Shown here in pieces: positions 1-64,000 of a DNA stretch of 64,000 nt (position 1 is the first letter of the stretch; the number at the start of each line of letters is the position of its first letter). The position numbers and the translations under genes were made by a program. The DNA is from Pengzhenrongella sicca. Lineage in GTDB: Bacteria; Actinomycetota; Actinomycetes; Actinomycetales; Cellulomonadaceae. Location: positions 992,001-1,056,000 of the forward strand of contig NZ_CP071868.1 in NCBI RefSeq assembly GCF_017569225.1, in the 5' to 3' direction. A model generated the notes under the pieces. It had not been told where the DNA came from. It did not search any database and saw nothing but the letters and a program-made list of their open reading frames with translations.

Positions 1-1636
1 TGCCGGCGCGAAACACCCCGATGGTTTCGACGCCGTCGTTGTTCCAGTCCCCGACCACGGGCACGTCGCCCGGGGACCCGAAGGCGAAGGCGATGTCAGC
101 GCCGCCAGGGCTGTTGCTGTTGCGGAGGTACCAGACCCCGTTGCGGAAGACGCCCGGGGTCTTGGTGCCGTCACCGTTCCAGTCGCCCATGACGGCCGAG
201 TCCCCCGGGTTGCCGAACGTGAACCAGCCGTCGGCATTGCCGCTGGAGTAGCTGGCGCGCAGCCGGAAGAAGCCGGCACGGAAGGTCCCTGGACTCTCGA
301 CGGGCTGCGCTCCGATCGATTGGGAGTTGCTGGCGGCAGCATCCCGTGCCATCGCGCGAATGCTCGGGAGCGCGTTCCATCCGCCCTGGCCGGGGCAGGC
401 GGTGTACGCCGTGTCGCGGTGCCCGAAGACTCGGGGAAGGACGACGTCCTGGTTCGTGTAGCGCGAGTTCTCACCTGCGCCCGTGCGATACGTCATCGTG
501 CTCTGGGGGTCAACTCCATAGGCGCCGAGACGCCAGCCGATGATCCGTGCGACGGCGGACTGGGTCGCGGCCGACGGCGCCGCGTCGAAGGTCCCGAGCA
601 TCGCGACGCCGACGGTGGCGGTGTTGAAGCCGCCGGTGTGGACCCCGATCACCGGCTGGGTCAAGCTGTTCGCCCGACCCTCGTAGATGTTTCCCCACTT
701 GTCGACGACGAAGTTGTACCCGATGTCGCACCAGCCGCGAGAGCTGATGTGGTACTGCGCATCGTTCCGGATCTGTTGCATCGCCTGGGCGACCGTGGAG
801 TAGGCGTTGCTGCCCGCGGTGTGGTGGACGACAGCGCCGACGAGGGTCGAGGCGACGTCGGGCGTGCAGATCTGGGCCGGGGCACCCCAGTCGGCGCGCG
901 AGTAGACGGCGGGCGCCGCGCCCGCAGCGGTGGCGACGCCCGTCGAGTAGCTCGCGTTGCGGATGCTCGCCGTCGACGTTGCTGCGGAGCCCACCACGGA
1001 CCCCGCGGTCGTGGTCGTGGTCGCGTTCGAGCCGATCAGTGCGAACTTCATGCCGTCGGGGCCTCCCTCTGGCGTTGCGGCGAAGCTCAGCTGGACAGCG
1101 TCGACGTCGCCGATCGCCAGCGGATCGGTCCCACCCCGGACGGCGTTCCGAGCATCGGCCGTGCCGGCGTCTGGCGCGATATCACCCGGCTCGAGATCGA
1201 GCCACGGCGACCAGACACCGTCCGTGCTCGTGCGGACTTGACCCTCGAGATCCGCGACGGCCGCTCCTTCGGGCCAGGTGACGCCCACAGTCTGAAAACC
1301 TGTCGCGTCGACAACCTCGCTCGTCACACGGCCGGGAGCCGACAACTCGTCCGCCACGACCTCGAGCGGGAGTGGCTCGACCGCGGGAATGGTCGCGTCC
1401 GCGGCGCCTGCCACCGCCTCGTCGACCGGCGGGACGACGATCGGGATGTCGGCCTGCGCGATCGGTTCCGCATCCGAACCCTCGGCGGTCTTGACACCGG
1501 AGGCGGCCGCGGCGAGGGCGTTGGTGGTGACACCCCTGACCGCCTGCGCGCTCCCAGCATCCTCGCTGGCCGTGCCCGCCGGGTATGCGAGCCCGGTGAG
1601 CGCCAGCAGCGCCGCGAGAGCGAATTGCATGTACAT
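1..1636 (-). CDS. Secreted PGRP-type N-acetylmuramoyl-L-alanine amidase with C-terminal FG-GAP/VCBS-like repeats (3' end cut by window edge)
   Basis: The frame is open from ATG at 1636 to the window edge, about 545 codons, with no stop. Residues 1-23 look like a signal peptide (hydrophobic core, then an AGTAS cleavage region), although the N-terminus lacks the usual positive charge. Residues about 24-235 are an uncharacterised linker or beta domain. Residues about 236-420 are a peptidoglycan-recognition amidase domain: SRADWGA, VVHHTAG, YNFVVDKWGNIYEGR and GHRDTAYTACPG supply the expected zinc histidines and cysteine. The C-terminal part shows repeats of the form GDWNGDG...GVFRNGVWYLRN, typical of calcium-binding propeller repeats. 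An AAGGTCAGG Shine-Dalgarno stretch lies just upstream of the ATG. Expected role: extracellular cleavage or binding of peptidoglycan. The number of repeats is unknown because the gene runs off the window. Confidence 0.85.
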   Translation of the reverse strand, partial: MYMQFALAALLALTGLAYPAGTASEDAGSAQAVRGVTTNALAAAASGVKTAEGSDAEPIAQADIPIVVPPVDEAVAGAADATIPAVEPLPLEVVADELSAPGRVTSEVVDATGFQTVGVTWPEGAAVADLEGQVRTSTDGVWSPWLDLEPGDIAPDAGTADARNAVRGGTDPLAIGDVDAVQLSFAATPEGGPDGMKFALIGSNATTTTTAGSVVGSAATSTASIRNASYSTGVATAAGAAPAVYSRADWGAPAQICTPDVASTLVGAVVHHTAGSNAYSTVAQAMQQIRNDAQYHISSRGWCDIGYNFVVDKWGNIYEGRANSLTQPVIGVHTGGFNTATVGVAMLGTFDAAPSAATQSAVARIIGWRLGAYGVDPQSTMTYRTGAGENSRYTNQDVVLPRVFGHRDTAYTACPGQGGWNALPSIRAMARDAAASNSQSIGAQPVESPGTFRAGFFRLRASYSSGNADGWFTFGNPGDSAVMGDWNGDGTKTPGVFRNGVWYLRNSNSPGGADIAFAFGSPGDVPVVGDWNNDGVETIGVFRAG

Positions 1637-1932
1637 GGTGATCCTGACCTTCGGGGGGCTGAGCCTCAGTCGTCACTCGGCGCCGGCGGCTGCCCTTCGC
1701 CGACACGCTCTTTCGTTGATGCTACGTTGAGGCCGTCTCGAGTACGAGGAGCCCAAAGCAATGTACCGGGGTCGAATGCCGACCATGGCGGCGCCGCTCC
1801 GCGCGGATACATCCGATCGCATTCCAAGGCCCGCCGGCAAGTAATGATCGAGAACCGGCCAAAACCACCCATTGTTACCGTTTTACCCGTTGGCGCGAGC
1901 GCCGGGTCGCGCCCGTAAGGAATGATGAGATC
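1637..1932. other. Divergent intergenic region between the amidase and a GT4 gene
   Basis: About 296 bp with no supportable gene. It must hold the promoters of both flanking genes. The stretch near 1850-1895 is noticeably less GC-rich than its surroundings (TTGTTACCGTTTTACC), but I cannot assign a confident -35/-10 pair on either strand. Confidence 0.5.
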
Positions 1933-3054
1933 ATGCGCGTGCTCCTCGATGCCACGGCCGTCCCGTCCGATCGCGGCGGTGTTGGGCGCTACGTGGACGA
2001 ACTCCTGCCCGCGCTCGCGCGCCAAGGCGTCGATCTCGTGGTGGCCTGCCAAGCGCATGACGCCGCGGCGACGTCAGCGCTGGTGCCGGGGGCCGAGGTC
2101 GTGCCCGCACCCGCCGCGATCGAGCGCCGGGCCGTGCGGCTTGCCTGGGAGCAGGTGCTGCTGCCGAAGCTCGTGCGGGCTACCCGCCCCGACGTGCTGC
2201 ACAGCCCGCACTACACCATGCCCTCGCTCGCAGGCGTCCCCGTCGTCGTGACCCTGCACGACGCGACGTTCTTCAGCCACCCCGAGCTGCACACGCCGGT
2301 CAAGGCGCGGTTCTTCCGGTCCGCGATCCGCGTGGCGGTCCGCCGCGCCGCCGGCCTTGTCGTGCCCTCGGGAGCGACCCGCGACGAGGTCCGGCGCTTT
2401 GTGGGCGGGCGGCCCGACAAGTTTGCGGTTGCCTACCACGGCGTCGATGCGAGCGTCTTTCACCCCGCCGCGCCCGAAGCCCAGGCCCGGATACGTGCCC
2501 GCCTCGGGCTCGGCGACCTGCCATATGTCGGGTTCCTTGGGACGCTCGAGCCACGAAAGAACGTCCCCGCGCTCATCCGCGGCTGGGTCCGAGCGGTCGA
2601 ACGGAGCGCCGAGCCGCCTGCCCTGGTGCTGGTCGGCGGCCGAGGGTGGGACACCGAGGTAGAACCTGCGATCGCGGCCGTCCCGCGCGGCCTCACCGTG
2701 ATTCGGCCCGGCTACCTGGCGCTCGCTGACCTGCCCGGGTTTCTTTCCGGAGCGCGGGTGCTCGCCTATCCAAGCCTCGGTGAGGGGTTCGGGCTGCCCG
2801 TCCTCGAGGCGATGGCCTGCGGGGCTGCCGTCCTCACCACCCGAGAGCTTTCGCTCCCCGAGGTGGGCGGAGATGCCGTGGCCTACTGCGGTACCGATGA
2901 CGGGAGCATCGCTGCAGCGCTGGCGAACCTACTGGCGGAGCCCGAGCGGCGCGCCGAACTTTCCGCGGCGGCGATCACGCGCGCGGCAGGTTTCACTTGG
3001 GACGCTGCTGCAGCGGTGCACCTCGCGGCCTACGTCAAGGCGCTGAGCGCCTGA
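1933..3054 (+). CDS. Glycosyltransferase family 4 (GT-B fold) protein
   Basis: A 373-residue GT-B glycosyltransferase. The N-terminal half begins MRVLLDATAV with a glycine-rich GGVGRYVDELLPAL acceptor-side loop. FLGTLEPRKN opens the C-terminal Rossmann domain, and E284-G-F-G-L-P-V-L-E292 is the EX7E motif that binds the nucleotide sugar in retaining GT4 enzymes. No signal peptide or membrane segment is seen, so it is probably a cytoplasmic enzyme acting at the inner leaflet. The neighbouring dTDP-rhamnose and mannose genes suggest a role in an envelope polysaccharide, with rhamnose or mannose as possible donor, but the specificity cannot be read from sequence. The start is the ATG preceded by AAGGAATGATGAG. 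The stop is followed within a few bases by a hairpin shared with the convergent rmlC gene. Confidence 0.88.
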   Translation: MRVLLDATAVPSDRGGVGRYVDELLPALARQGVDLVVACQAHDAAATSALVPGAEVVPAPAAIERRAVRLAWEQVLLPKLVRATRPDVLHSPHYTMPSLAGVPVVVTLHDATFFSHPELHTPVKARFFRSAIRVAVRRAAGLVVPSGATRDEVRRFVGGRPDKFAVAYHGVDASVFHPAAPEAQARIRARLGLGDLPYVGFLGTLEPRKNVPALIRGWVRAVERSAEPPALVLVGGRGWDTEVEPAIAAVPRGLTVIRPGYLALADLPGFLSGARVLAYPSLGEGFGLPVLEAMACGAAVLTTRELSLPEVGGDAVAYCGTDDGSIAAALANLLAEPERRAELSAAAITRAAGFTWDAAAAVHLAAYVKALSA

Positions 3055-3057
3055 CCC

Positions 3058-3080
3058 GGACGCTCACGCAGGGAGCGTCC
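3058..3080. terminator. Bidirectional hairpin terminator between GT4 gene and rmlC
   Basis: GGACGCTC at 3058-3065 pairs perfectly with GAGCGTCC at 3073-3080 across a 7-base loop. It lies immediately after the GT4 stop and includes the rmlC stop codon on the other strand. There is no T-tract, as is common in high-GC actinomycetes, so the termination role is inferred. Confidence 0.5.
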
Positions 3081-3681
3081 CGAGATACGTCTGGACGGCG
3101 TCGTAGTGGGGAAGCAGGTCCTGGGCGACCGCCTCCGCCAGGGTGGGCGCCGCGAGGTCCTTGGCTGACAGCTGCGGAGCCATCGGGCTCCCGTCCCGCG
3201 CGGTCGTCGGCCAGGCGATCGCGACCTCGGCGTCGAGTGGGTGGATCCCATGCTCGCGGCCGGGGGAGTAGCCGGTGGAGCAGAGGTACAGCACCGTCGA
3301 GTCGTCCTCGAGCGACATAAAGGCGTGCCCGAGGCCTTCGCTCAGGTAGATAGCGCGCCGATCGACGTCGTCGAGCAGCACTGAATCCCACTGCCCGAAC
3401 GTCGGAGATCCGACGCGGATGTCAACAACGACGTCGAGCACGGCGCCCTTGGCGCAGGTCACGTACTTGGCCTGCCCCGGGGGCACGTCGGCGAAGTGAA
3501 TCCCGCGCAGCACGCCTGCCGCCGAGACCGAGCAGTTGGCCTGCTGCAGGTCGAACCGATGCCCGATCGCCGCTCGCAGGGGGTCGCCCTGGAAGACCTC
3601 CAGGAAGACCCCGCGTGGGTCGCCGTGCTGCTTGGGGGTCACCTCCCAGGCGCCGGGGACGGAGAGCTTGCGGAACGTCAT
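3064..3681 (-). CDS. rmlC: dTDP-4-dehydrorhamnose 3,5-epimerase
   Basis: A 205-residue RmlC-family cupin that epimerises C3 and C5 of dTDP-4-keto-6-deoxyglucose, the third step of dTDP-L-rhamnose synthesis. Family marks include GDPRGVFLEVF near residue 20, the catalytic-histidine motif RGIHF at 59-63, KYVTCAKGAVLDVVVDIR, and GLGHAFMSLEDDSTVLYLCS followed by the YSPGREHGIHPLD active-site region. Length is normal. It is transcribed divergently from rmlD, with about 100 bp between the starts, so the two could share a control region. rmlA lies 1 kb away. rmlB (the dehydratase) is not in the window. Confidence 0.93.
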   Translation of the reverse strand: MTFRKLSVPGAWEVTPKQHGDPRGVFLEVFQGDPLRAAIGHRFDLQQANCSVSAAGVLRGIHFADVPPGQAKYVTCAKGAVLDVVVDIRVGSPTFGQWDSVLLDDVDRRAIYLSEGLGHAFMSLEDDSTVLYLCSTGYSPGREHGIHPLDAEVAIAWPTTARDGSPMAPQLSAKDLAAPTLAEAVAQDLLPHYDAVQTYLGTLPA

Positions 3682-3782
3682 GGGGGGCCTTTCGGAGGGA
3701 ACTTGAGCCGGTTCAGCGTACCGGCGACCTTAGACTGTCTCGCTCGCGGGACTCTTCGCGGGCGTCGAGTCAGGAGTCGCAG

Positions 3783-4679
3783 ATGCGCTGGTTGGTAGTC
3801 GGTGCGAGCGGGATGCTCGGCCAGGATGTCGCGAGCACGCTCACCGTGCGCGGTCACGACGTGCGCACGACGGGCCGCAGCGTCCTCGACGGCGACGCCC
3901 TGAACGGACACCGTGCCCTCGACATCACCGACGCCGACGCGTGCCTCGCCGCCGCGGCGGGCGCCGACGTCGTCATGAACTGCGCGGCGTACACCGCGGT
4001 GGACGCGGCCGAGACGGACGAGGCCGCCGCGTTCGCGGTCAACGCCGTCGGCGCCGCGAACCTCGCGCGCGCGGCTCGGCGCGCGGGCGCGCGCCTGGTG
4101 CAGATCTCCACCGACTACGTGTTCGACGGCGGGGCGAGCACGCCCTACGCGGCGGACGCTGCGCTTGCCCCCCGGTCCGCCTACGGCCGGACGAAAGCTG
4201 CGGGCGAGTGGGCCGTGCGCGCGGAGGCGTCCGACGTGCTCGTCGTGCGCACCGCGTGGCTCTACGGCGCCGGCGGGCGCTGCTTCCCGAAGACCATCGC
4301 CCGGGTCGCGGCCGAGCGCGGCGGGCTTGACGTGGTCGCCGACCAGGTCGGTCAGCCGACCTGGACGATGGACCTCGCGGACCTCGTCGTGCGGCTCGTC
4401 GAGGCGAACGTGCCGGGCGGGACCTACCACGGCACGTCATCCGGGCAGGCCTCCTGGCACGAGTTCGCGCGCGAGGTCGTCGCGGCGGCCGGGCTCGACC
4501 CGCAGATCGTGCGGACGACGACGAGCGCGGCCTACGTGGCCCCCGCGCCGCGGCCCGACTACTCCGTGCTCGGTCACGGCTCGCTCGAGGCGGCCGGCGT
4601 GACCCCGATCGGCCCGTGGCGCGACCGGTGGGCGGCGGCGTCGGCCGCGGTGCTGGCCCCGGCGGTCGAGGCGCGCTGA
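3783..4679 (+). CDS. rmlD: dTDP-4-dehydrorhamnose reductase
   Basis: A 298-residue short-chain dehydrogenase of the RmlD family, which makes dTDP-L-rhamnose using NAD(P)H. The sequence shows the nucleotide-binding GASGMLGQDV at residues 7-16, the STDYVFDG motif near 109-116 and the catalytic Y134-G-R-T-K138 pair. The start is the ATG preceded by AGGAG in TCAGGAGTCGCAG. The same frame stays open upstream, but the extra residues do not resemble the family. dTDP-rhamnose feeds the WbbL-type enzyme encoded at 13.6-14.5 kb. The gene converges on rmlA across a strong palindrome. Confidence 0.94.
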   Translation: MRWLVVGASGMLGQDVASTLTVRGHDVRTTGRSVLDGDALNGHRALDITDADACLAAAAGADVVMNCAAYTAVDAAETDEAAAFAVNAVGAANLARAARRAGARLVQISTDYVFDGGASTPYAADAALAPRSAYGRTKAAGEWAVRAEASDVLVVRTAWLYGAGGRCFPKTIARVAAERGGLDVVADQVGQPTWTMDLADLVVRLVEANVPGGTYHGTSSGQASWHEFAREVVAAAGLDPQIVRTTTSAAYVAPAPRPDYSVLGHGSLEAAGVTPIGPWRDRWAAASAAVLAPAVEAR

Positions 4680-4695
4680 CCGTCAAGCGCACTTC

Positions 4696-4719
4696 CGGCC
4701 GCCGGCGCGCCGGCGGCCG
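4696..4719. terminator. Perfect 24-bp palindrome between convergent rmlD and rmlA
   Basis: The 24 bases starting CGGCCGCCGGCG form a perfect palindrome centred at 4707/4708. They lie in the 46-bp gap between two convergent stop codons, which suits a bidirectional transcription terminator. No T-tract is present. Confidence 0.55.
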
Positions 4720-4725
4720 CGGCGG

Positions 4726-5592
4726 TCAGGGGTTCTCGAGGAGCCCGAGCAGGTAGGTGCCGTAGCCGGACTTGACGAGCTTCTCGGCCCGCGTGCGCAG
4801 CTCGTCGTCGGTCAGGAAGCCGCGTCGCCAGGCGACCTCCTCCGGGGACCCGATCTTCAGGCCCTGGCGCCGCTCGACGGTGCGCACGTAGTCGGACGCC
4901 TCGAGGAGCGAGTCGAACGTGCCGGTGTCCAGCCACGCCGTCCCGCGGGGCAGCACCTCGACCTGCAGGCGACCCTGCTCGAGGTACACGCGGTTGACGT
5001 CGGTGATCTCGTACTCGCCGCGCGCCGAGGGCTTGAGGTCCTTCGCGATCGCCACGACGTCGTTGTCGTAGAAGTAGAGCCCGGGCACCGCGTAGTTGCT
5101 CTTCGGGTGCGCCGGCTTCTCCTCCAGCGACAGCGCGCGGCCGGTCTGGTCGAACTCGACGACGCCGTAGGCCGTGGCGTCCGCGACCCGGTAGGCGAAC
5201 ACGGCGGCCCCGTCGATGCGCTCGAAGCGCGAGAGCTGGGAGCCGAGCCGGGGTCCGTAGAAGATGTTGTCGCCGAGCACGAGCGACGCGGCGTCGTTGC
5301 CCACGAAGTCGGCGCCGAGCACGAACGCCTGCGCGAGCCCGTTGGGCTCGGCCTGCACGGTGTAGCTGATCGAGACCCCGAACTGGGAGCCGTCGCCGAG
5401 CAGCCGGCGGAACTGGTCCGCCTCGTGGGGCGTGGTGATGACGAGGACGTCCCGGATGCCCGCGAGGATCAGCGTCGACAGCGGGTAGTAGATCATCGGT
5501 TTGTCGTACACCGGCACGAGCTGCTTGCTGACGCCGAGAGTGATCGGGTGGAGCCGGGTGCCCGAGCCGCCGGCCAAGATGATTCCGCGCAT
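4726..5592 (-). CDS. rmlA: Glucose-1-phosphate thymidylyltransferase
   Basis: A 288-residue nucleotidyltransferase that couples dTTP and glucose-1-phosphate, the first step of dTDP-rhamnose synthesis. It begins [14 protein letters not shown] with the G-x-G-T-R pyrophosphorylase signature at residues 6-14, followed by [17 protein letters not shown] and, mid-protein, FIYGPRLG-type and [17 protein letters not shown] motifs. Length is typical of RmlA. An upstream in-frame ATG would add 31 residues with no family resemblance, so ATG 5592 is preferred. It is divergent from manA, with 136 bp between the starts. Confidence 0.94.
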
Positions 5593-5728
5593 GGTCCAAC
5601 AGTCTGTCGCACTGCCGCCGGGATTTTCGCCAAACCGCCGACATCTGGGCGTTCGTGCGAATCTGTGTGGGCGCGAACCGTGCATTCGTTACCATCGGGG
5701 CATCCAGCTCCCGACGATCGAGGATCCC

Positions 5729-6925
5729 GTGATCAGACTTGCCAACCCCGCCCAGCACTATGCCTGGGGTTCGGTGACGGCGATCCCGGAGCTGTTGGGG
5801 TTGCCGGCGGCGACGGAGCCGCTCGCCGAGTCGTGGCTCGGCGCGCACCCGAGCGCGCCCTCGGTCGTCCGGACCGAGCACGGCTCCGCGGGGCTGGACT
5901 CGTGGCTCGCCGCGGACGCCGAGGGCCTGCTCGGCGCCGACGTCGTCGCCCGGTTCGGGCCGTCGCTGCCCTACCTGCTCAAGGTCATCGCGGCTGAGAC
6001 GCCGCTCTCGCTGCAGGTCCACCCGACCGCCGAGCAGGCGGCGGTGGGCTTCGCGGCCGAGGAGGACGCCGGCGTCCCGATCACGGCGGTGCACCGCAAC
6101 TATCGCGACCGCAACCACAAGCCCGAGCTGCTCTACGCCCTCACTCCGTTCGAGGCCCTGTGCGGTTTTCGTGCGCCGCGGCGCGCCGCGGAGCTGCTCG
6201 CCGACCTCGACGCGCCGCTGGCCAAGCAGCTGCACGACGTGCTCACGACGCAGCCGTCCTTCGAGGGGATCCGCGCCGCCTTCACGCAGCTGCTGCAGGC
6301 GCACACCCGCCCGAGCGCCGACGCCGTGCACGAGGTCACCGACGCCTGCGCCGCGCGCCTCGCCGCGGGCTCGTCCTCGCCCCGCGCCGACCGCACGGTC
6401 GTGCTCCTCGCGCAGCAGTACCCCGGCGACCCCGGGGTGGTGACCTCGCTGCTGCTCAACCCGGTCACGCTCCAGCCCGGCGACGCGATGTTCGTCCCGG
6501 CCGGCGGCGTGCACGCCTACCTGCACGGGCTCGGCATCGAGATCATGGCGAGCTCCGACAACGTGCTGCGCGCGGGGCTGACCACCAAGCACATCGACGT
6601 CGACGAGCTGCTCCGCAACGTCGACTACGTCGCTGCCCCCCCGATCCGGATCGCCCCGGAGATCTTCCACCGCGCCACCCGGGTGTTCTACGCGCCGGTG
6701 GACGACTTCGAGCTCTCGGTCACCTCGATCGACGACGCGGTCGTGCACCCGTTGCCGGGCCGCGGCCCGCGCATCCTGCTGTGCCTGGCGGGCGAGCTCG
6801 AGATCCGGACCGCCCGCGGGTCGGTCGTCAAGCTGCTGCGCGGCGAGTCGATCTTCGCGCCGGCCTCCGACGGCGACCTCACCGTCCAGGGGTCGGGGAC
6901 CGTCGTTCAGGCCGACGTGCCCTGA
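5729..6925 (+). CDS. manA: Mannose-6-phosphate isomerase, class I
   Basis: A 398-residue type I phosphomannose isomerase, a zinc cupin that interconverts fructose-6-phosphate and mannose-6-phosphate and so opens the route to GDP-mannose. Visible motifs are NPAQHYAWGS at the N-terminus, SLQVHPTAEQA and NYRDRNHKPELLYALTPFEA (zinc ligands Q, H and E), and the PGDAMFVPAGGVHAYLHGLG signature. The GTG start at 5729 is preceded by GAGG. A TACCAT -10-like hexamer at 5690-5695 is suitably placed, but its -35 is weak. The 3' end overlaps the convergent TIGR03089 gene by 19 bp. In mycobacteria manA sits in this same neighbourhood. Confidence 0.93.
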   Translation: MIRLANPAQHYAWGSVTAIPELLGLPAATEPLAESWLGAHPSAPSVVRTEHGSAGLDSWLAADAEGLLGADVVARFGPSLPYLLKVIAAETPLSLQVHPTAEQAAVGFAAEEDAGVPITAVHRNYRDRNHKPELLYALTPFEALCGFRAPRRAAELLADLDAPLAKQLHDVLTTQPSFEGIRAAFTQLLQAHTRPSADAVHEVTDACAARLAAGSSSPRADRTVVLLAQQYPGDPGVVTSLLLNPVTLQPGDAMFVPAGGVHAYLHGLGIEIMASSDNVLRAGLTTKHIDVDELLRNVDYVAAPPIRIAPEIFHRATRVFYAPVDDFELSVTSIDDAVVHPLPGRGPRILLCLAGELEIRTARGSVVKLLRGESIFAPASDGDLTVQGSGTVVQADVP

Positions 6926-7656
6926 TCGATCCGCTCGCTCGCGACCAGCCGGGCGAGCCGCTGCGGGTCCTGGGCCAGCTCGGCCGCGGGCTCGGCGCCG
7001 ACGAGCACGACCGACCCGGCCCCGGCGAGCACGCCCGTGACCGTGCGCAGCATCGCCGCGACGTCGTCGTCGCGCCCGGCGCCGGCCGGCACGAGCGTGC
7101 GCGCGCCCGGGCTCGCCGTCGTCGCGAGCGACCACGGCACGAGCTCCGCGTGCGAGATCACGCCGCCGGCACCGTCCAGCGCGGATGCGCTCGCCTCGAC
7201 CGGCGGCGCCCAGCCGACGACGTCGCCATAGGTCATGACGGCGCCCGCCGCGTCGATGGTGCCGGGCGGCATCGGCCCGGCGAACCGCCGCGCGAGCCCG
7301 GGCAGGGCGACTGCGACGAGCTGCGCCGCGCCGGCGTGGCGGTCGGGCCGATCCGTGACGACCACGTCGCAGTCCGCGGCGCCCGGCCCGAGCACGACGC
7401 ACGCCCCGCAGCGCCACGCCGCGAACGCCCACACCGCGGTGCGCCAGTGCGCTGGCAGGTCGAGCCCGACGCGGACGCCGGGGGCGCCGTCGAACTCCTC
7501 AACCAGGAGGTTCGTGGTCTTGGACACCCAGTTCGCGAGCACCGCGCCCGAGAGCTCGATGCGCTCGCCAGCGCCCCCATACCAGGTCAAACGGGGACGA
7601 CCCGGGTCGGCGGTCAGCAGCGCAAGGATCTCGGCCACGCGGGAGGGCTGGTTCAC
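6907..7656 (-). CDS. TIGR03089 family protein
   Basis: A 249-residue protein with the actinobacterial TIGR03089 pattern, which resembles the N-terminal part of acyl-CoA synthetase-like enzymes: LTWYGGAGERIELSGAVLANW near the start, VGLDLPAHWRTAVWAFAAW, and a mid-region VVVTDRP. It lacks the AMP-binding P-loop and the C-terminal domain of true adenylating enzymes. No membrane segment or signal peptide is visible. The family commonly sits near rml/manA and whiB genes in actinobacteria, but its function is not established. It converges on manA with a 19-bp overlap and diverges from whiB. Confidence 0.8.
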   Translation of the reverse strand: MNQPSRVAEILALLTADPGRPRLTWYGGAGERIELSGAVLANWVSKTTNLLVEEFDGAPGVRVGLDLPAHWRTAVWAFAAWRCGACVVLGPGAADCDVVVTDRPDRHAGAAQLVAVALPGLARRFAGPMPPGTIDAAGAVMTYGDVVGWAPPVEASASALDGAGGVISHAELVPWSLATTASPGARTLVPAGAGRDDDVAAMLRTVTGVLAGAGSVVLVGAEPAAELAQDPQRLARLVASERIDQGTSA

Positions 7657-7725
7657 CCCGCAAGACTAGGCGGGCAGGTCACTCGGCGATTCCCGGACGC
7701 ATACCCGCGCTTACCACCCGTGGGC

Positions 7726-7754
7726 TTGACTAACGCGAACGACACGCGTGTAAT
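7726..7754 (+). promoter_or_regulatory. Vegetative-type promoter of whiB
   Basis: TTGACT at 7726-7731 and TGTAAT at 7749-7754 are separated by exactly 17 bases, a close match to a housekeeping sigma-70 promoter. A GGAGG ribosome-binding site at 7788-7792 lies 7 bases before the whiB ATG. The expected leader is roughly 40 bases. Confidence 0.7.
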
Positions 7755-7799
7755 TCCCCTAGCGCGTTTTCTATCCCAGGCCGAGCCGGAGGCACCCAG

Positions 7800-8123
7800 A
7801 TGTGGAATCTGCTCGACGCGGACGGGTCCTTCCCGTCGGACCATCAGCGCGCCGCCGACGTCGCGCCAGTGCTTCCGATCTTCGGCGAGCTAGCTGACGA
7901 CACTGCGGCCGGTTGGCAGGAGCGCGCGCTGTGCGCCCAGACCGACCCCGAGGCGTTCTTCCCCGAGAAGGGCGGCTCGACGCGCGAGGCCAAGAAGGTC
8001 TGCACCGGCTGTGACGTGCGCGTGGAGTGCCTCGAGTACGCCCTCGAGCACGACGAGCGCTTCGGCATCTGGGGCGGCCTCTCCGAGCGGGAACGGCGCA
8101 AGCTCAAGCGCCGGGTCGTCTGA
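7800..8123 (+). CDS. whiB: WhiB-family iron-sulfur transcription regulator (WhiB/WhiB2 type)
   Basis: A 107-residue WhiB protein. Four cysteines (C45, C68, C71, C77) bind a [4Fe-4S] cluster in the order C...CxxC...C, followed by the F88-G-I-W-G-G turn and a basic C-terminal tail (SERERRKLKRR) that contacts DNA. WhiB proteins bind region 4 of the primary sigma factor. This subtype (Streptomyces WhiB, mycobacterial WhiB2/WhmD) controls septation and cell division. ATG 7800 has a GGAGG site 7 bases upstream and a strong promoter. Location next to the GT2/DUF5719 pair and near wbbL matches the conserved actinobacterial order. Confidence 0.95.
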   Translation: MWNLLDADGSFPSDHQRAADVAPVLPIFGELADDTAAGWQERALCAQTDPEAFFPEKGGSTREAKKVCTGCDVRVECLEYALEHDERFGIWGGLSERERRKLKRRVV

Positions 8124-8152
8124 CGGTTCCCCTTGCGGGGCCCGTCCAGCAC

Positions 8153-11100
8153 ATGACCGATACCCCGCAGACCAGCTCCGTGCCGGCCGCCCAGGCCACC
8201 CCGATCGCAGCATCCTCCATCGTCGCCGTCCTCGTCACCCACGGCGTCACGTCCTACCTGCCGCAGACGCTCGCGGCGCTCGCCGCGCAGACGCTCGCCC
8301 CGGCCCGCGTCGTCGTCGTCGATGTCGACGCTGACGCAGCTCCCACCGACGATTCCTCCGTCGCGCAACTCGTGGCCCGGCTGCTCGGTCCGAGCTCCGC
8401 GGACGTGCGGGTGCACGCGGCGGCCGGCGCCCGGACGTTCGGCGCTGCGGTCGGCGCCGGGCTGGCCGGCGAGCCGGCGGCGACCGGCTGGGTGTGGCTG
8501 CTGCACGACGACAGCGCGCCCGATCCGACCGCGCTGGCGGAGCTGGCGCGCGCGGTCGAGCACTCGTCCTCGGTCGCGGTCGCGGGTGTCAAGCAGCGCA
8601 GCTGGACCGACGGCGCACGGCTGCTCGAGGTCGGCGTCACGACGTCGCGGCTGGGGCGGCGCGTCACCGGGATCGAGGACGGCGAGGTCGACCAGGGCCA
8701 GCACGACGGCCGCGTGGACGTGCTCGCCGTCGGGCTGGCTGGGGCGCTCGTGCGGCGCGAGGTCTGGGACGAGATCCGCGGCACCGACCCGGCGCTCGGG
8801 CCGTTCGGCGACGGCCTCGACCTGTGCCGGCGGGCCCGTCTCGCGGGGTACCGCGTCGTGGTCGTGCCGTCGGCGGTCGTCCGGCACGCGCAGGCGTCCT
8901 ACCTCGGGCTGCGCCGGCAGGGGGCCGGCCCCGCGGGCTCGGTCGCCGCGGCGGGCGCGGCCGAGGGCACTGACCTCGCCGCGACCGATCCCGATCCCGA
9001 GGCCGATACCGGTCCCGAACCCGCCGCCGCCGTCCCCTCGTCTGCCGCCGACCCTGGCGACCCCCGCCGCTCGTTCGGCGCTCGCCGGCGCGCCCAGGTG
9101 CACGCCCGACTCGCCGCGGTGCCGCTGCCGCTGCTGCCGTTCCTCGGCGCCGGCTACCTGCTCGCCGGGGTGCTGCGCTGCCTCGTGCGGATCGCGAGCA
9201 AGGAGCTCGGGCTCGCGCTCGCCGAGCTCGCCGCGCCCGTCGCCGCGCTGGCGCACCCGGGCCGGATGGCCCGCGCGCGGGCGGTCGCCCGCCGGGCCTC
9301 GCGGCTGCCGCGCCGCTCCCTTCGCCCGTTGCAGGCGACCTGGCGTGACGTTCTCCGCGAGCAGCGCGACGGCCACTTCCAGCGGTCCGAGAGCCGTCGC
9401 GCGGGCGGCGCCCCGAGCGAGCTCGAGCGCGCCGAGCTCGCGGCGGTCACCTCCCGGCGCCGGCTGACACTCGGCGTCCTGGTCATCATCCTCGCGGCGC
9501 TGACCGCGCTCGCGCTCGACACCCTCATCAGCGGCGTGCTCGGCGGCGGCGCCCTCGCCGGCGGCGCGCTGCTGCCCGCGAGCGCCGACCTGGGCGAGCT
9601 GTGGCGCGCTGCGACGTCCGGCTGGGTCGCGGACGGCCTCGGCGCGCCGGGACCCGCCGACCCCCTCCTCACGATGCTCGTTCCCGTCGCCCTGCTCGCC
9701 GGCGGCGCGACGTCCGCCGCGGTCGCCGCGCTCTACCTCGGCGCCCTGGCGCTGGCCGGCGTCGGAGCCTGGTTCGCCGCAGGCGCCGGCACCCGGTCGG
9801 TCGGCGTGCGGCTGTGGGCTGCGCTCGTGTGGGTCGCCGCGCCGGCCCTGACGACCGCCCTCGACGGCGGGCGCCTCGGCGCCGTCGTCGCGCACGCGGC
9901 GCTGCCCTGGGTCGTGCTCGCGGTGGCGCGCGCCGTCGGGGTGCAGCGTTACGACGTGGTGGTCTCCGGACTCGTCGGTGCGCAGCGCCGCGCGGCCCGG
10001 GCGCCGGACGCCGCGGCCGAACCGTCCGCAGGGCCCCACCAGGTTGCCGCCGGCGACGTCCCGGCGCAGGACGTCGCGACGGTCGCGATCGAGTCCGAGA
10101 CCGCGGCGTGGCTTGGCGGCGGCGAGCGCGAGGTCTGGCCCGACAGCGAGGCCGCGGCGCGCGCGACCGACCGCGCCGCCGTCGTCGCGCCCGAGCCCGA
10201 GCCCGGGGTGGGGAACTCCACCGACCCCGCCGACCAGCGCGCGGACCGGCCGCTCGGCTCGATCGGTGCCGCCGCGGCGGCGGGGCTCGCTTTCGCGGTC
10301 GTCGCCGCCGGCGCCCCCGTGCTCCTGCCCACCGGTCTGCTCGCGCTGCTCGCGGTCGCCGCCTGCGTGCCGCGCCGCCGCCGCGGCCGCCTCGTCCTCG
10401 TCGCCCTGCCCGCGCTCGCGCTGTTCGGCCCGACCATCGTCGAGGCGCTCTCCGACGTCGGCGGAGGCAGCTGGCGGGTCCTGCTCGCCGACCCGGGGCC
10501 GCCCGTCGCCTCGACCCCCGCGGCGCCCTGGCAGCAGCTGCTCGGCTGGCCCGTGGCGCCCGTCGACGGCGACCTCGCCTGGCTGCCCGCGCCCGTGGCC
10601 ACCGCGCTGCCGTTCGTGCTGGGCGCCGTCGTCGGACTCTTCGCGCTCCTGGCCCTGCTCCGCGGCGCCGCGGTCGCGCGCGGGGTGCGCCTCGGCTGGT
10701 TCGTCGCGGCCTGCGGGCTCGGCGCCGCCTTCGTGTCCGCGCAGGTCGAGACCGCCGCCGGGCCGGCCGTGTTCGTCCGCGGCTGGAGCGGAGCCGGCGG
10801 CTCGCTCCTGCTGCTCGGCCTCCTGACCGCGGCCGTGCTCGGCACCGACCGGCTCGCCGCCCGGATGGCCCGCTACTCCTTCGGCTGGCGCCAGATCGTC
10901 GTCGTGGTCCTGACCGGCTGCGCCGTGCTCGCCCCAGCCATCCCGCTGACCGAGTGGGTCGTGCGCGCCCGGACTGATGCGACTTCCGGCGCCGGCGCGT
11001 CCGAGGTGAGCGTGACCGACGGCTCCGTCGTTTCGGCGGTGGGCGAGCAGTCGCAGCTCTCCGCGGACCGATCGAGGGTGCTGGCGCTCGGGCTCGACGG

Positions 11101-11881
11101 CGACGGCGTCCTGACCTACCAGCTCCTGACCTCCGACGGGGGACAACTCACCGACGTCGCCGCGGCCGTCGAGGCGCGCGGCGTCACGGGTGCACCCGGC
11201 AGCCCGGTGGACGCGCGCGGCGACGAGGCCGCGGGCGAGCTCGCCCGCATCGCCGCCCGCCTGGGCAACGCCGCGTCGACGGGCGCCGCGGCCGAGCTCT
11301 CGGAGCTCGCGGTCGCGACCGTGCTGGTGCCGCCCGCGACCGGCGCGCAGGCGACCGCCCTGCGGGCCGGCCTCGTCGGCCGGCTGGACTCCACGGCGGG
11401 CCTCGAGCGCATCACGGAGAACGGCTCGGGCGTCATCTGGCGGGTCGTCCCGGTGGCGGCCGACGCCGCGACCGAAGCCGACGCGGCCGACCCCGACGCC
11501 GCGGCCGACCCCGGCGTCGCGGGCGCGAGCTGGGCCAAGATCACCACCCCCGGCACGGACGGGCAGCGGGCCTCGTCCACGCCGGTCGCAGCCGAGCGGC
11601 TCGCCGTCGACACCGAGATCGCCGCCGGCGGCGCGGACCGCCTGCTCGTGCTCGCCGAGCGGGCCGACGCCGGGTGGCACGCCCAGCTCGACGGCCGGCC
11701 GCTGCGCTCGGTGGACTCGGACTGGCGGCAGACGTTCGCCCTCGGCGCCGACGGCGGGCAGCTCACCGTGACCTACGGCCGGGCCGACCGCATGCCCTGG
11801 CTCTGGCTCCAGGGCGCCGTCGGGCTGCTCACCCTCTTGCTCGCGCTGCCCGTCCGCCGCCGCCGGGGAGGGACCCGATGA
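8153..11881 (+). CDS. Large fusion protein: GT2 glycosyltransferase domain plus polytopic membrane region
   Basis: A 1242-residue protein. Residues about 22-250 form a GT-A family 2 domain (SSIVAVLVTHGVTSYLPQTL, a LLHDDSAPDP metal-binding motif near residue 118, and GDGLDLCRRARLAGYRVV). A low-complexity acidic and proline stretch follows (about 275-305). From about residue 323 there is a long series of hydrophobic helices interrupted by an acidic hydrophilic loop (about 615-695), then a large extracytoplasmic-type domain (about 940-1210) and a last helix, LWLQGAVGLLTLLLALPV, near the C-terminus. It lies 29 bp after whiB and overlaps the DUF5719 gene by ATGA, implying co-expression. Such GT2-membrane fusions beside whiB are common in actinobacteria and probably act on envelope glycans, but substrate and product are unknown. 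Confidence 0.85.
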   Translation: MTDTPQTSSVPAAQATPIAASSIVAVLVTHGVTSYLPQTLAALAAQTLAPARVVVVDVDADAAPTDDSSVAQLVARLLGPSSADVRVHAAAGARTFGAAVGAGLAGEPAATGWVWLLHDDSAPDPTALAELARAVEHSSSVAVAGVKQRSWTDGARLLEVGVTTSRLGRRVTGIEDGEVDQGQHDGRVDVLAVGLAGALVRREVWDEIRGTDPALGPFGDGLDLCRRARLAGYRVVVVPSAVVRHAQASYLGLRRQGAGPAGSVAAAGAAEGTDLAATDPDPEADTGPEPAAAVPSSAADPGDPRRSFGARRRAQVHARLAAVPLPLLPFLGAGYLLAGVLRCLVRIASKELGLALAELAAPVAALAHPGRMARARAVARRASRLPRRSLRPLQATWRDVLREQRDGHFQRSESRRAGGAPSELERAELAAVTSRRRLTLGVLVIILAALTALALDTLISGVLGGGALAGGALLPASADLGELWRAATSGWVADGLGAPGPADPLLTMLVPVALLAGGATSAAVAALYLGALALAGVGAWFAAGAGTRSVGVRLWAALVWVAAPALTTALDGGRLGAVVAHAALPWVVLAVARAVGVQRYDVVVSGLVGAQRRAARAPDAAAEPSAGPHQVAAGDVPAQDVATVAIESETAAWLGGGEREVWPDSEAAARATDRAAVVAPEPEPGVGNSTDPADQRADRPLGSIGAAAAAGLAFAVVAAGAPVLLPTGLLALLAVAACVPRRRRGRLVLVALPALALFGPTIVEALSDVGGGSWRVLLADPGPPVASTPAAPWQQLLGWPVAPVDGDLAWLPAPVATALPFVLGAVVGLFALLALLRGAAVARGVRLGWFVAACGLGAAFVSAQVETAAGPAVFVRGWSGAGGSLLLLGLLTAAVLGTDRLAARMARYSFGWRQIVVVVLTGCAVLAPAIPLTEWVVRARTDATSGAGASEVSVTDGSVVSAVGEQSQLSADRSRVLALGLDGDGVLTYQLLTSDGGQLTDVAAAVEARGVTGAPGSPVDARGDEAAGELARIAARLGNAASTGAAAELSELAVATVLVPPATGAQATALRAGLVGRLDSTAGLERITENGSGVIWRVVPVAADAATEADAADPDAAADPGVAGASWAKITTPGTDGQRASSTPVAAERLAVDTEIAAGGADRLLVLAERADAGWHAQLDGRPLRSVDSDWRQTFALGADGGQLTVTYGRADRMPWLWLQGAVGLLTLLLALPVRRRRGGTR

Positions 11882-13602
11882 CCCGCCGCCCACCGCCCGC
11901 CGCGGGCGCCGACGCGTCCGGCGCTGCCGCCGCGGGCGCCGAGCCGTCCGCCGCGGCCGCCGAGCCGTCCGCCGAGGCCGCTGCGCCGGCGGTGCTTCGA
12001 GCGCCCGGCCGCCTGCGGGGGCGGCTCGCGCGGTTCGCGGGCGCGATCGCCGTCCTCGCGGTGACCGGCGCCGCGGCCGCCGCGGCCGTGGTCGTGCCGC
12101 CGCCCGCCGACGTTCCCGTCACGCCGGTCACGGTGGGCGTCCCCGCGGCCGCGAGCGTGGTCGTCTGCGCCGGCGCGCTCGCGCAGCCGGCGGGGGACGG
12201 GGTCGGGGACTCCGCGTTCGACCCGACCCCCGTGGACACCGTGAGCGAGCTCCGCGCGGTCTCGGCGGCGAGCGGCGACGACGACGCTGCGCCGGCCGGG
12301 ACGCTCGCCCCGCTCGAGGGCGGGGAGCCGCTCGGAACGCTGCGCGCGGGCGGGTCGGGGGCGGGCGCGCTGCGGCTGGCCGGCCACGTCGGGCCGACCG
12401 TGCTGCGGGCCGAGCCGGTCGGCGACCTGCCACCGCACGCCGCGGCGTCGTCGGCGTCGATCACTACTGCGGGCGACCTGCGCGGCCTCGCGGCGGCGTC
12501 CTGCCAGGTGCCGGCCGCGGAGCAGTGGCTCGTCGGCGGCAGCACGGAGCTCAGCAACAGCGCGACCCTCGTCGTCGCGAACCCCGGCGCGACCGCCGCC
12601 GAGGTCACCATCGAGGTGTTCGGCCCGTCCGGCGCGGTCGAGCTCGCCGGCTCGGCCGGCTTCCTGGTCGCGCCCGGTGCCGAGCGCGCGCTGCTGCTCG
12701 AGGGCGTCGCCGCCGAGCAGCGGTTGATCGCCGTGCATGTCAGCGCCGCCGGCGGCCAGGTCACGGCGCGGGTCCAGGACAGCCGGCTCAACGGGTTCAC
12801 CCCCGCGGGCGTGGACCTCGTCAGCGCCGGCGCCGCGCCCTCGACGCGGCAGGTCGTCAGCGGCCTGGTGGTCCCGGACTCGGCGCTCGACGACGCCGAC
12901 ACCGCGGTGCTTCGGCTGCTCGCGCCCGCGGCGGGAACGACCGCGCGGATCAGCCTGCTCGGCCCGGCGGGCGTCGTCGCCCTGCCCGGCGCGGACTCGG
13001 TCGAGCTCGTGGCGGGCGAGGTCACGGACCTGTCCCTCGGCGGGCTGCCCGCAGGCCCCTACACCGCAGTGGTCGACGCCGACGAGCCCGTCGTGGCGGC
13101 GGCGATGATCACGCGCACGGGGATCTCTGGTGAGTTCGACGACGTGCCCCCGCTCGAGCGGGCGTGGAGCGCGGCGGCGGTGCCGGGGCTGGACGCCACC
13201 GTGGCGCTGCCCGCGGGGGTGACCGGCACGGTGGTGCTCACCGGGATCGGGTCCGGGGCCGACGGCTCCGGCGAGGGGACGGCGACCGGGGTGCTGCGGG
13301 CGATCGGGGCCGACGGCGGCGTGCTCGCCGAGCGTGACGTGTCCGTGCCCGCCGGCACGACGACGAGCCTCGACGTCGGCTCGCTCTTTCCCGGCACGGT
13401 CGTCGCGGGGCTCGACCTCGTGCTGGCGCCGCCCGCCGGCGCGTCCGGCGACGAGGAGGCCGGGCCGGAGCTCGCGTGGTCGGTCGTCGGCTCCGTCCAG
13501 GCCGCCGACGGCGAGTTCGTCTCGGTGCTCACCCCGACGCCGACCGCCGTGGTGCCGGACTCGGTCGAGGTGCGCGGCTCGCACGCCCTCGGCCTGCCGT
13601 AG
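11878..13602 (+). CDS. DUF5719 family membrane-anchored protein
   Basis: A 574-residue protein translationally coupled (ATGA) to the preceding GT2 fusion. An alanine-rich cytoplasmic N-terminus is followed by one membrane segment at about residues 50-72 (FAGAIAVLAVTG...), and the rest is predicted outside the membrane. That part is rich in valine, alanine and glycine beta strands with repeated Ig-like stretches such as TLVVANPGATAAEVTIEVFGP and LDVGSLFPG. This matches DUF5719, a family of unknown function that accompanies the GT2 membrane protein beside whiB in many actinobacteria. The pairing suggests an accessory subunit or an extracellular sensor for the same glycan pathway. No catalytic motif is visible. 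Confidence 0.8.
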   Translation: MTRRPPPAAGADASGAAAAGAEPSAAAAEPSAEAAAPAVLRAPGRLRGRLARFAGAIAVLAVTGAAAAAAVVVPPPADVPVTPVTVGVPAAASVVVCAGALAQPAGDGVGDSAFDPTPVDTVSELRAVSAASGDDDAAPAGTLAPLEGGEPLGTLRAGGSGAGALRLAGHVGPTVLRAEPVGDLPPHAAASSASITTAGDLRGLAAASCQVPAAEQWLVGGSTELSNSATLVVANPGATAAEVTIEVFGPSGAVELAGSAGFLVAPGAERALLLEGVAAEQRLIAVHVSAAGGQVTARVQDSRLNGFTPAGVDLVSAGAAPSTRQVVSGLVVPDSALDDADTAVLRLLAPAAGTTARISLLGPAGVVALPGADSVELVAGEVTDLSLGGLPAGPYTAVVDADEPVVAAAMITRTGISGEFDDVPPLERAWSAAAVPGLDATVALPAGVTGTVVLTGIGSGADGSGEGTATGVLRAIGADGGVLAERDVSVPAGTTTSLDVGSLFPGTVVAGLDLVLAPPAGASGDEEAGPELAWSVVGSVQAADGEFVSVLTPTPTAVVPDSVEVRGSHALGLP

Positions 13603-13616
13603 CGGCGCGCCGGGCC

Positions 13617-14495
13617 TCAGCGGTGGGCGGCCCGGAGCTCGAGGCGCAGCCGCAGGTGCAACCCGGCGGTGATCGCGGCGCGAACCGGCCACTCGAACCA
13701 GCGGTCGTAGCGGTGGTGGAGGTAGCGCTCGGCGCTGGTGTGGTGCGCGGTGATCATGCGCGCGGGGCGCTCGCGCCATGACGTGCCGCCGACGTGGGTG
13801 ACCCGGGCGGCCGGGACGTAGACGTTGCTCCAGCCCGCGGCGCTGAGGCGCTCGCCGAGGTCGACGTCCTCGAAGAACATGAAGTAGGCCGGGTCGAAGC
13901 CGCCGACCTGTTCGAACGCGTCGCGGCGCAGCAGCAGGCACGCGCCCGAAAGCCAGCCCGCGGGGCGTTCGGCCGAGTCGGCCGACTCCTGGCGGGCCTG
14001 GTACGTGCGGGTCCACGGGTTGCCCGGCCAGACCCGCGCGAACAGCGCGTGGCCGACGCCCTGCGTCAGCGACGGCAGCTCGCGGGCCGACGGGTAGACC
14101 GTGCCGTCGGGATTGAGCAGGGCGGGGCCGAGCGAGCCGGCGCGCGGGTAGCGGTCCGCCGCGGCGACGAGCACGTCCAGCGATCCCGGCTCCCAGCTGA
14201 TGTCGGGGTTGACCACGAGCAGCCACGGCTGGTCCGCGCCCGCGGCGCCGAGGTTGGCCGCCCTGCCGTAGCCGAGGTTCTCACCCGCGCGGATGACCCG
14301 GCCGCCGTGGGCCGCCGCGACGCGCTCGGGGGCGTCGTCGGTCGAGCCGTTGTCGACGAAGACGAGCTCGAGCGGCGCCGCCGTCGCTGCGCGCAGCGAC
14401 GTCGCGAGCCCGTCCAGCTCGGCGCCGGAGTTGTAGGTCACGCAGATCGCGCGGATCGGTTGCAGGGGGCCGTCGGGGGTGGTCATCGCGGCCAA
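13617..14495 (-). CDS. wbbL: GT2 rhamnosyltransferase, WbbL type
   Basis: A 292-residue GT-A glycosyltransferase: IRAICVTYNSGAELDGL, the VFVDNGSTDDAPE nucleotide-binding segment, LVVNPDISWEPGSLD, and the acceptor-side WLSGACLLLRRDAFEQVGGFD followed by FFEDVDLGERL. It closely resembles mycobacterial WbbL, which transfers rhamnose from dTDP-rhamnose to decaprenyl-PP-GlcNAc to build the linkage unit for wall polysaccharide. Location in the wbbL-whiB-manA neighbourhood, with rmlA, rmlC and rmlD at 3-5.6 kb, supports a rhamnose donor. There is no membrane segment, so it is probably peripheral to the cytoplasmic membrane. The start could also be the ATG three codons downstream (MAAMTTPDG). It converges on the DUF5719 gene with a 14-bp gap. 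Confidence 0.87.
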   Translation of the reverse strand: MAAMTTPDGPLQPIRAICVTYNSGAELDGLATSLRAATAAPLELVFVDNGSTDDAPERVAAAHGGRVIRAGENLGYGRAANLGAAGADQPWLLVVNPDISWEPGSLDVLVAAADRYPRAGSLGPALLNPDGTVYPSARELPSLTQGVGHALFARVWPGNPWTRTYQARQESADSAERPAGWLSGACLLLRRDAFEQVGGFDPAYFMFFEDVDLGERLSAAGWSNVYVPAARVTHVGGTSWRERPARMITAHHTSAERYLHHRYDRWFEWPVRAAITAGLHLRLRLELRAAHR

Positions 14496-14576
14496 GGTTA
14501 GTGCCCGTTCCTGGGGGTCTCCCGTGCGGGCGGTGCGCGCGGGCCAGCAGGCCGGAGGTGCGGGCCGGAGGTGCGC

Positions 14577-15053
14577 TCAGTGCCCGCCGTCGCGGTAGTC
14601 GGGATCGACCTCGTCGGGGCTGCGCGCCAGGAGGTGGGCGACCTGCTCGACGACGACGTCGCGCACCAGGTCCTCGAGGTCGGCCGCGTCGATTGCGCGG
14701 GTCTCGACCGGGCGCCGGTACACGACGATTCGCGCCGCGAGCCCGATGTCGGCGGCGAAGTATCGGCCGAGCGGGACGCCGCCGTGCTCCCACGGGGCGG
14801 GGCTCGACGGCGGGACGTCCTCGACCGCGAACTCGGTGCCGTCGAGCTGGCGCGCCCACCGCTTCTCGAGCCGGCCGACCGCCGCGAGCACCAGGTCGTC
14901 GAACCGCTCGGCGCGGGTCCGGAACGCCGGCAGCCCGGCCGGCAGCAGGGGGCCGCGCGGACCGCGGCCGCGCCGGTCGCGGCGCCGGGCCGGCCGGATC
15001 GGATCGCGCGGAGCGGGAAGCGTGGTCATCGCATCGATCGTAGTGCTGGTCAT
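14577..15053 (-). CDS. Metallopeptidase-family (Rv3259-like) protein without an intact HExxH motif
   Basis: A 158-residue protein homologous to the actinobacterial family annotated as metallopeptidase, represented by mycobacterial Rv3259. An arginine-rich N-terminus (RPARRRDRRGRGPRGP) leads to RAERFDDLVLAAVGRLEKRW, then a mixed alpha/beta domain. Where a zincin would have HExxH, the sequence reads VVEQVAHLLARS, so the first metal-binding histidine is absent. Proteolytic activity is therefore doubtful. Two candidate starts lie nine codons apart (15053, and the ATG of MTTLPAP), neither with a good Shine-Dalgarno. It is divergent from the DUF3499 gene, as in related genomes. Confidence 0.72.
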   Translation of the reverse strand: MTSTTIDAMTTLPAPRDPIRPARRRDRRGRGPRGPLLPAGLPAFRTRAERFDDLVLAAVGRLEKRWARQLDGTEFAVEDVPPSSPAPWEHGGVPLGRYFAADIGLAARIVVYRRPVETRAIDAADLEDLVRDVVVEQVAHLLARSPDEVDPDYRDGGH

Positions 15054-15257
15054 GGATCGTCGTGCTGGTCGCCTGCGATCACTCGTCCCGGGGCGCGCCC
15101 GCCAGACGTACCGGCGTGCGGTGCGCCTAGGACCTCGCCTAGGACCCCCCTACGGCGCCTGGGCGCGCCGTCCACCTGCGCAGACGTGTGCGCGCGACGC
15201 GCGGGGGTCGACGCGCGAACGGGCGCGGCGCCGCGGGAGCGGCTGTACCGTGGTGAG

Positions 15258-15620
15258 GTGAGAACCGGCAGGCAGTGCTCGCGACCGACGTGCATCGGTG
15301 GTGCCGTCGCGACCTTGACCTATGTCTACGCCGACTCGACCGCGGTGCTCGGCCCGCTCGCACACCTTGCCGAGCCGCACTCGTACGACCTGTGCTCGGA
15401 CCACGCCGAGCGGCTGACCGCCCCGCGGGGCTGGGAGGTGGTCCGGTTGATGCCCGACTTCGTCGAGGTCGGGCCCAGCCACGACGACCTGCTCGCGCTC
15501 GCCGACGCCGTCCGCGAGGCCGGCCGCCCGCGGCACCGGGTCGAAGCACCCCCCAGCCCACCGCTCGCGGAGGCCGGCCGACGCGGCCACCTGCGCATCC
15601 TGCGCGGCGACGGCTCATGA
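15258..15620 (+). CDS. DUF3499 family protein
   Basis: A 120-residue protein with the highly conserved DUF3499 core: C7-S-R-P-T-C12 near the N-terminus, then ATLTYVYADSTAVLGPLA, YDLCSDHAERLTAPRGWEVV. The cysteine pair and the later CxxH suggest a small zinc site. The family is restricted to actinobacteria and its function is unknown. The GTG at 15258 is chosen because homology begins right there. The gene is coupled by ATGA to the zinc-ribbon gene that follows, and the order DUF3499 then phosphohexomutase is conserved in mycobacteria. Confidence 0.85.
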   Translation: MRTGRQCSRPTCIGGAVATLTYVYADSTAVLGPLAHLAEPHSYDLCSDHAERLTAPRGWEVVRLMPDFVEVGPSHDDLLALADAVREAGRPRHRVEAPPSPPLAEAGRRGHLRILRGDGS

Positions 15621-16063
15621 GCGATGACCGGACGAGGGCGGACGACATGGCGCGAATGCTGACCGAGTCGGGCGGAACGACTCGACGACCCCTGTCCCCA
15701 CTCGCCGGCGCGACGCTGCCCACGACGTTCGCGGCCCCCGAGGGCGCCGTCGAGGCGGCCCGCACCGCCGGCTCGGTGCCGACCGTGCCGAGCCAGCGCC
15801 CGCGGGGACGCCGCCGCGCGGTGCCCGCGGCCCCGCTCGGCTCGATCACGCTCGAGACCACGCGCACGGTGCCCGGAACGTTGACCTGCGCCGAGTGCGA
15901 CAGCGCCGAGCTGACCCACCTGCGGCTCACGCTCACCGACGGGAGCCCGGTCGTGTTCGTCTCCTGCCACGCGTGCGAGCACAAGGGCTGGTTCGCGGTC
16001 GGCGGCGCCGGTGAGGCGCTGTCGCTCGAGTCGGTGCTCGGCAGCTCGGCCAAGGTGCGTTGA
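15617..16063 (+). CDS. Small zinc-ribbon-like protein of unknown function
   Basis: A 148-residue protein whose ATG overlaps the DUF3499 stop (ATGA). The first 85 residues are polar, low-complexity and arginine-rich. The C-terminal part has TCAECDSAEL and, about 25 residues later, SCHACEHKGW, giving a CxxC...CxxC arrangement typical of a zinc ribbon, with a beta-strand-rich segment between. No close named family is recognised. Tight coupling to DUF3499 suggests a joint role. Its stop codon coincides with the start of a 16-bp tandem repeat. Confidence 0.7.
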   Translation: MSDDRTRADDMARMLTESGGTTRRPLSPLAGATLPTTFAAPEGAVEAARTAGSVPTVPSQRPRGRRRAVPAAPLGSITLETTRTVPGTLTCAECDSAELTHLRLTLTDGSPVVFVSCHACEHKGWFAVGGAGEALSLESVLGSSAKVR

Positions 16064-16125
16064 CTGCACGCTGCGCTGACTGCACGCTGCGCTGACAACA
16101 CGCTGCGCTGACAACACGGCGCGCT
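16062..16125. repeat. 16-bp tandem repeat, four copies, starting in a stop codon
   Basis: Units at 16062-16077, 16078-16093, 16094-16109 and 16110-16125 read GACTGCACGCTGCGCT (twice) then GACAACAC-variants. Each junction recreates the CTGAC or TTGAC context of the upstream gene's TGA stop at 16061-16063, so the gene's stop region has been serially duplicated. Confidence 0.9.
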
Positions 16126-16168
16126 GGCCGCGCCACGCGCGTGGGCGGGGTCGCTTAGGCTGTCCGCC

Positions 16169-17620
16169 GTGCCCGCCGCCAGCTCGAGACCGAACCCGTT
16201 CGCGCTCGGTGCGGCCTTCGCCGAGGTCATCGTCCTGCCCGACCTCGCGCGGTCCGGCGGGACTGATCCCGGCCGCGCCCTCGTGGGCCACGACGGGCAG
16301 GTGGGCAGCGCCGAGCGGGCAGCAGAACTCGCGGCCGGCCTGGCGGGCCGGGGCGTCGACGTCGAGCTGGTCGGCCCGTGCTCGATGGACGCCCTCCTCG
16401 CCGCGGCGGGTGCGCTTGAGGCGCCCGGCGCGATGGTGGCGGCCGAGCCCGGCTCGGGACGGCCCGCCGGCGTGCTGCTGGTCCGGGCCGACGGCCGGCC
16501 GGTCGAGCCCGGGTCGGGCCTGCCGGCGGTGCTCTCGCATGCCCTGGCCGAGCCTGCCGCCGTCGAGTCTGCCGCGGCCGAGACCCCCGGCGACGGCACC
16601 ATCCGGCTGCGCCCCGCGCTCGCGAGCTACGCGGAGCTCCTGCGGTCGCTGGCCGACCTCACGCGCGTGCGCCCGCTCACGGTCGTCGTCGAGGCCGGGC
16701 ACGGCGTCGCCGCGCTGACGGTCCCCGCGGTCCTCGGGACCGCCGTCGGGCTCCCCGCGCTGCCGCTCGAGATCATCGTGCTGTCGGCCGGGGCCGCCGG
16801 CGACCTCGGCTCCGCCCCGGCGCCGCACCCGAGCGACCCCGCCCACCTGCTCGCCCTGCGCGCCGAGGTCGTCGCCCGGGGCGCCGACCTCGGGCTGGCG
16901 TTCGACGCCGATGGCGACCGCGTCGTCGTCGTCGATGAGAACGGCGACCTCGTCAGCGCGGCCGTCGTCGCGATGCTCGTCGGGCTGCGCGAGGTCGAGC
17001 GCGAGCGGCGCGAGGGCGCGGCGCCGACGGTCGTGCTGGATCGGCTGCTCTCCGAGGCCGCCGGGGACCTGCTCACGGCCGCTGGCGCCGCCGTCGTGCG
17101 CTCGGGCGGGGGCGGGTCGTCCCTGCGGGCGGCGATGGCGGCGAGCGGCGCCGTCGTCGGTGCCTCGCCGGGCCTGCACTACGCCTTCCGCGACCTCTAC
17201 CTCGCCGACTCCGGCCTGCTCGCCGCGATGCACGTGCTCGCGACGCTCGGCAGTGGGGGCGTCCCGCTCTCGGCGTTCGCGGAGGTCTACCAGCCGTACG
17301 CGCAGTCGGGCGAGATGGAGGTCCCGGTCGACGACGTCGCGGCCGCGCGCGCCCGGGTGGTCGCCGCGTACGTCACGCGGGCGGGCGCGGGGCCGGTGCA
17401 AGTCGACGCGCCGGACGGGGGTGACGCGGCCGCCGGCCTGACCGTGCGGCACTGGGCCGCGGCGCCGCGCTGGTGGTTCGACCTGCGGCCGGGGCCGGCC
17501 GGCACGACCGTGCGGCTTACCGTTGAGGCGGCCGACGAGGACATCATGGAGAAGGTGCGCGACGATGTGCTCGCGCTCGTCCGGGCCGGCGACGCACCGA
17601 AGACAGCCAACAAGGAGTGA
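16169..17620 (+). CDS. Phosphohexomutase-like protein with degenerate active site (ManB position)
   Basis: A 483-residue protein with the alpha-D-phosphohexomutase fold, sitting where phosphomannomutase ManB lies in related genomes. The metal loop FDADGDRVVVVDE is intact. However, the phosphoserine loop that should read TASHNP is VAAEPGSG (after PGAM), the sugar-binding GEHSxHYYFRD is GASPGLHYAFRD (its glutamate is lost), and the phosphate-binding RPSNTEP is RPGPAGT. Length and secondary-structure pattern are otherwise those of the family, and C-terminal ADSGLLAAMHVLA and SGEMEVPVDDVAA align well. The frame is continuous, so this is not a frameshift. It probably lacks mutase activity and may bind sugar phosphate or act as a partner protein. 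The start is GTG 16169. Trm112 follows after an AAGGAG site. Confidence 0.82.
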   Translation: MPAASSRPNPFALGAAFAEVIVLPDLARSGGTDPGRALVGHDGQVGSAERAAELAAGLAGRGVDVELVGPCSMDALLAAAGALEAPGAMVAAEPGSGRPAGVLLVRADGRPVEPGSGLPAVLSHALAEPAAVESAAAETPGDGTIRLRPALASYAELLRSLADLTRVRPLTVVVEAGHGVAALTVPAVLGTAVGLPALPLEIIVLSAGAAGDLGSAPAPHPSDPAHLLALRAEVVARGADLGLAFDADGDRVVVVDENGDLVSAAVVAMLVGLREVERERREGAAPTVVLDRLLSEAAGDLLTAAGAAVVRSGGGGSSLRAAMAASGAVVGASPGLHYAFRDLYLADSGLLAAMHVLATLGSGGVPLSAFAEVYQPYAQSGEMEVPVDDVAAARARVVAAYVTRAGAGPVQVDAPDGGDAAAGLTVRHWAAAPRWWFDLRPGPAGTTVRLTVEAADEDIMEKVRDDVLALVRAGDAPKTANKE

Positions 17621-17621
17621 C

Positions 17622-17840
17622 ATGACCGACGCACCGACCGCGCAGGAACCCGTGCTGGAGCCCTGGCTCCGCGAGATCCTGCGGTGCCCCGCAACGGGTG
17701 CGACGCTCGTCGACGGCGTGGGTCCCGACGGTCAGCCCGAGCTCGTCTCGACCGACCCGGTGAACCCGCTCGCCTACCCCGTCCGCGACGGCATCCCGGT
17801 GCTGCTCGTCGACGACGCGCGGCCCGTCCGGACCGCCTGA
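17622..17840 (+). CDS. Trm112 family protein
   Basis: A 72-residue Trm112-like protein: PWLREILRCPATGATL, then PLAYPVRDGIPVLLVDDAR, the usual end of the family. Trm112 proteins are small zinc-ribbon or beta-sheet partners that activate methyltransferases. Here the second cysteine of the usual CPxC is replaced by threonine, as in many bacterial members. An AAGGAG site overlaps the end of the phosphohexomutase-like gene, and the stop overlaps the next ATG by one base, so the three are probably co-transcribed. Confidence 0.85.
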   Translation: MTDAPTAQEPVLEPWLREILRCPATGATLVDGVGPDGQPELVSTDPVNPLAYPVRDGIPVLLVDDARPVRTA

Positions 17841-18769
17841 TGTCGACGGGCGGAAGCAATCGCGCGATCATCGCTGCCCTGGCGGCGAACGTGGGGATCG
17901 CGATCACGAAGTTCATCGCCTTCCTGCTCACGAGCTCGAGCTCGATGCTCGCGGAGTCGGTGCACTCGTTGGCCGACTCGGGGAACCAGGCCCTGCTCCT
18001 GGTCGGCGGCAAGCGGTCGCGGCAGGCCGCCGACGCGAAGCACCCGTTCGGGTACGGCCGCGAGCGGTACCTGTACGCGTTCATCGTCTCGATCGTGCTG
18101 TTCAGCGTCGGCGGGCTGTTCGCGCTCTACGAGGCGTGGCACAAGTTCGCCGAGCCGCACCCGATCGAGTCGTGGAAGTGGGTGCCGATCGTCGTGCTCG
18201 TCGCGGCGATCGGGATGGAGAGCTACTCCTTCCGGACCGCGATCCACGAGTCCAACCACGTGCGCGGCGCGCAGTCGTGGGCCTCGTTCGTGCGGACCGC
18301 GAAGGCGCCCGAGCTGCCGGTCGTGCTGCTCGAGGACCTCGGCGCGCTCGTCGGGCTCGTGCTGGCGCTCGGCGGCGTCGGGATGACCCTCGTGACCGAC
18401 GACGGCCGCTGGGACGCCGCCGGCACCGCCTCGATCGGGCTGCTCCTCGTCGTGATCGCGATCATCTTGTCGCTCGAGACGCGCTCGCTGCTGCTCGGGG
18501 AGTCCGCGACGCCGGCGAACGTCGAGTCCATCGCCGCGGCGCTGGTCGGCGGCGGCGTCGTCTCCGTCATCCACCTGCGCACGTTGCACCTCGGGCCGGA
18601 GGAGCTGCTCGTCGCGGCGAAGGTCGAGCTCGAACCGCTCGGGACGGCCGCCGAGGTCGCGGCCGCGATCGACGCCGCCGAGGTACGGGTCCGCGCGGCG
18701 GTGCCCGGCCTCGCCGCGGTCATCTACCTCGAGCCCGACCTGCGCCGATCGGTCACGGCCGCGGGGTGA
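17840..18769 (+). CDS. Cation diffusion facilitator family transporter
   Basis: A 309-residue CDF transporter expected to exchange divalent metal for protons at the cytoplasmic membrane. About six hydrophobic helices are visible, with the first metal-site helix carrying AESVHSLADSGNQALLL and the conserved KHPFGYGRERYLYAF loop. In the second site the usual histidine is replaced (VLLEDLGALVGL: ED instead of HD), as in the SLC30A9-like branch, so metal choice may differ from zinc. A soluble C-terminal domain of about 80 residues follows the last helix. The start ATG overlaps the Trm112 stop (TGATG). Confidence 0.87.
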   Translation: MSTGGSNRAIIAALAANVGIAITKFIAFLLTSSSSMLAESVHSLADSGNQALLLVGGKRSRQAADAKHPFGYGRERYLYAFIVSIVLFSVGGLFALYEAWHKFAEPHPIESWKWVPIVVLVAAIGMESYSFRTAIHESNHVRGAQSWASFVRTAKAPELPVVLLEDLGALVGLVLALGGVGMTLVTDDGRWDAAGTASIGLLLVVIAIILSLETRSLLLGESATPANVESIAAALVGGGVVSVIHLRTLHLGPEELLVAAKVELEPLGTAAEVAAAIDAAEVRVRAAVPGLAAVIYLEPDLRRSVTAAG

Positions 18770-18851
18770 CCCGCGCTGCCGCGAGGGGCGGCGGTAGGAT
18801 GATCCGTTCACCTCGACCACGCGTCGGATCCACCCAGCAGAGAGCGGTGCC

Positions 18852-19319
18852 GTGCCCCAGCCCAGGATGAACGTCGAGAGCTTCAACCTCGACCACCGCA
18901 CCGTCGCCGCGCCCTTCGTGCGCGTCGCGGACACCAAGACGCTGCCGCACGGCGACCTCCTGACGAAGTACGACGTCCGGTTCTGCCAGCCCAACACCGA
19001 TCGCCTGCCCATGCCCACGGTGCACTCGCTCGAGCACATGATGGCCGAGCACATGCGCAACCACTCGGGCGACGTCATCGACGTCTCGCCGATGGGCTGC
19101 CAGACCGGGTTCTACGTGCTCATGCAGGGCGAGCACACCTACGAAGAGTTCCTGGCCGTGCTCGAGGCGACGCTCGTCGACGTGTCGACGGCGACCGAGG
19201 TGCCCGCGGCGAACGAGGTGCAGTGCGGCTGGGCCGCGAGCCACACGCTCGAGGGCGCGCAGGCCGCCGCGATCGCCTTCCTCGCCGACCGGGCCCAGTG
19301 GAGCCAGGTCACCGCGTGA
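18852..19319 (+). CDS. luxS: S-ribosylhomocysteine lyase
   Basis: A 155-residue LuxS, which cleaves S-ribosylhomocysteine to homocysteine and DPD, the precursor of autoinducer-2. The metal site is complete: H58-S-L-E61-H62 and C125 in the [10 protein letters not shown] segment. The catalytic C83 is in [10 protein letters not shown]. The GTG at 18852 is chosen. An ATG five codons downstream lacks a better ribosome-binding site. A TAGGAT -10-like hexamer lies at 18795-18800. The mtnN gene follows with a GTGA overlap, giving both enzymes of the two-step S-adenosylhomocysteine route in one transcript. Confidence 0.95.
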
Positions 19320-20026
19320 TCGAGGTCGACGCCGTCATCATCACGGCGATGCGCGAGGAGATGGCGCCGTTCGAGGAGCGCTCGGACACGCTGGGCCGCT
19401 CGAGCACGCTCGGCCAGGCGACGATCCGGCTGTCGTCCTTCGGGCCCGCGCACGTGCTGCTCGTGACGTGCGGGATCGGGCTCGTGAACGCCGCGATCGC
19501 GACCGCGCTCGCCGTGAACCGGTCGCGGCCGGCGCGGGTCATCAGCGCGGGCTCGGCCGGGGGCCTGCACGCCGACGTGCGCGTCGGCGACGTCGTCGCC
19601 GGCACGAGCTACGTCTACGGCGGCGCGGACGCCCGCATGTTCGGGTACTCGCTCGGGCAGGTTCCGGGCATGCCGCCGAGCTACGCTCCCGCGCCCGACC
19701 TCGTCGCGGCCGCGCGCGCGTCCGACGGCGTCCGACTGCTGCGGGGGCCCGTGATCTCGGGCGACGCCTTCGTCGACGGCACCTCGGTCGACCAGGTCCG
19801 GGCGCGCTTCCCGGACGCGCTCGCGACCGACATGGAGTCCGCCGCGATCGCCCACACCTGCCACCTGTTCGACGTGCCGTTCCTCGCCGTCCGGGCCATC
19901 TCCGACCTGTGCGGCCCGGCCGCCGGCGCCGAGTTCCACCTCGCGGTCGAGGACGCCGCGGCGCGGTCCGCGGACGTCGCGCTCGGGCTCATCGCCGGCG
20001 CGGACCGGGCTCCCCAGCCCGTCTGA
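19316..20026 (+). CDS. mtnN: 5'-methylthioadenosine/S-adenosylhomocysteine nucleosidase
   Basis: A 236-residue nucleosidase that removes adenine from S-adenosylhomocysteine and methylthioadenosine, supplying S-ribosylhomocysteine to LuxS. Catalytic residues are visible: a glutamate in ITAMREEM near residue 14, E174 in TDMESAAIA and D197 in RAISDLCG. The GSAGGL loop and FVDGTS lie in the expected places. Translation is coupled to luxS (GTGA). Downstream there is no gene until the convergent transporter operon. Instead there are two long inverted repeats. Confidence 0.94.
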
Positions 20027-20059
20027 CCGGCCGCCTCCGGCCGATCGGGCTCCCGGGGC

Positions 20060-20163
20060 CGGACCGTAGCGACGCGCGTGGGACGGGAGTGGCCAGCGGG
20101 GCGCATGCGCTGTCGCACCGGCCCCAGGAGTCACCTGCGTCACCCGCGCGTCGCTCCGGTCCG
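20060..20163. repeat. Inverted-repeat element, family 2, copy 1 (D)
   Basis: A 19-bp arm at 20060-20078 (CGGACCGTAGCGACGCGCG) is the reverse complement of 20145-20163 with a single mismatch. The arms enclose 66 bases. A second copy of the same arms is found at 26002-26105. It lies in the noncoding gap between convergent mtnN and the substrate-binding protein gene. Confidence 0.88.
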
Positions 20164-20213
20164 CGCAACCGATCCGGACGCGCTGCGCGGCCCCCGGATC
20201 GCCTCGCTGATCC

Positions 20214-20316
20214 CACCGTCCGCGCGGAGCATGTGGCGCGAGTGACGGCAGGGGCTGGAAGTGCCCCAGTTCCCGTCACTTCCGCCTCTTCCGCACCATG
20301 CTCCGCGCGGACGGTG
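20214..20316. repeat. Inverted-repeat element, family 1, copy 1 (A)
   Basis: Perfect 20-bp arms at 20214-20233 (CACCGTCCGCGCGGAGCATG) and 20297-20316. Each arm contains the self-palindrome TCCGCGCGGA. Nested inside are AGTGACGG (20241-20248) pairing with CCGTCACT (20273-20280), and GGGGC (20251-20255) pairing with GCCCC (20263-20267), so the element can fold into a stacked hairpin. Two further copies of the arms occur at 25705-25803 and 26137-26235. Elements D and A account for most of the 359-bp gap from 20027 to 20385. Confidence 0.93.
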
Positions 20317-20385
20317 CTCTGCAGAACGCGCGAGGCGCACCGCCCAGACATCGGACGGTGCGCCTCGCGGGTCGTGCCGAGCGGG

Positions 20386-21306
20386 CTACGCCTTGTCGGC
20401 CGCTGCCTTCAGGGTCGTGACGAACTCGGGGTTCTCCTCGAGCCACTGCGCGGCCGAGCCCTCGTTGTCGTCGCCGCCGTTCTCGTTGAACATCAGGTTC
20501 TCGAGAGTGAACAGCTCGTCACTGGTCAGCGTGAACTGCGCGAGCCACGAGGCGAGCTCGGGGTAGTCCTCGCCGAAGCCCGTACGGCCGACCATCTCGA
20601 TGTTCTCCGCCTCGCCGAGCGTGCCCTCGGGGTCCTCGAGGTCGCGCAGCGGGAAGGCGTCGTACGCCCAGTGCGGGCGCCACAGCGTGACCGCGATGTT
20701 GCGGTCGGCGTCGATCGCGCCGCTGAGCTCGGCGAGCATCGCCGGGGTCGAGGACTCCACGAAGTCCAGGTCCTCGAGGCCGTAGGTCGGGATGACCTCG
20801 TCCTTCGTGATGCGCGTGAGGCCGGCGCCGGGCTCGATGCCGACCAGCCGGTTGTCGACGACGTCGCCCTGGGTCGCGAGATCCGCGATCGTCACCAGCG
20901 GCGAGTCCTCGTTCACGGCGATGGTCAGCCGCGCGTCGTCGTACCAGGAGCCCAGCTGCTCAAGGTCGTCGCCGTACTTCTCGAGGTAGTCGGCGTGGGT
21001 GACGGGGAGCCACATGTCGAAGTTGACGTCGAAGTCGCCGCCGGCGATGCCGGTGTAGACGATGCCGGGGTCGGCCGTCTCGAGCTCGACCTCGTAGCCC
21101 TCGTCCGCGAGGATCGCCTGCCACAGGTACGACGCGGCGATGCCCTCGTCCCAGCCGTTGTGGATCGCGATCGTGAGGTCCTTCTGGTCCCCGCCGGGGG
21201 TGAGGTCCGCGGCGTCGGCCTCCCCGCTCGCGCAGGCTCCGAGCAGGAGCGCGAGCGCGGCCGCCGAGGCGGTCAGGGCCAGGGGGCGGCTCAGGTGTGC
21301 GGTCAT
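20386..21306 (-). CDS. proX: Glycine betaine/proline ABC transporter substrate-binding lipoprotein
   Basis: A 306-residue lipoprotein with lipobox LLGAC (C25) after a signal peptide. The mature part matches OpuAC/ProX proteins: KDLTIAIHNGWDEGIAASYLW, TGIAGGDFDVNFDMWLP and NIAVTLWRPHWAYDAF, with tryptophans that in this family cage the quaternary ammonium group. It is the last gene of a three-gene operon with ATPase and permease genes upstream on the same strand (73-bp gap to the permease). Role: capture of betaine-type osmoprotectants. Exact substrate unknown. Confidence 0.9.
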   Translation of the reverse strand: MTAHLSRPLALTASAAALALLLGACASGEADAADLTPGGDQKDLTIAIHNGWDEGIAASYLWQAILADEGYEVELETADPGIVYTGIAGGDFDVNFDMWLPVTHADYLEKYGDDLEQLGSWYDDARLTIAVNEDSPLVTIADLATQGDVVDNRLVGIEPGAGLTRITKDEVIPTYGLEDLDFVESSTPAMLAELSGAIDADRNIAVTLWRPHWAYDAFPLRDLEDPEGTLGEAENIEMVGRTGFGEDYPELASWLAQFTLTSDELFTLENLMFNENGGDDNEGSAAQWLEENPEFVTTLKAAADKA

Positions 21307-21379
21307 GGTGTCCTTTCGAGGTGCCGTGGCGTGCTGCCGACGGCGAAGGGTGGGTGCGAGCTGGGGCGCTGCAGCGTGG

Positions 21380-22264
21380 TCAGACGGCGGCGAGCTGCAG
21401 CGCGCGGGAGACCGGCGCGCGGGCGGCGAGCGCCGACGTCATGCGGTCGAGGTAGATCGCCAGGATCACGACGGCGAGGCCGGCCTCGAAGCCGAGTGCG
21501 ACGTCGACGCGGGACAGGGCGGACAGGACGTCGCTGCCGAGCCCGTCGGCACCGACCATCCCGGAGATGACGGCCATCGACAGCGCGAGCATGATCACCT
21601 GGTTGATGCCGGCCATGATGGTCGGGAGTGCGAGCGGGATCTGGATCTGGCGCAGGATGCGGCCCGGCGACGCGCCGAACGCGTGGCCGGCCTCGACCAC
21701 CTCGGAGTCGACCTGCCGGATGCCGAGCTCGGTGAAGCGCACCCCGGGGGCCATCGCGAACACGATCGTCGCGACGATCCCGGGCACGGCGCCGGTGAGG
21801 AAGATGACGACCGTCGGGATCAGGTAGACGAACGCGGGCATCGTCTGCATGAAGTCCAGCACCGGCCGCAGGGCGGCGGAGACCTTGTCGTTGCGCGCGG
21901 CGAGGATGCCGAGCGGCACCGCGATGGCGAGCGCGATGACGCTCGCGACCAGGACCAGCGCGAGCGTCGCCATCGCGTTCTCCCACTGGTCGACCCCGAT
22001 GATCAGCGCGAAGCCGACCAGCGCGGTCACCGCGAGCTGCCAGCCCTTGAGGAAGAACGCCAGCGCGGCGAGCACGAGCACGACCGCCCAGGCGGGCGGC
22101 GCCGCGAGCACGTACTCGAGCCCGTCGTAGCCGCCCTCGAGCACGGACTTGATCGCGTCGAAGAGGCCGTCGAACGTGTGGGTGATCGCGGTCACGGCGC
22201 CGTCGACCCACTCGCCGAGCGGCAGGCGGAACAGCGGGTCGGAGCTAGCTGCGAGGACGGTCAT
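21380..22264 (-). CDS. proW: Glycine betaine/proline ABC transporter permease
   Basis: A 294-residue integral membrane protein with about six to seven hydrophobic helices and the binding-protein-dependent permease loop EAGHAFGASPGRILRQIQIPLALP (split here as EAGHAFGASPGRIL and QIQIPLALP), which docks on the ATPase. The N-terminus FRLPLGEWVDGAVTAITH resembles ProW/OpuAB. Its ATG overlaps the ATPase stop by 4 bp, so the subunits are translationally coupled. Confidence 0.91.
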   Translation of the reverse strand: MTVLAASSDPLFRLPLGEWVDGAVTAITHTFDGLFDAIKSVLEGGYDGLEYVLAAPPAWAVVLVLAALAFFLKGWQLAVTALVGFALIIGVDQWENAMATLALVLVASVIALAIAVPLGILAARNDKVSAALRPVLDFMQTMPAFVYLIPTVVIFLTGAVPGIVATIVFAMAPGVRFTELGIRQVDSEVVEAGHAFGASPGRILRQIQIPLALPTIMAGINQVIMLALSMAVISGMVGADGLGSDVLSALSRVDVALGFEAGLAVVILAIYLDRMTSALAARAPVSRALQLAAV

Positions 22265-23547
22265 TTGACGTCTCCCGTCCTGGAGAGGTTGAGTGCTTCG
22301 GATTCGAGCGCGTCGAGCTCGGTGTCGAGGTCCTCGCCCAGGCCCTCGGGGTCGACGGCGTCGACGGGCTCGACCACCGTCGGCTTCATGGCCTCGAGCA
22401 GCGTCACGCGGGGGATCACGCCGACGAGCTTGCCGCGGGCGTCCACCACCGGGACCGGCAGCGGCGTCTCGGCGGCGGGAGCGAACAGCTCAGCGAGCAG
22501 GGCGTCCTCCGTGACCGGCGACACCTCGTCGCGCGTCAGGTCGACGAGCGCGCCGCCGCCGGCGCGGACCGCGGCGACGACGTCCTGGTCGCGCACGACG
22601 CCGAGCAGCAGGCGGTCGCGGTCGACGACGTACGCCGCCGAGGTCTGCGCGTCGCGCATCGTGCGCAGGGCCACGTGCGGTCCGGCGGAGGCGACGACGA
22701 CGGCGGTCGGGCGCACCATGACGGAGCCGGCCGTCAGGACCCGGGTGCGGTCGACGTCGGCGACGAACTGCGCGACGTAGTCGTCGGCCGGCGCGGACAG
22801 GATCTCCTCGGACGTGCCGATCTGGACGATGCGCCCGTCGCGCATCATGGCGATCCGGTCCCCGAGGTGCATGGCCTCGTTGAGGTCGTGCGTAATGAAG
22901 ATGATGGTCTTGCCGAGGGTCTGCTGGAGCTCGAGCAGCTGCTCCTGCATCTCGCCGCGGATCAGCGGGTCGAGTGCGGAGAAGGCCTCGTCCATGAGCA
23001 GCACGTCGGTGTCGGCGGCCAGGGCGCGGGCGAGGCCCACGCGCTGGCGCATCCCGCCGGACAACTGCGACGGCAGGGAGTCCTCCCAGCCGTCGAGCCC
23101 GACGAGGCCGAGAGCCTCGGCGGCGCGCCGGCGGCGCTCGGTCTTGTCGACCCCGGAGATCTCCAGCGGAAACGCCGCGTTGTCGAGGACGGTGCGGTGC
23201 GGCAGGAGCGCGAAGTGCTGGAACACCATGCTCACGCGCTTGCGCCGAATGTCGCGCAGCTCCGACGCGCTGACCTTCGCCAGGTCGTGCTCGCCGAGCA
23301 TGATGCTGCCCGCGGTCGGGCGGACCAGCCCGTTGAGCATGCGGATCAGGGTTGACTTGCCGGACCCCGACAGGCCCATCACGACGAACGTCTCGCCGGG
23401 GGCGACCTCGAAGCTCGTGTCGATGACGGCGGCCGTGCCGAGGCTCTTGACGTCGTCGCGGCCGGCGCCGTCCCGCAGGCGACGGACGGCCTCGTGCGGG
23501 CGTCGACCGAACACCTTGAACACGCCTTCGGCGCGGATTGCAGTCAC
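22261..23547 (-). CDS. proV: Glycine betaine/proline ABC transporter ATP-binding protein with CBS domains
   Basis: A 428-residue ATPase. Walker A GLSGSGKST is near residue 59, signature LSGGMRQRVGLARALA and Walker B VLLMDEAFSALDPLIR follow, then the H-loop FITHDLNEA. After the ATPase domain, residues about 275-390 hold a CBS-pair region (RTMRDAQTSAAYVVDRDRLL and PVPVVDARGKLVGVIPR). In OpuA-type transporters these sense ionic strength. An acidic C-terminal tail (EGLGEDLDTELDALESE) may take part in that sensing. The start is GTG 23547, preceded by GGGGA. First gene of the operon. Confidence 0.93.
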   Translation of the reverse strand: MTAIRAEGVFKVFGRRPHEAVRRLRDGAGRDDVKSLGTAAVIDTSFEVAPGETFVVMGLSGSGKSTLIRMLNGLVRPTAGSIMLGEHDLAKVSASELRDIRRKRVSMVFQHFALLPHRTVLDNAAFPLEISGVDKTERRRRAAEALGLVGLDGWEDSLPSQLSGGMRQRVGLARALAADTDVLLMDEAFSALDPLIRGEMQEQLLELQQTLGKTIIFITHDLNEAMHLGDRIAMMRDGRIVQIGTSEEILSAPADDYVAQFVADVDRTRVLTAGSVMVRPTAVVVASAGPHVALRTMRDAQTSAAYVVDRDRLLLGVVRDQDVVAAVRAGGGALVDLTRDEVSPVTEDALLAELFAPAAETPLPVPVVDARGKLVGVIPRVTLLEAMKPTVVEPVDAVDPEGLGEDLDTELDALESEALNLSRTGDVK

Positions 23548-23982
23548 AACTGTCCCCGTTCAGTAGCTCGCGATCCGGACCGCGCGCCCTCGGAGGCACG
23601 GCACAGCGCGCCACGCGCGATCGCGGGGCGGCAGTTCTTGGTCCGGGCAGACGGTCGATCGGTGGACGACGGCGGGCACCTGGTGCAACGCCGTGCACGT
23701 CACTCACGGGGCCGGCGCGCCGCCGAGTCAGGCACCAAAGGAGGCCTGTCGGGGCATGTCGCACGTCGCCCGGTTCAACCGATCGTAAATCTGTTCGACA
23801 CCTACGATGCCTTGCCGACGCCAGATCGCCTAACGGGATTCGGCCCGGATCGTGCCCACGGGCGTCGCTCAGACCCGGATAAAGGGACCCTGACCGGTGG
23901 CTTTACCTGGTTTTGAGGTATGACCATAGTGAGGCCGAGCCGACGCGGTTTCGAGCCCGTCTGGCGCACCGATGCGGCTGAG
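23548..23982. other. 435-bp gap upstream of the betaine/proline operon
   Basis: No supportable protein gene or RNA. The part at about 23770-23935 is less GC-rich than its surroundings and would contain the operon promoter (reading leftward), but no confident -35/-10 pair is visible. The ABC-F gene ends at its right border. Confidence 0.5.
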
Positions 23983-25620
23983 CTACTCCTCGCGGACTGT
24001 CCCCGCGGCCACGACCCAGCGCCGGTTGACCGCGACGGCGTCCAGCATCCGGCGGTCGTGCGTGACGAGCAGCAGGGTCCCGGTGTATCCCGCGAGCGCC
24101 GACTCGAGCTGCTCGATCGCCGGCAGGTCGAGATGGTTGCTCGGCTCGTCGAGCACGAGCAGGTTGACGCCGCGCGCCTGCAGCAGCGCGAGCGCCGCGC
24201 GCGTGCGCTCGCCGGGGGACAGGGACCGGGCCGGGCGCTGCACGTGCGCCGCCTTGAGGCCGAACTTGGCGAGCAGCGTCCGCACCTCGGCGGCCGGCCA
24301 CGCCGGCACCTGAGCCTCGAACGCGTCGGCGAGCGGAAGGGTCGAGTCGAGCAGGGCGCGCGCCTGGTCGACCTCGCCGATCGCGACGCTCGTGCCGAGC
24401 GACGCCGCGCCGCTCGCGAGCGGGACCCGGCCCAGCAGTGCGCCGAGCAACGTCGTCTTGCCGGCGCCGTTCGCACCCGTCACGGCGATCCGGTCGCCGG
24501 CGTCCACCTGGAGGTTCACGGGCCCGAGCGTGAACGGCCCCAGGTGCACGACGGCGTCGCGCAGGGTCGCGACCACGGCGCTCCCGCGGGGTGCGGCCGC
24601 GATCTCGTACCGCAGCTCCCACTCCTTGCGTGGCTCGGCGACCTCCTCGAGGCGCTCGATCATGCGGGCGGTCTGGCTGACCTTGGCGGCCTGCTTCTCG
24701 GTCTGCTCGACCCGGAAGCCGCGGCCGATCTTGTCGTTGTCCTTGCGCTTGCGCGCCGCCGCCTTGACGCCCTGATCCATCCAGCCCCGCTGCATCTTGC
24801 CGCGCTCCTCGAGGGCGCCGCGCTTGTCGGCGTACTCGTCGTAGTCCTCGCGCGCGTGCCGGCGCGCGGTCGCGCGCTCGTCGAGGTAGGCGTCGTAGCC
24901 GCCGCCGTACACGCCGACGCGCTGCTGGGCGAGGTCGAGCTCGACCACGCCCGTGACGCACCGCGAGAGGAACTCGCGGTCGTGCGAGACGACGACGATC
25001 CCGGCGCGTTGACCCTGGACGAACGCCTCGAGCCGCGCGAGGCCGTCGAGGTCCAGGTCGTTGGTCGGCTCGTCCAGCAACAGCACGTCGAAGCGCGCGA
25101 GCAGCAGCGCCGCCAGGCCGACGCGCGCCGCCTGACCGCCCGACAGCCCGGTCATCGGGTGGGTCAGGTCGAGCCGCAGCCCGAGGTCGGCCAGCACCTG
25201 ACCGGTGCGTTCGTCCAGGTCGGCCGCGCCGAGCGCCATCCAACGGTCGAACGCGGCCGAGTAGGCGTCGTCCGCGCCGGGGCGCGCCTCGCCGAGGCCG
25301 GCGGCGGCGTCGTCGAGCGCGAGCTGTGCGGCCGCGACGCCGGTGCGGCGCTCGAGGTGCCCCGCGACGGTCTCGCCGACGCGTCGCTCAACCTCCTGCG
25401 GGAGCCAGCCGATCGTGGCGTCGGCGGGGGAGAGCGAGACGCTGCCGGTCGCCGGCGCGTCGAGCCCGGCGAGGATGCGCAGCAGCGTGGACTTGCCCGC
25501 GCCGTTGGCCCCGACGAGGCCGACCACGTCACCGGGGGCGACGGTGACGGCGAGGTCGGCGAAGAGCGTGCGGTCGGCATGGGCGGCGCTCACGCCGCGG
25601 GCCACCAGGGTTGCGGTCAC
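23983..25620 (-). CDS. ABC-F family ATP-binding protein
   Basis: A 545-residue soluble protein with two ATPase domains and no membrane segments. The first has GANGAGKST, LSGGQAARVGLA and LLLDEPTNDLDL. The second has GANGAGKTT, a divergent signature LSPGERTRAAL and LVLDEPSNHLDLP. The domains are joined by a long, highly charged linker (residues about 245-330, with ARKRKDNDKIGRG), the P-site-tRNA-interaction motif region of ABC-F proteins. These factors bind the ribosomal E site and either tune translation (EttA type) or protect against antibiotics; the subfamily cannot be told from sequence alone. The start is GTG 25620. Its upstream region carries inverted repeats of both families. Confidence 0.9.
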   Translation of the reverse strand: MTATLVARGVSAAHADRTLFADLAVTVAPGDVVGLVGANGAGKSTLLRILAGLDAPATGSVSLSPADATIGWLPQEVERRVGETVAGHLERRTGVAAAQLALDDAAAGLGEARPGADDAYSAAFDRWMALGAADLDERTGQVLADLGLRLDLTHPMTGLSGGQAARVGLAALLLARFDVLLLDEPTNDLDLDGLARLEAFVQGQRAGIVVVSHDREFLSRCVTGVVELDLAQQRVGVYGGGYDAYLDERATARRHAREDYDEYADKRGALEERGKMQRGWMDQGVKAAARKRKDNDKIGRGFRVEQTEKQAAKVSQTARMIERLEEVAEPRKEWELRYEIAAAPRGSAVVATLRDAVVHLGPFTLGPVNLQVDAGDRIAVTGANGAGKTTLLGALLGRVPLASGAASLGTSVAIGEVDQARALLDSTLPLADAFEAQVPAWPAAEVRTLLAKFGLKAAHVQRPARSLSPGERTRAALALLQARGVNLLVLDEPSNHLDLPAIEQLESALAGYTGTLLLVTHDRRMLDAVAVNRRWVVAAGTVREE

Positions 25621-25704
25621 GGTGCGAATTCTCGCAGCCGCGCGCGGGCGGCCGAACCGGCGGGCCGGTCCAGTGTGGGGCGGACGCGGGCCTGGCGGGG
25701 GGCA

Positions 25705-25803
25705 CCGTCCGCGCGGAGCATGTGGCCGGTGGTGCTGGCGGGGTTGGTGGGATGCGCTGGCGGTTCACTCGGGTCCCGCCCGTCCCATGCTCCGCGCGGA
25801 CGG
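25705..25803. repeat. Inverted-repeat element, family 1, copy 2 (B)
   Basis: Perfect 18-bp arms CCGTCCGCGCGGAGCATG (25705-25722) and its reverse complement (25786-25803). An inner GGCGGG (25737-25742) can pair with CCCGCC (25775-25780). It is almost identical throughout, including the loop and the preceding GGGCCTGGCGGGG, to copy C at 26137-26235 (three substitutions in the 99-bp body by eye). Confidence 0.93.
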
Positions 25804-25841
25804 GTGCTGACCGCCTGGCGGATGCGGACGGCTGGACGGGT

Positions 25842-25913
25842 GCTGACTGCCGGAGGGTTGCTGACTGCTGGAGGGTTGCTGACTGCCGGAGGGTTGCTGA
25901 CTGCCGGAGGGTT
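25842..25913. repeat. 18-bp tandem repeat, four copies
   Basis: Units GCTGACTGCCGGAGGGTT at 25842-25859, 25860-25877 (one change), 25878-25895 and 25896-25913, followed by a fifth partial start GCTGAG. They lie between inverted repeats B and E in a noncoding region upstream of both the ABC-F gene and ahcY. The whole gap 25621-26312 (692 bp) consists largely of repeats. Confidence 0.92.
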
Positions 25914-26001
25914 GCTGAGCGCGCGGACGGGTTGCCGACCACCGGGGAGGGGCGCGTGGGCGCGTGCCGCGGCGCCGGTGACGAACTGGAGGGGGTTGTG
26001 G

Positions 26002-26105
26002 CGGACCGCAGCGACGCGCTTGGTGCTGGAGTTGCTGCGGGGGCGCGTGGGGTGTCACGTCCGCATCAGTCGTCACTCCTGTCACAGGCGCGTCGCTGCG
26101 GTCCG
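26002..26105. repeat. Inverted-repeat element, family 2, copy 2 (E)
   Basis: Perfect 18-bp arms: CGGACCGCAGCGACGCGC at 26002-26019 and its reverse complement at 26088-26105, separated by 68 bases. The arms match element D (20060-20163). As there, a family-1 element follows shortly to the right (C, 31 bases later). Confidence 0.9.
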
Positions 26106-26136
26106 GTGTCCCGCGGTGGTGGGCCTGGCGGGGGCA

Positions 26137-26235
26137 CCGTCCGCGCGGAGCATGTGGCCGGTGGTACTGGCGGGGTTGGTGGGATGCGCTGGCGGTTCGC
26201 TCGGGTCCCGCCCGTCGCATGCTCCGCGCGGACGG
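26137..26235. repeat. Inverted-repeat element, family 1, copy 3 (C)
   Basis: Perfect 18-bp arms at 26137-26154 and 26218-26235, the same sequence as elements A and B. It ends about 78 bases before the ahcY start, so it may lie in or near the ahcY promoter or leader. Confidence 0.93.
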
Positions 26236-26312
26236 ACGGGATCGGCGCGCGCGGTGCCCGGGTCGATCGGTAGCGTGACCGGTGTCCGTTTCGATGCAGC
26301 CTGCGGAGTGAG

Positions 26313-27785
26313 ATGACCACCGTGACGTTCGACGAATCGCCCGGCCGGTACAAGGTGCGCGACCTCTCCCTCGCGGTCGCTGGCCGGCATCAGATCCGGC
26401 TCGCCGAGCACGAGATGCCCGGTCTGATGGCGTTGCGGGCCGAGTACGGTGCGGCGCAGCCGCTCGCGGGTGCGCGCATCGCGGGGTCCATCCACATGAC
26501 GGTCCAGACCGCAGTGCTGATCGAGACCCTCACGGCGTTGGGCGCCGACGTCCGCTGGGCGTCGTGCAACATCTTCTCGACCCAGGACGAGGCCGCCGCC
26601 GCCGTCGCGGTCGGGCCCGACGGGACGCCGGCCGCGCCGACGGGCGTGCCGGTCTTCGCGTGGAAGGGCGAGACGCTCGCCGAGTACTGGGAGTGCACCG
26701 AGCAGATCCTCGCGTGGCCGGGCGATGTGCGGCCGAACATGATCCTCGACGACGGCGGCGACGCGACCCTGCTCGTGCACCGGGGCGTCGAGGTCGAGGC
26801 CGCCGGCGCGGTGCCGTCCGACATCGCACCCGGCGAGCCCGGCTACGCCGAGGAGGCCAACGTCGTGCTCGCGGTGCTGCGCCGCTCGCTGGCCGCGGAC
26901 GCCGGCCGCTGGACGGCGATCGCCGCGGAGATCGTCGGGGTCACCGAGGAGACCACGACGGGCGTGCACCGGCTCTACCAGCTGGCCGAGGCCGGCCAGC
27001 TGCTGTTCCCCGCGATCAACGTCAACGACTCGGTGACCAAGAGCAAGTTCGACAACAAGTACGGCATCCGGCACTCGCTCCCCGACGGGCTGAACCGCGC
27101 CACCGACACCCTCATGGGCGGCAAGGTCGCGCTGGTGGCGGGGTACGGCGACGTCGGCAAGGGCGCCGCCGAGGCGCTGCGCGGGCAGGGCGCGCGGGTC
27201 GTGATCAGCGAGGTCGACCCGATCTGCGCGCTGCAGGCCGTGATGGACGGGTACGAGGTCGCGCGCGTGGACGACGTCGTCGGCGCGGCCGACTTCGTGA
27301 TCACGACGACGGGAAACCGCGACGTCGTGACGGCAGTGCACCTCGCGGCGATGAAGGACAAGGCGATCGTCGGCAACATCGGGCACTTCGACAACGAGAT
27401 CGACATCGCGGGCCTCGCCGCGACTCCGGGCGTCGTCCGGGTCGAGATCAAGCCGCAGGTGCACGAGTGGACGTTCCCCGACGGGCACTCGGTCATCCTG
27501 CTGAGCGAGGGCCGGCTGCTCAACCTCGGCAACGCCACCGGCCACCCGAGCTTCGTGATGAGCACGTCGTTTACCAATCAGGTCATCGCGCAGATCGAGC
27601 TGTTCACTCGGCGCGCGGAGTACCCGACCGGCGTGCACCGGCTGCCGAAGGTGCTCGACGAGAAGGTCGCGCGCCTGCACCTCGCCGCGCTCGGCGTCCA
27701 GCTGACCGAGCTGACGAAGACGCAGGCGGAGTACCTCGGCGTCGACCCGGCAGGCCCCTACAAGCCGGACCACTACCGCTACTGA
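26313..27785 (+). CDS. ahcY: Adenosylhomocysteinase
   Basis: A 490-residue NAD-dependent S-adenosylhomocysteine hydrolase that makes adenosine and homocysteine in one step. Motifs: [45 protein letters not shown] with the substrate-binding lysine and aspartate, NAD-binding [13 protein letters not shown] near residue 277, and the C-terminal KPDHYRY that reaches the partner's NAD site. The ATG has GGAG 7 bases upstream. Mycobacterial sahH occupies the same position near mtrA. Its presence beside luxS-mtnN means two routes for S-adenosylhomocysteine. The 3' end overlaps the convergent DMT gene by 7 bp. Confidence 0.96.
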
Positions 27786-28675
27786 GGCGCCGGCCCCGTC
27801 GCCGGGTCGGCGTTCGCGGCCGCCGGGGCGGCGAACCGGGTCAGGCTCAGCGCGCCCGCCAGGACCAGCGCGAACCCGAGCGCCGAGGCGAGCCCGGTGC
27901 CCGCCGCGGGCCGGTCGCCGCACAGCAGCATGCCGAGCGCCGACCCGAGGACCGTCTCGATCGCGACCATCGGCGCGGTCGCCCCGACGACCGAGGTGCG
28001 CTGCAGCGCGGTCGCGGTCAGCAGCAGGCCGAGGGCCCCGCCGCCCGCGATCGCCCACGCCGCGGGGTCGGCCACCAGGGCGGCCGGGTTGGTGCTGCGC
28101 AGGATGCGCGCGCCGAGCGCAAGGATCGCGAACGCCGCCCCGGCGAGCGCCCCGAGCGCGACGCCGGCGTGCGCCCGGGCGCCGCGCCGCCCCACGGCCG
28201 CCGCGGCCGCGGCGATCGCCACGAGCGCGATGAGCAGCCCGATCCGGGTGCCCGCCGGGACCTCGCCGGTCCGGCTGGGTCCGGCGGCCAGCCCGAGCAG
28301 CAGGACCCCGCCGCCGACGGCGACGACCGCCCCGACCTCGATCCGGCTGAGCCGGGCGCGCAGCACCAGAGCGGCCAGCACGGCGGCCACGGCGAGGCTA
28401 GAGGCCCTGCCCGCCTGGACGACGAACAGCGGCAGGGTCCGCAGCGCGAGGAACGACAGCGCGAACCCCGCGGCGACGAGGGTCAGGGCGCCGAGATACG
28501 TCGGGCGCCGCAGCAGCCGGACGAGCAGCCCCGCGTCGAGGCCGGTACCCGCAGGCTCGTCGCGCGCGGCCCGCGCCTGCAAGATGGTGGCTGCCCCGGA
28601 GCAGCACGCGGCTGCGGCGACACCGACGAGCGCGAGCGACACCTGAAACTCCCTCGAAGATGCTGTGAACTGCAT
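27779..28675 (-). CDS. DMT-superfamily (EamA-like) permease
   Basis: A 298-residue membrane protein with about ten hydrophobic helices arranged as two five-helix halves ([20 protein letters not shown] ... [20 protein letters not shown]). This pattern is typical of drug/metabolite transporters in the multidrug or EamA branch found in actinobacteria. The substrate is unknown. Start ATG 28675 is chosen because the preceding in-frame residues are arginine-rich and not family-like. The ribosome-binding site is weak. It overlaps ahcY tail to tail and diverges from the GT-C gene. Confidence 0.8.
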
Positions 28676-28749
28676 GTGGATCCGGCCGCACGCCGGTAGG
28701 ATAGGCCCGGATGCCCGGGGCGCCCTGCCCAAGGCTGCCTGGGGGATCC

Positions 28750-30027
28750 ATGCGAACGGTAGTGCCACGAGAGCCTGCAAAGATCGCAGGCGATCGCAGT
28801 ACTGCGCTTCCGGCGTTCGCGACGGCGAACTTCCCCCTCTGGCCCGTGCTCGGGGCGTTCGCGCTCGTCGCGGCGGTCCTGAGCGCCGTCGTCGGCCTCG
28901 CCTCGCGCTCGGTGCCGCGCGCCGTGCCATACCTGCAGGGCCCCGACTGGCTCGACGGCTGGTTCCAGTACGACTCCGGCTGGTACTACGGCATCGTCAC
29001 CGGCGGGTACGACTACGTCCCCGGCCAGCAGTCGTCGATCGCCTTCTTCCCGACGTACCCGCTCGCGGTCCGCGGCCTCGGCGCGCTGCTGCGGGACTAC
29101 CAGTTGGCGGGCTCGCTGATCGGCGTCGCGTCGGGGGCGGCCGCGGTCGTGCTCTTCGGCGCGTGGGTGTGGCAGCGGCTGCCGCGCGCGAGCGCGCTCA
29201 CCGCGATCGCGGTCCTGATGCTGTACCCGTTCGCGCTCTACCTGTACGGCGCGATGTATGCCGACTCCCTGTTCCTGCTCAACGCCATCGGGGCCTTCCT
29301 GCTCCTCGAACGGCGGATGTACTGGCTCGCCGGGCTGGTCGGGGCGCTCGCGACGGCGGGCCGACCGGTCGGCGTCGCCGTGATCATCGGTCTGGTGGTG
29401 CGGATGCTCGAGCTGCGCGCCCAGGACCGGCTCGCCGAGCGGGCCGTCGTCGACGGCGTCGCCGAGCTTGGGCAGGCGCCGCGCCCGGGCTGGCGCGAGG
29501 TCGTGCGCGCCACGACGAGCGTCCGCTGGCGGGAGGCGGGCGTGCTGGTGTCCGCCGCCGGCCTGGGCAGCTGGGCGCTGTACCTCTGGATCGAGTTCGG
29601 CAACCCGCTCGCGTTCGTCGAGGTCGAGTCCGCGCCGGGCTGGGACCAGGGGGTGGGGCCGCACACGTGGTTCAAGATCTCCTACCTGCGTGGGCTCATC
29701 GAGGCGCCGTTGACCACCGGGCGCCTCCTGACGGTCCAGGCGGTGGTGTGCCTGCTCGCGGTGCTGCTGATGCGCCGGGTCTGGCGCCGCTTCGGGTACG
29801 GGTACGCCGCCTACGCCGGCGTGGTGCTGCTGATCCCGATCATCGGCACGGACGACTTCATGGGCACCGGGCGGTACGTGCTCGTCGCGTTCCCGGTGCT
29901 CGCCGCCGCGGGCGACTTCCTCGCGACGACCGAGCGTCGGTGGGTCCGTCCCGTCGCGCTCGTGGTGTGCGCGATCGCGCTCCTCGCGATCGCGACCTTC
30001 TACGGACGGGGGATCGAGGTCTCGTGA
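28750..30027 (+). CDS. GT-C mannosyltransferase-like membrane protein (PIG-V family)
   Basis: A 425-residue polytopic membrane protein of the PIG-V/Mannosyl_trans2 type, which uses polyprenyl-phosphate sugars outside the membrane. The hallmark AFFPTYPLAVRGLGALL, an acidic first-loop motif WFQYDSGWYYGIVTGGYD and about eight to nine helices are visible. ATG 28750 has GGGGGA nearby. An ATG 13 codons upstream (28711) follows a TAGGAT hexamer (28697-28702) closely enough to be a leaderless start, so the N-terminus is uncertain. It is the first gene of a four-gene cassette joined by 4-bp overlaps. The adjacent DPM1-like enzyme is the likely source of its lipid-linked donor. Confidence 0.82.
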   Translation: MRTVVPREPAKIAGDRSTALPAFATANFPLWPVLGAFALVAAVLSAVVGLASRSVPRAVPYLQGPDWLDGWFQYDSGWYYGIVTGGYDYVPGQQSSIAFFPTYPLAVRGLGALLRDYQLAGSLIGVASGAAAVVLFGAWVWQRLPRASALTAIAVLMLYPFALYLYGAMYADSLFLLNAIGAFLLLERRMYWLAGLVGALATAGRPVGVAVIIGLVVRMLELRAQDRLAERAVVDGVAELGQAPRPGWREVVRATTSVRWREAGVLVSAAGLGSWALYLWIEFGNPLAFVEVESAPGWDQGVGPHTWFKISYLRGLIEAPLTTGRLLTVQAVVCLLAVLLMRRVWRRFGYGYAAYAGVVLLIPIIGTDDFMGTGRYVLVAFPVLAAAGDFLATTERRWVRPVALVVCAIALLAIATFYGRGIEVS

Positions 30028-30782
30028 CCAACGAACTGAGTGTGGAGCACTTCGGGATGCTGTCGATCTTCTTCCCGATGTGGAACGAGGAGCAGTACAT
30101 CCACAAGGCCGTGCGCGCGGCGCAGGAGACTTGCGACCGACTCGTGGCCGAGAACGAGATCGGCGACTACGAGATCATCGTGGTCGACGACGCGTCGACC
30201 GACCGCACGGGCGAGCTCGCCGACGCGCTCGCGGCGGCCGACTCGCGCGTGCGGGTCGTCCACCACCCGGTCAACCGCAAGCTCGGCGGGTCCATCAAGA
30301 GCGGGTTCGAGGCGGCCAAGGGCGACCTCGTGCTCTACACCGATGCGGACCTGCCGTTCGAGATGATCGAGCTGGTCCGGGCGGTCCGGGTGCTGCGCAC
30401 CTACGAGGCCGACATCGTCAGCGCGTACCGCCTCGACCGCACGGGCGAGGGCCCGCGGCGCGCGGTGTACTCGTGGGTGTACAACGGTCTGATCCACACC
30501 ATGTTCGGTACCCGCCTGCGCGACATCAACTTCGCGTTCAAGCTCTGCCGGCGCGAGGTCCTCGATCGCGTGCACCTCGCGAGCGAGGGCTCGTTCATCG
30601 ACGCCGAGCTGATCATCCGCGCCCAGCGCTCGGGCTTCCAGGTCGTCCAGATCGGGGTCGACTACTTCCCCCGCACGCGCGGCGTCTCGACGCTGTCCTC
30701 GATCGGCGTGATCCGCACGATGCTCCGGGAGATGTGGGCGCTGCGCGGCGACCTGCGGTCCGTGACGCCGGACGCTCGGTGA
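30024..30782 (+). CDS. GT2 polyprenyl-phosphate sugar synthase-like protein (DPM1 type)
   Basis: A 252-residue GT-A enzyme: LSIFFPMWNEEQYIHKAV, the nucleotide-sugar segment IIVVDDASTDRTGEL, YTDADLPFEMIEL with the metal-binding DAD near residue 106, and FGTRLRDINFAFKLCRREV. It resembles dolichol-phosphate mannose synthase and related undecaprenyl-phosphate glycosyltransferases but lacks C-terminal membrane helices. Predicted role: loading a sugar on polyprenyl phosphate for the GT-C enzyme encoded just upstream. The GTG start overlaps the previous stop (GTGA). Sugar identity unknown. Confidence 0.85.
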   Translation: MTNELSVEHFGMLSIFFPMWNEEQYIHKAVRAAQETCDRLVAENEIGDYEIIVVDDASTDRTGELADALAAADSRVRVVHHPVNRKLGGSIKSGFEAAKGDLVLYTDADLPFEMIELVRAVRVLRTYEADIVSAYRLDRTGEGPRRAVYSWVYNGLIHTMFGTRLRDINFAFKLCRREVLDRVHLASEGSFIDAELIIRAQRSGFQVVQIGVDYFPRTRGVSTLSSIGVIRTMLREMWALRGDLRSVTPDAR

Positions 30783-31621
30783 GCCACCTGCTCATCGTCA
30801 CGGCGGACGACCTCGGCCTCACCGCCGGCGTCGGCCGGGCGATCCGCCGCGCACACCTCGAGGGGATCGTCACCGCGACGACCCTGCTCGCCGTCGGCCG
30901 CGCCTTCGACGCCGCGGCGACCATGGTCCGTGACACCCCGACGCTCGAGCTCGGGGCGCACCTGGCGCTCGTCGGCGAGGACCCGCCGCTGCTGTCGGCC
31001 CGGGAGGTGCCCACGCTCGTGAACTCCCGCGGCGAGTTCCCGCGGTCCTACCGCACGGTCGTGGCCCGCGGCCTCGCCGGCCGCATCGACCCGGACGACG
31101 TCCGCCGCGAGCTCGGCGCGCAGCTCGAGCGGGTGCTCGGCGTCGGGGTGCCGGTGACCCACGTGGACACCCACCAGCACACGCACCTGTGGCCCGTCGT
31201 CGCCCGGGTGGTCACCGAGCTCGCCGTGGAGCACTCGATCCCGGCGGTCCGGCTTCCCGGCAGCCGACGCCGCGGCGTCGTGGGTGCGGGCGTCGCCGTC
31301 CTGCGCGGCCTCCTCGCGCGCCGCCTGCGAGGCGCGGGCCTGGCGACCACGACCGACTACGCCGGGCTCGACGAGGCCGGATTCCTCGACCTCGCCGCGA
31401 TGGGCCGGGCGCTCGACGGGCTCGCCCGGCGCGGGCGGCCGACCGCCGAGATCAACGCCCACCCGGGCGAGCCGGGCGACCCCGACCTGCGACGGTTCGG
31501 CTGGGGCTACCACTGGTCCGAGGAGCTCGAGATGCTCACGGACCCGCGGGCGCGCACGCTGGTCGAGGACCGCGGCTACCGGCTCGGCGGCTTCGCGGAC
31601 CTCGTGGCGGCCCGCTCGTGA
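30779..31621 (+). CDS. YdjC/ChbG-family carbohydrate deacetylase
   Basis: A 280-residue protein with the family's metal-site motifs TADDLG (residues 8-13) and H128-V-D-T-H-Q-H-T-H, plus NAHPGEPGD in the C-terminal third. ChbG/YdjC proteins deacetylate N-acetylated sugars. No signal peptide is seen, so it should act in the cytoplasm, on a nucleotide-linked or lipid-linked GlcNAc-type sugar if it serves the surrounding glycosyltransferases. GTG start coupled to the preceding gene (GTGA). Confidence 0.87.
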   Translation: MSHLLIVTADDLGLTAGVGRAIRRAHLEGIVTATTLLAVGRAFDAAATMVRDTPTLELGAHLALVGEDPPLLSAREVPTLVNSRGEFPRSYRTVVARGLAGRIDPDDVRRELGAQLERVLGVGVPVTHVDTHQHTHLWPVVARVVTELAVEHSIPAVRLPGSRRRGVVGAGVAVLRGLLARRLRGAGLATTTDYAGLDEAGFLDLAAMGRALDGLARRGRPTAEINAHPGEPGDPDLRRFGWGYHWSEELEMLTDPRARTLVEDRGYRLGGFADLVAARS

Positions 31622-32274
31622 GCCGGCGGCGGCCCGTCAGCGCCGGCCGCGAGGCGCTGGCGCTGTACGCGCGCGAACCCCTCGGCGTCCGCGTGCACGT
31701 GCACGGTCGCTGGTGGAGCGCCCCGTTCGCGCCGGCGGCGGCCGCCCTGCCGCCGACGGGACGCATCCTCGAGATCGGCTGCGGGCACGGCCTGTTCGCG
31801 GCCTACTGCGCCCTGAGCGAGCCCGGCCGCACCGTCGTCGGCGTCGACATCGACGCGGCGAAGATCCGGCACGCGCAGGCGGCCGCGATCGAGGGCCGGC
31901 TGAGCTTCGCGGTCGGCGCCTCGGGGGAGGTCCCGGCCGGGCCGTGGGACGCGGTGGCGATCGTGGACATGCTGTACCTGCTCCCGGCGAGCGAGCAGCG
32001 GCGGTTGCTCGCGGCCGCCGCGCGGACCCTCGCCCCCGGCGGCATCCTCGTCATCAAGGAGATGGGCACGCGACCGCGGTGGAAGGTCCGGTGGAACACC
32101 TGGCAGGAGACGGTGTCGGTCCGGGTGCTGCGCATCACGGCCGGCTCGTCGCTGGAGTTCGTCCCGCCGGCCGTGATGGCAGGCTGGCTCGGCGAGCTCG
32201 GGCTCACCACGACGGCGCGGCGCCTCGACCGCGGGCGGATGCACCCGCACCACCTGCTCGTCGCACGCCGCTGA
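31618..32274 (+). CDS. Class I SAM-dependent methyltransferase
   Basis: A 218-residue methyltransferase. SAM-binding motif I ILEIGCGHGLFAAY begins near residue 50, the acidic ribose contact is VVGVDIDAAKI, and the motif IV region is AVAIVDMLYLLP. The C-terminus VRVLRITAGSSLEFVPP is unlike rRNA methyltransferases and fits a small-molecule or sugar/lipid substrate. Last gene of the cassette (GTGA overlap with the deacetylase). It may methylate the same glycolipid. The stop codon lies in a short tandem repeat. Confidence 0.82.
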   Translation: MSRRRPVSAGREALALYAREPLGVRVHVHGRWWSAPFAPAAAALPPTGRILEIGCGHGLFAAYCALSEPGRTVVGVDIDAAKIRHAQAAAIEGRLSFAVGASGEVPAGPWDAVAIVDMLYLLPASEQRRLLAAAARTLAPGGILVIKEMGTRPRWKVRWNTWQETVSVRVLRITAGSSLEFVPPAVMAGWLGELGLTTTARRLDRGRMHPHHLLVARR

Positions 32275-32297
32275 CACTGCTGACACCGGTGATACTG
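32271..32297. repeat. 9-bp tandem repeat, three copies, containing the methyltransferase stop
   Basis: CTGACACTG (32271-32279), CTGACACCG (32280-32288) and GTGATACTG (32289-32297). The first unit contains the TGA stop of the methyltransferase gene. The array ends 5 bases before the next ATG. Confidence 0.7.
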
Positions 32298-32302
32298 CTG
32301 GG

Positions 32303-33142
32303 ATGAGGACTCGACGCCCGGCCGGCCCGGCCGGCGCCCTCGCGGGGGCGCTGCTGCTGGCCGGCTGCGTCGCGCCAGGACCGGGCGAGCCGGCGCCGAC
32401 GCCGCGGTCGAGCGCCGCGTCGACCGTCGCGCCCGCGCCCACTCGGGCCCCGAGCCCGACGCAGACGCCGACGCCCGCCCCGAGCCCGACGGCGGACCCG
32501 GCTCTCGCCCCCGCCCCGCCCCCGGACGGCGCTCCCGCGCCGGCGCCGGCTGAGCCGGTCCAGCCGCCCGAGCCGGCGTTCGCCGCGACGTCGGCGCCGA
32601 TCGGCCCGGAGCTCGCCGCGCGGATGGCGCCGTCGTGGCGGGCCGGGTGCCCGGTGCCGCTCGAGGAGCTGCGCTACCTCACGCTGACCCATCGCGGGTT
32701 CGGCGGCGAGGTGGTCACCGGCGAGCTGGTCGTGCATGCCGACGCCGTCGAGGCCGTGACGGGTGTGTTCCGCGCCCTGTTCGAGGCGGGCTACCCGATC
32801 CGCTCGATGCGGCTCGTCGACGACTTCGACGCCGACGACGACGCGTCGATGGCCGCCGACAACACGTCGGCGTTCAACTGCCGCGCCGTGGCGGGAACGT
32901 CGTCGTGGAGCGAGCACGCCTACGGGCGGGCGATCGACCTCAACCCGGTCGAGAACCCGTACGTGAGCGGCGCGGGCGTGTTCCCGCCCGCCGGGGCGCC
33001 GTTCGCCGACCGCCCGCAGGCGCCGGGCGTCGTGCACCCGGGTGACGCCGTCGTGCGCGCCTTCGCCGCCGCCGGCTGGGGCTGGGGCGGCACGTGGCGC
33101 GGCGCGAAGGACTACCAGCACTTCTCCGCGACCGGCCGCTGA
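32303..33142 (+). CDS. M15-family (VanY/endolysin-type) peptidase lipoprotein
   Basis: A 279-residue lipoprotein: signal peptide with lipobox LLAGC (C22), a long Pro/Ala/Thr-rich spacer (residues about 25-98) and a C-terminal M15_4 metallopeptidase domain. Zinc and catalytic motifs are S-E-H205-A-Y-G-R-A-I-D212-L-N-P and D-Y-Q-H273-F-S, with FNCRAVAG before. It should cleave peptide stems of peptidoglycan outside the membrane. The spacer may let it reach through the wall. ATG 32303 starts 28 bases after the methyltransferase, possibly in the same transcript. Confidence 0.9.
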   Translation: MRTRRPAGPAGALAGALLLAGCVAPGPGEPAPTPRSSAASTVAPAPTRAPSPTQTPTPAPSPTADPALAPAPPPDGAPAPAPAEPVQPPEPAFAATSAPIGPELAARMAPSWRAGCPVPLEELRYLTLTHRGFGGEVVTGELVVHADAVEAVTGVFRALFEAGYPIRSMRLVDDFDADDDASMAADNTSAFNCRAVAGTSSWSEHAYGRAIDLNPVENPYVSGAGVFPPAGAPFADRPQAPGVVHPGDAVVRAFAAAGWGWGGTWRGAKDYQHFSATGR

Positions 33143-33187
33143 CGGCCGGTCACGGGCTGGCGATCGGCCGGTCGCAGGCCGGTCGGG

Positions 33188-34006
33188 CTACTCGTCCGGG
33201 TCGGGGATCGCGTGCGGGAGGCGGCGCACGACGGCGGCCTCGGCGTCGGCGAGCACGCCCGCGCGGCTCGCGGCGGCGAACTCCCGGTCGCGGCGCTCCG
33301 TCAGCACGGCCGCGAGGAATGCCTCCGGGTGCGTGCCGGGCGGCGGGGGCGGCGCGACGTGCCGCTCGAACTGCCGGGTGAGGTCGCTGCCGAGCCGCAC
33401 GCGCGAGGCGGGGTGCAGCGACGCGGCCCGGCCGAGAAACTGCCGGGCGGCGAGCGCGGCGCCGTCGGGCAGCCGGCGCATGTCGGCCGTGTGCGCCCAG
33501 CCCGCGAGCTGGTAGGGCATCGCGAGCGGCGCGAGCGCGCGCTGGGCCCCCCGGACGCGGACCGCGTAGGTGCCGGCGACGATGTCGCCCACGCGCTTGC
33601 CGCGGGAGTTGAGCATCGAGGTGATGAGCGCGATCGAACCGAGGCTCAGCCAGAGCTCGCCCACCCCGGTCAGCGCCCGCACGAGCGCGTGCCGCAGCCG
33701 GACCGGGCCGCCGTCGTCGCGCACGATGCGGATGCCCGCGGCGAGCTTGCCGAGCGATCGGCCGCGGGTCAGCGTCTCGACGGTCGTCGGGAGGACCACG
33801 AGGAGGAGGACGACGGCGGCGATCGCGACCGCGCTCGCGGCGGCGTCGCTCAGGCCCGTGCCCAGCGCGCCGACGGCGGTGGTCAGGATGAGGGCGACCA
33901 CGACGACGACGACGAGGTCGAGCAGGGCGGCGAGCATGCGCGTGGCAAACGCGGCCGGGCGCGCGTCGAGCAGCACGCCCTCGCCCGTGAGGATCCCGTC
34001 GCTCAT
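33188..34006 (-). CDS. RDD family membrane protein
   Basis: A 272-residue protein: RDD-type N-terminal region (ARPAAFATRMLAALLDLVVVV, with the R...D pair), three hydrophobic helices and the family loop GRSLGKLAAGIRIVRDDGGP, followed by NSRGKRVGDIVAGTYAVRV. Residues about 160-272 form a soluble, charged cytoplasmic tail. It is divergent from the SpoIIM-type gene. RDD, SpoIIM, DUF58, MoxR and DUF4129 genes cluster in many actinobacteria, where a joint envelope role is suspected but unproven. The start is ATG 34006 with GAGG upstream. Confidence 0.88.
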   Translation of the reverse strand: MSDGILTGEGVLLDARPAAFATRMLAALLDLVVVVVVALILTTAVGALGTGLSDAAASAVAIAAVVLLLVVLPTTVETLTRGRSLGKLAAGIRIVRDDGGPVRLRHALVRALTGVGELWLSLGSIALITSMLNSRGKRVGDIVAGTYAVRVRGAQRALAPLAMPYQLAGWAHTADMRRLPDGAALAARQFLGRAASLHPASRVRLGSDLTRQFERHVAPPPPPGTHPEAFLAAVLTERRDREFAAASRAGVLADAEAAVVRRLPHAIPDPDE

Positions 34007-34115
34007 CGCTGCGCCTCTCGTCGGTCCGCCGGCACCGGGTGGTGCCCGCGAGCGGGCCACCCAGTTGCGCGCGGGACGCCGACCGGCGCACCCGTGCTGT
34101 GGCAGGGTAGCGGGC

Positions 34116-35105
34116 GTGGACCTCGACGCGTTCTCCGCCGTGCGCGGCCCGCAGTGGGCGCGCCTGCGCGAGCTCACCCGGCGACGCCGGCTGACGGGCT
34201 GCGAGGCCGACGAGCTCGTTCGCCTGTACCAGTCCGTCGCGACCGATCTGTCGACCGTGCGCTCCACCGCGCCCGACCCGGCGACGGTCTCGCGCCTGTC
34301 CGACCTGCTTGGCCGGGCCCGCACCGCGATCGCCGGCTCGCACGAGCCGGCGCTGCGGGACGTCACGCACTTCGTGGGGGCGTCGCTGCCCGCCGCGCTG
34401 TACCGCATCCGCTGGTGGACGGTCGCGGTGACGGCCAGCTGCGTCGTGCTGGCGCTGATCGCGGGCTGGTGGGTCGCGACCGAGCCCGGCGCCCTCGCCG
34501 CGCTGATGACCCCGAGCCAGCAGGACGAGTACGTCAACAACGCGTTCGAGCAGTACTACGACCCGTCCGCCGGGTTCGCCGCGATGGTGTGGACCAACAA
34601 CGCGTGGATCGCCGCCCAGTGCGTCGGCCTCGGCATCACCGGCATCTGGCCCGTCCTCGTGCTGGTCAGCAACGCGGTCTCGGTCGGGGCCATCGGCGGC
34701 CTCATGGCCACGCACGGCCGGCTCGACGTGTTCCTGTCTCTGATCGCCCCGCACGGCCTGCTCGAGCTGACCGCGGTGTTCGTCGCGGGCGCGGCGGGGC
34801 TGCGGATCTTCTGGACCTGGGTGGACCCCGGCCCGCGCCCGCGCCTGCAGGCGCTGGCCGAGGAGGGCCGCGCGCTGTTCACCGTCGCGATCGGCCTCGT
34901 CGGCGTGCTCGCGGTCTCGGGTTTGATCGAGGGCTTCCTCACGGGCTCGAGCCTGCCGTGGGCGGTCAAGCTCACGGTGGGTGTGCTGGCCCTGGCCGGC
35001 TTCTGGACCTACACGATCGTGCTCGGGCGGCGGGCCGTCGCCGCGGGCGAGACCGGCGACCTCGACGCCGACCGCGCCGGTCACGTGCTGCCGGTCGCGG
35101 GGTAG
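34116..35105 (+). CDS. SpoIIM/DUF95-family membrane protein
   Basis: A 329-residue protein with a helical cytoplasmic N-terminus (VDLDAFSAVRGPQWARL, then RRRRLTGCEADELVRLYQ), followed by about five hydrophobic helices including FVGASLPAALYRIRWW and APHGLLELTAVFVAGAAG, the latter the conserved signature of stage II sporulation protein M. Non-sporulating actinobacteria carry this protein beside RDD and MoxR genes. Its role outside sporulation is not settled. The GTG at 34116 is chosen because family similarity begins there. It is divergent from the RDD gene, with 109 bp between the starts. Confidence 0.88.
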   Translation: MDLDAFSAVRGPQWARLRELTRRRRLTGCEADELVRLYQSVATDLSTVRSTAPDPATVSRLSDLLGRARTAIAGSHEPALRDVTHFVGASLPAALYRIRWWTVAVTASCVVLALIAGWWVATEPGALAALMTPSQQDEYVNNAFEQYYDPSAGFAAMVWTNNAWIAAQCVGLGITGIWPVLVLVSNAVSVGAIGGLMATHGRLDVFLSLIAPHGLLELTAVFVAGAAGLRIFWTWVDPGPRPRLQALAEEGRALFTVAIGLVGVLAVSGLIEGFLTGSSLPWAVKLTVGVLALAGFWTYTIVLGRRAVAAGETGDLDADRAGHVLPVAG

Positions 35106-35135
35106 GCCGCGGGGGAGCTGGCGCCGATCAGCGCC

Positions 35136-36299
35136 CTAGCCGTCGGCCGGCAGGACCTCCACGCGGCGGGTCTGCGCGGTGTCGGCCATGAACTCGACCA
35201 GCGCGGCGCCCTCCGCCTCCACGGCGGCCCGGTCCGCCCGCGCGAGAGTCGCGAACGGCTCGACGACGAGCGTGGCGTCCCGGCCCGCGCGCCGCGTCGT
35301 CCACGCGCCCGCGACGACGCCGCCGACCAGGAGCGTTCCCGGCACGGCCCCGTTCGCACGCCACAGCCGACGGCGGTCCGGCTCGCTCACGAGGCGGGTG
35401 CGGTCGGCGTGCGCGACGGTCAGGCCGTCGAACTCCGGCAGGAAGCGGACCGGCGCCGGTGTGCCCGGGTCGGGCCGCGGGGCGTCGGGCAGGTCGAACA
35501 GCTCCCGCCCCGACCGCGCGCCCGGGCCCGGCTCCGAGCGGAACGTCACCAGGCGCGGGCGCAGCCGCTCGAGCGCGGGGGCCAGGCGCGTCAGCCCGCT
35601 CCACCGCTGGGCGTCGGCGACGCTGGCCGGACCGTACGCCGCCAGGTAGCGCAGCACGAGGGCGTCGAGCGCCTCCTCGCGGGCGCCGGGTGCGGCGAGG
35701 TCGGGCGGCTCGCGCTGGAGCCAGGCGCGCGTCGTCGTCCACACGGCGGGGCCGGTCCGGCCCCACACGGCGCGCGGCGGCACCTGGACGAGGGGGAGCA
35801 GCGCGCGGGCGGCCTGCGCGAGCGCCGCGCCGTCGGTGCCCGGCCAGCCGGCCGCGAGCCGGGCGCCGAGCTCGGCCGGGGCGAGCGGGTGCTCCTCGAG
35901 CAGCTCGCGCGCGGCGGCGGCGACCGCCGCGAGGTCGACGCCCTCGAGCGCGCGGCGGTACGTCGCGTTCACGCGCACCGCGTCCGCGAGCAGCGGCTCG
36001 AGCAGGACCGGCAGCGCGAGCGCGTCGTCGGCGGTGAGCAGGTGGATCGTGCCCCGCATCACGACGATGCGCGCCGCGGTCCGGTCCACGAGGCGGTCGG
36101 CCAGGTCGGCGTGCGCGAAGCCCGCGAGCCGCGTCCACAGCCCGGCGTAGGGCGCCCACGGCGCCTGCGCCTGCAGCCCGATCAGGTGCTCGAGCAGGGC
36201 CGGCACCCCCAGGTCGGTGCGCGCGAGCAGGTGCTGGCGGGCGAGCGTCGCGCGGCCGAGGGCGGCCGGGCTCAGAGGGGGACCGGCCGCGCGGGTCAC
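35136..36299 (-). CDS. Winged-helix DNA-binding protein of the AlkZ/HTH_42 family
   Basis: A 387-residue protein with the HTH_42 fold of three winged-helix modules: ALLEHLIGLQAQAPWAPY contains Q43-A-Q45, the QxQ catalytic motif of AlkZ glycosylases. RIVVMRGTIHLLTADDALAL and FLPEFDGLTVAHADRTR are conserved landmarks. AlkZ removes azinomycin crosslinks from DNA, and relatives may repair other bulky lesions or have no known activity. It sits between the SpoIIM gene and the DUF58 operon, same strand as the latter (28-bp gap), so it may be co-transcribed. Confidence 0.84.
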   Translation of the reverse strand: MTRAAGPPLSPAALGRATLARQHLLARTDLGVPALLEHLIGLQAQAPWAPYAGLWTRLAGFAHADLADRLVDRTAARIVVMRGTIHLLTADDALALPVLLEPLLADAVRVNATYRRALEGVDLAAVAAAARELLEEHPLAPAELGARLAAGWPGTDGAALAQAARALLPLVQVPPRAVWGRTGPAVWTTTRAWLQREPPDLAAPGAREEALDALVLRYLAAYGPASVADAQRWSGLTRLAPALERLRPRLVTFRSEPGPGARSGRELFDLPDAPRPDPGTPAPVRFLPEFDGLTVAHADRTRLVSEPDRRRLWRANGAVPGTLLVGGVVAGAWTTRRAGRDATLVVEPFATLARADRAAVEAEGAALVEFMADTAQTRRVEVLPADG

Positions 36300-36327
36300 G
36301 GCGCTCAGCCCCGGCGCCGGCCGGAGC

Positions 36328-37620
36328 TCACAGCCGGCCCGTGGCCTTGAGCGCGAGGTACCGGTCGGCGAGCTGGGGGGCGAGGTCGCCGGGGAGCGCG
36401 TCGACGACCTCGACGCCGCGGCGGCGCAGCCGCACGGCGACGGCGGCTCGCTCGAGCTCGCCGCGCTCGGCGGCGGCGGCGTCGAACACGGCGGCCGCCC
36501 CGTCCCGGCCGGTGAGCAGCTCCGCGACCTCGGGGTCGCGCACCGACGCCAGCACGACCTGGTGCCCGGCCGTGAGCTGGCCGACGACGCCGAGCAGCCC
36601 CGACTCGACCGCGGCCGGTTCGAGCGAGGACAGCAGCACGACGAGCGAGCGCTGGGACAGGCGCTCGCGGACCAGCCCGACGACGCCGGGCCAGTCGGTC
36701 TCGACGAGCGCCGGCTCGAGCGGCGCCAGCGCGTCGGCGAGCGCCGGCATCAGCTGCGTGCCGCTCGCGCCGGCGACGCGCGCGCGCAGCCGGCGGTCGT
36801 ACGCGACCAGCTCGACGCGGTCGCCGGCCCGCGCGGCGAGCGCGCCCAGCAGGAGCACCGACTCGATCGACGCATCGAGCCGCGGCGCGTCGCCGACCCG
36901 GGCGGCGGCGGTCCGGGACGTGTCGAGCACCATCAGCACCCGGCGGTCGCGCTCGGGCCGCCAGGTGCGCACCACGACCTCGGAGCGGCGGGCGGTCGCG
37001 CGCCAGTCGATCGAGCGGACGTCGTCGCCGATGACGTACTCGCGCAGCGAGTCGAACTCCGTGCCCTGGCCGCGCACCTGGACCGCGGCCAGGCCGTCCA
37101 GCTCGCGCAGCCGCGCGAGCCGGCTCGGCAGGTGGCGCCGCGAGGCGAACTCGGGCAGCACGCGCAGGCGCGCGGGCACGTCCATCGACGCCTGCCGCGC
37201 CGCGAGGCCGAGCGGCCCGAACGAACGGATCGTCACGCGGTCGGCGAGACGGTCCCCGCGCCGGGTCGGCACGAGGACGGTGGTCAGGCGGCGGGACTCC
37301 CCGGGCGGCAGGTCGAGCGGGTGCCGGTTGCCCCGCGCCCCGGCCGACGGCTGCCACGCGTCCCGCACGAGGGCGCGCAGCCGCCGGTCCGACAGGTTGG
37401 TCAGCGTGAGCACCGACCGCGCCTGCTCCGTCAGCCGCACCGAGCCCGGCACGTCGCGCGCCACGGCGACCGACCGGGGTGACGCCGCGAGTCGCGCGTC
37501 GAGCGCGCAGGCCGCCACGACGGCGAGCGCCCAGAGCAGGACCGTGCCGGGAACCGGCACGAGCGCGACCGGCACGAGCCCGAGCGCCGCCAGGACGACC
37601 GCGCGCCAGGTCACCGCCAC
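36328..37620 (-). CDS. DUF58 domain-containing protein
   Basis: A 430-residue membrane-anchored protein: two adjacent hydrophobic helices at residues about 5-45, a beta domain, and the DUF58 core GTEFDSLREYVIGDDVRSID followed by WRATARR near residues 190-210. A VWA-like region (VLMVLDTSRTAAARVG) follows. DUF58 proteins pair with MoxR ATPases, and the moxR gene lies just upstream on the same strand. The pair is thought to act in protein maturation or metal-dependent assembly, by analogy only. Confidence 0.88.
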   Translation of the reverse strand: MAVTWRAVVLAALGLVPVALVPVPGTVLLWALAVVAACALDARLAASPRSVAVARDVPGSVRLTEQARSVLTLTNLSDRRLRALVRDAWQPSAGARGNRHPLDLPPGESRRLTTVLVPTRRGDRLADRVTIRSFGPLGLAARQASMDVPARLRVLPEFASRRHLPSRLARLRELDGLAAVQVRGQGTEFDSLREYVIGDDVRSIDWRATARRSEVVVRTWRPERDRRVLMVLDTSRTAAARVGDAPRLDASIESVLLLGALAARAGDRVELVAYDRRLRARVAGASGTQLMPALADALAPLEPALVETDWPGVVGLVRERLSQRSLVVLLSSLEPAAVESGLLGVVGQLTAGHQVVLASVRDPEVAELLTGRDGAAAVFDAAAAERGELERAAVAVRLRRRGVEVVDALPGDLAPQLADRYLALKATGRL

Positions 37621-37675
37621 GGGATCGGCCCCCCGGCCCGGCCCGCCGGGAATGACAGCTGAGAGGGCATCGGCG

Positions 37676-38773
37676 TCAGCGGGGGACCGGGACCGCGGCG
37701 AGCACGGTGTCCAGCACGCTCTCGGCCGTGACTCCCTCGAGCTCGGCCTCGGCGCGCAGCTGCACCCGGTGGCGCAGCGTGGGGTGCGCGAGCGCCTTGA
37801 CGTCGTCGGGCGTGACGTAGGCGCGGCCCACGAGCCACGCCCACGCCCGTGCGGTCGCGAGCAGCGCCGTCGCGCCGCGGGGGGAGACGCCGAGGGACAG
37901 CGACGGCGAGAGCCGGGTCGCGCGGCAGACGTCGACGGCGTACCCGAGCACCTCGCGCGAGACCTGCACGCGCGCGACTTCGGCGCGCGCCCGGGCCAGC
38001 ACCTCGATGCCCGCGACCGGCCGGATGCCGGCGGCGCGCAGGTTGCGGGGGTCGAAGCCGGCCGCGTGCCGGGCCAGCACCTCGATCTCCTGGTCGCGCT
38101 CCGGCATCGGCAGCACCAGCTTGAGCAGGAACCGGTCGAGCTGCGCCTCCGGCAGGGAGTAGGTGCCCTCGTACTCGACGGGATTCTGCGTCGCGATGAC
38201 CAGGAACGGGTCGGGCAGCGGGCGCGGCGTGCCGTCGACGCTCACCTGCCGCTCCTCCATCGCCTCGAGCAGCGAGGCCTGCGTCTTGGGGGGCGTGCGG
38301 TTGATCTCGTCCGCCAGCAGCAGGTTCGTGAAGACCGGCCCCTTGCGGAAGGAGAACTCGGCCGTGCGCGCGTCGTAGACCAGCGAGCCGGTCACGTCGC
38401 CCGGCATGAGGTCGGGCGTGAACTGCACGCGCTTGGTGTCGAGGTCGAGCGCGGCGGCCAGCGAGCGCACGAGCAGCGTCTTGGCCACGCCCGGGACGCC
38501 CTCGAGCAGCACGTGGCCGCGGCACAGCAGGGCGATGACCAGCCCGGTCACGGCGGCGTCCTGCCCGACGACCGCCTTGGCGACCTCGGCACGCACAGCG
38601 CCGAGGGCGTCGCGCAGGTCTGTCTCGGGCGGAACAGGGTCCGGGCGGGGAACAGAGTCCGTGGGGGGAACAGAGTCCGTGCGGGGAACAGAGTCCGCGG
38701 GGGGCCCGGAGTCAGTGACGGGCTCCGCACCGCTCGGGTCGGTTGGCGGTGCCTCGGGGTATGCCTCGGTCAC
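37676..38773 (-). CDS. MoxR family AAA+ ATPase
   Basis: A 365-residue AAA+ ATPase. Residues about 1-55 are an acidic, proline-rich tail with hexapeptide repeats (SVPRTD, SVPPTD). The AAA core follows, with VGQDAAVTGLVIALL, Walker A EGVPGVAKT, Walker B LLADEINRTPPKTQASLLEAM, sensor 1 VIATQNPVEYEGTY and LPEAQLDRF. MoxR ATPases act as chaperones with VWA/DUF58 partners. The GTG start overlaps the DUF4350 stop (GTGA), and the DUF58 gene follows after 55 bp. Confidence 0.92.
   Translation of the reverse strand: MTEAYPEAPPTDPSGAEPVTDSGPPADSVPRTDSVPPTDSVPRPDPVPPETDLRDALGAVRAEVAKAVVGQDAAVTGLVIALLCRGHVLLEGVPGVAKTLLVRSLAAALDLDTKRVQFTPDLMPGDVTGSLVYDARTAEFSFRKGPVFTNLLLADEINRTPPKTQASLLEAMEERQVSVDGTPRPLPDPFLVIATQNPVEYEGTYSLPEAQLDRFLLKLVLPMPERDQEIEVLARHAAGFDPRNLRAAGIRPVAGIEVLARARAEVARVQVSREVLGYAVDVCRATRLSPSLSLGVSPRGATALLATARAWAWLVGRAYVTPDDVKALAHPTLRHRVQLRAEAELEGVTAESVLDTVLAAVPVPR
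38629..38700. repeat. In-frame 18-bp tandem repeat in the moxR N-terminus
   Basis: The block GAACAG recurs at exactly 18-bp intervals (38632, 38650, 38668, 38686). Reading leftward, the repeat encodes six-residue units of the form D-S-V-P-x-x in the disordered N-terminal tail of the MoxR protein. A decayed fifth unit is visible to the right. Confidence 0.88.
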
Positions 38774-40050
38774 AGGTGGTGAACCTCGCTCTCCAGGTCG
38801 TCCAGCCGCCGGGCCAGCAGCTCCAGCCCGGCGTCGTCGGTCGGTGGTGGTCCGTACAGCAGCGCCGCCACGTCGTCGGTGCGCCGCCCCGTCGCCGCGG
38901 CGAGCGCGTCGATCACAGCATGCGCCCCCGCCGTCCGGGGCAGGCCGACGCGCGCCGCCGCGCGGGACGCGGTGCCGGCGCGCAGGGCCGCCGCCGCGTG
39001 CCCGTACACGCGCGAGCGGCGATAGAGCCGCCCGCGCCCGCGGGTCGTCTCGGCGGCGCGGACGATGACGGGCAGCGGCTCGGTGACGAGCCGCCCCAGC
39101 CGGCGGCCCCGCCACACCGCGGCGACCGCGGCGACGAGCAGCAGCTGGAGCCCGACGACCGGGGCCCACGGCGGCAGCAGGTCGCTCGTGCCCGGCCCGG
39201 CGGCCTCGGTGCCGAAGTCCGTCGACGACGGCACGTACCAGGTCAGGGCCTCGTGGCGGCCGAGCACGCGGAGCGCCAGCGCGGCGTTCCCCTCGGCCGT
39301 GAGGGCGTCGTTCGTCAGGATCGACCGGTCGCCGAGGGCGACGACGCGGCGCGCGCCGTCGTCGACGGCGAGGTAGGCGCCCGCCCCGCCGGCAACCGCA
39401 GGGAAGCAGACGACCGCGTCGGGGGTGCGCGCGAGGTACCCCGCGCCGCCGGTGCGGATCGAGCCCGCGGTCGCGGCGTCGTCGTCGGCGCACTCGGCCT
39501 GGCGCACGGACGAGCCCGCGGCCGGGGCGACGTCGGCGACCTCGCCGGCGGTCGTCACCGCGTCGAGCAGGTACGCGTCGGGGTCGAGCAGGACGAGGTC
39601 CGCCTCGGTCGCGGCGATCGCCTCGACCTGGTCGTCGCCGAGGAGCGCGCTGCCGGTCACGAGCAGCGTGCTGCCGGCGACGGCGGCCTGCACGGCCTCG
39701 CCCGAGGTCCGGACGTAGCGGATCTCGACGCCCTGGCGGCCGAGGATCTGGGCGACCGCGCGGGCGCCGGTCCCCGCGGGGTTGTCGGGGGCGAGGGCCA
39801 CGCTCGAGGTGACGGGCTGCGGCAGGGCCGCGGCGACGGCGACGATCGCGACGAGGCTCGCCAGGGCGAGCGGCCAGCGCCACCGGCGCCAGCGTCCCCG
39901 CGCGCGGGTCCGGGCGGTCGTGCCGTCCCCGACGACGGCGCGCCGCGGCTGCGCGCGCACGGCCGGGTCCGCGCCGGGTGAGCTCGCCGGGATCAGTGCG
40001 GGCGCAAGCGCGGGCGCGGCGCTGCCGGCCGGCGGCACGGGCACGGTCAC
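38770..40050 (-). CDS. DUF4350 domain-containing membrane protein
   Basis: A 426-residue protein with a basic cytoplasmic N-terminus ending RWRRWRW, a first membrane helix (LALASLVAIVAVAAALPQP), a DUF4350 extracytoplasmic domain (TGARAVAQILGRQGVEIRYV ... AVAGSTLLVTGSALLG) and a second helix (WAPVVGLQLLLVAAVAAVW) before a cytoplasmic tail. DUF4350 has a GATase-like or ABC-transport-associated fold. The GTG start is coupled to the DUF4129 stop, so the gene belongs to the MoxR operon. Function unknown. Confidence 0.85.
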   Translation of the reverse strand: MTVPVPPAGSAAPALAPALIPASSPGADPAVRAQPRRAVVGDGTTARTRARGRWRRWRWPLALASLVAIVAVAAALPQPVTSSVALAPDNPAGTGARAVAQILGRQGVEIRYVRTSGEAVQAAVAGSTLLVTGSALLGDDQVEAIAATEADLVLLDPDAYLLDAVTTAGEVADVAPAAGSSVRQAECADDDAATAGSIRTGGAGYLARTPDAVVCFPAVAGGAGAYLAVDDGARRVVALGDRSILTNDALTAEGNAALALRVLGRHEALTWYVPSSTDFGTEAAGPGTSDLLPPWAPVVGLQLLLVAAVAAVWRGRRLGRLVTEPLPVIVRAAETTRGRGRLYRRSRVYGHAAAALRAGTASRAAARVGLPRTAGAHAVIDALAAATGRRTDDVAALLYGPPPTDDAGLELLARRLDDLESEVHHL

Positions 40051-40709
40051 GGCGCGTCGACCAGCGGTCGGGCGGCGGGCGCGGCGGGCCGGGTGCCGGC
40101 CGCGGCGGCGTCCAGGCCGCGCAGCCACGCGTCGTCGGCCGGGCTCGCCGCGGCCTTGCCGTAGAAGACGTCGTCGAACAGCCGGCTCGCGCGCGCCAGG
40201 TCGCCCGCGTGCGCCGGCAGGACGGCGCCCGCCGTGAGCGCCGCCTCGTGCGCGGTCCGGCCGGGCCGCTCGTCGAGCAGCGCGCGCTCCTCGAGCCCGC
40301 GCACGATGGCCCGGAACCGCTCGAGCACCGCGGCGGGCCAGTCGCCCCGCGCCGCCTGGGCATCGGCCGCGGCGCGCAGGTCGGCGGCGCTGCGCGCGTC
40401 GGCGCCGAGCACGACGGCCGACGACGCCGCCCGGCGGGCCAGGCGGACCGGGCCGGCCACCCAGAACGCCACGGCGACGACGATCAGCACGGCGAGCACC
40501 ACCAGCGCGGCGACGACTCCCGCGGGCAGGCCCAGGCCCGGTACCTCGACGCCGTCGAACAGTGACACGAACCAGTCGATGAACCGGTCGAGCAGGCTCC
40601 GGCCCTGCCGGTACACGGGGTCGGCCAGCTCCTGCGTCGCCCAGCGGCGCGCCGTCGGCGCGTCCGGCGTCACCGGCACGTCAAGGAGCAGGCGGCCCGG
40701 ACCTCTCAC
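40047..40709 (-). CDS. DUF4129 domain-containing protein
   Basis: A 220-residue protein with one strong membrane helix (AGVVAALVVLAVLIVVAVAF) and the DUF4129 C-terminal region: WPAAVLERFRAIVRGLEERALL, DERPGRTAHEAAL, and a late FDDVFYGK. DUF4129 resembles the C-terminal domain of transglutaminase-fold proteins that also associate with MoxR/DUF58. GTG start overlapping the preceding gene. Part of the same five-gene operon. Confidence 0.87.
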   Translation of the reverse strand: MRGPGRLLLDVPVTPDAPTARRWATQELADPVYRQGRSLLDRFIDWFVSLFDGVEVPGLGLPAGVVAALVVLAVLIVVAVAFWVAGPVRLARRAASSAVVLGADARSAADLRAAADAQAARGDWPAAVLERFRAIVRGLEERALLDERPGRTAHEAALTAGAVLPAHAGDLARASRLFDDVFYGKAAASPADDAWLRGLDAAAAGTRPAAPAARPLVDAP

Positions 40710-41860
40710 GCTCGGGGCTCACCCGCCGCGCGAGCCAGCTCGACGTCGAGGCCTTCGCGGCGCATGCGCACGTCGATGTACAGCAGGGCGATGACGGCGG
40801 CGGTGAACACCGTCGTCAGGGTGAGCGCGACGATGTTCGAGACGCCCAGGATGACCAGGTAGCCGAACGAGGTGGTCTCGCCCTGGGTGATGAAGGTGGC
40901 GATGGCGGTGGCCGGGACGGTGATGATCGCGCTGACGATGTTCACGATGACGGACGTGAGCAGGTAGATCCCGAGCAGGCGCCAGTAGCTCCCGCGCGTC
41001 AGCTTCCACCCGCGCACGATCGCGGAGCCGAAGCCGGCGCCCTCGAGCATGATCGCCGCGGGGATCAGGAGCGTGCGCACGAGGAGCCAGAAGCTCGCCA
41101 CGACGATCAGCAGCGAGCCCACCAGGGCGATCACGACCGCGAGGATCTCGGCGTCGTTGGTCCCCACGAGGACGATGACCGCGACGAACGCGCCGAGGAT
41201 CACGGACGTCGCGAGCGCGACGAGGATGGTGAACAGCACGACCAGGCCGACCCGGCCGCGGTACGTGCGCCAGACCTCGCCGATCGTGACCGTCTGGCCG
41301 AGCACCGAGCGGCTGACCGCGACGATGAGCAAGCCCGTGAGCACCGTCGTCGCGAGCGAGATCGCGGGCAGGGTGAACAGCTGGGCGAGCAGCGGCGCGA
41401 GGGTGTCGGCGAGCTCGAGCTCGCCGGTCGGGTCGACCTGCGCGGTCAGGTCCTGCGCCGGCCCGGCGAGCAACCCGCCGATGTACCACTGCACGACGGT
41501 CTGGATCGCGACCGTGATCGTCACCACGAGCGCCGTGAGGCCGAACATCACCCGCGGGTTCGCGCGGATCGCGCGGAAGGCGCCGTCGAGGATCTCGCCG
41601 AGGCCGAGCGGCCGCAGCGGGATGATGCCGGGCTGCGCGGCGGGCGGCCGGTAGCCGCCGGGCGGGCCGTAGCCGGGCGCCGTGCCGTAGCCGGGCGCCG
41701 TGGGGTAGCCGGGAGCGGTGGGGTAGCCGGGCGCCGCGGGAGGTCCCGGGGCCGCGGTGTAGCCGGGGGTGTCCTGATAGCCGGGGCCGCCGGAGTAGCC
41801 GGGTCCGGTGGGCGTCGGGTACCCGGGCGGCGTCGGCGGCTCGTGGTCTGGGCTGGTCAT
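40706..41860 (-). CDS. Polytopic membrane protein (GPDPase membrane-domain type) with Pro-Gly-Tyr repeats
   Basis: A 384-residue protein. Residues 10-75 are short repeats of the form P-G-Y-x-T-A, ending in a PGIIPLRPLGLGEILDGAF motif, the standard opening of actinobacterial proteins annotated as glycerophosphoryl diester phosphodiesterase membrane domain. About six hydrophobic helices follow, with a VLGQTVTIGEVWRTYRGR loop. No phosphodiesterase catalytic residues are present, so this is only the membrane domain. It is the first gene of the operon that runs into DUF4129, DUF4350, MoxR and DUF58. A GGGGAG site precedes the ATG. Confidence 0.86.
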   Translation of the reverse strand: MTSPDHEPPTPPGYPTPTGPGYSGGPGYQDTPGYTAAPGPPAAPGYPTAPGYPTAPGYGTAPGYGPPGGYRPPAAQPGIIPLRPLGLGEILDGAFRAIRANPRVMFGLTALVVTITVAIQTVVQWYIGGLLAGPAQDLTAQVDPTGELELADTLAPLLAQLFTLPAISLATTVLTGLLIVAVSRSVLGQTVTIGEVWRTYRGRVGLVVLFTILVALATSVILGAFVAVIVLVGTNDAEILAVVIALVGSLLIVVASFWLLVRTLLIPAAIMLEGAGFGSAIVRGWKLTRGSYWRLLGIYLLTSVIVNIVSAIITVPATAIATFITQGETTSFGYLVILGVSNIVALTLTTVFTAAVIALLYIDVRMRREGLDVELARAAGEPRA

Positions 41861-42073
41861 TGCGGACTGCTCCCCTGCTCCTGCGCTGCTCGCGGACGCG
41901 AGCCGCGTGATGGACACGCCCGCGCAGCTCGAGGTGGCTCGGCCCGCTCGCTCGCCTCCGCGAGCCCATCGTGCCACGCGGCGCGGCCGCCGGGGCGCTC
42001 GCCGACCGGCCCGGGCGGGTGATTGCGGGCTCTCGCGCACGTGTCCTGACGTGCGAAGTGACACGATGGGGTC

Positions 42074-42757
42074 ATGAGAGGTCGTGTATTGGTCGTCGAC
42101 GATGACGTCGCGCTCGCGGAGATGATCGGCATCGTGCTCCGGGCGGAGGGTTTCGACCCGGTGTTCTGCGCCGACGGCGATCAGGCGCTCGGGGTGTTTC
42201 GCAGCTCCCAGCCGGACCTGGTGCTGCTCGACCTGATGCTCCCGGGCAAGGACGGCACCGAGGTGTGCCGGCTGATCCGCGCCGAGTCCGGCGTCCCGAT
42301 CGTCATGCTCACCGCGAAGAGCGACAGCATGGACATCGTCCAGGGCCTCGAGTCCGGCGCGGACGACTACATCTCGAAGCCGTTTAAGCCCAAGGAGCTG
42401 GTGGCGCGGATCCGGGCCCGGCTCCGGCGCACCGACGACGCGGCGCCCGAGCACCTGTCGATCGGCGACCTCGAGATCGACGTCACCGGGCACCGGGTCA
42501 GCCGCGACGGCGCCCCGATCTCGCTGACCCCGCTCGAGTTCGACCTGCTCGTCGCCCTGGCCCGCAAGCCGTGGCAGGTGTTCACCCGCGAGGTGCTGCT
42601 CGAGCGCGTGTGGGGCTACCGCCACGCCGCCGACACCCGGCTGGTCAACGTGCACGTCCAGCGGCTGCGGTCGAAGATCGAGGCCGACCCGGAGCGGCCC
42701 GAGATCGTGATGACCGTCCGTGGCGTCGGCTACAAGGCGGGCGCGACGGCTCGGTGA
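42074..42757 (+). CDS. mtrA: Response regulator MtrA
   Basis: A 227-residue OmpR/PhoB-family regulator. The receiver has the acidic pocket VVDDD, phospho-acceptor D53 (VLLDLMLPGKDG) and the lysine in YISKPFKPKEL. The C-terminal winged helix has SLTPLEFDLLVALARKP and RLVNVHVQRLRSKIE. MtrA is the essential or near-essential actinobacterial regulator of cell division, wall metabolism and osmotic response. It is coupled to mtrB (GTGA) and preceded by a 213-bp divergent region (41861-42073) shared with the DUF4129 operon, where no confident promoter was picked. Confidence 0.96.
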   Translation: MRGRVLVVDDDVALAEMIGIVLRAEGFDPVFCADGDQALGVFRSSQPDLVLLDLMLPGKDGTEVCRLIRAESGVPIVMLTAKSDSMDIVQGLESGADDYISKPFKPKELVARIRARLRRTDDAAPEHLSIGDLEIDVTGHRVSRDGAPISLTPLEFDLLVALARKPWQVFTREVLLERVWGYRHAADTRLVNVHVQRLRSKIEADPERPEIVMTVRGVGYKAGATAR

Positions 42758-44433
42758 GGCGGACCTGGCGCCGTGCCCGTGTCCGGATCCGGTGGCTGGC
42801 CCGGACCGTGCTGCGCGGCTGGCGCACGTCCCTCCAGGTGCGCGTCATCACCTCGACGATGGTCATCGGGCTGGCGACCGTGCTTGCGCTCGGCGGGTAC
42901 CTGACCGACCGGATCCGGGACGGGATGTTCAGCCAACGCCTCGAGGAGGTCCTCGACGAGAGCGCGCGCTCGACGCTGCAGGCGCAGGACACCTTCGACG
43001 CGGCGCCCGCGGACGCCCAGCTGCAGCAGCTGTTCGTCGACCTCGTCAAGGCGCTGCAGGTGGGCGGCTCCGGCCAGCGCGACGTGTTCATCCAGCGGCC
43101 CGTGGTCCGGGCCGGCGGCGCCCCGGTGTTCGTCAACTCGTTCGTCTCCGACGAGCGGCTCGTGCCGCTGATCAGCGACGAGCTGCGCGAGAGCGTCGGC
43201 GCCGGCGACGGCCAGCGCTACCAGTCGGTCGCGATCCCGGCGGGCAACCCGATCGGGGCTCGGCTGGAGCCAGGGGTCATGGTCGGCTCGACGGTGAGCG
43301 TGCCCGGGACCGGCTCGTACGAGCTCTACTTCCTGTACTCCTTCGCCCCGCAGCAGGAGACGTACGACCTCCTGCTGCGCACGCTCGTCACGGGCGCGTT
43401 CACGCTGGTCGCGCTGCTCGGGGCGATGACCTGGCTCGTGACGCGGCAGACGGTGCTGCCCGTGCGCAACGCCGCCGCGGTGGCCGAGCGGCTCGCGGAC
43501 GGGCACCTCACCGAGCGGATGCACGTGCGCGGCGAGGACGAGATGGCGACCCTCGCGCGGTCCTTCAACGAGATGGCCGAGTCGCTCCAGGTCCAGATCC
43601 ATCGGCTCGAGGAGATGTCGACCCTGCAGCGCCGGTTCGTCTCCGACGTCTCGCACGAGCTGCGGACGCCGCTGACGACGATCCGGATGGCGGGCGAGGT
43701 GCTGCACGGCGCCAAGGACTCGTTCGAGCCCGCGATCCGGCGCTCGGCCGAGTTGCTCACCCAGCAGCTCGACCGGTTCGAGGACCTGCTCGCGGACCTG
43801 CTCGAGATCAGCCGGTTCGACGCGGGCGCCGCGATGCTCGACGCCGAGGGTCGGGACGTGCGCGTCGTCGTCGCCGCCGCGGTCGAGCAGGCGATGCCGA
43901 TCGCCGCGAGCCGCGGCACGTTCGTCCAGGTGAACATGCCGGCCGAGCCGTGCACGGCGGACATCGACCCGCGCCGCGTCGAGCGGGTGCTGCGGAACCT
44001 GCTCGTCAACGCGATCGAGCACGCCGACGGCAGCACGGTCGAGGTGACCGTGGCCGCGGACGCGCGGGCCGTCGCCGTGACGGTCCGCGATCGGGGGGTC
44101 GGGCTGACGGCGCAGGAGGCGGAGCACGTGTTCGACCGGTTCTGGCGCGCCGACCCCGCGCGGGCGCGCACGATGGGCGGCACCGGTCTCGGCCTCGCGA
44201 TCTCGCTCGAGGACGCGCGCCTGCACGGCGGCTGGCTCGAGGCCTGGGGGCAGCCGGGGCGGGGCGCGTGCTTCCGGCTCACCCTCCCGCGGCGCGCGGG
44301 GATCCAGCTCGTCGGGTCCCCGCTCCCGCTCGTGCCGGCGCCCGACGAGCCCTTCGCCGCGGTGGACGCTGGGGAGCACGGCGCCAACGATCCGGCCGCG
44401 CTGCCGGACCTCGACCACCTGGAGCTGCGATGA
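42754..44433 (+). CDS. mtrB: Sensor histidine kinase MtrB
   Basis: A 559-residue membrane kinase: arginine-rich N-terminus, helix 1 at about residues 32-50, an extracytoplasmic sensor of about 155 residues, and helix 2 at about 210-230 (TLVTGAFTLVALLGAMTWLV). Then come a HAMP region (RLADGHLTERMHVRGEDE), phospho-acceptor H301 in SDVSHELRTPLTTIRMAG, and the ATPase N, G1 and G2 boxes (NLLVNAIEHADG, VRDRGVGLT, GGTGLGLAIS). Typical of MtrB. The GTG start overlaps the mtrA stop and ATGA couples it to lpqB. Confidence 0.96.
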   Translation: MRRTWRRARVRIRWLARTVLRGWRTSLQVRVITSTMVIGLATVLALGGYLTDRIRDGMFSQRLEEVLDESARSTLQAQDTFDAAPADAQLQQLFVDLVKALQVGGSGQRDVFIQRPVVRAGGAPVFVNSFVSDERLVPLISDELRESVGAGDGQRYQSVAIPAGNPIGARLEPGVMVGSTVSVPGTGSYELYFLYSFAPQQETYDLLLRTLVTGAFTLVALLGAMTWLVTRQTVLPVRNAAAVAERLADGHLTERMHVRGEDEMATLARSFNEMAESLQVQIHRLEEMSTLQRRFVSDVSHELRTPLTTIRMAGEVLHGAKDSFEPAIRRSAELLTQQLDRFEDLLADLLEISRFDAGAAMLDAEGRDVRVVVAAAVEQAMPIAASRGTFVQVNMPAEPCTADIDPRRVERVLRNLLVNAIEHADGSTVEVTVAADARAVAVTVRDRGVGLTAQEAEHVFDRFWRADPARARTMGGTGLGLAISLEDARLHGGWLEAWGQPGRGACFRLTLPRRAGIQLVGSPLPLVPAPDEPFAAVDAGEHGANDPAALPDLDHLELR

Positions 44434-46121
44434 GTTCCGCACGCGCCCTGCGCCGCGCCGCGGTCGCCGTGATGGTCGCGGCGACCCTGCTGCTCGCGGG
44501 CTGCATCGGGTTGCCCACCTCCGGGCCGGTGGGCGAGGGCGACGGCGCGGTCGACGCACCTGGCCCCGTCTTCCCGCTCGCGTACAGCCCGGACGTGGGC
44601 GCGGACGCGCAGGCCATCGTGCAGGGCTTCCTCGCCGCGAGCGCCGCCGGGCTGAGCGACAACTACGCGGTCGCCCGGCAGTACCTGGCCGGCGCCGCGC
44701 AGGCGACGTGGCAGCCGTCGGACGGCGTCGTCGTGTACTCGACCGCGTCCGGGCTCGACCTCGCCCAGGTCACCGAGACGCAGATCAGCGTGACGCTGCC
44801 GGTCGTCGCGACGCTCGACGCGGACGGCCGCTACGCCGAGGGCGCCCCGGGCGCGCAGCAGGACGCGGTGTTCGAGATGCTGCGCAACGCCGACGGGCAG
44901 TGGCGGATCTCCGGCCTCAGCGACGGCGTCATGCTCTCCGAGCCGATCTTCTCGACCGTGTACCGCGCGACGTCGCTGTATTTCCTGACCCCCGCGCGCG
45001 ACCTCCTGGTGCCCGAGGTGCGCTGGTTCCCGCAGCGCAACACCCCGACGTACGCCGTGCGGGCGCTGCTGTCCGGGCCGACGCCGTGGCTGCTCGACGC
45101 CGTGACCACGGCGTTCCCGGCGGGCACGCGGCTGGCGGTCGAGTCGGTGCCCGTCGATGCCGACGGCGTCGCCACCGTCGACCTGACGGCGGCCGTCGCG
45201 GGCGCGAGCTCCGCGGACCGGGCGCTGCTCAAGGCCCAGCTCGAGCACGTCCTCGAGCCGGTCGGGGTCCGGTCCGTCAACGTCTCGATCGGCGGGCTCC
45301 TCATGGCGGACCCCCTGGCCGCCGACCTGCCGAGCGACCCCGCCCCCACCGGTGGGCTCGAGGCACTGAGCGGCGGACGGCTTCAGCGGCTGTCCGGCTC
45401 GGCGTTCGAGCCGGTCGAGACCGTCGGCCCGCTCGACGGGCTCGACGCGCGGAGCCCGGCCGCCGGCGTCGACGGCGATCCGCAGGTGCTGCTGTCGGGG
45501 CCGGACCGGCTCGTGCTCGCGCCCACCGCGACGGCCGCCGCGCAGACCCTGCTCACCGGCACGGCGCTCCTGGCGCCGTCGGTCGACGAGCTCGGCTGGA
45601 TCTGGTCGGGCCCGGCGGCGGCCGCGGGCTCGCTCCAGGTCGTGCGCGCCGACGGGACGACCGTCGTCGTCGGCGCGGGCTGGCTCGAGGACCGGACGGT
45701 GCGCTCGATCAGGGTCTCGCGCGACGGCACCCGGATCGCCGTCGTCTCGACGGGCCCGGACGGCCCGACGGTCGACGTCGCGGGCGTCGTGCGCGACTCC
45801 TCGGGTGCGCCCCAACGCCTCGGCGACCAACTGCGCGTCGGCGCGCGGCTGACCAACGCGACGCAGGTCGACTGGGTCGACGAGTCGACGCTGGCCGTGC
45901 TCGGCACCAGCGGCACGATGACCGGCCCGACGATGCACCTCGTGCCCATCGCGGGTCGCACGCGCGCGCTGCCGGCCCTCGAGGGCGCGAACGCGATCGC
46001 GACCGGCAAGGGCGAGCGGGCCCTGTATCTCGGCAGCGACGACGGCTCCCTGTTCACCCTGCAGGGCACGAGCTGGCGCGAGGTGGCCACCGGCGTCACG
46101 AGCCCGACCTACTCGCGCTGA
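44430..46121 (+). CDS. lpqB: Lipoprotein LpqB
   Basis: A 563-residue lipoprotein with lipobox LLAGC (C25). The N-terminal GerMN-type domain contains VRALLSGPTPWLLDAVTTAFP, and the C-terminal region is a beta-propeller-like LpqB domain with GTRIAVVSTGPDG and SIRVSRD. LpqB binds the MtrB sensor domain and modulates MtrA phosphorylation in mycobacteria. It is coupled to mtrB by ATGA, forming the conserved mtrA-mtrB-lpqB operon. The stop lies inside a 38-bp tandem repeat. Confidence 0.95.
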   Translation: MSSARALRRAAVAVMVAATLLLAGCIGLPTSGPVGEGDGAVDAPGPVFPLAYSPDVGADAQAIVQGFLAASAAGLSDNYAVARQYLAGAAQATWQPSDGVVVYSTASGLDLAQVTETQISVTLPVVATLDADGRYAEGAPGAQQDAVFEMLRNADGQWRISGLSDGVMLSEPIFSTVYRATSLYFLTPARDLLVPEVRWFPQRNTPTYAVRALLSGPTPWLLDAVTTAFPAGTRLAVESVPVDADGVATVDLTAAVAGASSADRALLKAQLEHVLEPVGVRSVNVSIGGLLMADPLAADLPSDPAPTGGLEALSGGRLQRLSGSAFEPVETVGPLDGLDARSPAAGVDGDPQVLLSGPDRLVLAPTATAAAQTLLTGTALLAPSVDELGWIWSGPAAAAGSLQVVRADGTTVVVGAGWLEDRTVRSIRVSRDGTRIAVVSTGPDGPTVDVAGVVRDSSGAPQRLGDQLRVGARLTNATQVDWVDESTLAVLGTSGTMTGPTMHLVPIAGRTRALPALEGANAIATGKGERALYLGSDDGSLFTLQGTSWREVATGVTSPTYSR

Positions 46122-46208
46122 CTCGGCCGGGCGGATGCTGGCTCTGTCGATCCCGCTGACTCGGCCGGGCGGGCGCTGGCTCTGTCGATCCCGCTGACTC
46201 GGCCGGGC
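46117..46208. repeat. 38-bp tandem repeat, 2.4 copies, containing the lpqB stop
   Basis: Units at 46117-46154 and 46155-46192 start GCTGACTCGGCCGGGCGG and end GTCGATCCC. They differ at two positions in GGATGC versus GGGCGC. A third copy is partial (46193-46208). The TGA in the first GCTGAC is the lpqB stop. Confidence 0.92.
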
Positions 46209-46209
46209 T

Positions 46210-46325
46210 CGAGTGTGGGCGTTCGACTCTCAACGGTTCGAGTGTGTTCATTCGGTCCCCACCGCGCGCGTCTGACCAGCAGATCGCCCACACGTGCGTA
46301 CCTTCCAGCAGAACGCCCACACTCG
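46210..46325. repeat. Long inverted repeat between lpqB and comF
   Basis: CGAGTGTGGGCGTTC at 46210-46224 and its perfect reverse complement at 46311-46325 enclose 86 bases. Inside is an extra CGCCCACAC (46285-46293) that can also pair with the left arm, giving alternative hairpins. No open frame in the loop looks real. It may be a terminator or regulatory structure. Confidence 0.85.
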
Positions 46326-46400
46326 CCACGCTCGTGAGCCGGTGCGCAGATCGGTGTGCAGAACGCGCCACCAGAGGCGGCCAGGGGAGACCCTGAGCCG

Positions 46401-47198
46401 ATGGAGGGTGCGCGGTGGCCGGGCGAGCTGCGGGCGGCCGTGCGGGACCTCGGGCGGCTCGTGCTGCCGGTCGAGTGTGCGGGCTGCGGCGCCTTCGACG
46501 AGCCGCTGTGCGAGCGGTGCCGCGCGCTGCTCGCCGGCCCGCCTGTGCGGTGCGAGCGGTCGGCGCCGCGCCTGGACCGGCTGGACGGCCGGCTGCCGCT
46601 GCCGGTCTGGGCGCTCGCGCCGTACACGAGTCCGGTGCGCGAGCTCGTGGTCGCCTGGAAGGACCGCGGTCGCGTGGACCTGACCGCCGCGCTCGGCGAG
46701 GCGCTCGCGGCCGGCACGGCCGACGTGGCCCGCGCCCTGCGCGCGCTGCCCGCGACCGGGCCCGGTCCGGCGCGCCTGCCCGTGCTCGTCGTCCCCGCCC
46801 CGTCCGCGGGTGCCGCCCGCCGACGCCGCGGCGTCGACCTGGTCGGCGAGCTCGCCGTCGCCGTGGCCCGGGCGTGCACCGCGGTAGGCGTGCCCGCCCA
46901 GGCGGCAGCGGTGCTCGCGCAGCGGCGCGGGGCGCGCGACCAGGTCGGGCTCGGCGCGCGTGCCCGGGGCGGCAACCTCGGCGATCGGGTTCGCTGGCGC
47001 ACGCGGGCGCCGCTGCCGGCGCCGGGGCAGCCGGTGCTGCTCGTGGACGACGTGCTGACGACCGGTGCGACCCTCGCGGCCTGCGAGCGAGCGGTCGAGC
47101 GCGCCGGTGCCCGCGTCGTCGGCGCTCTGACGCTCGCGGTGACGCCGCCCCCCGGCGGGTTCGGCTCGGCCGGGCCGACGGCGGCGGGCCGCCCGTGA
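46401..47198 (+). CDS. ComF-family phosphoribosyltransferase-like protein
   Basis: A 265-residue ComF/amidophosphoribosyltransferase-like protein. A zinc finger C26-A-G-C29...C37-E-R-C40 lies at the N-terminus, LAPYTSPVRELVVAWKDRGR is the family's mid-motif, and VLLVDDVLTTGATLAACERA is the PRPP-binding loop. ComF aids DNA uptake in competent bacteria. In actinobacteria it commonly sits between lpqB and hpf, and its role there is unknown. ATG 46401 is chosen (GGGGAG about 12 bases upstream). A GTG 15 codons earlier is possible. Confidence 0.9.
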   Translation: MEGARWPGELRAAVRDLGRLVLPVECAGCGAFDEPLCERCRALLAGPPVRCERSAPRLDRLDGRLPLPVWALAPYTSPVRELVVAWKDRGRVDLTAALGEALAAGTADVARALRALPATGPGPARLPVLVVPAPSAGAARRRRGVDLVGELAVAVARACTAVGVPAQAAAVLAQRRGARDQVGLGARARGGNLGDRVRWRTRAPLPAPGQPVLLVDDVLTTGATLAACERAVERAGARVVGALTLAVTPPPGGFGSAGPTAAGRP

Positions 47199-47416
47199 CG
47201 CTCGCGGGCGACCGTTGACCATTTCACCCTCGACGAGGGCCCGGGTCCGCGGTTGGTGCCTCCGGTGCGGGGGGTTACGGTGGTGTCACGGTCGCAGCAC
47301 GGACCCCGGCAAGGACGCGAGGACGGTCCTTCCCGGCGGACGCTGCCGCGGGCGCGGGAGGAGGTGGCGAGCGACTGAACGCCCCGCGGGGGCGAGTCAG
47401 CATCAGCACGTCCGTC

Positions 47417-47440
47417 TGGTGGCCAGGACACGCGCCACCA
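47417..47440 (+). ncRNA. Leader hairpin of hpf
   Basis: TGGTGGC (47417-47423) pairs perfectly with GCCACCA (47434-47440) around a 10-base loop, ending 11 bases before the GGAGG ribosome-binding site. A further potential hairpin, around CCCCGCGGGG (47384-47393), lies upstream. Possible structured 5' leader for translational control. Identity with any known hpf/raiA leader RNA family was not tested. Confidence 0.4.
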
Positions 47441-47461
47441 CAGAGCCTGCCGGAGGTCCGC

Positions 47462-48124
47462 ATGGAGATCGTCGTTGTTGGTCGGCACACTGAGCTGCCC
47501 GAGAGGTTTCGGCTGCACGTAGAGGACAAGCTCGCGAAGATCGGCCTGCTCGCGCCCACGGCGCAGCGCATCGATGTCGAGGTCACGCACGAGACGAACC
47601 CGAGGCTCTCGGGGATCTCGGAGCGCGTCGAGCTCACGGTCCGCGACAAGGGTCCGGTGGTGCGCGCAGAGGCGTCCGCGGACGACTCGTACGCGGCGCT
47701 CGACCTCGCGACCACGAAGCTCCAGGAGCGCCTGCGCCGCGCTCGGGACCGGCACAAAGACCACCGCACCAACACCCCGCTCGCTCCGGTCGACGTGCGC
47801 CCCGCGCCCGTCCTGCCGGCGGTGCCCACCCCGGTGTCACCCGCTCCCGGCGAGGCGGTCGAGCACATGCTCGGCGACTCGCCCGTGATCATCCGCGAGA
47901 AGGTCCACGAGGCGACCCCGATGACCGTCGACGACGCGCTGTACGAGATGGAGATGGTCGGGCACGACTTCTTCCTCTTCATCGACGTCGAGACGGCCCA
48001 GCCCGCCGTTGCCTACCGGCGCCACGGATGGAGCTACGGCGTGATCAAGCTCGACAAGCCCGTCGCGATCGGCGCGCCCGCCCACGCGGGCACGGTGCGC
48101 CCGGCGCAGCAAGCCGCGGGCTGA
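47462..48124 (+). CDS. hpf: Ribosome hibernation-promoting factor (long form)
   Basis: A 220-residue HPF. The N-terminal S30AE domain (residues 1-105, MEIVVVGRHTELPERFRLHV ... SYAALDLATTKLQERLR) binds the 30S decoding site. A Pro/Ala/Val linker (about 112-140) leads to the C-terminal dimerisation domain (about 145-200, IIREKVHEATPMTVDDALYE, GHDFFLFIDVET), which makes 100S ribosomes. GGAGG lies 6 bases before the ATG. The 263-bp region upstream (47199-47461) has hairpins but no gene. Synteny with secA and comF is conserved. Confidence 0.95.
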   Translation: MEIVVVGRHTELPERFRLHVEDKLAKIGLLAPTAQRIDVEVTHETNPRLSGISERVELTVRDKGPVVRAEASADDSYAALDLATTKLQERLRRARDRHKDHRTNTPLAPVDVRPAPVLPAVPTPVSPAPGEAVEHMLGDSPVIIREKVHEATPMTVDDALYEMEMVGHDFFLFIDVETAQPAVAYRRHGWSYGVIKLDKPVAIGAPAHAGTVRPAQQAAG

Positions 48125-48205
48125 GGCAGGTCCCGGGCGTGAGCGGCTGAGGTTCGCGGCGCCCGGGTGACACCTCGTGTGGGTGCGGGGCGGGAGGATG
48201 GGCCG

Positions 48206-49456
48206 GTGCCTTCCTCCCGCCCCGTCGACGCGCTCAGCCTCAGCCAGGCCCGGCGCGTCGCGATCGCCGCACAGGGCCTCGACCGACCCCGTCCGGGGCC
48301 CGACTCGGTCGTCACGATGCGCCACCTGCAGCAGGTCATCGACCGCATCGGCCTGCTCCAGATCGACTCGGTCAACATCCTGGCCCGCGCGCACCTGATG
48401 CCGCTGTACTCGCGGCTCGGCCCGTACGACCCGGCGCTGCTCGACCGCGCCTCGGGGAGCGCCCCGCGGCGGCTCGTCGAGTACTGGGGCCACATGGCCT
48501 CGTACGTGCCACCGAGCACGTACCGCCTGCTCGAGTGGCGCCAGCGCGCCTACCGGACCGAGGCGTGGGGGAGCATCAGCGGGGTCGAGCTCGCGCACTC
48601 GGGCGTCGTGGACCAGATCCGCGACCTCATCGCCGACCGTGGGCCGATGACCGCGAGCCAGGTGCACGCGCTGTTCGAGGCGGACCACCCGCGCACCTCG
48701 ACCGAGTGGGGCTGGAACTGGACTGTCGCCAAGACGGCGCTGGAGTTCCTCTTCTTCACCGGCGAGGTCACGTCGGCGCGGCGCAACGCGGCGTTCGAGC
48801 GCTGCTACGACCTCACCGAGCGGGTGCTCCCGCCCGCCGTCGTCGCGGCGGCGCCGATCGCCGACGACGACGCCGTCCGCGCGCTCGTCGAGATCTCCGC
48901 GCGGGCGCACGGTGTCGGCACGCTGCGCTGCCTCGCGGACTACTTCCGCCTGCGGCCCGAGCCCGCGCGCCGCGCCGTCGGCGAGCTCGTCGACGCCGGC
49001 GTGCTCGCGCCGGTCACCGTGACCGGCTGGGACCGGCCGGCCTACCTGCACACGGGCGCGCGGCGGCCCCGGCGGTCGGCCGCCCGGACCCTGCTGAGCC
49101 CGTTCGACCCGCTCGTGTTCGAGCGTCGGCGGCTCGAGGAGCTGTTCGGCATGCGGTACCGGATCGAGATCTACGTGCCCGCGGCGCAGCGCGTGCACGG
49201 CTACTACGTGCTGCCGTTCCTGCTCGGGGAGCGGCCGGTCGCCCGGGTCGACCTCAAGGCGGACCGCGCGGCCGGCCGCCTGCTCGTGCTGGCGGCGCAC
49301 GCCGAGCCCGGGGCGCCGCCGACGACGGCAGCCGAGCTCGCGGCCGAGCTCCGGGAGCTGGCCGGCTGGCTCGACCTGGGCGACATCGAGGTGGTCCTGC
49401 CGCACCGCGGCGACCTCGCGGCGGCGCTCGACGCGGCGCTGCGACGCGCCCCATGA
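48206..49456 (+). CDS. YcaQ-family winged-helix DNA glycosylase-like protein
   Basis: A 416-residue HTH_42 protein of the YcaQ/AlkX type: GLLQIDSVNILARAHLMPLYSRLGPYD contains Q52-I-D54, the QxD catalytic motif, followed by VEYWGHMASYVPP and STEWGWNW. YcaQ unhooks nitrogen-mustard interstrand crosslinks. The C-terminal region RVDLKADRAAGRLLVLAAHAEP is conserved in the family. GTG 48206 is chosen because GGGAGG lies 9 bases upstream. A GTG 13 codons earlier gives residues unlike the family. It is coupled to the DMT permease by ATGA. Confidence 0.89.
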   Translation: MPSSRPVDALSLSQARRVAIAAQGLDRPRPGPDSVVTMRHLQQVIDRIGLLQIDSVNILARAHLMPLYSRLGPYDPALLDRASGSAPRRLVEYWGHMASYVPPSTYRLLEWRQRAYRTEAWGSISGVELAHSGVVDQIRDLIADRGPMTASQVHALFEADHPRTSTEWGWNWTVAKTALEFLFFTGEVTSARRNAAFERCYDLTERVLPPAVVAAAPIADDDAVRALVEISARAHGVGTLRCLADYFRLRPEPARRAVGELVDAGVLAPVTVTGWDRPAYLHTGARRPRRSAARTLLSPFDPLVFERRRLEELFGMRYRIEIYVPAAQRVHGYYVLPFLLGERPVARVDLKADRAAGRLLVLAAHAEPGAPPTTAAELAAELRELAGWLDLGDIEVVLPHRGDLAAALDAALRRAP

Positions 49457-50394
49457 GGCGCCCGACCCCGGCGTCGGCAGGCCCGACGGCGCCCGGCCGG
49501 CCCGCGACGATGCGGCCGCGCGACTTCGCGCTGGTCGCGGGCGGCGCCGTGGCCTGGGGGACGGGCGGCATCGCGGGCTCGCTCCTGGCGGCGGGCAGCG
49601 GCCTGTCGATGCTCGCCGTGGCGAGCTATCGCCTGCTCGTCGGCGGCGCCATCGTGGTCGTCGCCCTCGCCCTCGCCGGCCACCTGCGCCGCGTGCCGGT
49701 CTCGCGACCCGTCGCGGCCCGGGTCGCGGCGACCGGGCTGCTCGCGGCGCTGTACCAGGGCTGCTACTTCGCTGCCGTCGCGCTCACGACCGTGAGCACC
49801 GCGACCCTCGTCGCGCTCGGGGCGGCGCCGATCCTGGTCGTCGCCGCGACGGCCGTCTCCACCCGGCAGCGGCCGACGGCGCGGGTCACCGTCGCGGCCG
49901 CCGCGGCGCTCGCGGGGCTCGCCCTCCTGCTCGGCGCGCCCGCGGCGTCGTCGGCCGGCGCCGGCGCGGCACTGGGGCTCGGGCTCGCCCTCGCCGCGGC
50001 CGCAGCGTTCGCCGCGATGACCATGCTGAATCGGCGCCAGGTTCCGGGCCTTGACCCGCTCGCGCTCACCGGCCTGTCGTTCACCGCCGGCGGCCTCGTG
50101 CTGCTCCCGCTCGCCGCGCTCGGCGCCGGCCTCGGCGCGCCCCACGGGGCGGCCGGGTGGGTGCTGCTGGCCTTCCTCGGCCTCGTGCCGACCGCCGGCG
50201 CGTACGGCGCCTACTTCGCCGGGTTGTGCCGGGTGCCGGCGACGACGGCTGCGCTGCTGGCGCTGCTCGAGCCACTCACGGCGGCGGCGTGCGCGGCGCT
50301 CGTGCTCGGCGAGCGGCTCGGCCCGCTCGGTGTGGCCGGCGGTGCCCTGCTCGTGGCCGCCGTCGTCCTGCTCCGACCGCGCCGCTGGGGCTGA
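49453..50394 (+). CDS. EamA-family DMT permease
   Basis: A 313-residue membrane protein with ten hydrophobic helices in two repeated halves. DFALVAGGAVAWGTGGIAGSLL opens the first. GQ-type helix-breakers, ATLVALGAAPILVVAATA, and TTAALLALLEPLTAAACAALVL (end of helix 9) are usual EamA signatures. Likely an exporter of small metabolites, substrate unknown. It overlaps the YcaQ-like gene by 4 bp. An alternative ATG 19 codons in (MRPRDF) is possible. Confidence 0.87.
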   Translation: MRRPTPASAGPTAPGRPATMRPRDFALVAGGAVAWGTGGIAGSLLAAGSGLSMLAVASYRLLVGGAIVVVALALAGHLRRVPVSRPVAARVAATGLLAALYQGCYFAAVALTTVSTATLVALGAAPILVVAATAVSTRQRPTARVTVAAAAALAGLALLLGAPAASSAGAGAALGLGLALAAAAAFAAMTMLNRRQVPGLDPLALTGLSFTAGGLVLLPLAALGAGLGAPHGAAGWVLLAFLGLVPTAGAYGAYFAGLCRVPATTAALLALLEPLTAAACAALVLGERLGPLGVAGGALLVAAVVLLRPRRWG

Positions 50395-50481
50395 TCCCGG
50401 GCCGTCGCTCGCCTACGATGAAGTGGAACGGATCCGCCCGGCCGTCCGGCCGCGGATGTGCGAAACCCCAGGGAGTCATGC

Positions 50482-53427
50482 GTGCCTGCGATCCTCGAGA
50501 AGGTTCTTCGCTTCGGCGAGGGCCGGATCGTCAAGAAGCTGTCCGGCATCGCCCACCAGGTCAACGCGCTCGAGGAGAGTTTCACGTCCCTCTCGGACGC
50601 CGAGCTGCGCGAGGAGACCGACCGGTTCAAGGCCCGCATCACTGGCGGCGAGGACCTGGGCGATCTGCTCCCCGAGGCGTTCGCGGCCGTCCGTGAGGCC
50701 GCCCAGCGCACCCTCGGCCAGCGGCACTTCGACGTCCAGCTCATGGGCGGCGCGGCCCTGCACCTCGGCAACATCGCCGAGATGAAGACCGGCGAGGGCA
50801 AGACGCTCGTCGCGACGCTGCCGGCGTACCTCAACGCGCTCAGCGGCGACGGGGTGCACGTCGTGACGGTGAACGACTACCTCGCGACCTACCAGTCGGA
50901 GCTCATGGGTCGAGTCTTCCGCTTTCTTGGGCTCACGAGTGGCGTGATCCTCACGGGCCAGACGCCCGCGCAGCGCCGCGCCCAGTACGCCTGCGACATC
51001 ACGTATGGCACCAACAACGAGTTCGGGTTCGATTACCTGCGCGACAACATGGCGTGGAGCACCGAGGAGCTCGTCCAGCGCGGCCACAACTTCGCGATCG
51101 TTGATGAGGTCGACTCGATCCTCATCGACGAGGCGCGCACGCCGCTGATCATCTCCGGCCCCGCCTCGGGCGACGCGAACCGCTGGTACGCCGAGTTCGC
51201 CAAGGTCGTGCGGCGCCTCGAGGCCGATCGCGACTACGAGGTCGACGAGAAGAAGCGCACCGTGGGCGTCCTCGAGCCCGGTATCGAGCGGGTCGAGGAC
51301 TACCTGGGCATCGAGAACCTCTACGAGTCCCTCAACACCCCGCTCATCGGCTTCCTGAACAATGCGATCAAGGCCAAGGAGCTCTTCAAGCGCGACAAGG
51401 ACTACGTCGTGATGAAGGGCGAGGTGCTGATCGTCGACGAGCACACCGGCCGGATGCTCGCCGGGCGGCGGTACAACGAGGGCATGCACCAGGCCATCGA
51501 GGCCAAGGAGGGTGTGGTCATCAAGGCCGAGAACCAGACGCTCGCCACGATCACGCTGCAGAACTACTTCCGGCTCTACACCAAGCTCGCGGGCATGACC
51601 GGGACCGCCGACACCGAGGCCGCCGAGTTCTCCGGCACCTACAAGCTCGGCGTCGTGCCGATCCCGACGAACAAGCCCATGCGCCGGCTCGACCTCGGCG
51701 ACCTGGTGTACAAGAACGAGAGCGGCAAGTACGACGCCGTGGTCGCCGACATCGTCGAGCGGCACGCCGCCGGCCAGCCCGTCCTGGTCGGGACGACGAG
51801 CGTCGAGAAGAGCGAGCTGCTCGCGAGCAAGCTGAAGAAGCAGGGCGTCCCGCACGAGATTCTCAACGCCAAGCAGCACGCGCGGGAGGCCTCGATCATC
51901 GCGCAGGCCGGGCGCAAGGGTGCGGTGACGGTCGCGACGAACATGGCCGGCCGCGGCACCGACATCATGCTCGGGGGCAATGCCGAGTTCATGGCCGTCG
52001 CCGAGCTCGCCTCGCGCGGGCTGGACCCGGCCGAGCAGGCCGACGAGTACGAGGCCGCCTGGCCCGCTGCGCTCGCGAGCGCGACGGACGCCGTCGCGGC
52101 GGAGCACGACGAGGTCGTCGAGCTCGGGGGGCTGTACGTGCTCGGCACGGAGCGGCACGAGTCGCGCCGGATCGACAACCAGCTGCGCGGCCGGTCGGGC
52201 CGCCAGGGCGACCCGGGTGAGTCCCGGTTCTACCTGTCGCTGCAGGACGACCTCATGCGCTTGTTCAACTCGCAGATGGCCGAGTCGCTCATGACGCGGG
52301 CCGGCTTCCCGGACGACCTGCCGCTCGAGTCGCGGATCGTCACGCGCGGCATCGCGAGCGCGCAGTCGCAGGTCGAGGCGCGCAACTTCGAGATCCGCAA
52401 GAACGTGCTCAAGTACGACGACGTGCTCTCCCGCCAGCGGTCAGTCATCTACGCCGAGCGCCGTCGCGTGCTCGAGGGCGAAGACATGGAAGACCAGATC
52501 CAGCACTTCACGGCGGACGTGCTCGCCGCGTACGTCGAGGGCGCGACGTCGGACGGCAGCCCGGAGACCTGGGACCTGGACTCGCTCTGGACCGCGCTGA
52601 AGGCCATCTACCCCGTCTCGATCACCCCGGACGAGGTCGTCGAGCAGGCGGGCGGGCCCACGCGGGTCTCGGCCGAGCTCATCGTGGCGGAGGTCACGAG
52701 CGACGCGACGCTCGCCTACGCCGAGCGCGAGGAGCGGATCGGCAGCGAGAACATGCGCCAGCTCGAGCGGCGCGTCGTGCTCAGCGTGCTGGACCGGAAG
52801 TGGCGCGAGCACCTGTACGAGATGGACTACCTCAAGGAGGGCATCGGCCTGCGGGCGATGGCCCAGCGCGATCCGCTCGTCGAGTACCAGCGCGAGGGCT
52901 TCCAGCTCTTCGGTGCGATGACCGACGCCATCAAGGAGGAGTCGGTCAGCTACCTGTTCAACCTGGAGGTCAAGGTCGCCGAGCCCGAGGCGGAGGCAGG
53001 TCAGGCCCCGGTCATCACGGCCGAGTCGGCGGCGCAGGCAGCGGTCGGCGCGGGCGCCGGCGCGGCTCGGACGCGGCCGAGCGCCGACGCGTCGACGCAG
53101 GACTCACCGACCGACGACGTAACCCCGGTGGACGACGCGGCTCCGACCGACGACGCGGCGCCGGCGACCCGCCGCGAGGCGAAGGGACCGGCCTCGGGCC
53201 GGCGCGCCGCCGGAACGCTCGTCGCGAAGGGCCTCGACGGCCCCGACCGCAGCGCGCCGCTGCAGTACTCGGCGCCCAGCGTCGACGGCGACGCTGGGGG
53301 CGCGGTGCGTGTCACCGCGAACGACGGTGCCGCCGGTGACCAGGCCGACGCGGGGACGGCAGCGGCGGCCGCCGCGAACCGTGAGGCCCGGCGCAAGGCC
53401 GAGCGCCAGGCGCGCAAGAAGCGCTGA
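50482..53427 (+). CDS. secA: Preprotein translocase ATPase SecA
   Basis: A 981-residue SecA1-type motor that drives proteins through SecYEG. Walker [10 protein letters not shown] near residue 100, DEVD at 208-211 followed by [15 protein letters not shown], the PBD and helicase motifs ([32 protein letters not shown]) and the helical scaffold ([11 protein letters not shown]). The C-terminal 130 residues are low-complexity, ending AERQARKKR, and lack the SecB-binding zinc finger, as usual in actinobacteria. GTG 50482 has GGGAG at a good distance and starts at the conserved [14 protein letters not shown]. An ATG 8 codons earlier is less likely. Confidence 0.97.
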
Positions 53428-53434
53428 CGGCGGG

Positions 53435-53473
53435 GCCGATCTCAGTTCAGCCGATCTCAGTTCAGCCGATCTC
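53435..53473. repeat. 15-bp tandem repeat between convergent secA and Rv3235-family gene
   Basis: GCCGATCTCAGTTCA at 53435-53449 and 53450-53464, then a partial third copy to 53473. Read leftward it repeats ATCGGCTGAACTGAG, so the last codons and TGA stop of the Rv3235-family gene are duplicated downstream of that gene. Confidence 0.88.
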
Positions 53474-54010
53474 GAGGGCCGTCGCGCGCCATTGGCCGCG
53501 GTGGCCCTCGAGCCGGATGGCGACGGCGCGCACGCGCGGCCCGTCGTCGACGACGACGGTCGCCTCCGCCGCGCCCTCACCGAGCCGGAACAGGCGGATC
53601 CGGCGGATCGTGGCGCGATGCGAGCCCACGCCGAGGACCCGACGCGTCAGCTCGGATCGGATCTCGAGCTGCTCGTAGATCTCCGGCGACACCCACCGGC
53701 AGAGCTGGGCGAGCGGCCGGGTGCCGCGCAGCGCCTCGACCGCAGCCTGCACGACGGCGCAGCACAGCGCCGTCGGGTCGGGCAGCGGCCCGTCGGCCCC
53801 GGCGAGGCTCGGCCGACGCGGGCGTCCGGGTGCGTCGGCGCCGAGGCCGCCGGCCAGCTCCCGGACGGGGCTGGGGGCCGGCGCCACCGCGAGCGGGGGA
53901 CCGGCCGGCGCGAGCAGCTGCGCCGGCGGCGCCCCGGTCGGGACGAGCCGGGCCCGCACCGGGGACGGCGAATCCGCGGCATCGTCGGCGGTCACGGTCG
54001 GCGCGGTCAT
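53462..54010 (-). CDS. Rv3235 family protein
   Basis: A 182-residue protein. The N-terminal half is a disordered Pro/Ala-rich stretch. The C-terminal half has the family core ALRGTRPLAQLCRWVSPEIYE and beta strands such as RIRLFRLGEGAAEATVVV and AVAIRLEGHRGQWRATAL. Rv3235-family proteins lie beside secA in actinobacteria. Function unknown. It is coupled by ATGA to the LysM gene upstream. Convergent with secA across a short repeat that contains its stop. Confidence 0.82.
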   Translation of the reverse strand: MTAPTVTADDAADSPSPVRARLVPTGAPPAQLLAPAGPPLAVAPAPSPVRELAGGLGADAPGRPRRPSLAGADGPLPDPTALCCAVVQAAVEALRGTRPLAQLCRWVSPEIYEQLEIRSELTRRVLGVGSHRATIRRIRLFRLGEGAAEATVVVDDGPRVRAVAIRLEGHRGQWRATALEIG

Positions 54011-54831
54011 GACAGCTCGCCCGACGCGTCCGTCGCTGGGGCCGTGAGCTCCTGGCCCGGATGGATCCGACCCGGGTCCGGCCCGACGGTCGAGCGGTTC
54101 GCGGCGTACCAGCGCGGCCACGCCGCCGCGATCTCCGCCGGGCTCGCGCCCGCGGGCAGGCTCTCTGCGGCGATCCGCCACAGGCTGTCGCCGGGCCGGA
54201 CGACGACGACCTCCGGCGCGACCACTGCCTGCGGCGCTACTACCGCGTCCGGCGCCACCGCGGTCGGCGGCGCGCTCGCCGGTGCCGGTGCCGGTGCCGG
54301 CTGGGACGCTGGCGCGGCCGCGGTCTGGTCGATCGCGGGTCCGGTCGGCAGCGTCACGGCCCAGCCGAGGTCCGCGGGCGGCGCGACGTCCTGCGCGCCG
54401 GCCGGGACGATCGCGGCCGAGGCGCCGACCCCCGCGCCGACCGCGAGCACGAGGAGCCGGCGCACGAGCGCGGGGGCGCGCCGTGCGACGAACCGCTCGC
54501 CCCCGGACCAGGTGCGGCCGAACGCCTGACTGACGGCGCAGCCGACGGCGACCGCCGCCCCGAGCGCGAGCCAGCACGCGATGGCGACGCCGGCGGCGAG
54601 GACCCCGAGCTCGACGAGCTGATCGATCCGCAGCGCCTCGGCGGGCCGCGCGGGCGCGAGCACGGCGAGCCGCCACAGCAGGGCCGCCGCGAAGGCGCCG
54701 GCGGTGACGGCGCCGGCCCCGAGTGCGCCGAGAGCGAGCGGTCCTGGCGCGAGCCGGCCCCGCGCGGGCAGGCCCGTCGGTCGCGGGGCGCCTGAGCCGG
54801 TCGACGCCGGCGGACGAGCGATGCGGGCCAT
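54007..54831 (-). CDS. Membrane protein with C-terminal LysM domain
   Basis: A 274-residue protein with about three hydrophobic helices (LALGALGAGAVTAGAFAAALL; LVELGVLAAGVAIACWLALG; VRRLLVLAVGAGVGASAA), a Pro/Ala-rich spacer and a C-terminal LysM (VVVRPGDSLWRIAAESLPAG ... GRIHPGQELTAPA), which should bind peptidoglycan outside the membrane. GGAGG lies 7 bases before ATG 54831. The stop overlaps the start of the Rv3235-family gene, so they form a pair. The 214-bp gap upstream (54832-55045) holds no gene but includes a locally AT-richer CACCAAATTGCACCAAA stretch. Confidence 0.86.
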   Translation of the reverse strand: MARIARPPASTGSGAPRPTGLPARGRLAPGPLALGALGAGAVTAGAFAAALLWRLAVLAPARPAEALRIDQLVELGVLAAGVAIACWLALGAAVAVGCAVSQAFGRTWSGGERFVARRAPALVRRLLVLAVGAGVGASAAIVPAGAQDVAPPADLGWAVTLPTGPAIDQTAAAPASQPAPAPAPASAPPTAVAPDAVVAPQAVVAPEVVVVRPGDSLWRIAAESLPAGASPAEIAAAWPRWYAANRSTVGPDPGRIHPGQELTAPATDASGELS

Positions 54832-55045
54832 GGATGCCTCCGGATGTCGTTTGGTGCAATTTGGTGCTGTTTGCCGTAGGCGGTCCAGCATCGCCCGACC
54901 GGGCGCGTCTGTCCAGGGGTGGCGGGCCGGGAGGCGACATCGGTGGACAGCAGGCCCGGCGTGGCTCGGCCGGCCGGCCGAGCGCTGGCGCCGGCCCGCA
55001 GGCCGCCACCGCACGCTCGGGGGGTGCCCGTCGTACCGTGGTCTC

Positions 55046-55576
55046 ATGCGGTGGGAGGCACTGTTCGCAGATCTGGAGGCGCAGCTCGAGGCCGCGCTGG
55101 CGGCCGACCGCGCCGCGGAGATCTCCGAGCTGACCCGCGCGGAGCGGGCCACCGTCCTGCTCGCGGACCGTCTTCGCTCGGCGCGCGGCGCGGACGTCGC
55201 GCTGCTGGTCGCCGGCGGCGCGACCATCGCGGGGGAGCTCGTCGACCTGGGGGCCGACTGGGCGCTCGTCGGCGACGGCGGCCGGCGGGCACTCGTTCCG
55301 CTGCAGGCGGTCATCGCGGTGCGCGGCCTGCCCGTCCGGGCCGCGCCGGCGCCGGGCGCGGTGGCCCGCCGGCTGGGCCTCGGGTCAGTGCTGCGCGCGC
55401 TCTCGCGGGACCGGGCGACCGTTCGGCTCGCGACGGAGTGGGCCGAGCTCGCCGGCCGGATTGAGCTGGTGGGGGCGGATCACCTGGACCTCGTCACGGG
55501 CGTCGATGCCCCGCGCAGCGGCGCACCGATGTGGACGGTCCCCTTCGCCGCGCTGCGGGTGGTCCGCTCCGACTAG
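55046..55576 (+). CDS. Conserved hypothetical protein
   Basis: A 176-residue soluble protein without recognised domain. The N-terminal half is a charged helix (MRWEALFADLEAQLEAAL ... EISELTRAERATVLLADRL). The second half reads as a small beta barrel (DVALLVAGGATIAGELVDLGA, DWALVGDGGRRALVPLQAVI). Proteins of this shape occur beside the secA/LysM region in related actinomycetes. No catalytic motif is seen. ATG 55046 is chosen; the frame upstream is open but not coding-like. A TACCGT hexamer 6-12 bases before the ATG hints at a leaderless start. Confidence 0.68.
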   Translation: MRWEALFADLEAQLEAALAADRAAEISELTRAERATVLLADRLRSARGADVALLVAGGATIAGELVDLGADWALVGDGGRRALVPLQAVIAVRGLPVRAAPAPGAVARRLGLGSVLRALSRDRATVRLATEWAELAGRIELVGADHLDLVTGVDAPRSGAPMWTVPFAALRVVRSD

Positions 55577-55598
55577 CGCGCGACGCCGGGCAGCCGGC

Positions 55599-55832
55599 TC
55601 AGTCGGTGGACGGCTCCGACTGAGCGAGCGACTCGGACCCGATCCGGGCTCGCGTCTGCGCGTACATGCGGGTGATGTACGCCTCGAGCTCGACCGTCTC
55701 GATGCGCCACTGCGACCGGCCGCCCACCTGGATCGCGGGGAGCTCGCCCGAGCGCACGAGCGAGTAGGCCTGCGCGGCGGAGATGTTGAGCACTTCGGTC
55801 ACGTCCGCGAGGGTGAGGAACCGGGCAGCCAT
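55599..55832 (-). CDS. Excisionase/BldC-like helix-turn-helix regulator
   Basis: A 77-residue HTH_17/MerR-like DNA-binding protein: FLTLADVTEVLNISAAQAYS is the helix-turn-helix, RSGELPAIQVGGRSQWRIET the wing, followed by a C-terminal helix. It resembles the small BldC-type regulators that bind direct repeats head to tail. No Shine-Dalgarno precedes ATG 55832, so it may be leaderless. The divergent region in front of it carries three 18-bp direct repeats, a candidate operator. Confidence 0.8.
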   Translation of the reverse strand: MAARFLTLADVTEVLNISAAQAYSLVRSGELPAIQVGGRSQWRIETVELEAYITRMYAQTRARIGSESLAQSEPSTD

Positions 55833-55921
55833 GGGGGAAGTCTGGCACGTTCGCGCTCGGCGACGGCACCGTCCACAGCAGTTCCTGCGCAAATGCCGCA
55901 GAACGCCCATGATGGGACTCC

Positions 55922-55981
55922 TCGAGGTGATTGGGCGCGTCGAGGCGATTGGGCGCGTCGAGGTGATGGGACGCGTCGAGG
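55922..55981. repeat. 18-bp direct repeats upstream of the SAF gene
   Basis: TCGAGGTGATTGGGCGCG at 55922-55939, with close copies at 55940-55957 and 55958-55975 and a partial fourth (TCGAGG). Located between the divergent HTH regulator and the SAF gene, they may be regulator-binding iterons or a simple minisatellite. Confidence 0.85.
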
Positions 55982-56008
55982 AGACGGCCGAGCAGGGGGA
56001 GCACGGGC

Positions 56009-56668
56009 ATGGACACGTTGGCTGCCGAGATGGCGAGTCCGGTCGCGGCGCGGCTGCGCCGGCCAGGATGGCGCGACCCACGACTGCTCGTGGGGCTTCT
56101 CATCATCGTCGGGGCGATGGCGCTCGGCTCGTGGGCGGTCTCGACCGCGGCGTCGAGCACCCCGGTCTACCTCGCGAGCGCGACCCTGACCGCGGGTGAT
56201 CGCCTCGACGCGGCGGACCTGACGGTCGCCCAGGTCCGGCTCGACGACGCCGAGGCCGCCCGCTACCTCCCCGCGACCGCGGCGCCGCCGACGGGTCTCG
56301 TCGTGCTGCGCACCGTCCAGCGGGGCGAGCTGGTGCCGGCCTCGGCCGTCGGCGCTGCGGGCTCCCTGGACGTGCGCCCCGTCCCCATCGCGGTCGCGGA
56401 CGAGCCACCGGCCGGGATGGTCCCCGGGGCCCTCGTCGACCTCTGGGTGATCCCCGAGGCCCGCGACGGGGTGCCGGCGCAGGAGCCGCACCTGCTCGCG
56501 TCCGCGCTCGACGTCGCGGAGGTCGCGCGCCCGAGCGGGGGCTTCGCCGTCGGCGGGACGTCCACGGTGCACGTGCTCGTGCCGACGGGGGACCTGCCGG
56601 CCATCCTCGGCGCGCTGGCCACGGAGGGGTCCGTCCGGGTCGTCCTCGTCCCCGGCTCGGGCGGGTAG
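56009..56668 (+). CDS. SAF-domain membrane-anchored protein (CpaB/FlgA-like)
   Basis: A 219-residue protein with one N-terminal membrane helix (RLLVGLLIIVGAMALGSWAV) and a SAF domain (PVYLASATLTAGDRLDAADL, TGLVVLRTVQRGELVPASAV) of the type found in CpaB of Tad pilus systems. The C-terminal region has a second beta domain. GGGGGAG precedes the ATG. It is 6 bp upstream of a CpaE-like gene, forming a CpaB/CpaE pair with no other Tad genes in the window. Confidence 0.84.
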   Translation: MDTLAAEMASPVAARLRRPGWRDPRLLVGLLIIVGAMALGSWAVSTAASSTPVYLASATLTAGDRLDAADLTVAQVRLDDAEAARYLPATAAPPTGLVVLRTVQRGELVPASAVGAAGSLDVRPVPIAVADEPPAGMVPGALVDLWVIPEARDGVPAQEPHLLASALDVAEVARPSGGFAVGGTSTVHVLVPTGDLPAILGALATEGSVRVVLVPGSGG

Positions 56669-56674
56669 GCGCGG

Positions 56675-58048
56675 ATGTCGGTCGGGGTGCTCTGCGCCGT
56701 CCGGGGCCAGGGCGAGACGGGGGTCGTGACCGCGCTCGACGGCGCGTCCGGGCAGCTCAGCGTCGAGCGGCGCTGCGCCGACCTGGCCGAGCTGCTGGCA
56801 GCCGCGGCGGCGGGGGTGGGTGCCCTGGCCGTGGTCTCGGCGGACCTGCCGCACCTGGACCGCGACGCGGTCGCGCAGCTGCACCTCGCCGGGGTCCGGG
56901 TGCTGGTTCTGACCGAGCCCGGTCCGGGCCACGACGAGCGCATGCTCGCGCTCGGTGTCGATGCCGTGCTCGGTGGGTCCGTGTCGCCCGCCGCGCTCGT
57001 GGCCGCCGTGCTCGCCCTCGCGGAGACCGGCGGGACCTCCGGCGCCCCGGCGGCGCGACCGGCGTCGACCGCTCCGGCCGGCGGCGAGCCGACGGCCCGG
57101 CCCGTCGCGTCCGACGACGGCTCCGCGGCGTCCGACGACGGCGCCGAGTCCGGCCCGGCCGACCTCGCGCCCGCGCCGGCGGGGCTGGTCGTGGCCGTCT
57201 GGGGCCCGGCCGGCGCGCCGGGCCGGACCACCGTCGCGATCAACCTGGCCGCCGAGCTCACCGCGCTGGCCCCGGGCGGGGCCCTGCTCGTCGACGCCGA
57301 CACCTACGGCGGCACGGTCGCGCAGCTCCTGGGGATGCTTGACGAGTCGCCGGGGCTCGCGGCCGCCGCCCGCGCTGCGGGCCAGGGCGGGCTCGACCTG
57401 GCGGCGCTGGCGCGCCTGACCCCGCGCCTGCTGCCCGGCCTGCGCGTGCTCACCGGGATCTCGCGCGCGAACCGCTGGCCCGAGCTGGGGGAGGCGGCTC
57501 TTGAGGTGGTGTGGGAGCGGGCCAGGGACCTCGCGGCGTGGACCGTCATCGACTGTGGCTTCTGCCTCGAGCAGGACGAGGCGCTGAGCTACGACACCCG
57601 GGCGCCGCGCCGGAACGCGGCGACGCTGTCGGCGCTCGAGGCCGCCGACGTCGTCGTCGTGGTAGGCAGCGGCGACCCCGTGGGGATCCAGCGCCTGGTG
57701 CGCGGGCTCGCGGACCTCGCCCTTCTGCCGACGGCGGGCGCGGCGCGGCGCCTCGTGGTCGTGAACAGGCTGCGCGCGTCGGCGGCCGGACCCCGGCCGG
57801 GGGCCAGCGTGCGCGAGTCCCTCGCCCGCTACGCCGGCGTGCGGGATCCGCACCTCGTGCCGGACGACCGCCTCGCGGTGGACGCCGCGACGCTGCGCGG
57901 CACGGCGCTGCGGGAGTCGGCCCCGGGGGCGCCCGCCCGCCGCGCGATCGCGGCGCTCGCGGCGGCGATCGCGGCGCAGCCCAAGGTGCCGCACGCGCCG
58001 GTCCCGGCCCGCGGGCGGCGGGCGCGGCGGCGTGGGGCGGGCCGCTGA
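56675..58048 (+). CDS. CpaE-like P-loop ATPase (MinD/ParA superfamily)
   Basis: A 457-residue protein. An N-terminal receiver-like domain (VRVLVLTEPGPGHDERMLAL, then GVDAVLGG) is followed by a low-complexity acidic linker (about 125-165) and a deviant Walker ATPase domain: VWGPAGAPGRTTVAINLAAEL, where the P-loop lysine is arginine, then LLVDADTYGGTVAQLLG and WTVIDCGFCLEQDEAL. CpaE proteins position Tad pili in caulobacters. Here only the SAF protein accompanies it, so the role is open. The arginine may reduce ATP hydrolysis. Confidence 0.85.
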   Translation: MSVGVLCAVRGQGETGVVTALDGASGQLSVERRCADLAELLAAAAAGVGALAVVSADLPHLDRDAVAQLHLAGVRVLVLTEPGPGHDERMLALGVDAVLGGSVSPAALVAAVLALAETGGTSGAPAARPASTAPAGGEPTARPVASDDGSAASDDGAESGPADLAPAPAGLVVAVWGPAGAPGRTTVAINLAAELTALAPGGALLVDADTYGGTVAQLLGMLDESPGLAAAARAAGQGGLDLAALARLTPRLLPGLRVLTGISRANRWPELGEAALEVVWERARDLAAWTVIDCGFCLEQDEALSYDTRAPRRNAATLSALEAADVVVVVGSGDPVGIQRLVRGLADLALLPTAGAARRLVVVNRLRASAAGPRPGASVRESLARYAGVRDPHLVPDDRLAVDAATLRGTALRESAPGAPARRAIAALAAAIAAQPKVPHAPVPARGRRARRRGAGR

Positions 58049-58065
58049 CGGGGCAGACTGGGGTG

Positions 58066-58536
58066 GTGCGCATCTACCTCCCGGCCAGCCTGCTCGACCT
58101 CGCCCCGTCCGACGCCGGGCTCCGGCCGCCGCTCGTCCCGCGGCGGGCGCACGCGGTGACCCCGGGGCTTCGGGCCCTCTTTCCGGACGACGACGACGAG
58201 GGCCTGGAGTTCGCGGCCCAGCTCGCCGCCGCCGATGACTCTCTCGAGCTGCTGCGGACGAGCCCGGACGCGCCGCGCCTGCGGCTCGTGCTGACGGCCG
58301 ACGTGGCGGCCGGCGACGTCGTTCCCGTGCACGACGACGACGCGGCGCCGAGCGCGGTCGACGTCGTCGTCGCCGTGCCGTGGGACGCGATCGCGTGCGG
58401 CCACGTGGACGAGCCCGCCGCGGCCGCGGACGTCACCGCCGCGCTCGCCGGCGCGCCGGCCGACGTCGAGCGTCTCGACGAGCGCGACCTGCTCTGGTAC
58501 GACGCGAGCGAGCTCGGCGCGGTCCCGCGCCCCTAG
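58066..58536 (+). CDS. DUF6912 family protein
   Basis: A 156-residue soluble protein: VRIYLPASLLDLAPSDAGL at the N-terminus, AVDVVVAVPWDAIACGHVDE and ERLDERDLLWYDASELG near the C-terminus. This matches the DUF6912 family, which includes mycobacterial Rv3231c, from the same conserved block. Function unknown. The GTG start at 58066 coincides with the start of family similarity. The gene's last six codons and stop (GAVPRP then TAG) form the first unit of a 25-bp tandem repeat. Confidence 0.83.
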   Translation: MRIYLPASLLDLAPSDAGLRPPLVPRRAHAVTPGLRALFPDDDDEGLEFAAQLAAADDSLELLRTSPDAPRLRLVLTADVAAGDVVPVHDDDAAPSAVDVVVAVPWDAIACGHVDEPAAAADVTAALAGAPADVERLDERDLLWYDASELGAVPRP

Positions 58537-58660
58537 GGCCGGCGCGGTCCCGCGCCCCTAGGGCCAGCGCGGTCCCGCGCCCCTAGGGCCAGCGCGGTCC
58601 CGCGCCCCTAGGGCCGGCGCGGTCCCGCGCCCCTAGGCCCAGCGCGGTCCCGCGCCGGTA
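58517..58660. repeat. 25-bp tandem repeat, nearly six copies, containing the DUF6912 stop
   Basis: Units begin at 58517, 58542, 58567, 58592, 58617 and 58642 and read GCGCGGTCCCGCGCCCCTAG plus GGCCG or GGCCA. Each holds a short hairpin (GCGCGG/CCGCGC) and the palindrome CCCTAGGG. The sixth copy is decayed. The stop TAG of the DUF6912 gene is in the first unit. Confidence 0.93.
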
Positions 58661-58668
58661 GCCCCACG

Positions 58669-58715
58669 GTTGCGGTCGGGATCCGTGCGTCGCAGGCACC
58701 GATCCTGACCACAAC
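58669..58715. terminator. Hairpin terminator between convergent DUF6912 and hisN
   Basis: A 15-base stem (58669-58683 with 58701-58715, starting GTTGCGGTCGGGATC), with one mismatch and one G-T pair, closes a 17-base loop. It lies between two convergent genes, just after the tandem repeat. Termination is inferred. Confidence 0.55.
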
Positions 58716-58727
58716 CGGCCCGGGTGC

Positions 58728-59543
58728 CTAGTGGCGGCGCGGGCTGGTCCGGTCGAGCGGGTCGAGGATCTGCAGCGCGGCGTTGTGTAGCAGCCCGTTG
58801 GTGACCAGCGCGGAGCCGCCGAACGGCCCGGGCACGCCCTTGATCGACGTGAACGTCCCGCCGGCCTCCGTCACGATCGGCACGAGCGCCGCCATGTCGT
58901 GCAGCGCGAGCTCGGGCTCGCACGAGATGTCCACGGCGCCCTCGGCGACCATGACGTGCGACCAGAAGTCGCCGTAGGCCCGCGTGCGCCAGACCTGCCG
59001 GGTCAGGTGGAGGAAGTCGTCGAGCAGGCCGCGCTGCTCCCAGCCGCCGAGGCTCGAGTACGACAGCGACGCGTCCGCGAGGCGCCCGACACCGGACACG
59101 TGCAGCCGGGTCGCGGCGGCCAGCGACTTGCCGGTCCACGCGCCGGAGCCGTTGGCGGCCCACCACCGGCGCCCGAGCGCGGGGGCGCTGACCAGGCCGA
59201 TGACCGGCTGGCCTGCGTCGATGAGCGCGATCAGGGTCGCCCAGACCGGAACGCCGCGGATGAAGTTGGCGGTGCCGTCGATCGGGTCGATGACCCACTG
59301 CCGCGGTCCGTGCCCGGTGTCCTCGAGCTCCTCGCCGTGCACCGCGTCGCGCGGGCGCGCCCGCGCGAGCTGCGAGCGGACGATCTCCTCCGCCGTCCGG
59401 TCGGCGTCCGAGACCGGCGTGCGGTCGGGCTTGGTGTCGACGTGCAGGTCGAGCGCCTTGAACCGGGACATCGTCACCGAGTCCACCTGGTCCGCGATCA
59501 CGTGGGCGAGCCGCAGGTCGTCGTCGTACCCGGATCGGATCAT
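58728..59543 (-). CDS. hisN: Histidinol-phosphatase of the inositol monophosphatase family
   Basis: A 271-residue IMPase-fold protein closest to actinobacterial HisN (Rv3137-like), the last phosphatase of histidine synthesis. Metal-binding motifs: G70-E-E in DAVHGEELE, D86-P-I-D89-G-T in QWVIDPIDGTANF, and CEPELALHDMAALVPIV, where the usual WD is HD. No signal peptide. Other inositol- or fructose-phosphatase activities are possible. No other his genes are nearby. ATG 59543. Confidence 0.85.
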   Translation of the reverse strand: MIRSGYDDDLRLAHVIADQVDSVTMSRFKALDLHVDTKPDRTPVSDADRTAEEIVRSQLARARPRDAVHGEELEDTGHGPRQWVIDPIDGTANFIRGVPVWATLIALIDAGQPVIGLVSAPALGRRWWAANGSGAWTGKSLAAATRLHVSGVGRLADASLSYSSLGGWEQRGLLDDFLHLTRQVWRTRAYGDFWSHVMVAEGAVDISCEPELALHDMAALVPIVTEAGGTFTSIKGVPGPFGGSALVTNGLLHNAALQILDPLDRTSPRRH

Positions 59544-59602
59544 CCCGCCACGCTACCGGCCCGCGATCCCCGCCCCGGCCAGCGGCGCGGGACGAGCGAG
59601 GG

Positions 59603-60688
59603 CTACCGGCTGTCGCGCTCCGGGGTGTTCTCGGCGCCGATCGTGCCGCTGCGGCTCGCGAGCAGCCGGCGGAAGCTCTCGAGCCGGGCGGCCCGGGCGG
59701 CCCGGACGCCGTCGTCGGGGGCGGCCTCGACCCACTCGTCGAGGCAGCAGTCGGGCGCGTCGTCGGAGTGCGTGCACCCGCGCGGGCACTCCTGCGCGAC
59801 GTCGGCCAGGTCGCCGAACGGCGCGAGCAGGTGCTCGAGCTGGACGTGCGCGAGCCCGAACGAGCGCACTCCCGGGGTGTCGATCACCCAGCCGGGCGCG
59901 GCCCCCGCGGCCGCCGGCATCCGCAGCGCGATCGCGGAGCTCGAGGTGTGCCGGCCTCGGCCGGTCACGTCGTTGACGATCCCGACGGCGCGGAACGCGT
60001 CGGGCACGAGCGCGTTGACGAGCGTCGACTTGCCGACGCCGGAGTGCCCGATGAGCACCGACGTGCGCCCCGCGAGGGCCTGCCGCACGTCGTCGAGCGC
60101 CTCGATGGTGCCGTCCGTGCCGCGGCGCGTCGAGACGACGGCCACGCCGATCGGTGCGTACATCGCGATGAGCTCGGTCGGGTCGGCGAGATCGGCCTTG
60201 GTCAGGCACAGCAGGACGTCCATGCCCGCGTCGTACCCCGCGACGACGCAGCGGTCGATCATCCGCGTGCGCGGCTCGGGATCGGCGAGCGCCGTGACGA
60301 TCACGAGCTGGTCGGCGTTCGCGACGATGACCCGTTCGATCGCGTCGGTGTCGTCGGCCGACCGGCGCAGCACCGTGGTGCGCTCCTCGATCCGCACGAT
60401 GCGGGACAGGCTGCCGGCGTCGCCCGTGGTGTCGCCGACGATGTCGACCAGGTCGCCCGGCACGACCCGGTTGCGGCCGAGCTCGCGGGCCTTCATCGCG
60501 ATCGCGCGGTGCTCGTCCGGGCCGCCCGCGTCGACGAGCAGCGTGTACCGGCCGCGGTCGACGCCGGTCACCATCGCCGTGATCGCGTCGGCGTGCTCGG
60601 GTCGCTCCTTGGTGCGGGGCCGCGAGCCGTGCCGGTTGGGCCGGACCCGGATGTCGGACTCGTCGAGGCGCCGCTTGCCCGGGCTCAC
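59603..60688 (-). CDS. rsgA: Ribosome small subunit-dependent GTPase A
   Basis: A 361-residue circularly permuted GTPase that checks 30S maturation. An N-terminal OB-fold is followed by permuted GTPase motifs in the order TKAD (163-166), GHSGVGKS (214-221) and DTPG (270-273). The C-terminal zinc finger has C301, C305, H307 and C314. The N-terminus is basic ([19 protein letters not shown]). The GTG at 60688 overlaps the aroA stop (GTGA). The order aroA-rsgA is conserved in mycobacteria. Confidence 0.95.
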
Positions 60689-62034
60689 GGGCGGCCCAGC
60701 GCCCCGAGCATGCCGTGCCACAGCCCGGGAAAGTCCGGCAGCGTCTTCGCGGTCGTCGCGACGTTCTCGACCAGCACGCCCGGCACCCGCAGCCCGAGCA
60801 GCGCGCCCGCCGTCGCCATCCGGTGGTCCTGGTAGGTCCGCACCGTGCCGGCGCGCAGCGACCGCGGCGTGATGACCAGCCCGTCGGACGTCTGCTCGAC
60901 CTGGCCGCCCAGCCGCGAGATCTCGGCGGCCAGGGCCGCGAGCCGGTCGGTCTCGTGCCCGCGCAGGTGCGCGATGCCGCGCAGCCGCGTCGGGGAGTCG
61001 GCGAGCGCGGCCAGCGCCGCGATGGTCGGGGCCAGCTCGCCCGCGGCCCGCAGGTCCAGGTCGATCCCGTGCACGACGCCGGTCCCCGTGACCGCGAGCA
61101 CGTCGCCGTCGAGGCGGGTCGAGGCGCCCATCCGCTCGAGGATCGCGGGCAGCAGCGCGCCCGGCTGCGTCGTCACGGTCGGCCAGCCGGGGACGCGGAC
61201 GGTTCCGCCCGCCACCAGGGCGGCGGCCAGGAAGGGCCCTGCGTTGGACAGGTCAGGCTCGACGCGCACGTCGCGGGCCGCGATCGGGCCCGGCGCGACG
61301 CGCCAGATCGCGGGCCGGGAGTCGTCGACCTCGACGCCGGCGTCGCGCAGCACCTGCACGGTCATGTCGATGTGCGGCAGGCTCGGCAGCGTGCTGCCGA
61401 CGTGCCGGACCGTCAGCCCCTGGTCGAACCGCGCGGCGGCGAGCAGGAGCCCGGAGACGAACTGGCTCGAGCCCGACGCGTCGACGTCGACGGCCCCGCC
61501 CCGCACGCGCCCGCGCCCGACGATGGTGAAGGGCAGCCGGCCGGGCTCGCCGGCCGCGGTGACGGTGACCCCGAGCGCCCCGAGCGCCGTCAGGACGGGC
61601 GCCATGGGCCGCACGCGCGCGCCGTCGTCGCCGTCGAAGGCGATCGGGCCGGTCGCGAGCGCGGCGACCGCCGGCAGGAAGCGCATCACGGTGCCCGCGA
61701 GGCCGCAGTCGATCGTCGCGGGCCCGCGCAGGGGGGCGGGGGCGACGTCCCAGTCTCCGTCGGCCCCGGCGCTCGTGAGCTGCGTGCCCAGCGCGCCCAG
61801 CGCGCGAGCCATGAGCTCGGTGTCGCGCGAGCGCAGCGCGCCGCGCAGCCGGCCGGGGCCGTCCGCGAGGGCGGCCAGCACCAGGTAGCGGTTGGTGAGG
61901 GACTTCGACCCGGGGACCTCGACCGTCGCGTCGAGCGCGCCGCCGGCCGTCGGCGCGGCCCAGGCCTCGTCCGCCTGCGCGCGCGCGGGTGCGACGTCGG
62001 GGCTGGGGGAGGCCGTGTCGGTGGGCGTCGTCAT
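60685..62034 (-). CDS. aroA: 3-phosphoshikimate 1-carboxyvinyltransferase
   Basis: A 449-residue EPSP synthase of the shikimate pathway. Motifs: [18 protein letters not shown] near residue 39, the [15 protein letters not shown] helix, [13 protein letters not shown], and [16 protein letters not shown] near the C-terminus. The GTVMR-type motif lacks the LPG substitution pattern of glyphosate-insensitive class II enzymes, but class was not tested. It is the first gene of an aroA-rsgA pair. TAGCCT 9-14 bases upstream of the ATG suggests a near-leaderless promoter. Confidence 0.95.
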
Positions 62035-62122
62035 GAGGCTCAGGCTAGCGGGGGCGCGCGCAGGCCTGCGGCGGCGGCCACCCGGCGGGCCGGGACGGGC
62101 GAGCGCGTCAGCGCGAGAGATG

Positions 62123-62650
62123 TCAGTGCGAGACGACGGCCTTGGCGTGCTCGACGGCGCCGGAGGCAGCCGCGCCGGTGCGGGCGGAGGCGACCTGGCG
62201 GGCCTTCGCCAGGCGCCATGAGACGCCCGGGCGGCCCTCGGTGTCGACCCCGGTCAGGAGCGCGGCGCCCGTGAACGCCAGGGAGCGCACGAACCGGTCC
62301 CGCCGCTCGCGGCGAAGCTCCGGCGTCAGCGCGGCGTCCGCGGTCTTGCCGCCGGGCAGGCTCGCGGCCGCGATCGGCAGGGTGAGCACGGCGAGCACGA
62401 GCGCCGCGGTGCGCGGCGCCTTGCCGGTCGCGAGCGCGAGCCCCGCGAGCGCGGTCGCCGCGCCGTGCGCCTGGATGATCGTGCGCAGCTGCCCGTCGCT
62501 CGGGCGCGGGATCCCGGTCGTCTTCGCCAGCAGGCCGTCGACGGCGGGGCGCGCGAACGCGACGTGGGCGCCGGGCCGGCGCGCGGCGTCGAGCCCCTCC
62601 GTCACGAACCACGAGGCCAGCAGCGGACGGGCGAGGCGGCGGAGCAACAT
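62123..62650 (-). CDS. DoxX-family membrane protein
   Basis: A 175-residue protein with four hydrophobic segments in the DoxX pattern: [19 protein letters not shown] at the N-terminus, [36 protein letters not shown] and [18 protein letters not shown]. DoxX proteins are small membrane proteins of uncertain redox or sulfur-related role. ATG 62650 is chosen over an upstream ATG that adds 17 residues. A GGGAAG lies about 11 bases upstream. Same strand as the ferritin gene, 66 bp downstream of it. Confidence 0.83.
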
Positions 62651-62716
62651 CACGGGTTTCTTCCCTTGGTCGAGGCGAGCGGGGAGCGGGCGGGGCTGCA
62701 TGCGGGGGTGCGGAGG

Positions 62717-63250
62717 CTAGAGGGCGCCGCCGGCGGCCGCCGGCGCGTCGGCGGACTCGCCGGCGTCGCCGATCTGCTCGCGCGCGACGTAGTTCTCGAG
62801 GTCGAACAGGTTCGTCCCGGCGCGCTGGGCGACCGTGAGCAGCGTCGTGGCGGAGGCGACCTCCTCGACCTGCTCCTTGAGGAACCAGAGCAGGAACTGC
62901 TCGCCGAGCGGGTCGCCCTCGGCCCGGGCCGCCTGGAAGATCGCCTCGATCTGCGCGGTCACCTCGCCCTCCTGCGCCAGCGCGAGCGCGATGGGGCCGA
63001 CGACGTCGGTGAAGTCGTTGCGCACGGGGCTGCCGGCCGGGATCGCGATCGTCAGGTTCCGGTCGAGCATGTACTGCACGATCATCATCGCGTGGTTGCG
63101 CTCTTCGACGGCCTGCCGGTAGTAGTGCCGGGCGAGGCGCGGAAGGTCCTGGCTGTCGAACCACACCGCGATGGCGACGTACTGCTGATGAGCATCGAAC
63201 TCGTGCCCGACCTGTTCGCGGAGCAGCTGGAGAAATCTCGAATCGGTCAT
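62717..63250 (-). CDS. Ferritin
   Basis: A 177-residue non-heme ferritin. Ferroxidase ligands are visible in REQVGHEFDAHQQYVAIAVW and RQAVEERNHAMMIVQYMLD, with QFLLWFLKEQVEEVASA in the third helix, where the family has EQVEEV. It stores iron as ferric mineral and limits Fenton chemistry. ATG 63250 has no Shine-Dalgarno. TACCGT a few bases upstream suggests a leaderless transcript. It is divergent from sigR, with 106 bp to the possible upstream sigR start. Confidence 0.9.
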   Translation of the reverse strand: MTDSRFLQLLREQVGHEFDAHQQYVAIAVWFDSQDLPRLARHYYRQAVEERNHAMMIVQYMLDRNLTIAIPAGSPVRNDFTDVVGPIALALAQEGEVTAQIEAIFQAARAEGDPLGEQFLLWFLKEQVEEVASATTLLTVAQRAGTNLFDLENYVAREQIGDAGESADAPAAAGGAL

Positions 63251-63320
63251 ACGGGCACGGTAGTGCTTCGCGCGGCCGTGAGCACGCGCGGCAAGGCAGC
63301 ACGCGCCCGTGGCCGGGGGC

Positions 63321-63347
63321 GGGAATGTGAACCCGCACGCTGAGGTT
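63321..63347 (+). promoter_or_regulatory. SigR/SigH-type promoter upstream of sigR
   Basis: GGGAAT (63321-63326), an 18-base spacer and GTT (63345-63347) match the GGAAT-N18-GTT consensus of SigR/SigH promoters. The expected transcription start, about 63352-63355, lies just before an in-frame ATG at 63357, so the transcript would be nearly leaderless. Confidence 0.72.
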
Positions 63348-63501
63348 GTCGACATCATGAGCTGTTCTCTCGTGTCCCGGTCGGACGCTTCGCCGGCGTT
63401 CGGACCTCCGCTCGGGCCGTACGCGCCCGGGCCGGTGGCGCCGCCTGCGGTGAGTCTGTCGGCGGTGACGCCGTGGAGCGGCCTGCACCCGTCGTCGGGT
63501 C

Positions 63502-63507
63502 TAGGCT
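63502..63507 (+). promoter_or_regulatory. Possible vegetative -10 element for the short sigR form
   Basis: TAGGCT ends 8 bases before ATG 63516, which would give a leaderless or near-leaderless mRNA for the short protein. No clear -35 is visible. Confidence 0.35.
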
Positions 63508-63515
63508 CGACCGCG

Positions 63516-64000
63516 ATGACCGAGGACACGCACCGGGCCCCCGAGGCCGAGGATTCCGCCGCACGCGTCGAACGCTTCGAGACGGAAGCGCTGGTCTACC
63601 TGGACCAGTTGTACGCCGCTGCCCTGCGCATGACGCGGAACCCGGCCGACGCCGAGGACCTCGTCCAGGAGGCGTTCACGAAGGCGTTCGCCGCCTTCCA
63701 CCAGTACCGGCCGGGGACGAACCTCAAGGCCTGGCTGTACCGGATCCTCACGAACACCTTCATCAACACCTACCGCAAGAAGCAGCGCGAGCCGCTGCGA
63801 TCGTCGGCGGAGACGATCGAGGACTGGCAGATCGCCCGGTCGGCCTCCCACACGTCGTCCGGGTTGCGGTCGGCCGAGGCCGAGGCTCTCGACCACCTGC
63901 CCGACTCCGACGTGAAGGACGCGTTGCAGAAGCTCCCCGAGGACTTCCGGATCGCGGTGTACCTCGCCGATGTCGAGGGGTTCGCCTACAAGGAGATCGC
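63516..64000 (+). CDS. sigR: ECF sigma factor SigR/SigH (thiol-oxidative stress), 3' end outside window
   Basis: The gene runs off the right edge with no stop. Region 2 is intact: [40 protein letters not shown] and [21 protein letters not shown], followed by [16 protein letters not shown], characteristic of SigR/SigH/SigR-like group members that answer to redox-sensing RsrA-type anti-sigma factors. Region 4 begins near [20 protein letters not shown] 63516 starts MTEDTHRAP, but the frame is open upstream to an ATG at 63357, allowing 53 extra residues. In Streptomyces the SigR-dependent promoter makes such an extended, unstable isoform. The anti-sigma gene should lie just beyond the window. Confidence 0.9.

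Follow-up and report, generated by a model that had tools for sequence, protein, structure and literature searches.

What kind of element is an inverted repeat of about 100 bp that recurs three times between genes within a few kilobases of the Pengzhenrongella sicca genome? The initial annotation of the surrounding 64,000 nucleotides (contig NZ_CP071868.1, positions 992,001 to 1,056,000; referred to as the window) proposed a mobile MITE-like element, a structured RNA, or a multi-site operator. This reading was partly supported by our analysis: the mobile guess was the best of the three, the RNA guess was not supported, and the operator guess was half right.

Two palindrome families occur in the window

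The three repeats of about 99 bp are genuine. Their arms, CCGTCCGCGCGGAGCATG, form perfect inverted pairs at 20216..20314 (copy A), 25705..25803 (copy B), and 26137..26235 (copy C), and we refer to this family as F1. In copy A, the perfect arms reach 20214-20316, making them 20 bp long. Allowing up to three mismatches, the arm matched the window eight times compared with 1.35 times expected from shuffles, and six of the eight matches were the arms of the three F1 elements. When the window was simulated 10 times with a first-order Markov model, the longest perfect arm at spans of 60-140 bp reached 15. As originally described, copy A lies in a convergent gap, and copies B and C lie between the divergent ABC-F gene and ahcY.

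The intergenic stretch between ABC-F and ahcY is 692 bp long (25621..26312) and contains more than the two F1 copies. Immediately 3' of copy B is an 18-bp tandem repeat (25797..25939, + strand) with 7.8 copies of the unit CGGAGGGTTGCTGACTGC. Between B and C lies a member of a second palindrome family, F2 (26002..26105), which is 104 bp long, has different arms, and was absent from the initial annotation. The other F2 copy in the window (20060..20163, 19-bp arms) adjoins copy A. Neither the elements nor the intergenic stretch is assigned a strand. Copies B and C are 97% identical across 106 bp, flank included, and therefore represent a local duplication, with C being a duplicate of B and part of its flank.

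The arms enclose an array of 9-bp units

The initial annotation also lacked the internal array of these elements. Both families share a core of 65-69 bp composed of four tandem 9-bp units (WGKKRC-NNN) followed by four inverted ones, located at 20232-20298, 25721-25787, and 26153-26219 in F1 copies A, B, and C and at 20079-20144 and 26021-26086 in the F2 copies. Across 80 elements, the core match was 40.6 of 48, compared with 27.7 for shuffled interiors. The arms are inverted, 11-19 bp long, and differ by family and genus, with the core kept between them; this core is also found with other arms in Cellulomonas, Pengzhenrongella, Actinotalea, and Demequina. The proposal of variable loops between conserved arms holds only superficially. 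The loop carries the conserved period-9 array, and variation between families and genera resides in the arms. The 18-bp tandem repeat may be related to the 9-bp core units.

Pairing covariation was absent from the core, with 62.5% paired compared with 62.7% after partners were shuffled among sequences and a covariation score of 0.181 compared with 0.188. Because of this absence, the core looks like a DNA array read by protein rather than an RNA.

Elements are dispersed in the genome and patchy among relatives

A functional family had been considered unlikely should the arms occur only at these three places and lack conservation in every relative. This is not what we found: the F1 arm has 18 exact matches in the 4.4-Mb genome, and 55 with at most two mismatches, compared with 5 for a reversed-pattern control. 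In the stretches of the genome that we examined, there were 49 elements, 30 of F1 and 19 of F2, and each of the 29 copies in the F1 alignment was 98-100 bp long. Of 38 element rows, 37 fell outside the genes called by a rough predictor and one fell inside. F2 elements were within 300 bp of an F1 in 18 of 19 cases, with most of these loci having been sampled because of an F1. Inspection by eye of the 12-bp flanks of F1 copies revealed no evident target-site duplication. As in REPINs, a short conserved end occurs as an inverted pair around a spacer of fixed length, in many intergenic copies.

We then surveyed 119 genomes, 14 of which contained at least two matches to the core model (R2). Within the genus, strong core matches were found in three of five genomes (P. 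sicca, G000, together with G001 and G002); G003 had a single weak match, and G004 had none. No element was present at the ahcY site in the four congeners, and only 1 of 28 ahcY loci outside the P. sicca genome had one. The 692-bp gap between ABC-F and ahcY is 67 bp in G002 and about 233 bp in G001, both without an element. Presence and absence at this site show no precise junction among the congeners.

Among 38 stretches, the core pattern also matched eight PVC/Acidobacteria genomes, but a tie between these arrays and the present system gained no support. The core model gave 0-9 weak strand-matches in each genome (best E 1.2e-6), and none of six DUF559 loci from these genomes contained the core. 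Across nine of their loci, a tmRNA was the sole Rfam match. These arrays possibly represent convergence.

Elements adjoin the gene for a Vsr-like nuclease

A nuclease subfamily (Vsr-like; MTES_1575/DUF559 with an AbiEi-like N-terminus), defined by a profile score of 240 bits or more, was detected in 16 of the 119 genomes. Elements adjoin its gene in 11 of the 16, often on both sides, and at none of the 14 loci that encode more distant homologues (129-218 bits). Both the profile and the threshold derive from training on nucleases flanked by elements; with these removed, the contrast between loci was 3/8 versus 0/14 (p 0.036). Nuclease and elements occur together in 11 of the 119 genomes (Fisher p 1.3e-9, or 0.0045 without the eight training genomes). 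A Pfam scan blind to the arms found the core in 7 of 60 DUF559 loci, all 7 of them among the 10 loci to which the subfamily HMM gave more than 250 bits. In Demequina, which belongs to another family, a DUF559 gene is flanked by two elements.

The association has exceptions in both directions. Five of the 16 genomes with the nuclease lack an R2 element (G013, G037, G066, G101, and G118), and 3 of the 14 genomes with elements lack a nuclease above 240 bits. Two of these three assemblies are incomplete or fragmented (G029 and G054), and in the third (G132), paralogues score 191-206 bits. A single member exceeds 240 bits in 14 of the 16 genomes, and two do so in G037 and G118. The single-copy trans-acting gene beside elements that characterizes REPIN/RAYT systems is thus present, but it encodes a Vsr-like nuclease. 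Another palindrome in the window (46210-46325) was considered as part of the system and rejected, having no link to DUF559 loci.

MTES_1575, DUF559, and AbiEi_4 were matched by all eight members searched (E 0.01 or better), with the P. sicca nuclease itself at or below the Pfam cut-offs (36.4 versus 38.2, and 20.6 versus 20.6). The family profile matched 3hrl in the PDB (E 0.0096). From a poor predicted model (mean pLDDT 41.9), the top two Foldseek matches were both 3r3p (E 0.017 and 0.051), and the closest fold match was the Vsr-like homing endonuclease I-Bth0305I, an EDxHD enzyme also named in PMC6083498. The nuclease contains a conserved motif, E-x-D-G...Y-H...E-D-R-R-R-D-R. These results place the partner protein in the Vsr-like/DUF559 superfamily, with endonuclease activity predicted from its conserved motif.

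The protein diverges quickly. The P. sicca nuclease is 41-46% identical to those of G001, G002, and G016, compared with 87-90% for the neighboring aminotransferase. Across nine genomes, arm similarity tracks nuclease identity (Mantel rho 0.60, p 2e-4; rho 0.61 for pairs from different genera), and part of this correlation may be plain relatedness.

A nuclease-dependent palindrome is the favored explanation

By analogy with REPINs and RAYT, we think it probable that these are short interspersed palindromes, non-autonomous and reliant on a Vsr-like endonuclease whose separate gene is usually present in single copy. The mobile guess fared best of the three on account of the many intergenic copies, the presence and absence at the same site among congeners, and the linked nuclease gene. 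Cleavage and transposition are inferred. Several molecules of the nuclease would read the eight-unit array through their AbiEi_4-like winged-helix part, recognize the arms, and nick or cut there, after which repair or replication would copy the element into a new intergenic site. The rapid divergence of nuclease and arms may then reflect their co-evolution.

In the parts of two reports available to us (PMC3116915, PMC3733652), REPINs have two invariant inverted ends of 16-18 bp and a fixed-length spacer with compensatory changes, and form several dispersed intergenic families per genome; RAYT (TnpA_REP), a tyrosine transposase, is a single-copy trans-acting gene with elements alongside, and ends and enzyme co-evolve. 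The present elements are similar in their inverted ends, fixed spacer, dispersal, multiple families, adjacent single-copy gene, and apparent co-evolution of end and enzyme. In contrast, their core shows no compensatory changes and carries eight 9-bp units instead, and their partner is a Vsr-like endonuclease. A RAYT/Y1 transposase was rejected as the partner, since the Y1/HUH transposase family (PF01797) had no matches in the P. sicca genome using a search that was positive in 5 of 14 control genomes. The 23S-rRNA IVP/four-helix protein (PF05635) likewise had no matches, but neither did the control, making this result uninformative.

Two other classes of repeats appear in the same source (PMC3733652, in part). 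TIRtrons are tyrosine transposase genes bordered by long inverted repeats, which also make up dispersed families; the arrangement is alike, but the gene here encodes a Vsr-like nuclease. CGTC-tagged REPs are dispersed palindromes described as having no transposase of their own, with a consensus of terminal CGTC, an 8-9-bp stem starting with AT, a 4-5-nt loop, and a CCA-like tail. The present elements are also short palindromes, often inverted dimers, and the F1 arm starts with CCGTC. However, the arms of F1, F2, and other genera fail this published consensus in stem, loop, and tail, and other arm families lack CGTC.

Among relatives of the nuclease, Vsr-like homing endonucleases share the catalytic domain fold, and a selfish-nuclease lifestyle is plausible; they reside in introns or are free-standing with one target site, whereas the gene here is bounded by, and co-occurs with, dispersed repeats. 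VsrA of Caulobacter is a DUF559 Vsr-like protein predicted to act in mismatch repair in connection with cytosine methylation, and the available part of its report (PMC12907096) describes no association with repeats. MTES_1575 is named only as a novel Vsr-type REase in the accessible portion of PMC3710099. We found no paper linking DUF559/MTES_1575 to repeats in the open-licence PMC literature.

Alternative explanations

The strongest alternative, though an unlikely one, is that the arrays of eight units serve as operators for the nuclease protein or a different winged-helix regulator, which would control its own gene and a regulon, without movement. The AbiEi_4-like N-terminus of all eight members is consistent with this, as are the adjacency to the nuclease gene and the core itself, whose eight short sites form a regular, oriented array that has dyad symmetry and is conserved in the absence of pairing. 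To this extent the operator guess was correct. However, dispersal and the flanking of one nuclease gene exceed what an operator would explain: elements are also found 3' of the nuclease gene and within convergent gaps, different arm families cluster (given the F1-based sampling noted above), the ahcY site is empty in four congeners, and, within any one genome, arm conservation equals array conservation.

We give little credence to ordinary MITEs of an insertion sequence located elsewhere in the genome and independent of the nuclease. Inverted arms, fixed length, and dispersal between genes would fit, but a constrained core common to families with unrelated arms would not, nor would the way in which the elements accompany and adjoin genes of one nuclease subfamily. 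The transposases searched for here were those of the Y1 family. Slightly less credible still are chromosome-organizing or recombination sites (nucleoid, segregation) that lie beside the nuclease by chance; these could be regular, symmetric, fixed-length DNA arrays dispersed between genes, but the elements are patchy within the genus, correlate with the nuclease, and have arms that differ among close relatives. The least credible reading is a structured RNA family or a terminator of transcription, since, although every copy is predicted to fold much more stably than shuffles do (z -4.7 to -8.0) and F2 alone gives a weak signal (two-sided change in 4 of 19 predicted pairs), the window has no Rfam match, neither arms nor core covary (two-sided changes in 0 of 9 predicted F1 pairs), and the architecture is strand-symmetric.

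Hairpins near other DUF559 genes

A broader proposal, which we advance tentatively and consider somewhat doubtful, is that Vsr-like (MTES_1575/DUF559) endonucleases constitute a second, RAYT-independent enzyme class that creates and maintains dispersed bacterial palindromes far beyond this genus. The associations described above for Cellulomonadaceae and Demequina support it, as do plasmid loci. Of 14 DUF559 genes sampled from a plasmid collection, 8 had a perfect hairpin of at least 10 bp within 250 bp, and these loci contained 15 hairpins compared with 0.77 expected from the remainder of the stretches. The excess was smaller when only intergenic gaps at eight annotated DUF559 plasmid loci were compared (7 hairpins in 2,024 bp versus 15 in 16,373 bp, Poisson p 0.003; 5 of 12 gaps with a hairpin versus 13 of 91, p 0.034). 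A Sinorhizobium DUF559 gene has hairpin copies on both sides. CGTC-tagged REPs were rejected as DUF559 partners, with no CGTC palindrome within 500 bp of any of eight alpha-proteobacterial DUF559 genes.

Collectively, our results suggest that the palindromes and the nuclease form a selfish-DNA partnership, of which we found no description in the literature searched. In the part of that literature covered here (PMC3733652), the only enzymes proposed for bacterial interspersed palindromes are tyrosine transposases, and the CGTC class is without one. If our reading is correct, the tie between a repeat family and a Vsr-like nuclease would mean that this selfish or domesticated arrangement was invented independently, and a function would be assigned to a "DUF" nuclease group found in multiple genomes. 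An array of eight 9-bp units is unusual as a DNA architecture, and the natural series of matched nuclease-arm pairs could be used to decode specificity.

Inverted repeats in the window and across the genome

The three inverted repeats described in the initial annotation are present, at positions 20214-20316 (copy A), 25705-25803 (copy B) and 26137-26235 (copy C) of the window. In these F1 elements the arms are perfect over 18 bp, or 20 bp in copy A, and the distance between outer arm ends is 99 bp. A second family, F2, is represented by two inverted repeats of 104 bp (arms CGGACCG.AGCGACGCGC) at 20060-20163 and 26002-26105. Copies B and C are 97% identical across 106 bp, flank included, and therefore arose by local duplication, not by separate insertions.

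Across the Pengzhenrongella sicca genome, the F1 arm gave 55 matches with at most two mismatches (18 exact), compared with five for the reversed-pattern control. Paired, these matches form elements of 98-100 bp, 29 of them F1 elements within the first-fetched loci. By core score (the core being the interior between the arms) and arm match, the fetched loci of this genome hold 49 elements: 30 F1, one of which is listed out of register and unlabeled, and 19 F2. In these loci, 18 of 19 F2 elements have an F1 no more than 300 bp away, a proximity that is partly ascertainment because most loci were chosen for having an F1. Among the matches listed for an arm-blind, whole-genome core model, only that at 3987324 lies away from an F1.

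Two other repeats were observed in the window. A tandem array at 25797-25939, immediately after copy B, repeats an 18-bp unit 7.8 times. Since this period is double that of the core units and GTTGC is kept, the tandem array may have arisen as a by-product of the core array. An intergenic inverted repeat at 46210-46325 (arms CGAGTGTGGGCGTTC, span 116 bp) holds two more imperfect copies of its motif in the interior; this repeat was not found adjoining DUF559 genes.

The core is probably a DNA array

Invariant columns recur at 9-base spacing in the F2 alignment, and F1 column information gives the same picture. The core comprises four direct W-G-K-K-R-C-N-N-N units, the fourth without NNN, followed by four inverted units. 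Averaged over 80 elements drawn from six genomes, agreement of the eight hexamers reaches 40.6 of 48 positions versus 27.7 with interiors shuffled, and core length is 65 (9 elements), 66 (30), 67 (32), 68 (8) or 69 bp (1). Within the 64-kb window, a core score of at least 36 recovers the five known elements and nothing else. Arms outside the core occupy approximately 16 bp in F1 and 19 in F2; a third family in congeners has 11-bp arms and elements of 88-89 bp, and other genera have arms of other sequence.

We also considered whether the elements are RNAs. Single copies fold well, as expected of any long inverted repeat, and 4 of 19 predicted pairs in the nine-sequence F2 alignment carry at least one two-sided change, the sole result favoring an RNA. 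In 54 gapless cores, mirror pairing occupies 62.5% of cells and the covariation score is 0.181; shuffling partners between sequences gives 62.7% and 0.188. About half of these cores were fetched by a core pattern, which makes conservation at pattern positions partly a matter of construction and gives no help to the covariation test. With no core covariation, no compensatory pair in the F1 alignment and no Rfam match in the window, the elements look like DNA arrays and not like RNAs.

A degenerate core pattern scanned across one genome per GTDB species returned 38 stretches, including several Demequina, Cellulomonas fimi SB, Cellulomonas sp. APG4, Actinotalea ferrariae, Pengzhenrongella frigida and Actinomycetales MAGs. 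A minority came from Planctomycetes, Verrucomicrobia, Kiritimatiellae, Lentisphaerae, Akkermansia, Acidobacteria and two MAGs labeled Proteobacteria. The core model gave 0-9 weak matches in PVC and Acidobacteria genomes, and those arrays were not counted as the same system. In loci L110 (at 5131-5194 and 6208-6271), L112, L124, L126, L130, L134, L136 and L142, which are Planctomycete, Verrucomicrobial, Kiritimatiellae, Lentisphaerae, Akkermansia and Acidobacteria stretches, 9-bp units resembling WGGGACNNA form inverted arrays that lack obvious arms; one of these arrays falls within the tail of a gene in Akkermansia.

Elements flank a Vsr-like nuclease gene

Two F1 elements, at 3637071-3637169 and 3638208-3638306 of the P. 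sicca genome, bracket a gene whose product combines an AbiEi-like N-terminus with a C-terminal Vsr-like nuclease. Searching 29 genomes, plus 20 genomes behind scan hits, with Pfam DUF559 led to 60 fetched loci. The core was present at seven, all among the 10 loci scoring above 250 bits with an HMM built from five element-flanked members. Using a profile from an alignment of eight flanked members, we found a nuclease of at least 240 bits in 16 of 119 genomes. A core (score ≥36) occurred at 11 of these 16 loci, on both sides in six; the second core at the P. sicca locus scores 35. No core was present at any of the 14 loci whose members score 129-218 bits, and among 28 ahcY loci of other genomes one had a core, at threshold. 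With the eight training loci removed, the comparison was 3/8 versus 0/14 (P = 0.036). At the genome level, 11 of the 16 nuclease genomes were among the 14 with at least two core matches (P = 1.3e-9; P = 0.0045 without training genomes).

Five genomes (G013, G037, G066, G101 and G118) have the nuclease without elements. In G029 (80% complete), G054 (160 contigs) and G132, elements are present but no nuclease exceeds 240 bits; G132 has three members of 191-206 bits. One Demequina has a DUF559 frame of 314 residues with an element on either side. P. sicca has four DUF559 matches; among the three examined, one is flanked and two (L148 and L174) are not.

MTES_1575, DUF559 and AbiEi_4 were matched by all eight members at E 0.01 or better, the P. 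sicca protein scoring at or below the Pfam curated cut-offs. A PDB-sequence profile search returned 3hrl, an endonuclease-like protein (E = 0.0096), and a single-sequence search returned nothing relevant. The AlphaFold model, built without an alignment, was of poor quality as a whole (pLDDT 41.9), the last hundred residues being its best part; its top two Foldseek hits were to I-Bth0305I, a Vsr-like homing endonuclease, in both cases the catalytic domain (E = 0.017 and 0.051). PADLOC models gave weak matches to AbiEi and others.

DUF559 genes on plasmids

A DUF559 protein search of a plasmid collection gave 48 records, and we sampled 14 loci among the 40 listed. No CGTC palindrome lay within 500 bp of the DUF559 gene in the first eight. 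Perfect hairpins of at least 10 bp occurred within 250 bp of the gene at 8 of 14 loci, two being near-identical Sinorhizobium loci (15 hairpins observed versus 0.77 expected); with intergenic gaps as the control, a modest excess was seen (P = 0.003 for hairpin density and P = 0.034 for gaps). Six loci had no such hairpin (two Sphingomonas, Novosphingobium, one Azospirillum, Deinococcus and Pseudanabaena).

In the Sinorhizobium loci L292 and L297 (11800-12560), CCCTCTCCCCGC..GCGGGGAGAGGG palindromes lie on both sides of the DUF559 gene and, in L292, recur elsewhere in the stretch; similar rhizobial palindromes are known as RIME. DUF559 genes are inserted within the pnt (transhydrogenase) and suf operons of Sphingomonas parapaucimobilis (L296 and L305). 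In Azospirillum lipoferum L295, two classical CGTC-tagged REPs form an inverted pair at 16139-16224, approximately 3.7 kb from the DUF559 gene.

Arms and nuclease diverge together

The nuclease gene adjoins the same aminotransferase gene in P. sicca, its congeners G001 and G002, and genomes G016 and G038; on its opposite side, the fetched stretch contains a PQQ sugar dehydrogenase gene or metG. Identity to P. sicca is 87-90% for the aminotransferase and 41-46% for the nuclease (G001, G002 and G016); the G038 nuclease is 57% identical across an aligned half. Arms at the nuclease are of F1 type in P. sicca and of CAGCCGCGCG type in G001 and G002. Across nine genomes, arm similarity tracks nuclease identity (Mantel rho = 0.60, P = 2e-4); for different-genus pairs rho is 0.61, with a P value that ignores non-independence. 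In C. fimi SB, the nuclease is flanked by the 88-bp element type, and core match averages 37.3/48 in seven F1 elements versus 42.2/48 in five of the flanking type (P = 0.006). Decay of this kind would be expected if the F1 elements were left over from an earlier arm-nuclease pairing.

Movement and mechanism

The head-to-head ABC-F/ahcY pair, whose gap holds copies B and C, is kept in four congeners, all four lacking a core there. The gap is 692 bp in P. sicca, 67 bp in G002 and approximately 233 bp in G001, which shows gain or loss of a whole block and not a precise transposition event. No target duplication was evident by eye in the printed F1 flanks.

If the elements were operators, the array and its linkage to the nuclease would be accounted for; however, their spread to both sides of the nuclease gene and their absence in congeners would be unexplained. 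We favor a palindrome-nuclease system, of which we found no description in the open-licence literature. The anatomy, dispersal, linkage, covariation and presence or absence of the elements are observed here. In the proposed mechanism, the winged-helix part of the protein may bind the array and the nuclease may act at the arms, and repair or replication would then generate new element copies. Such a system would work like REPIN/RAYT as described in PMC3116915 and PMC3733652. In contrast to two defining features given there, P. sicca has no Y1 transposase and the spacer has no compensatory changes; we therefore file the system as an analogue of REPIN/RAYT rather than a member.
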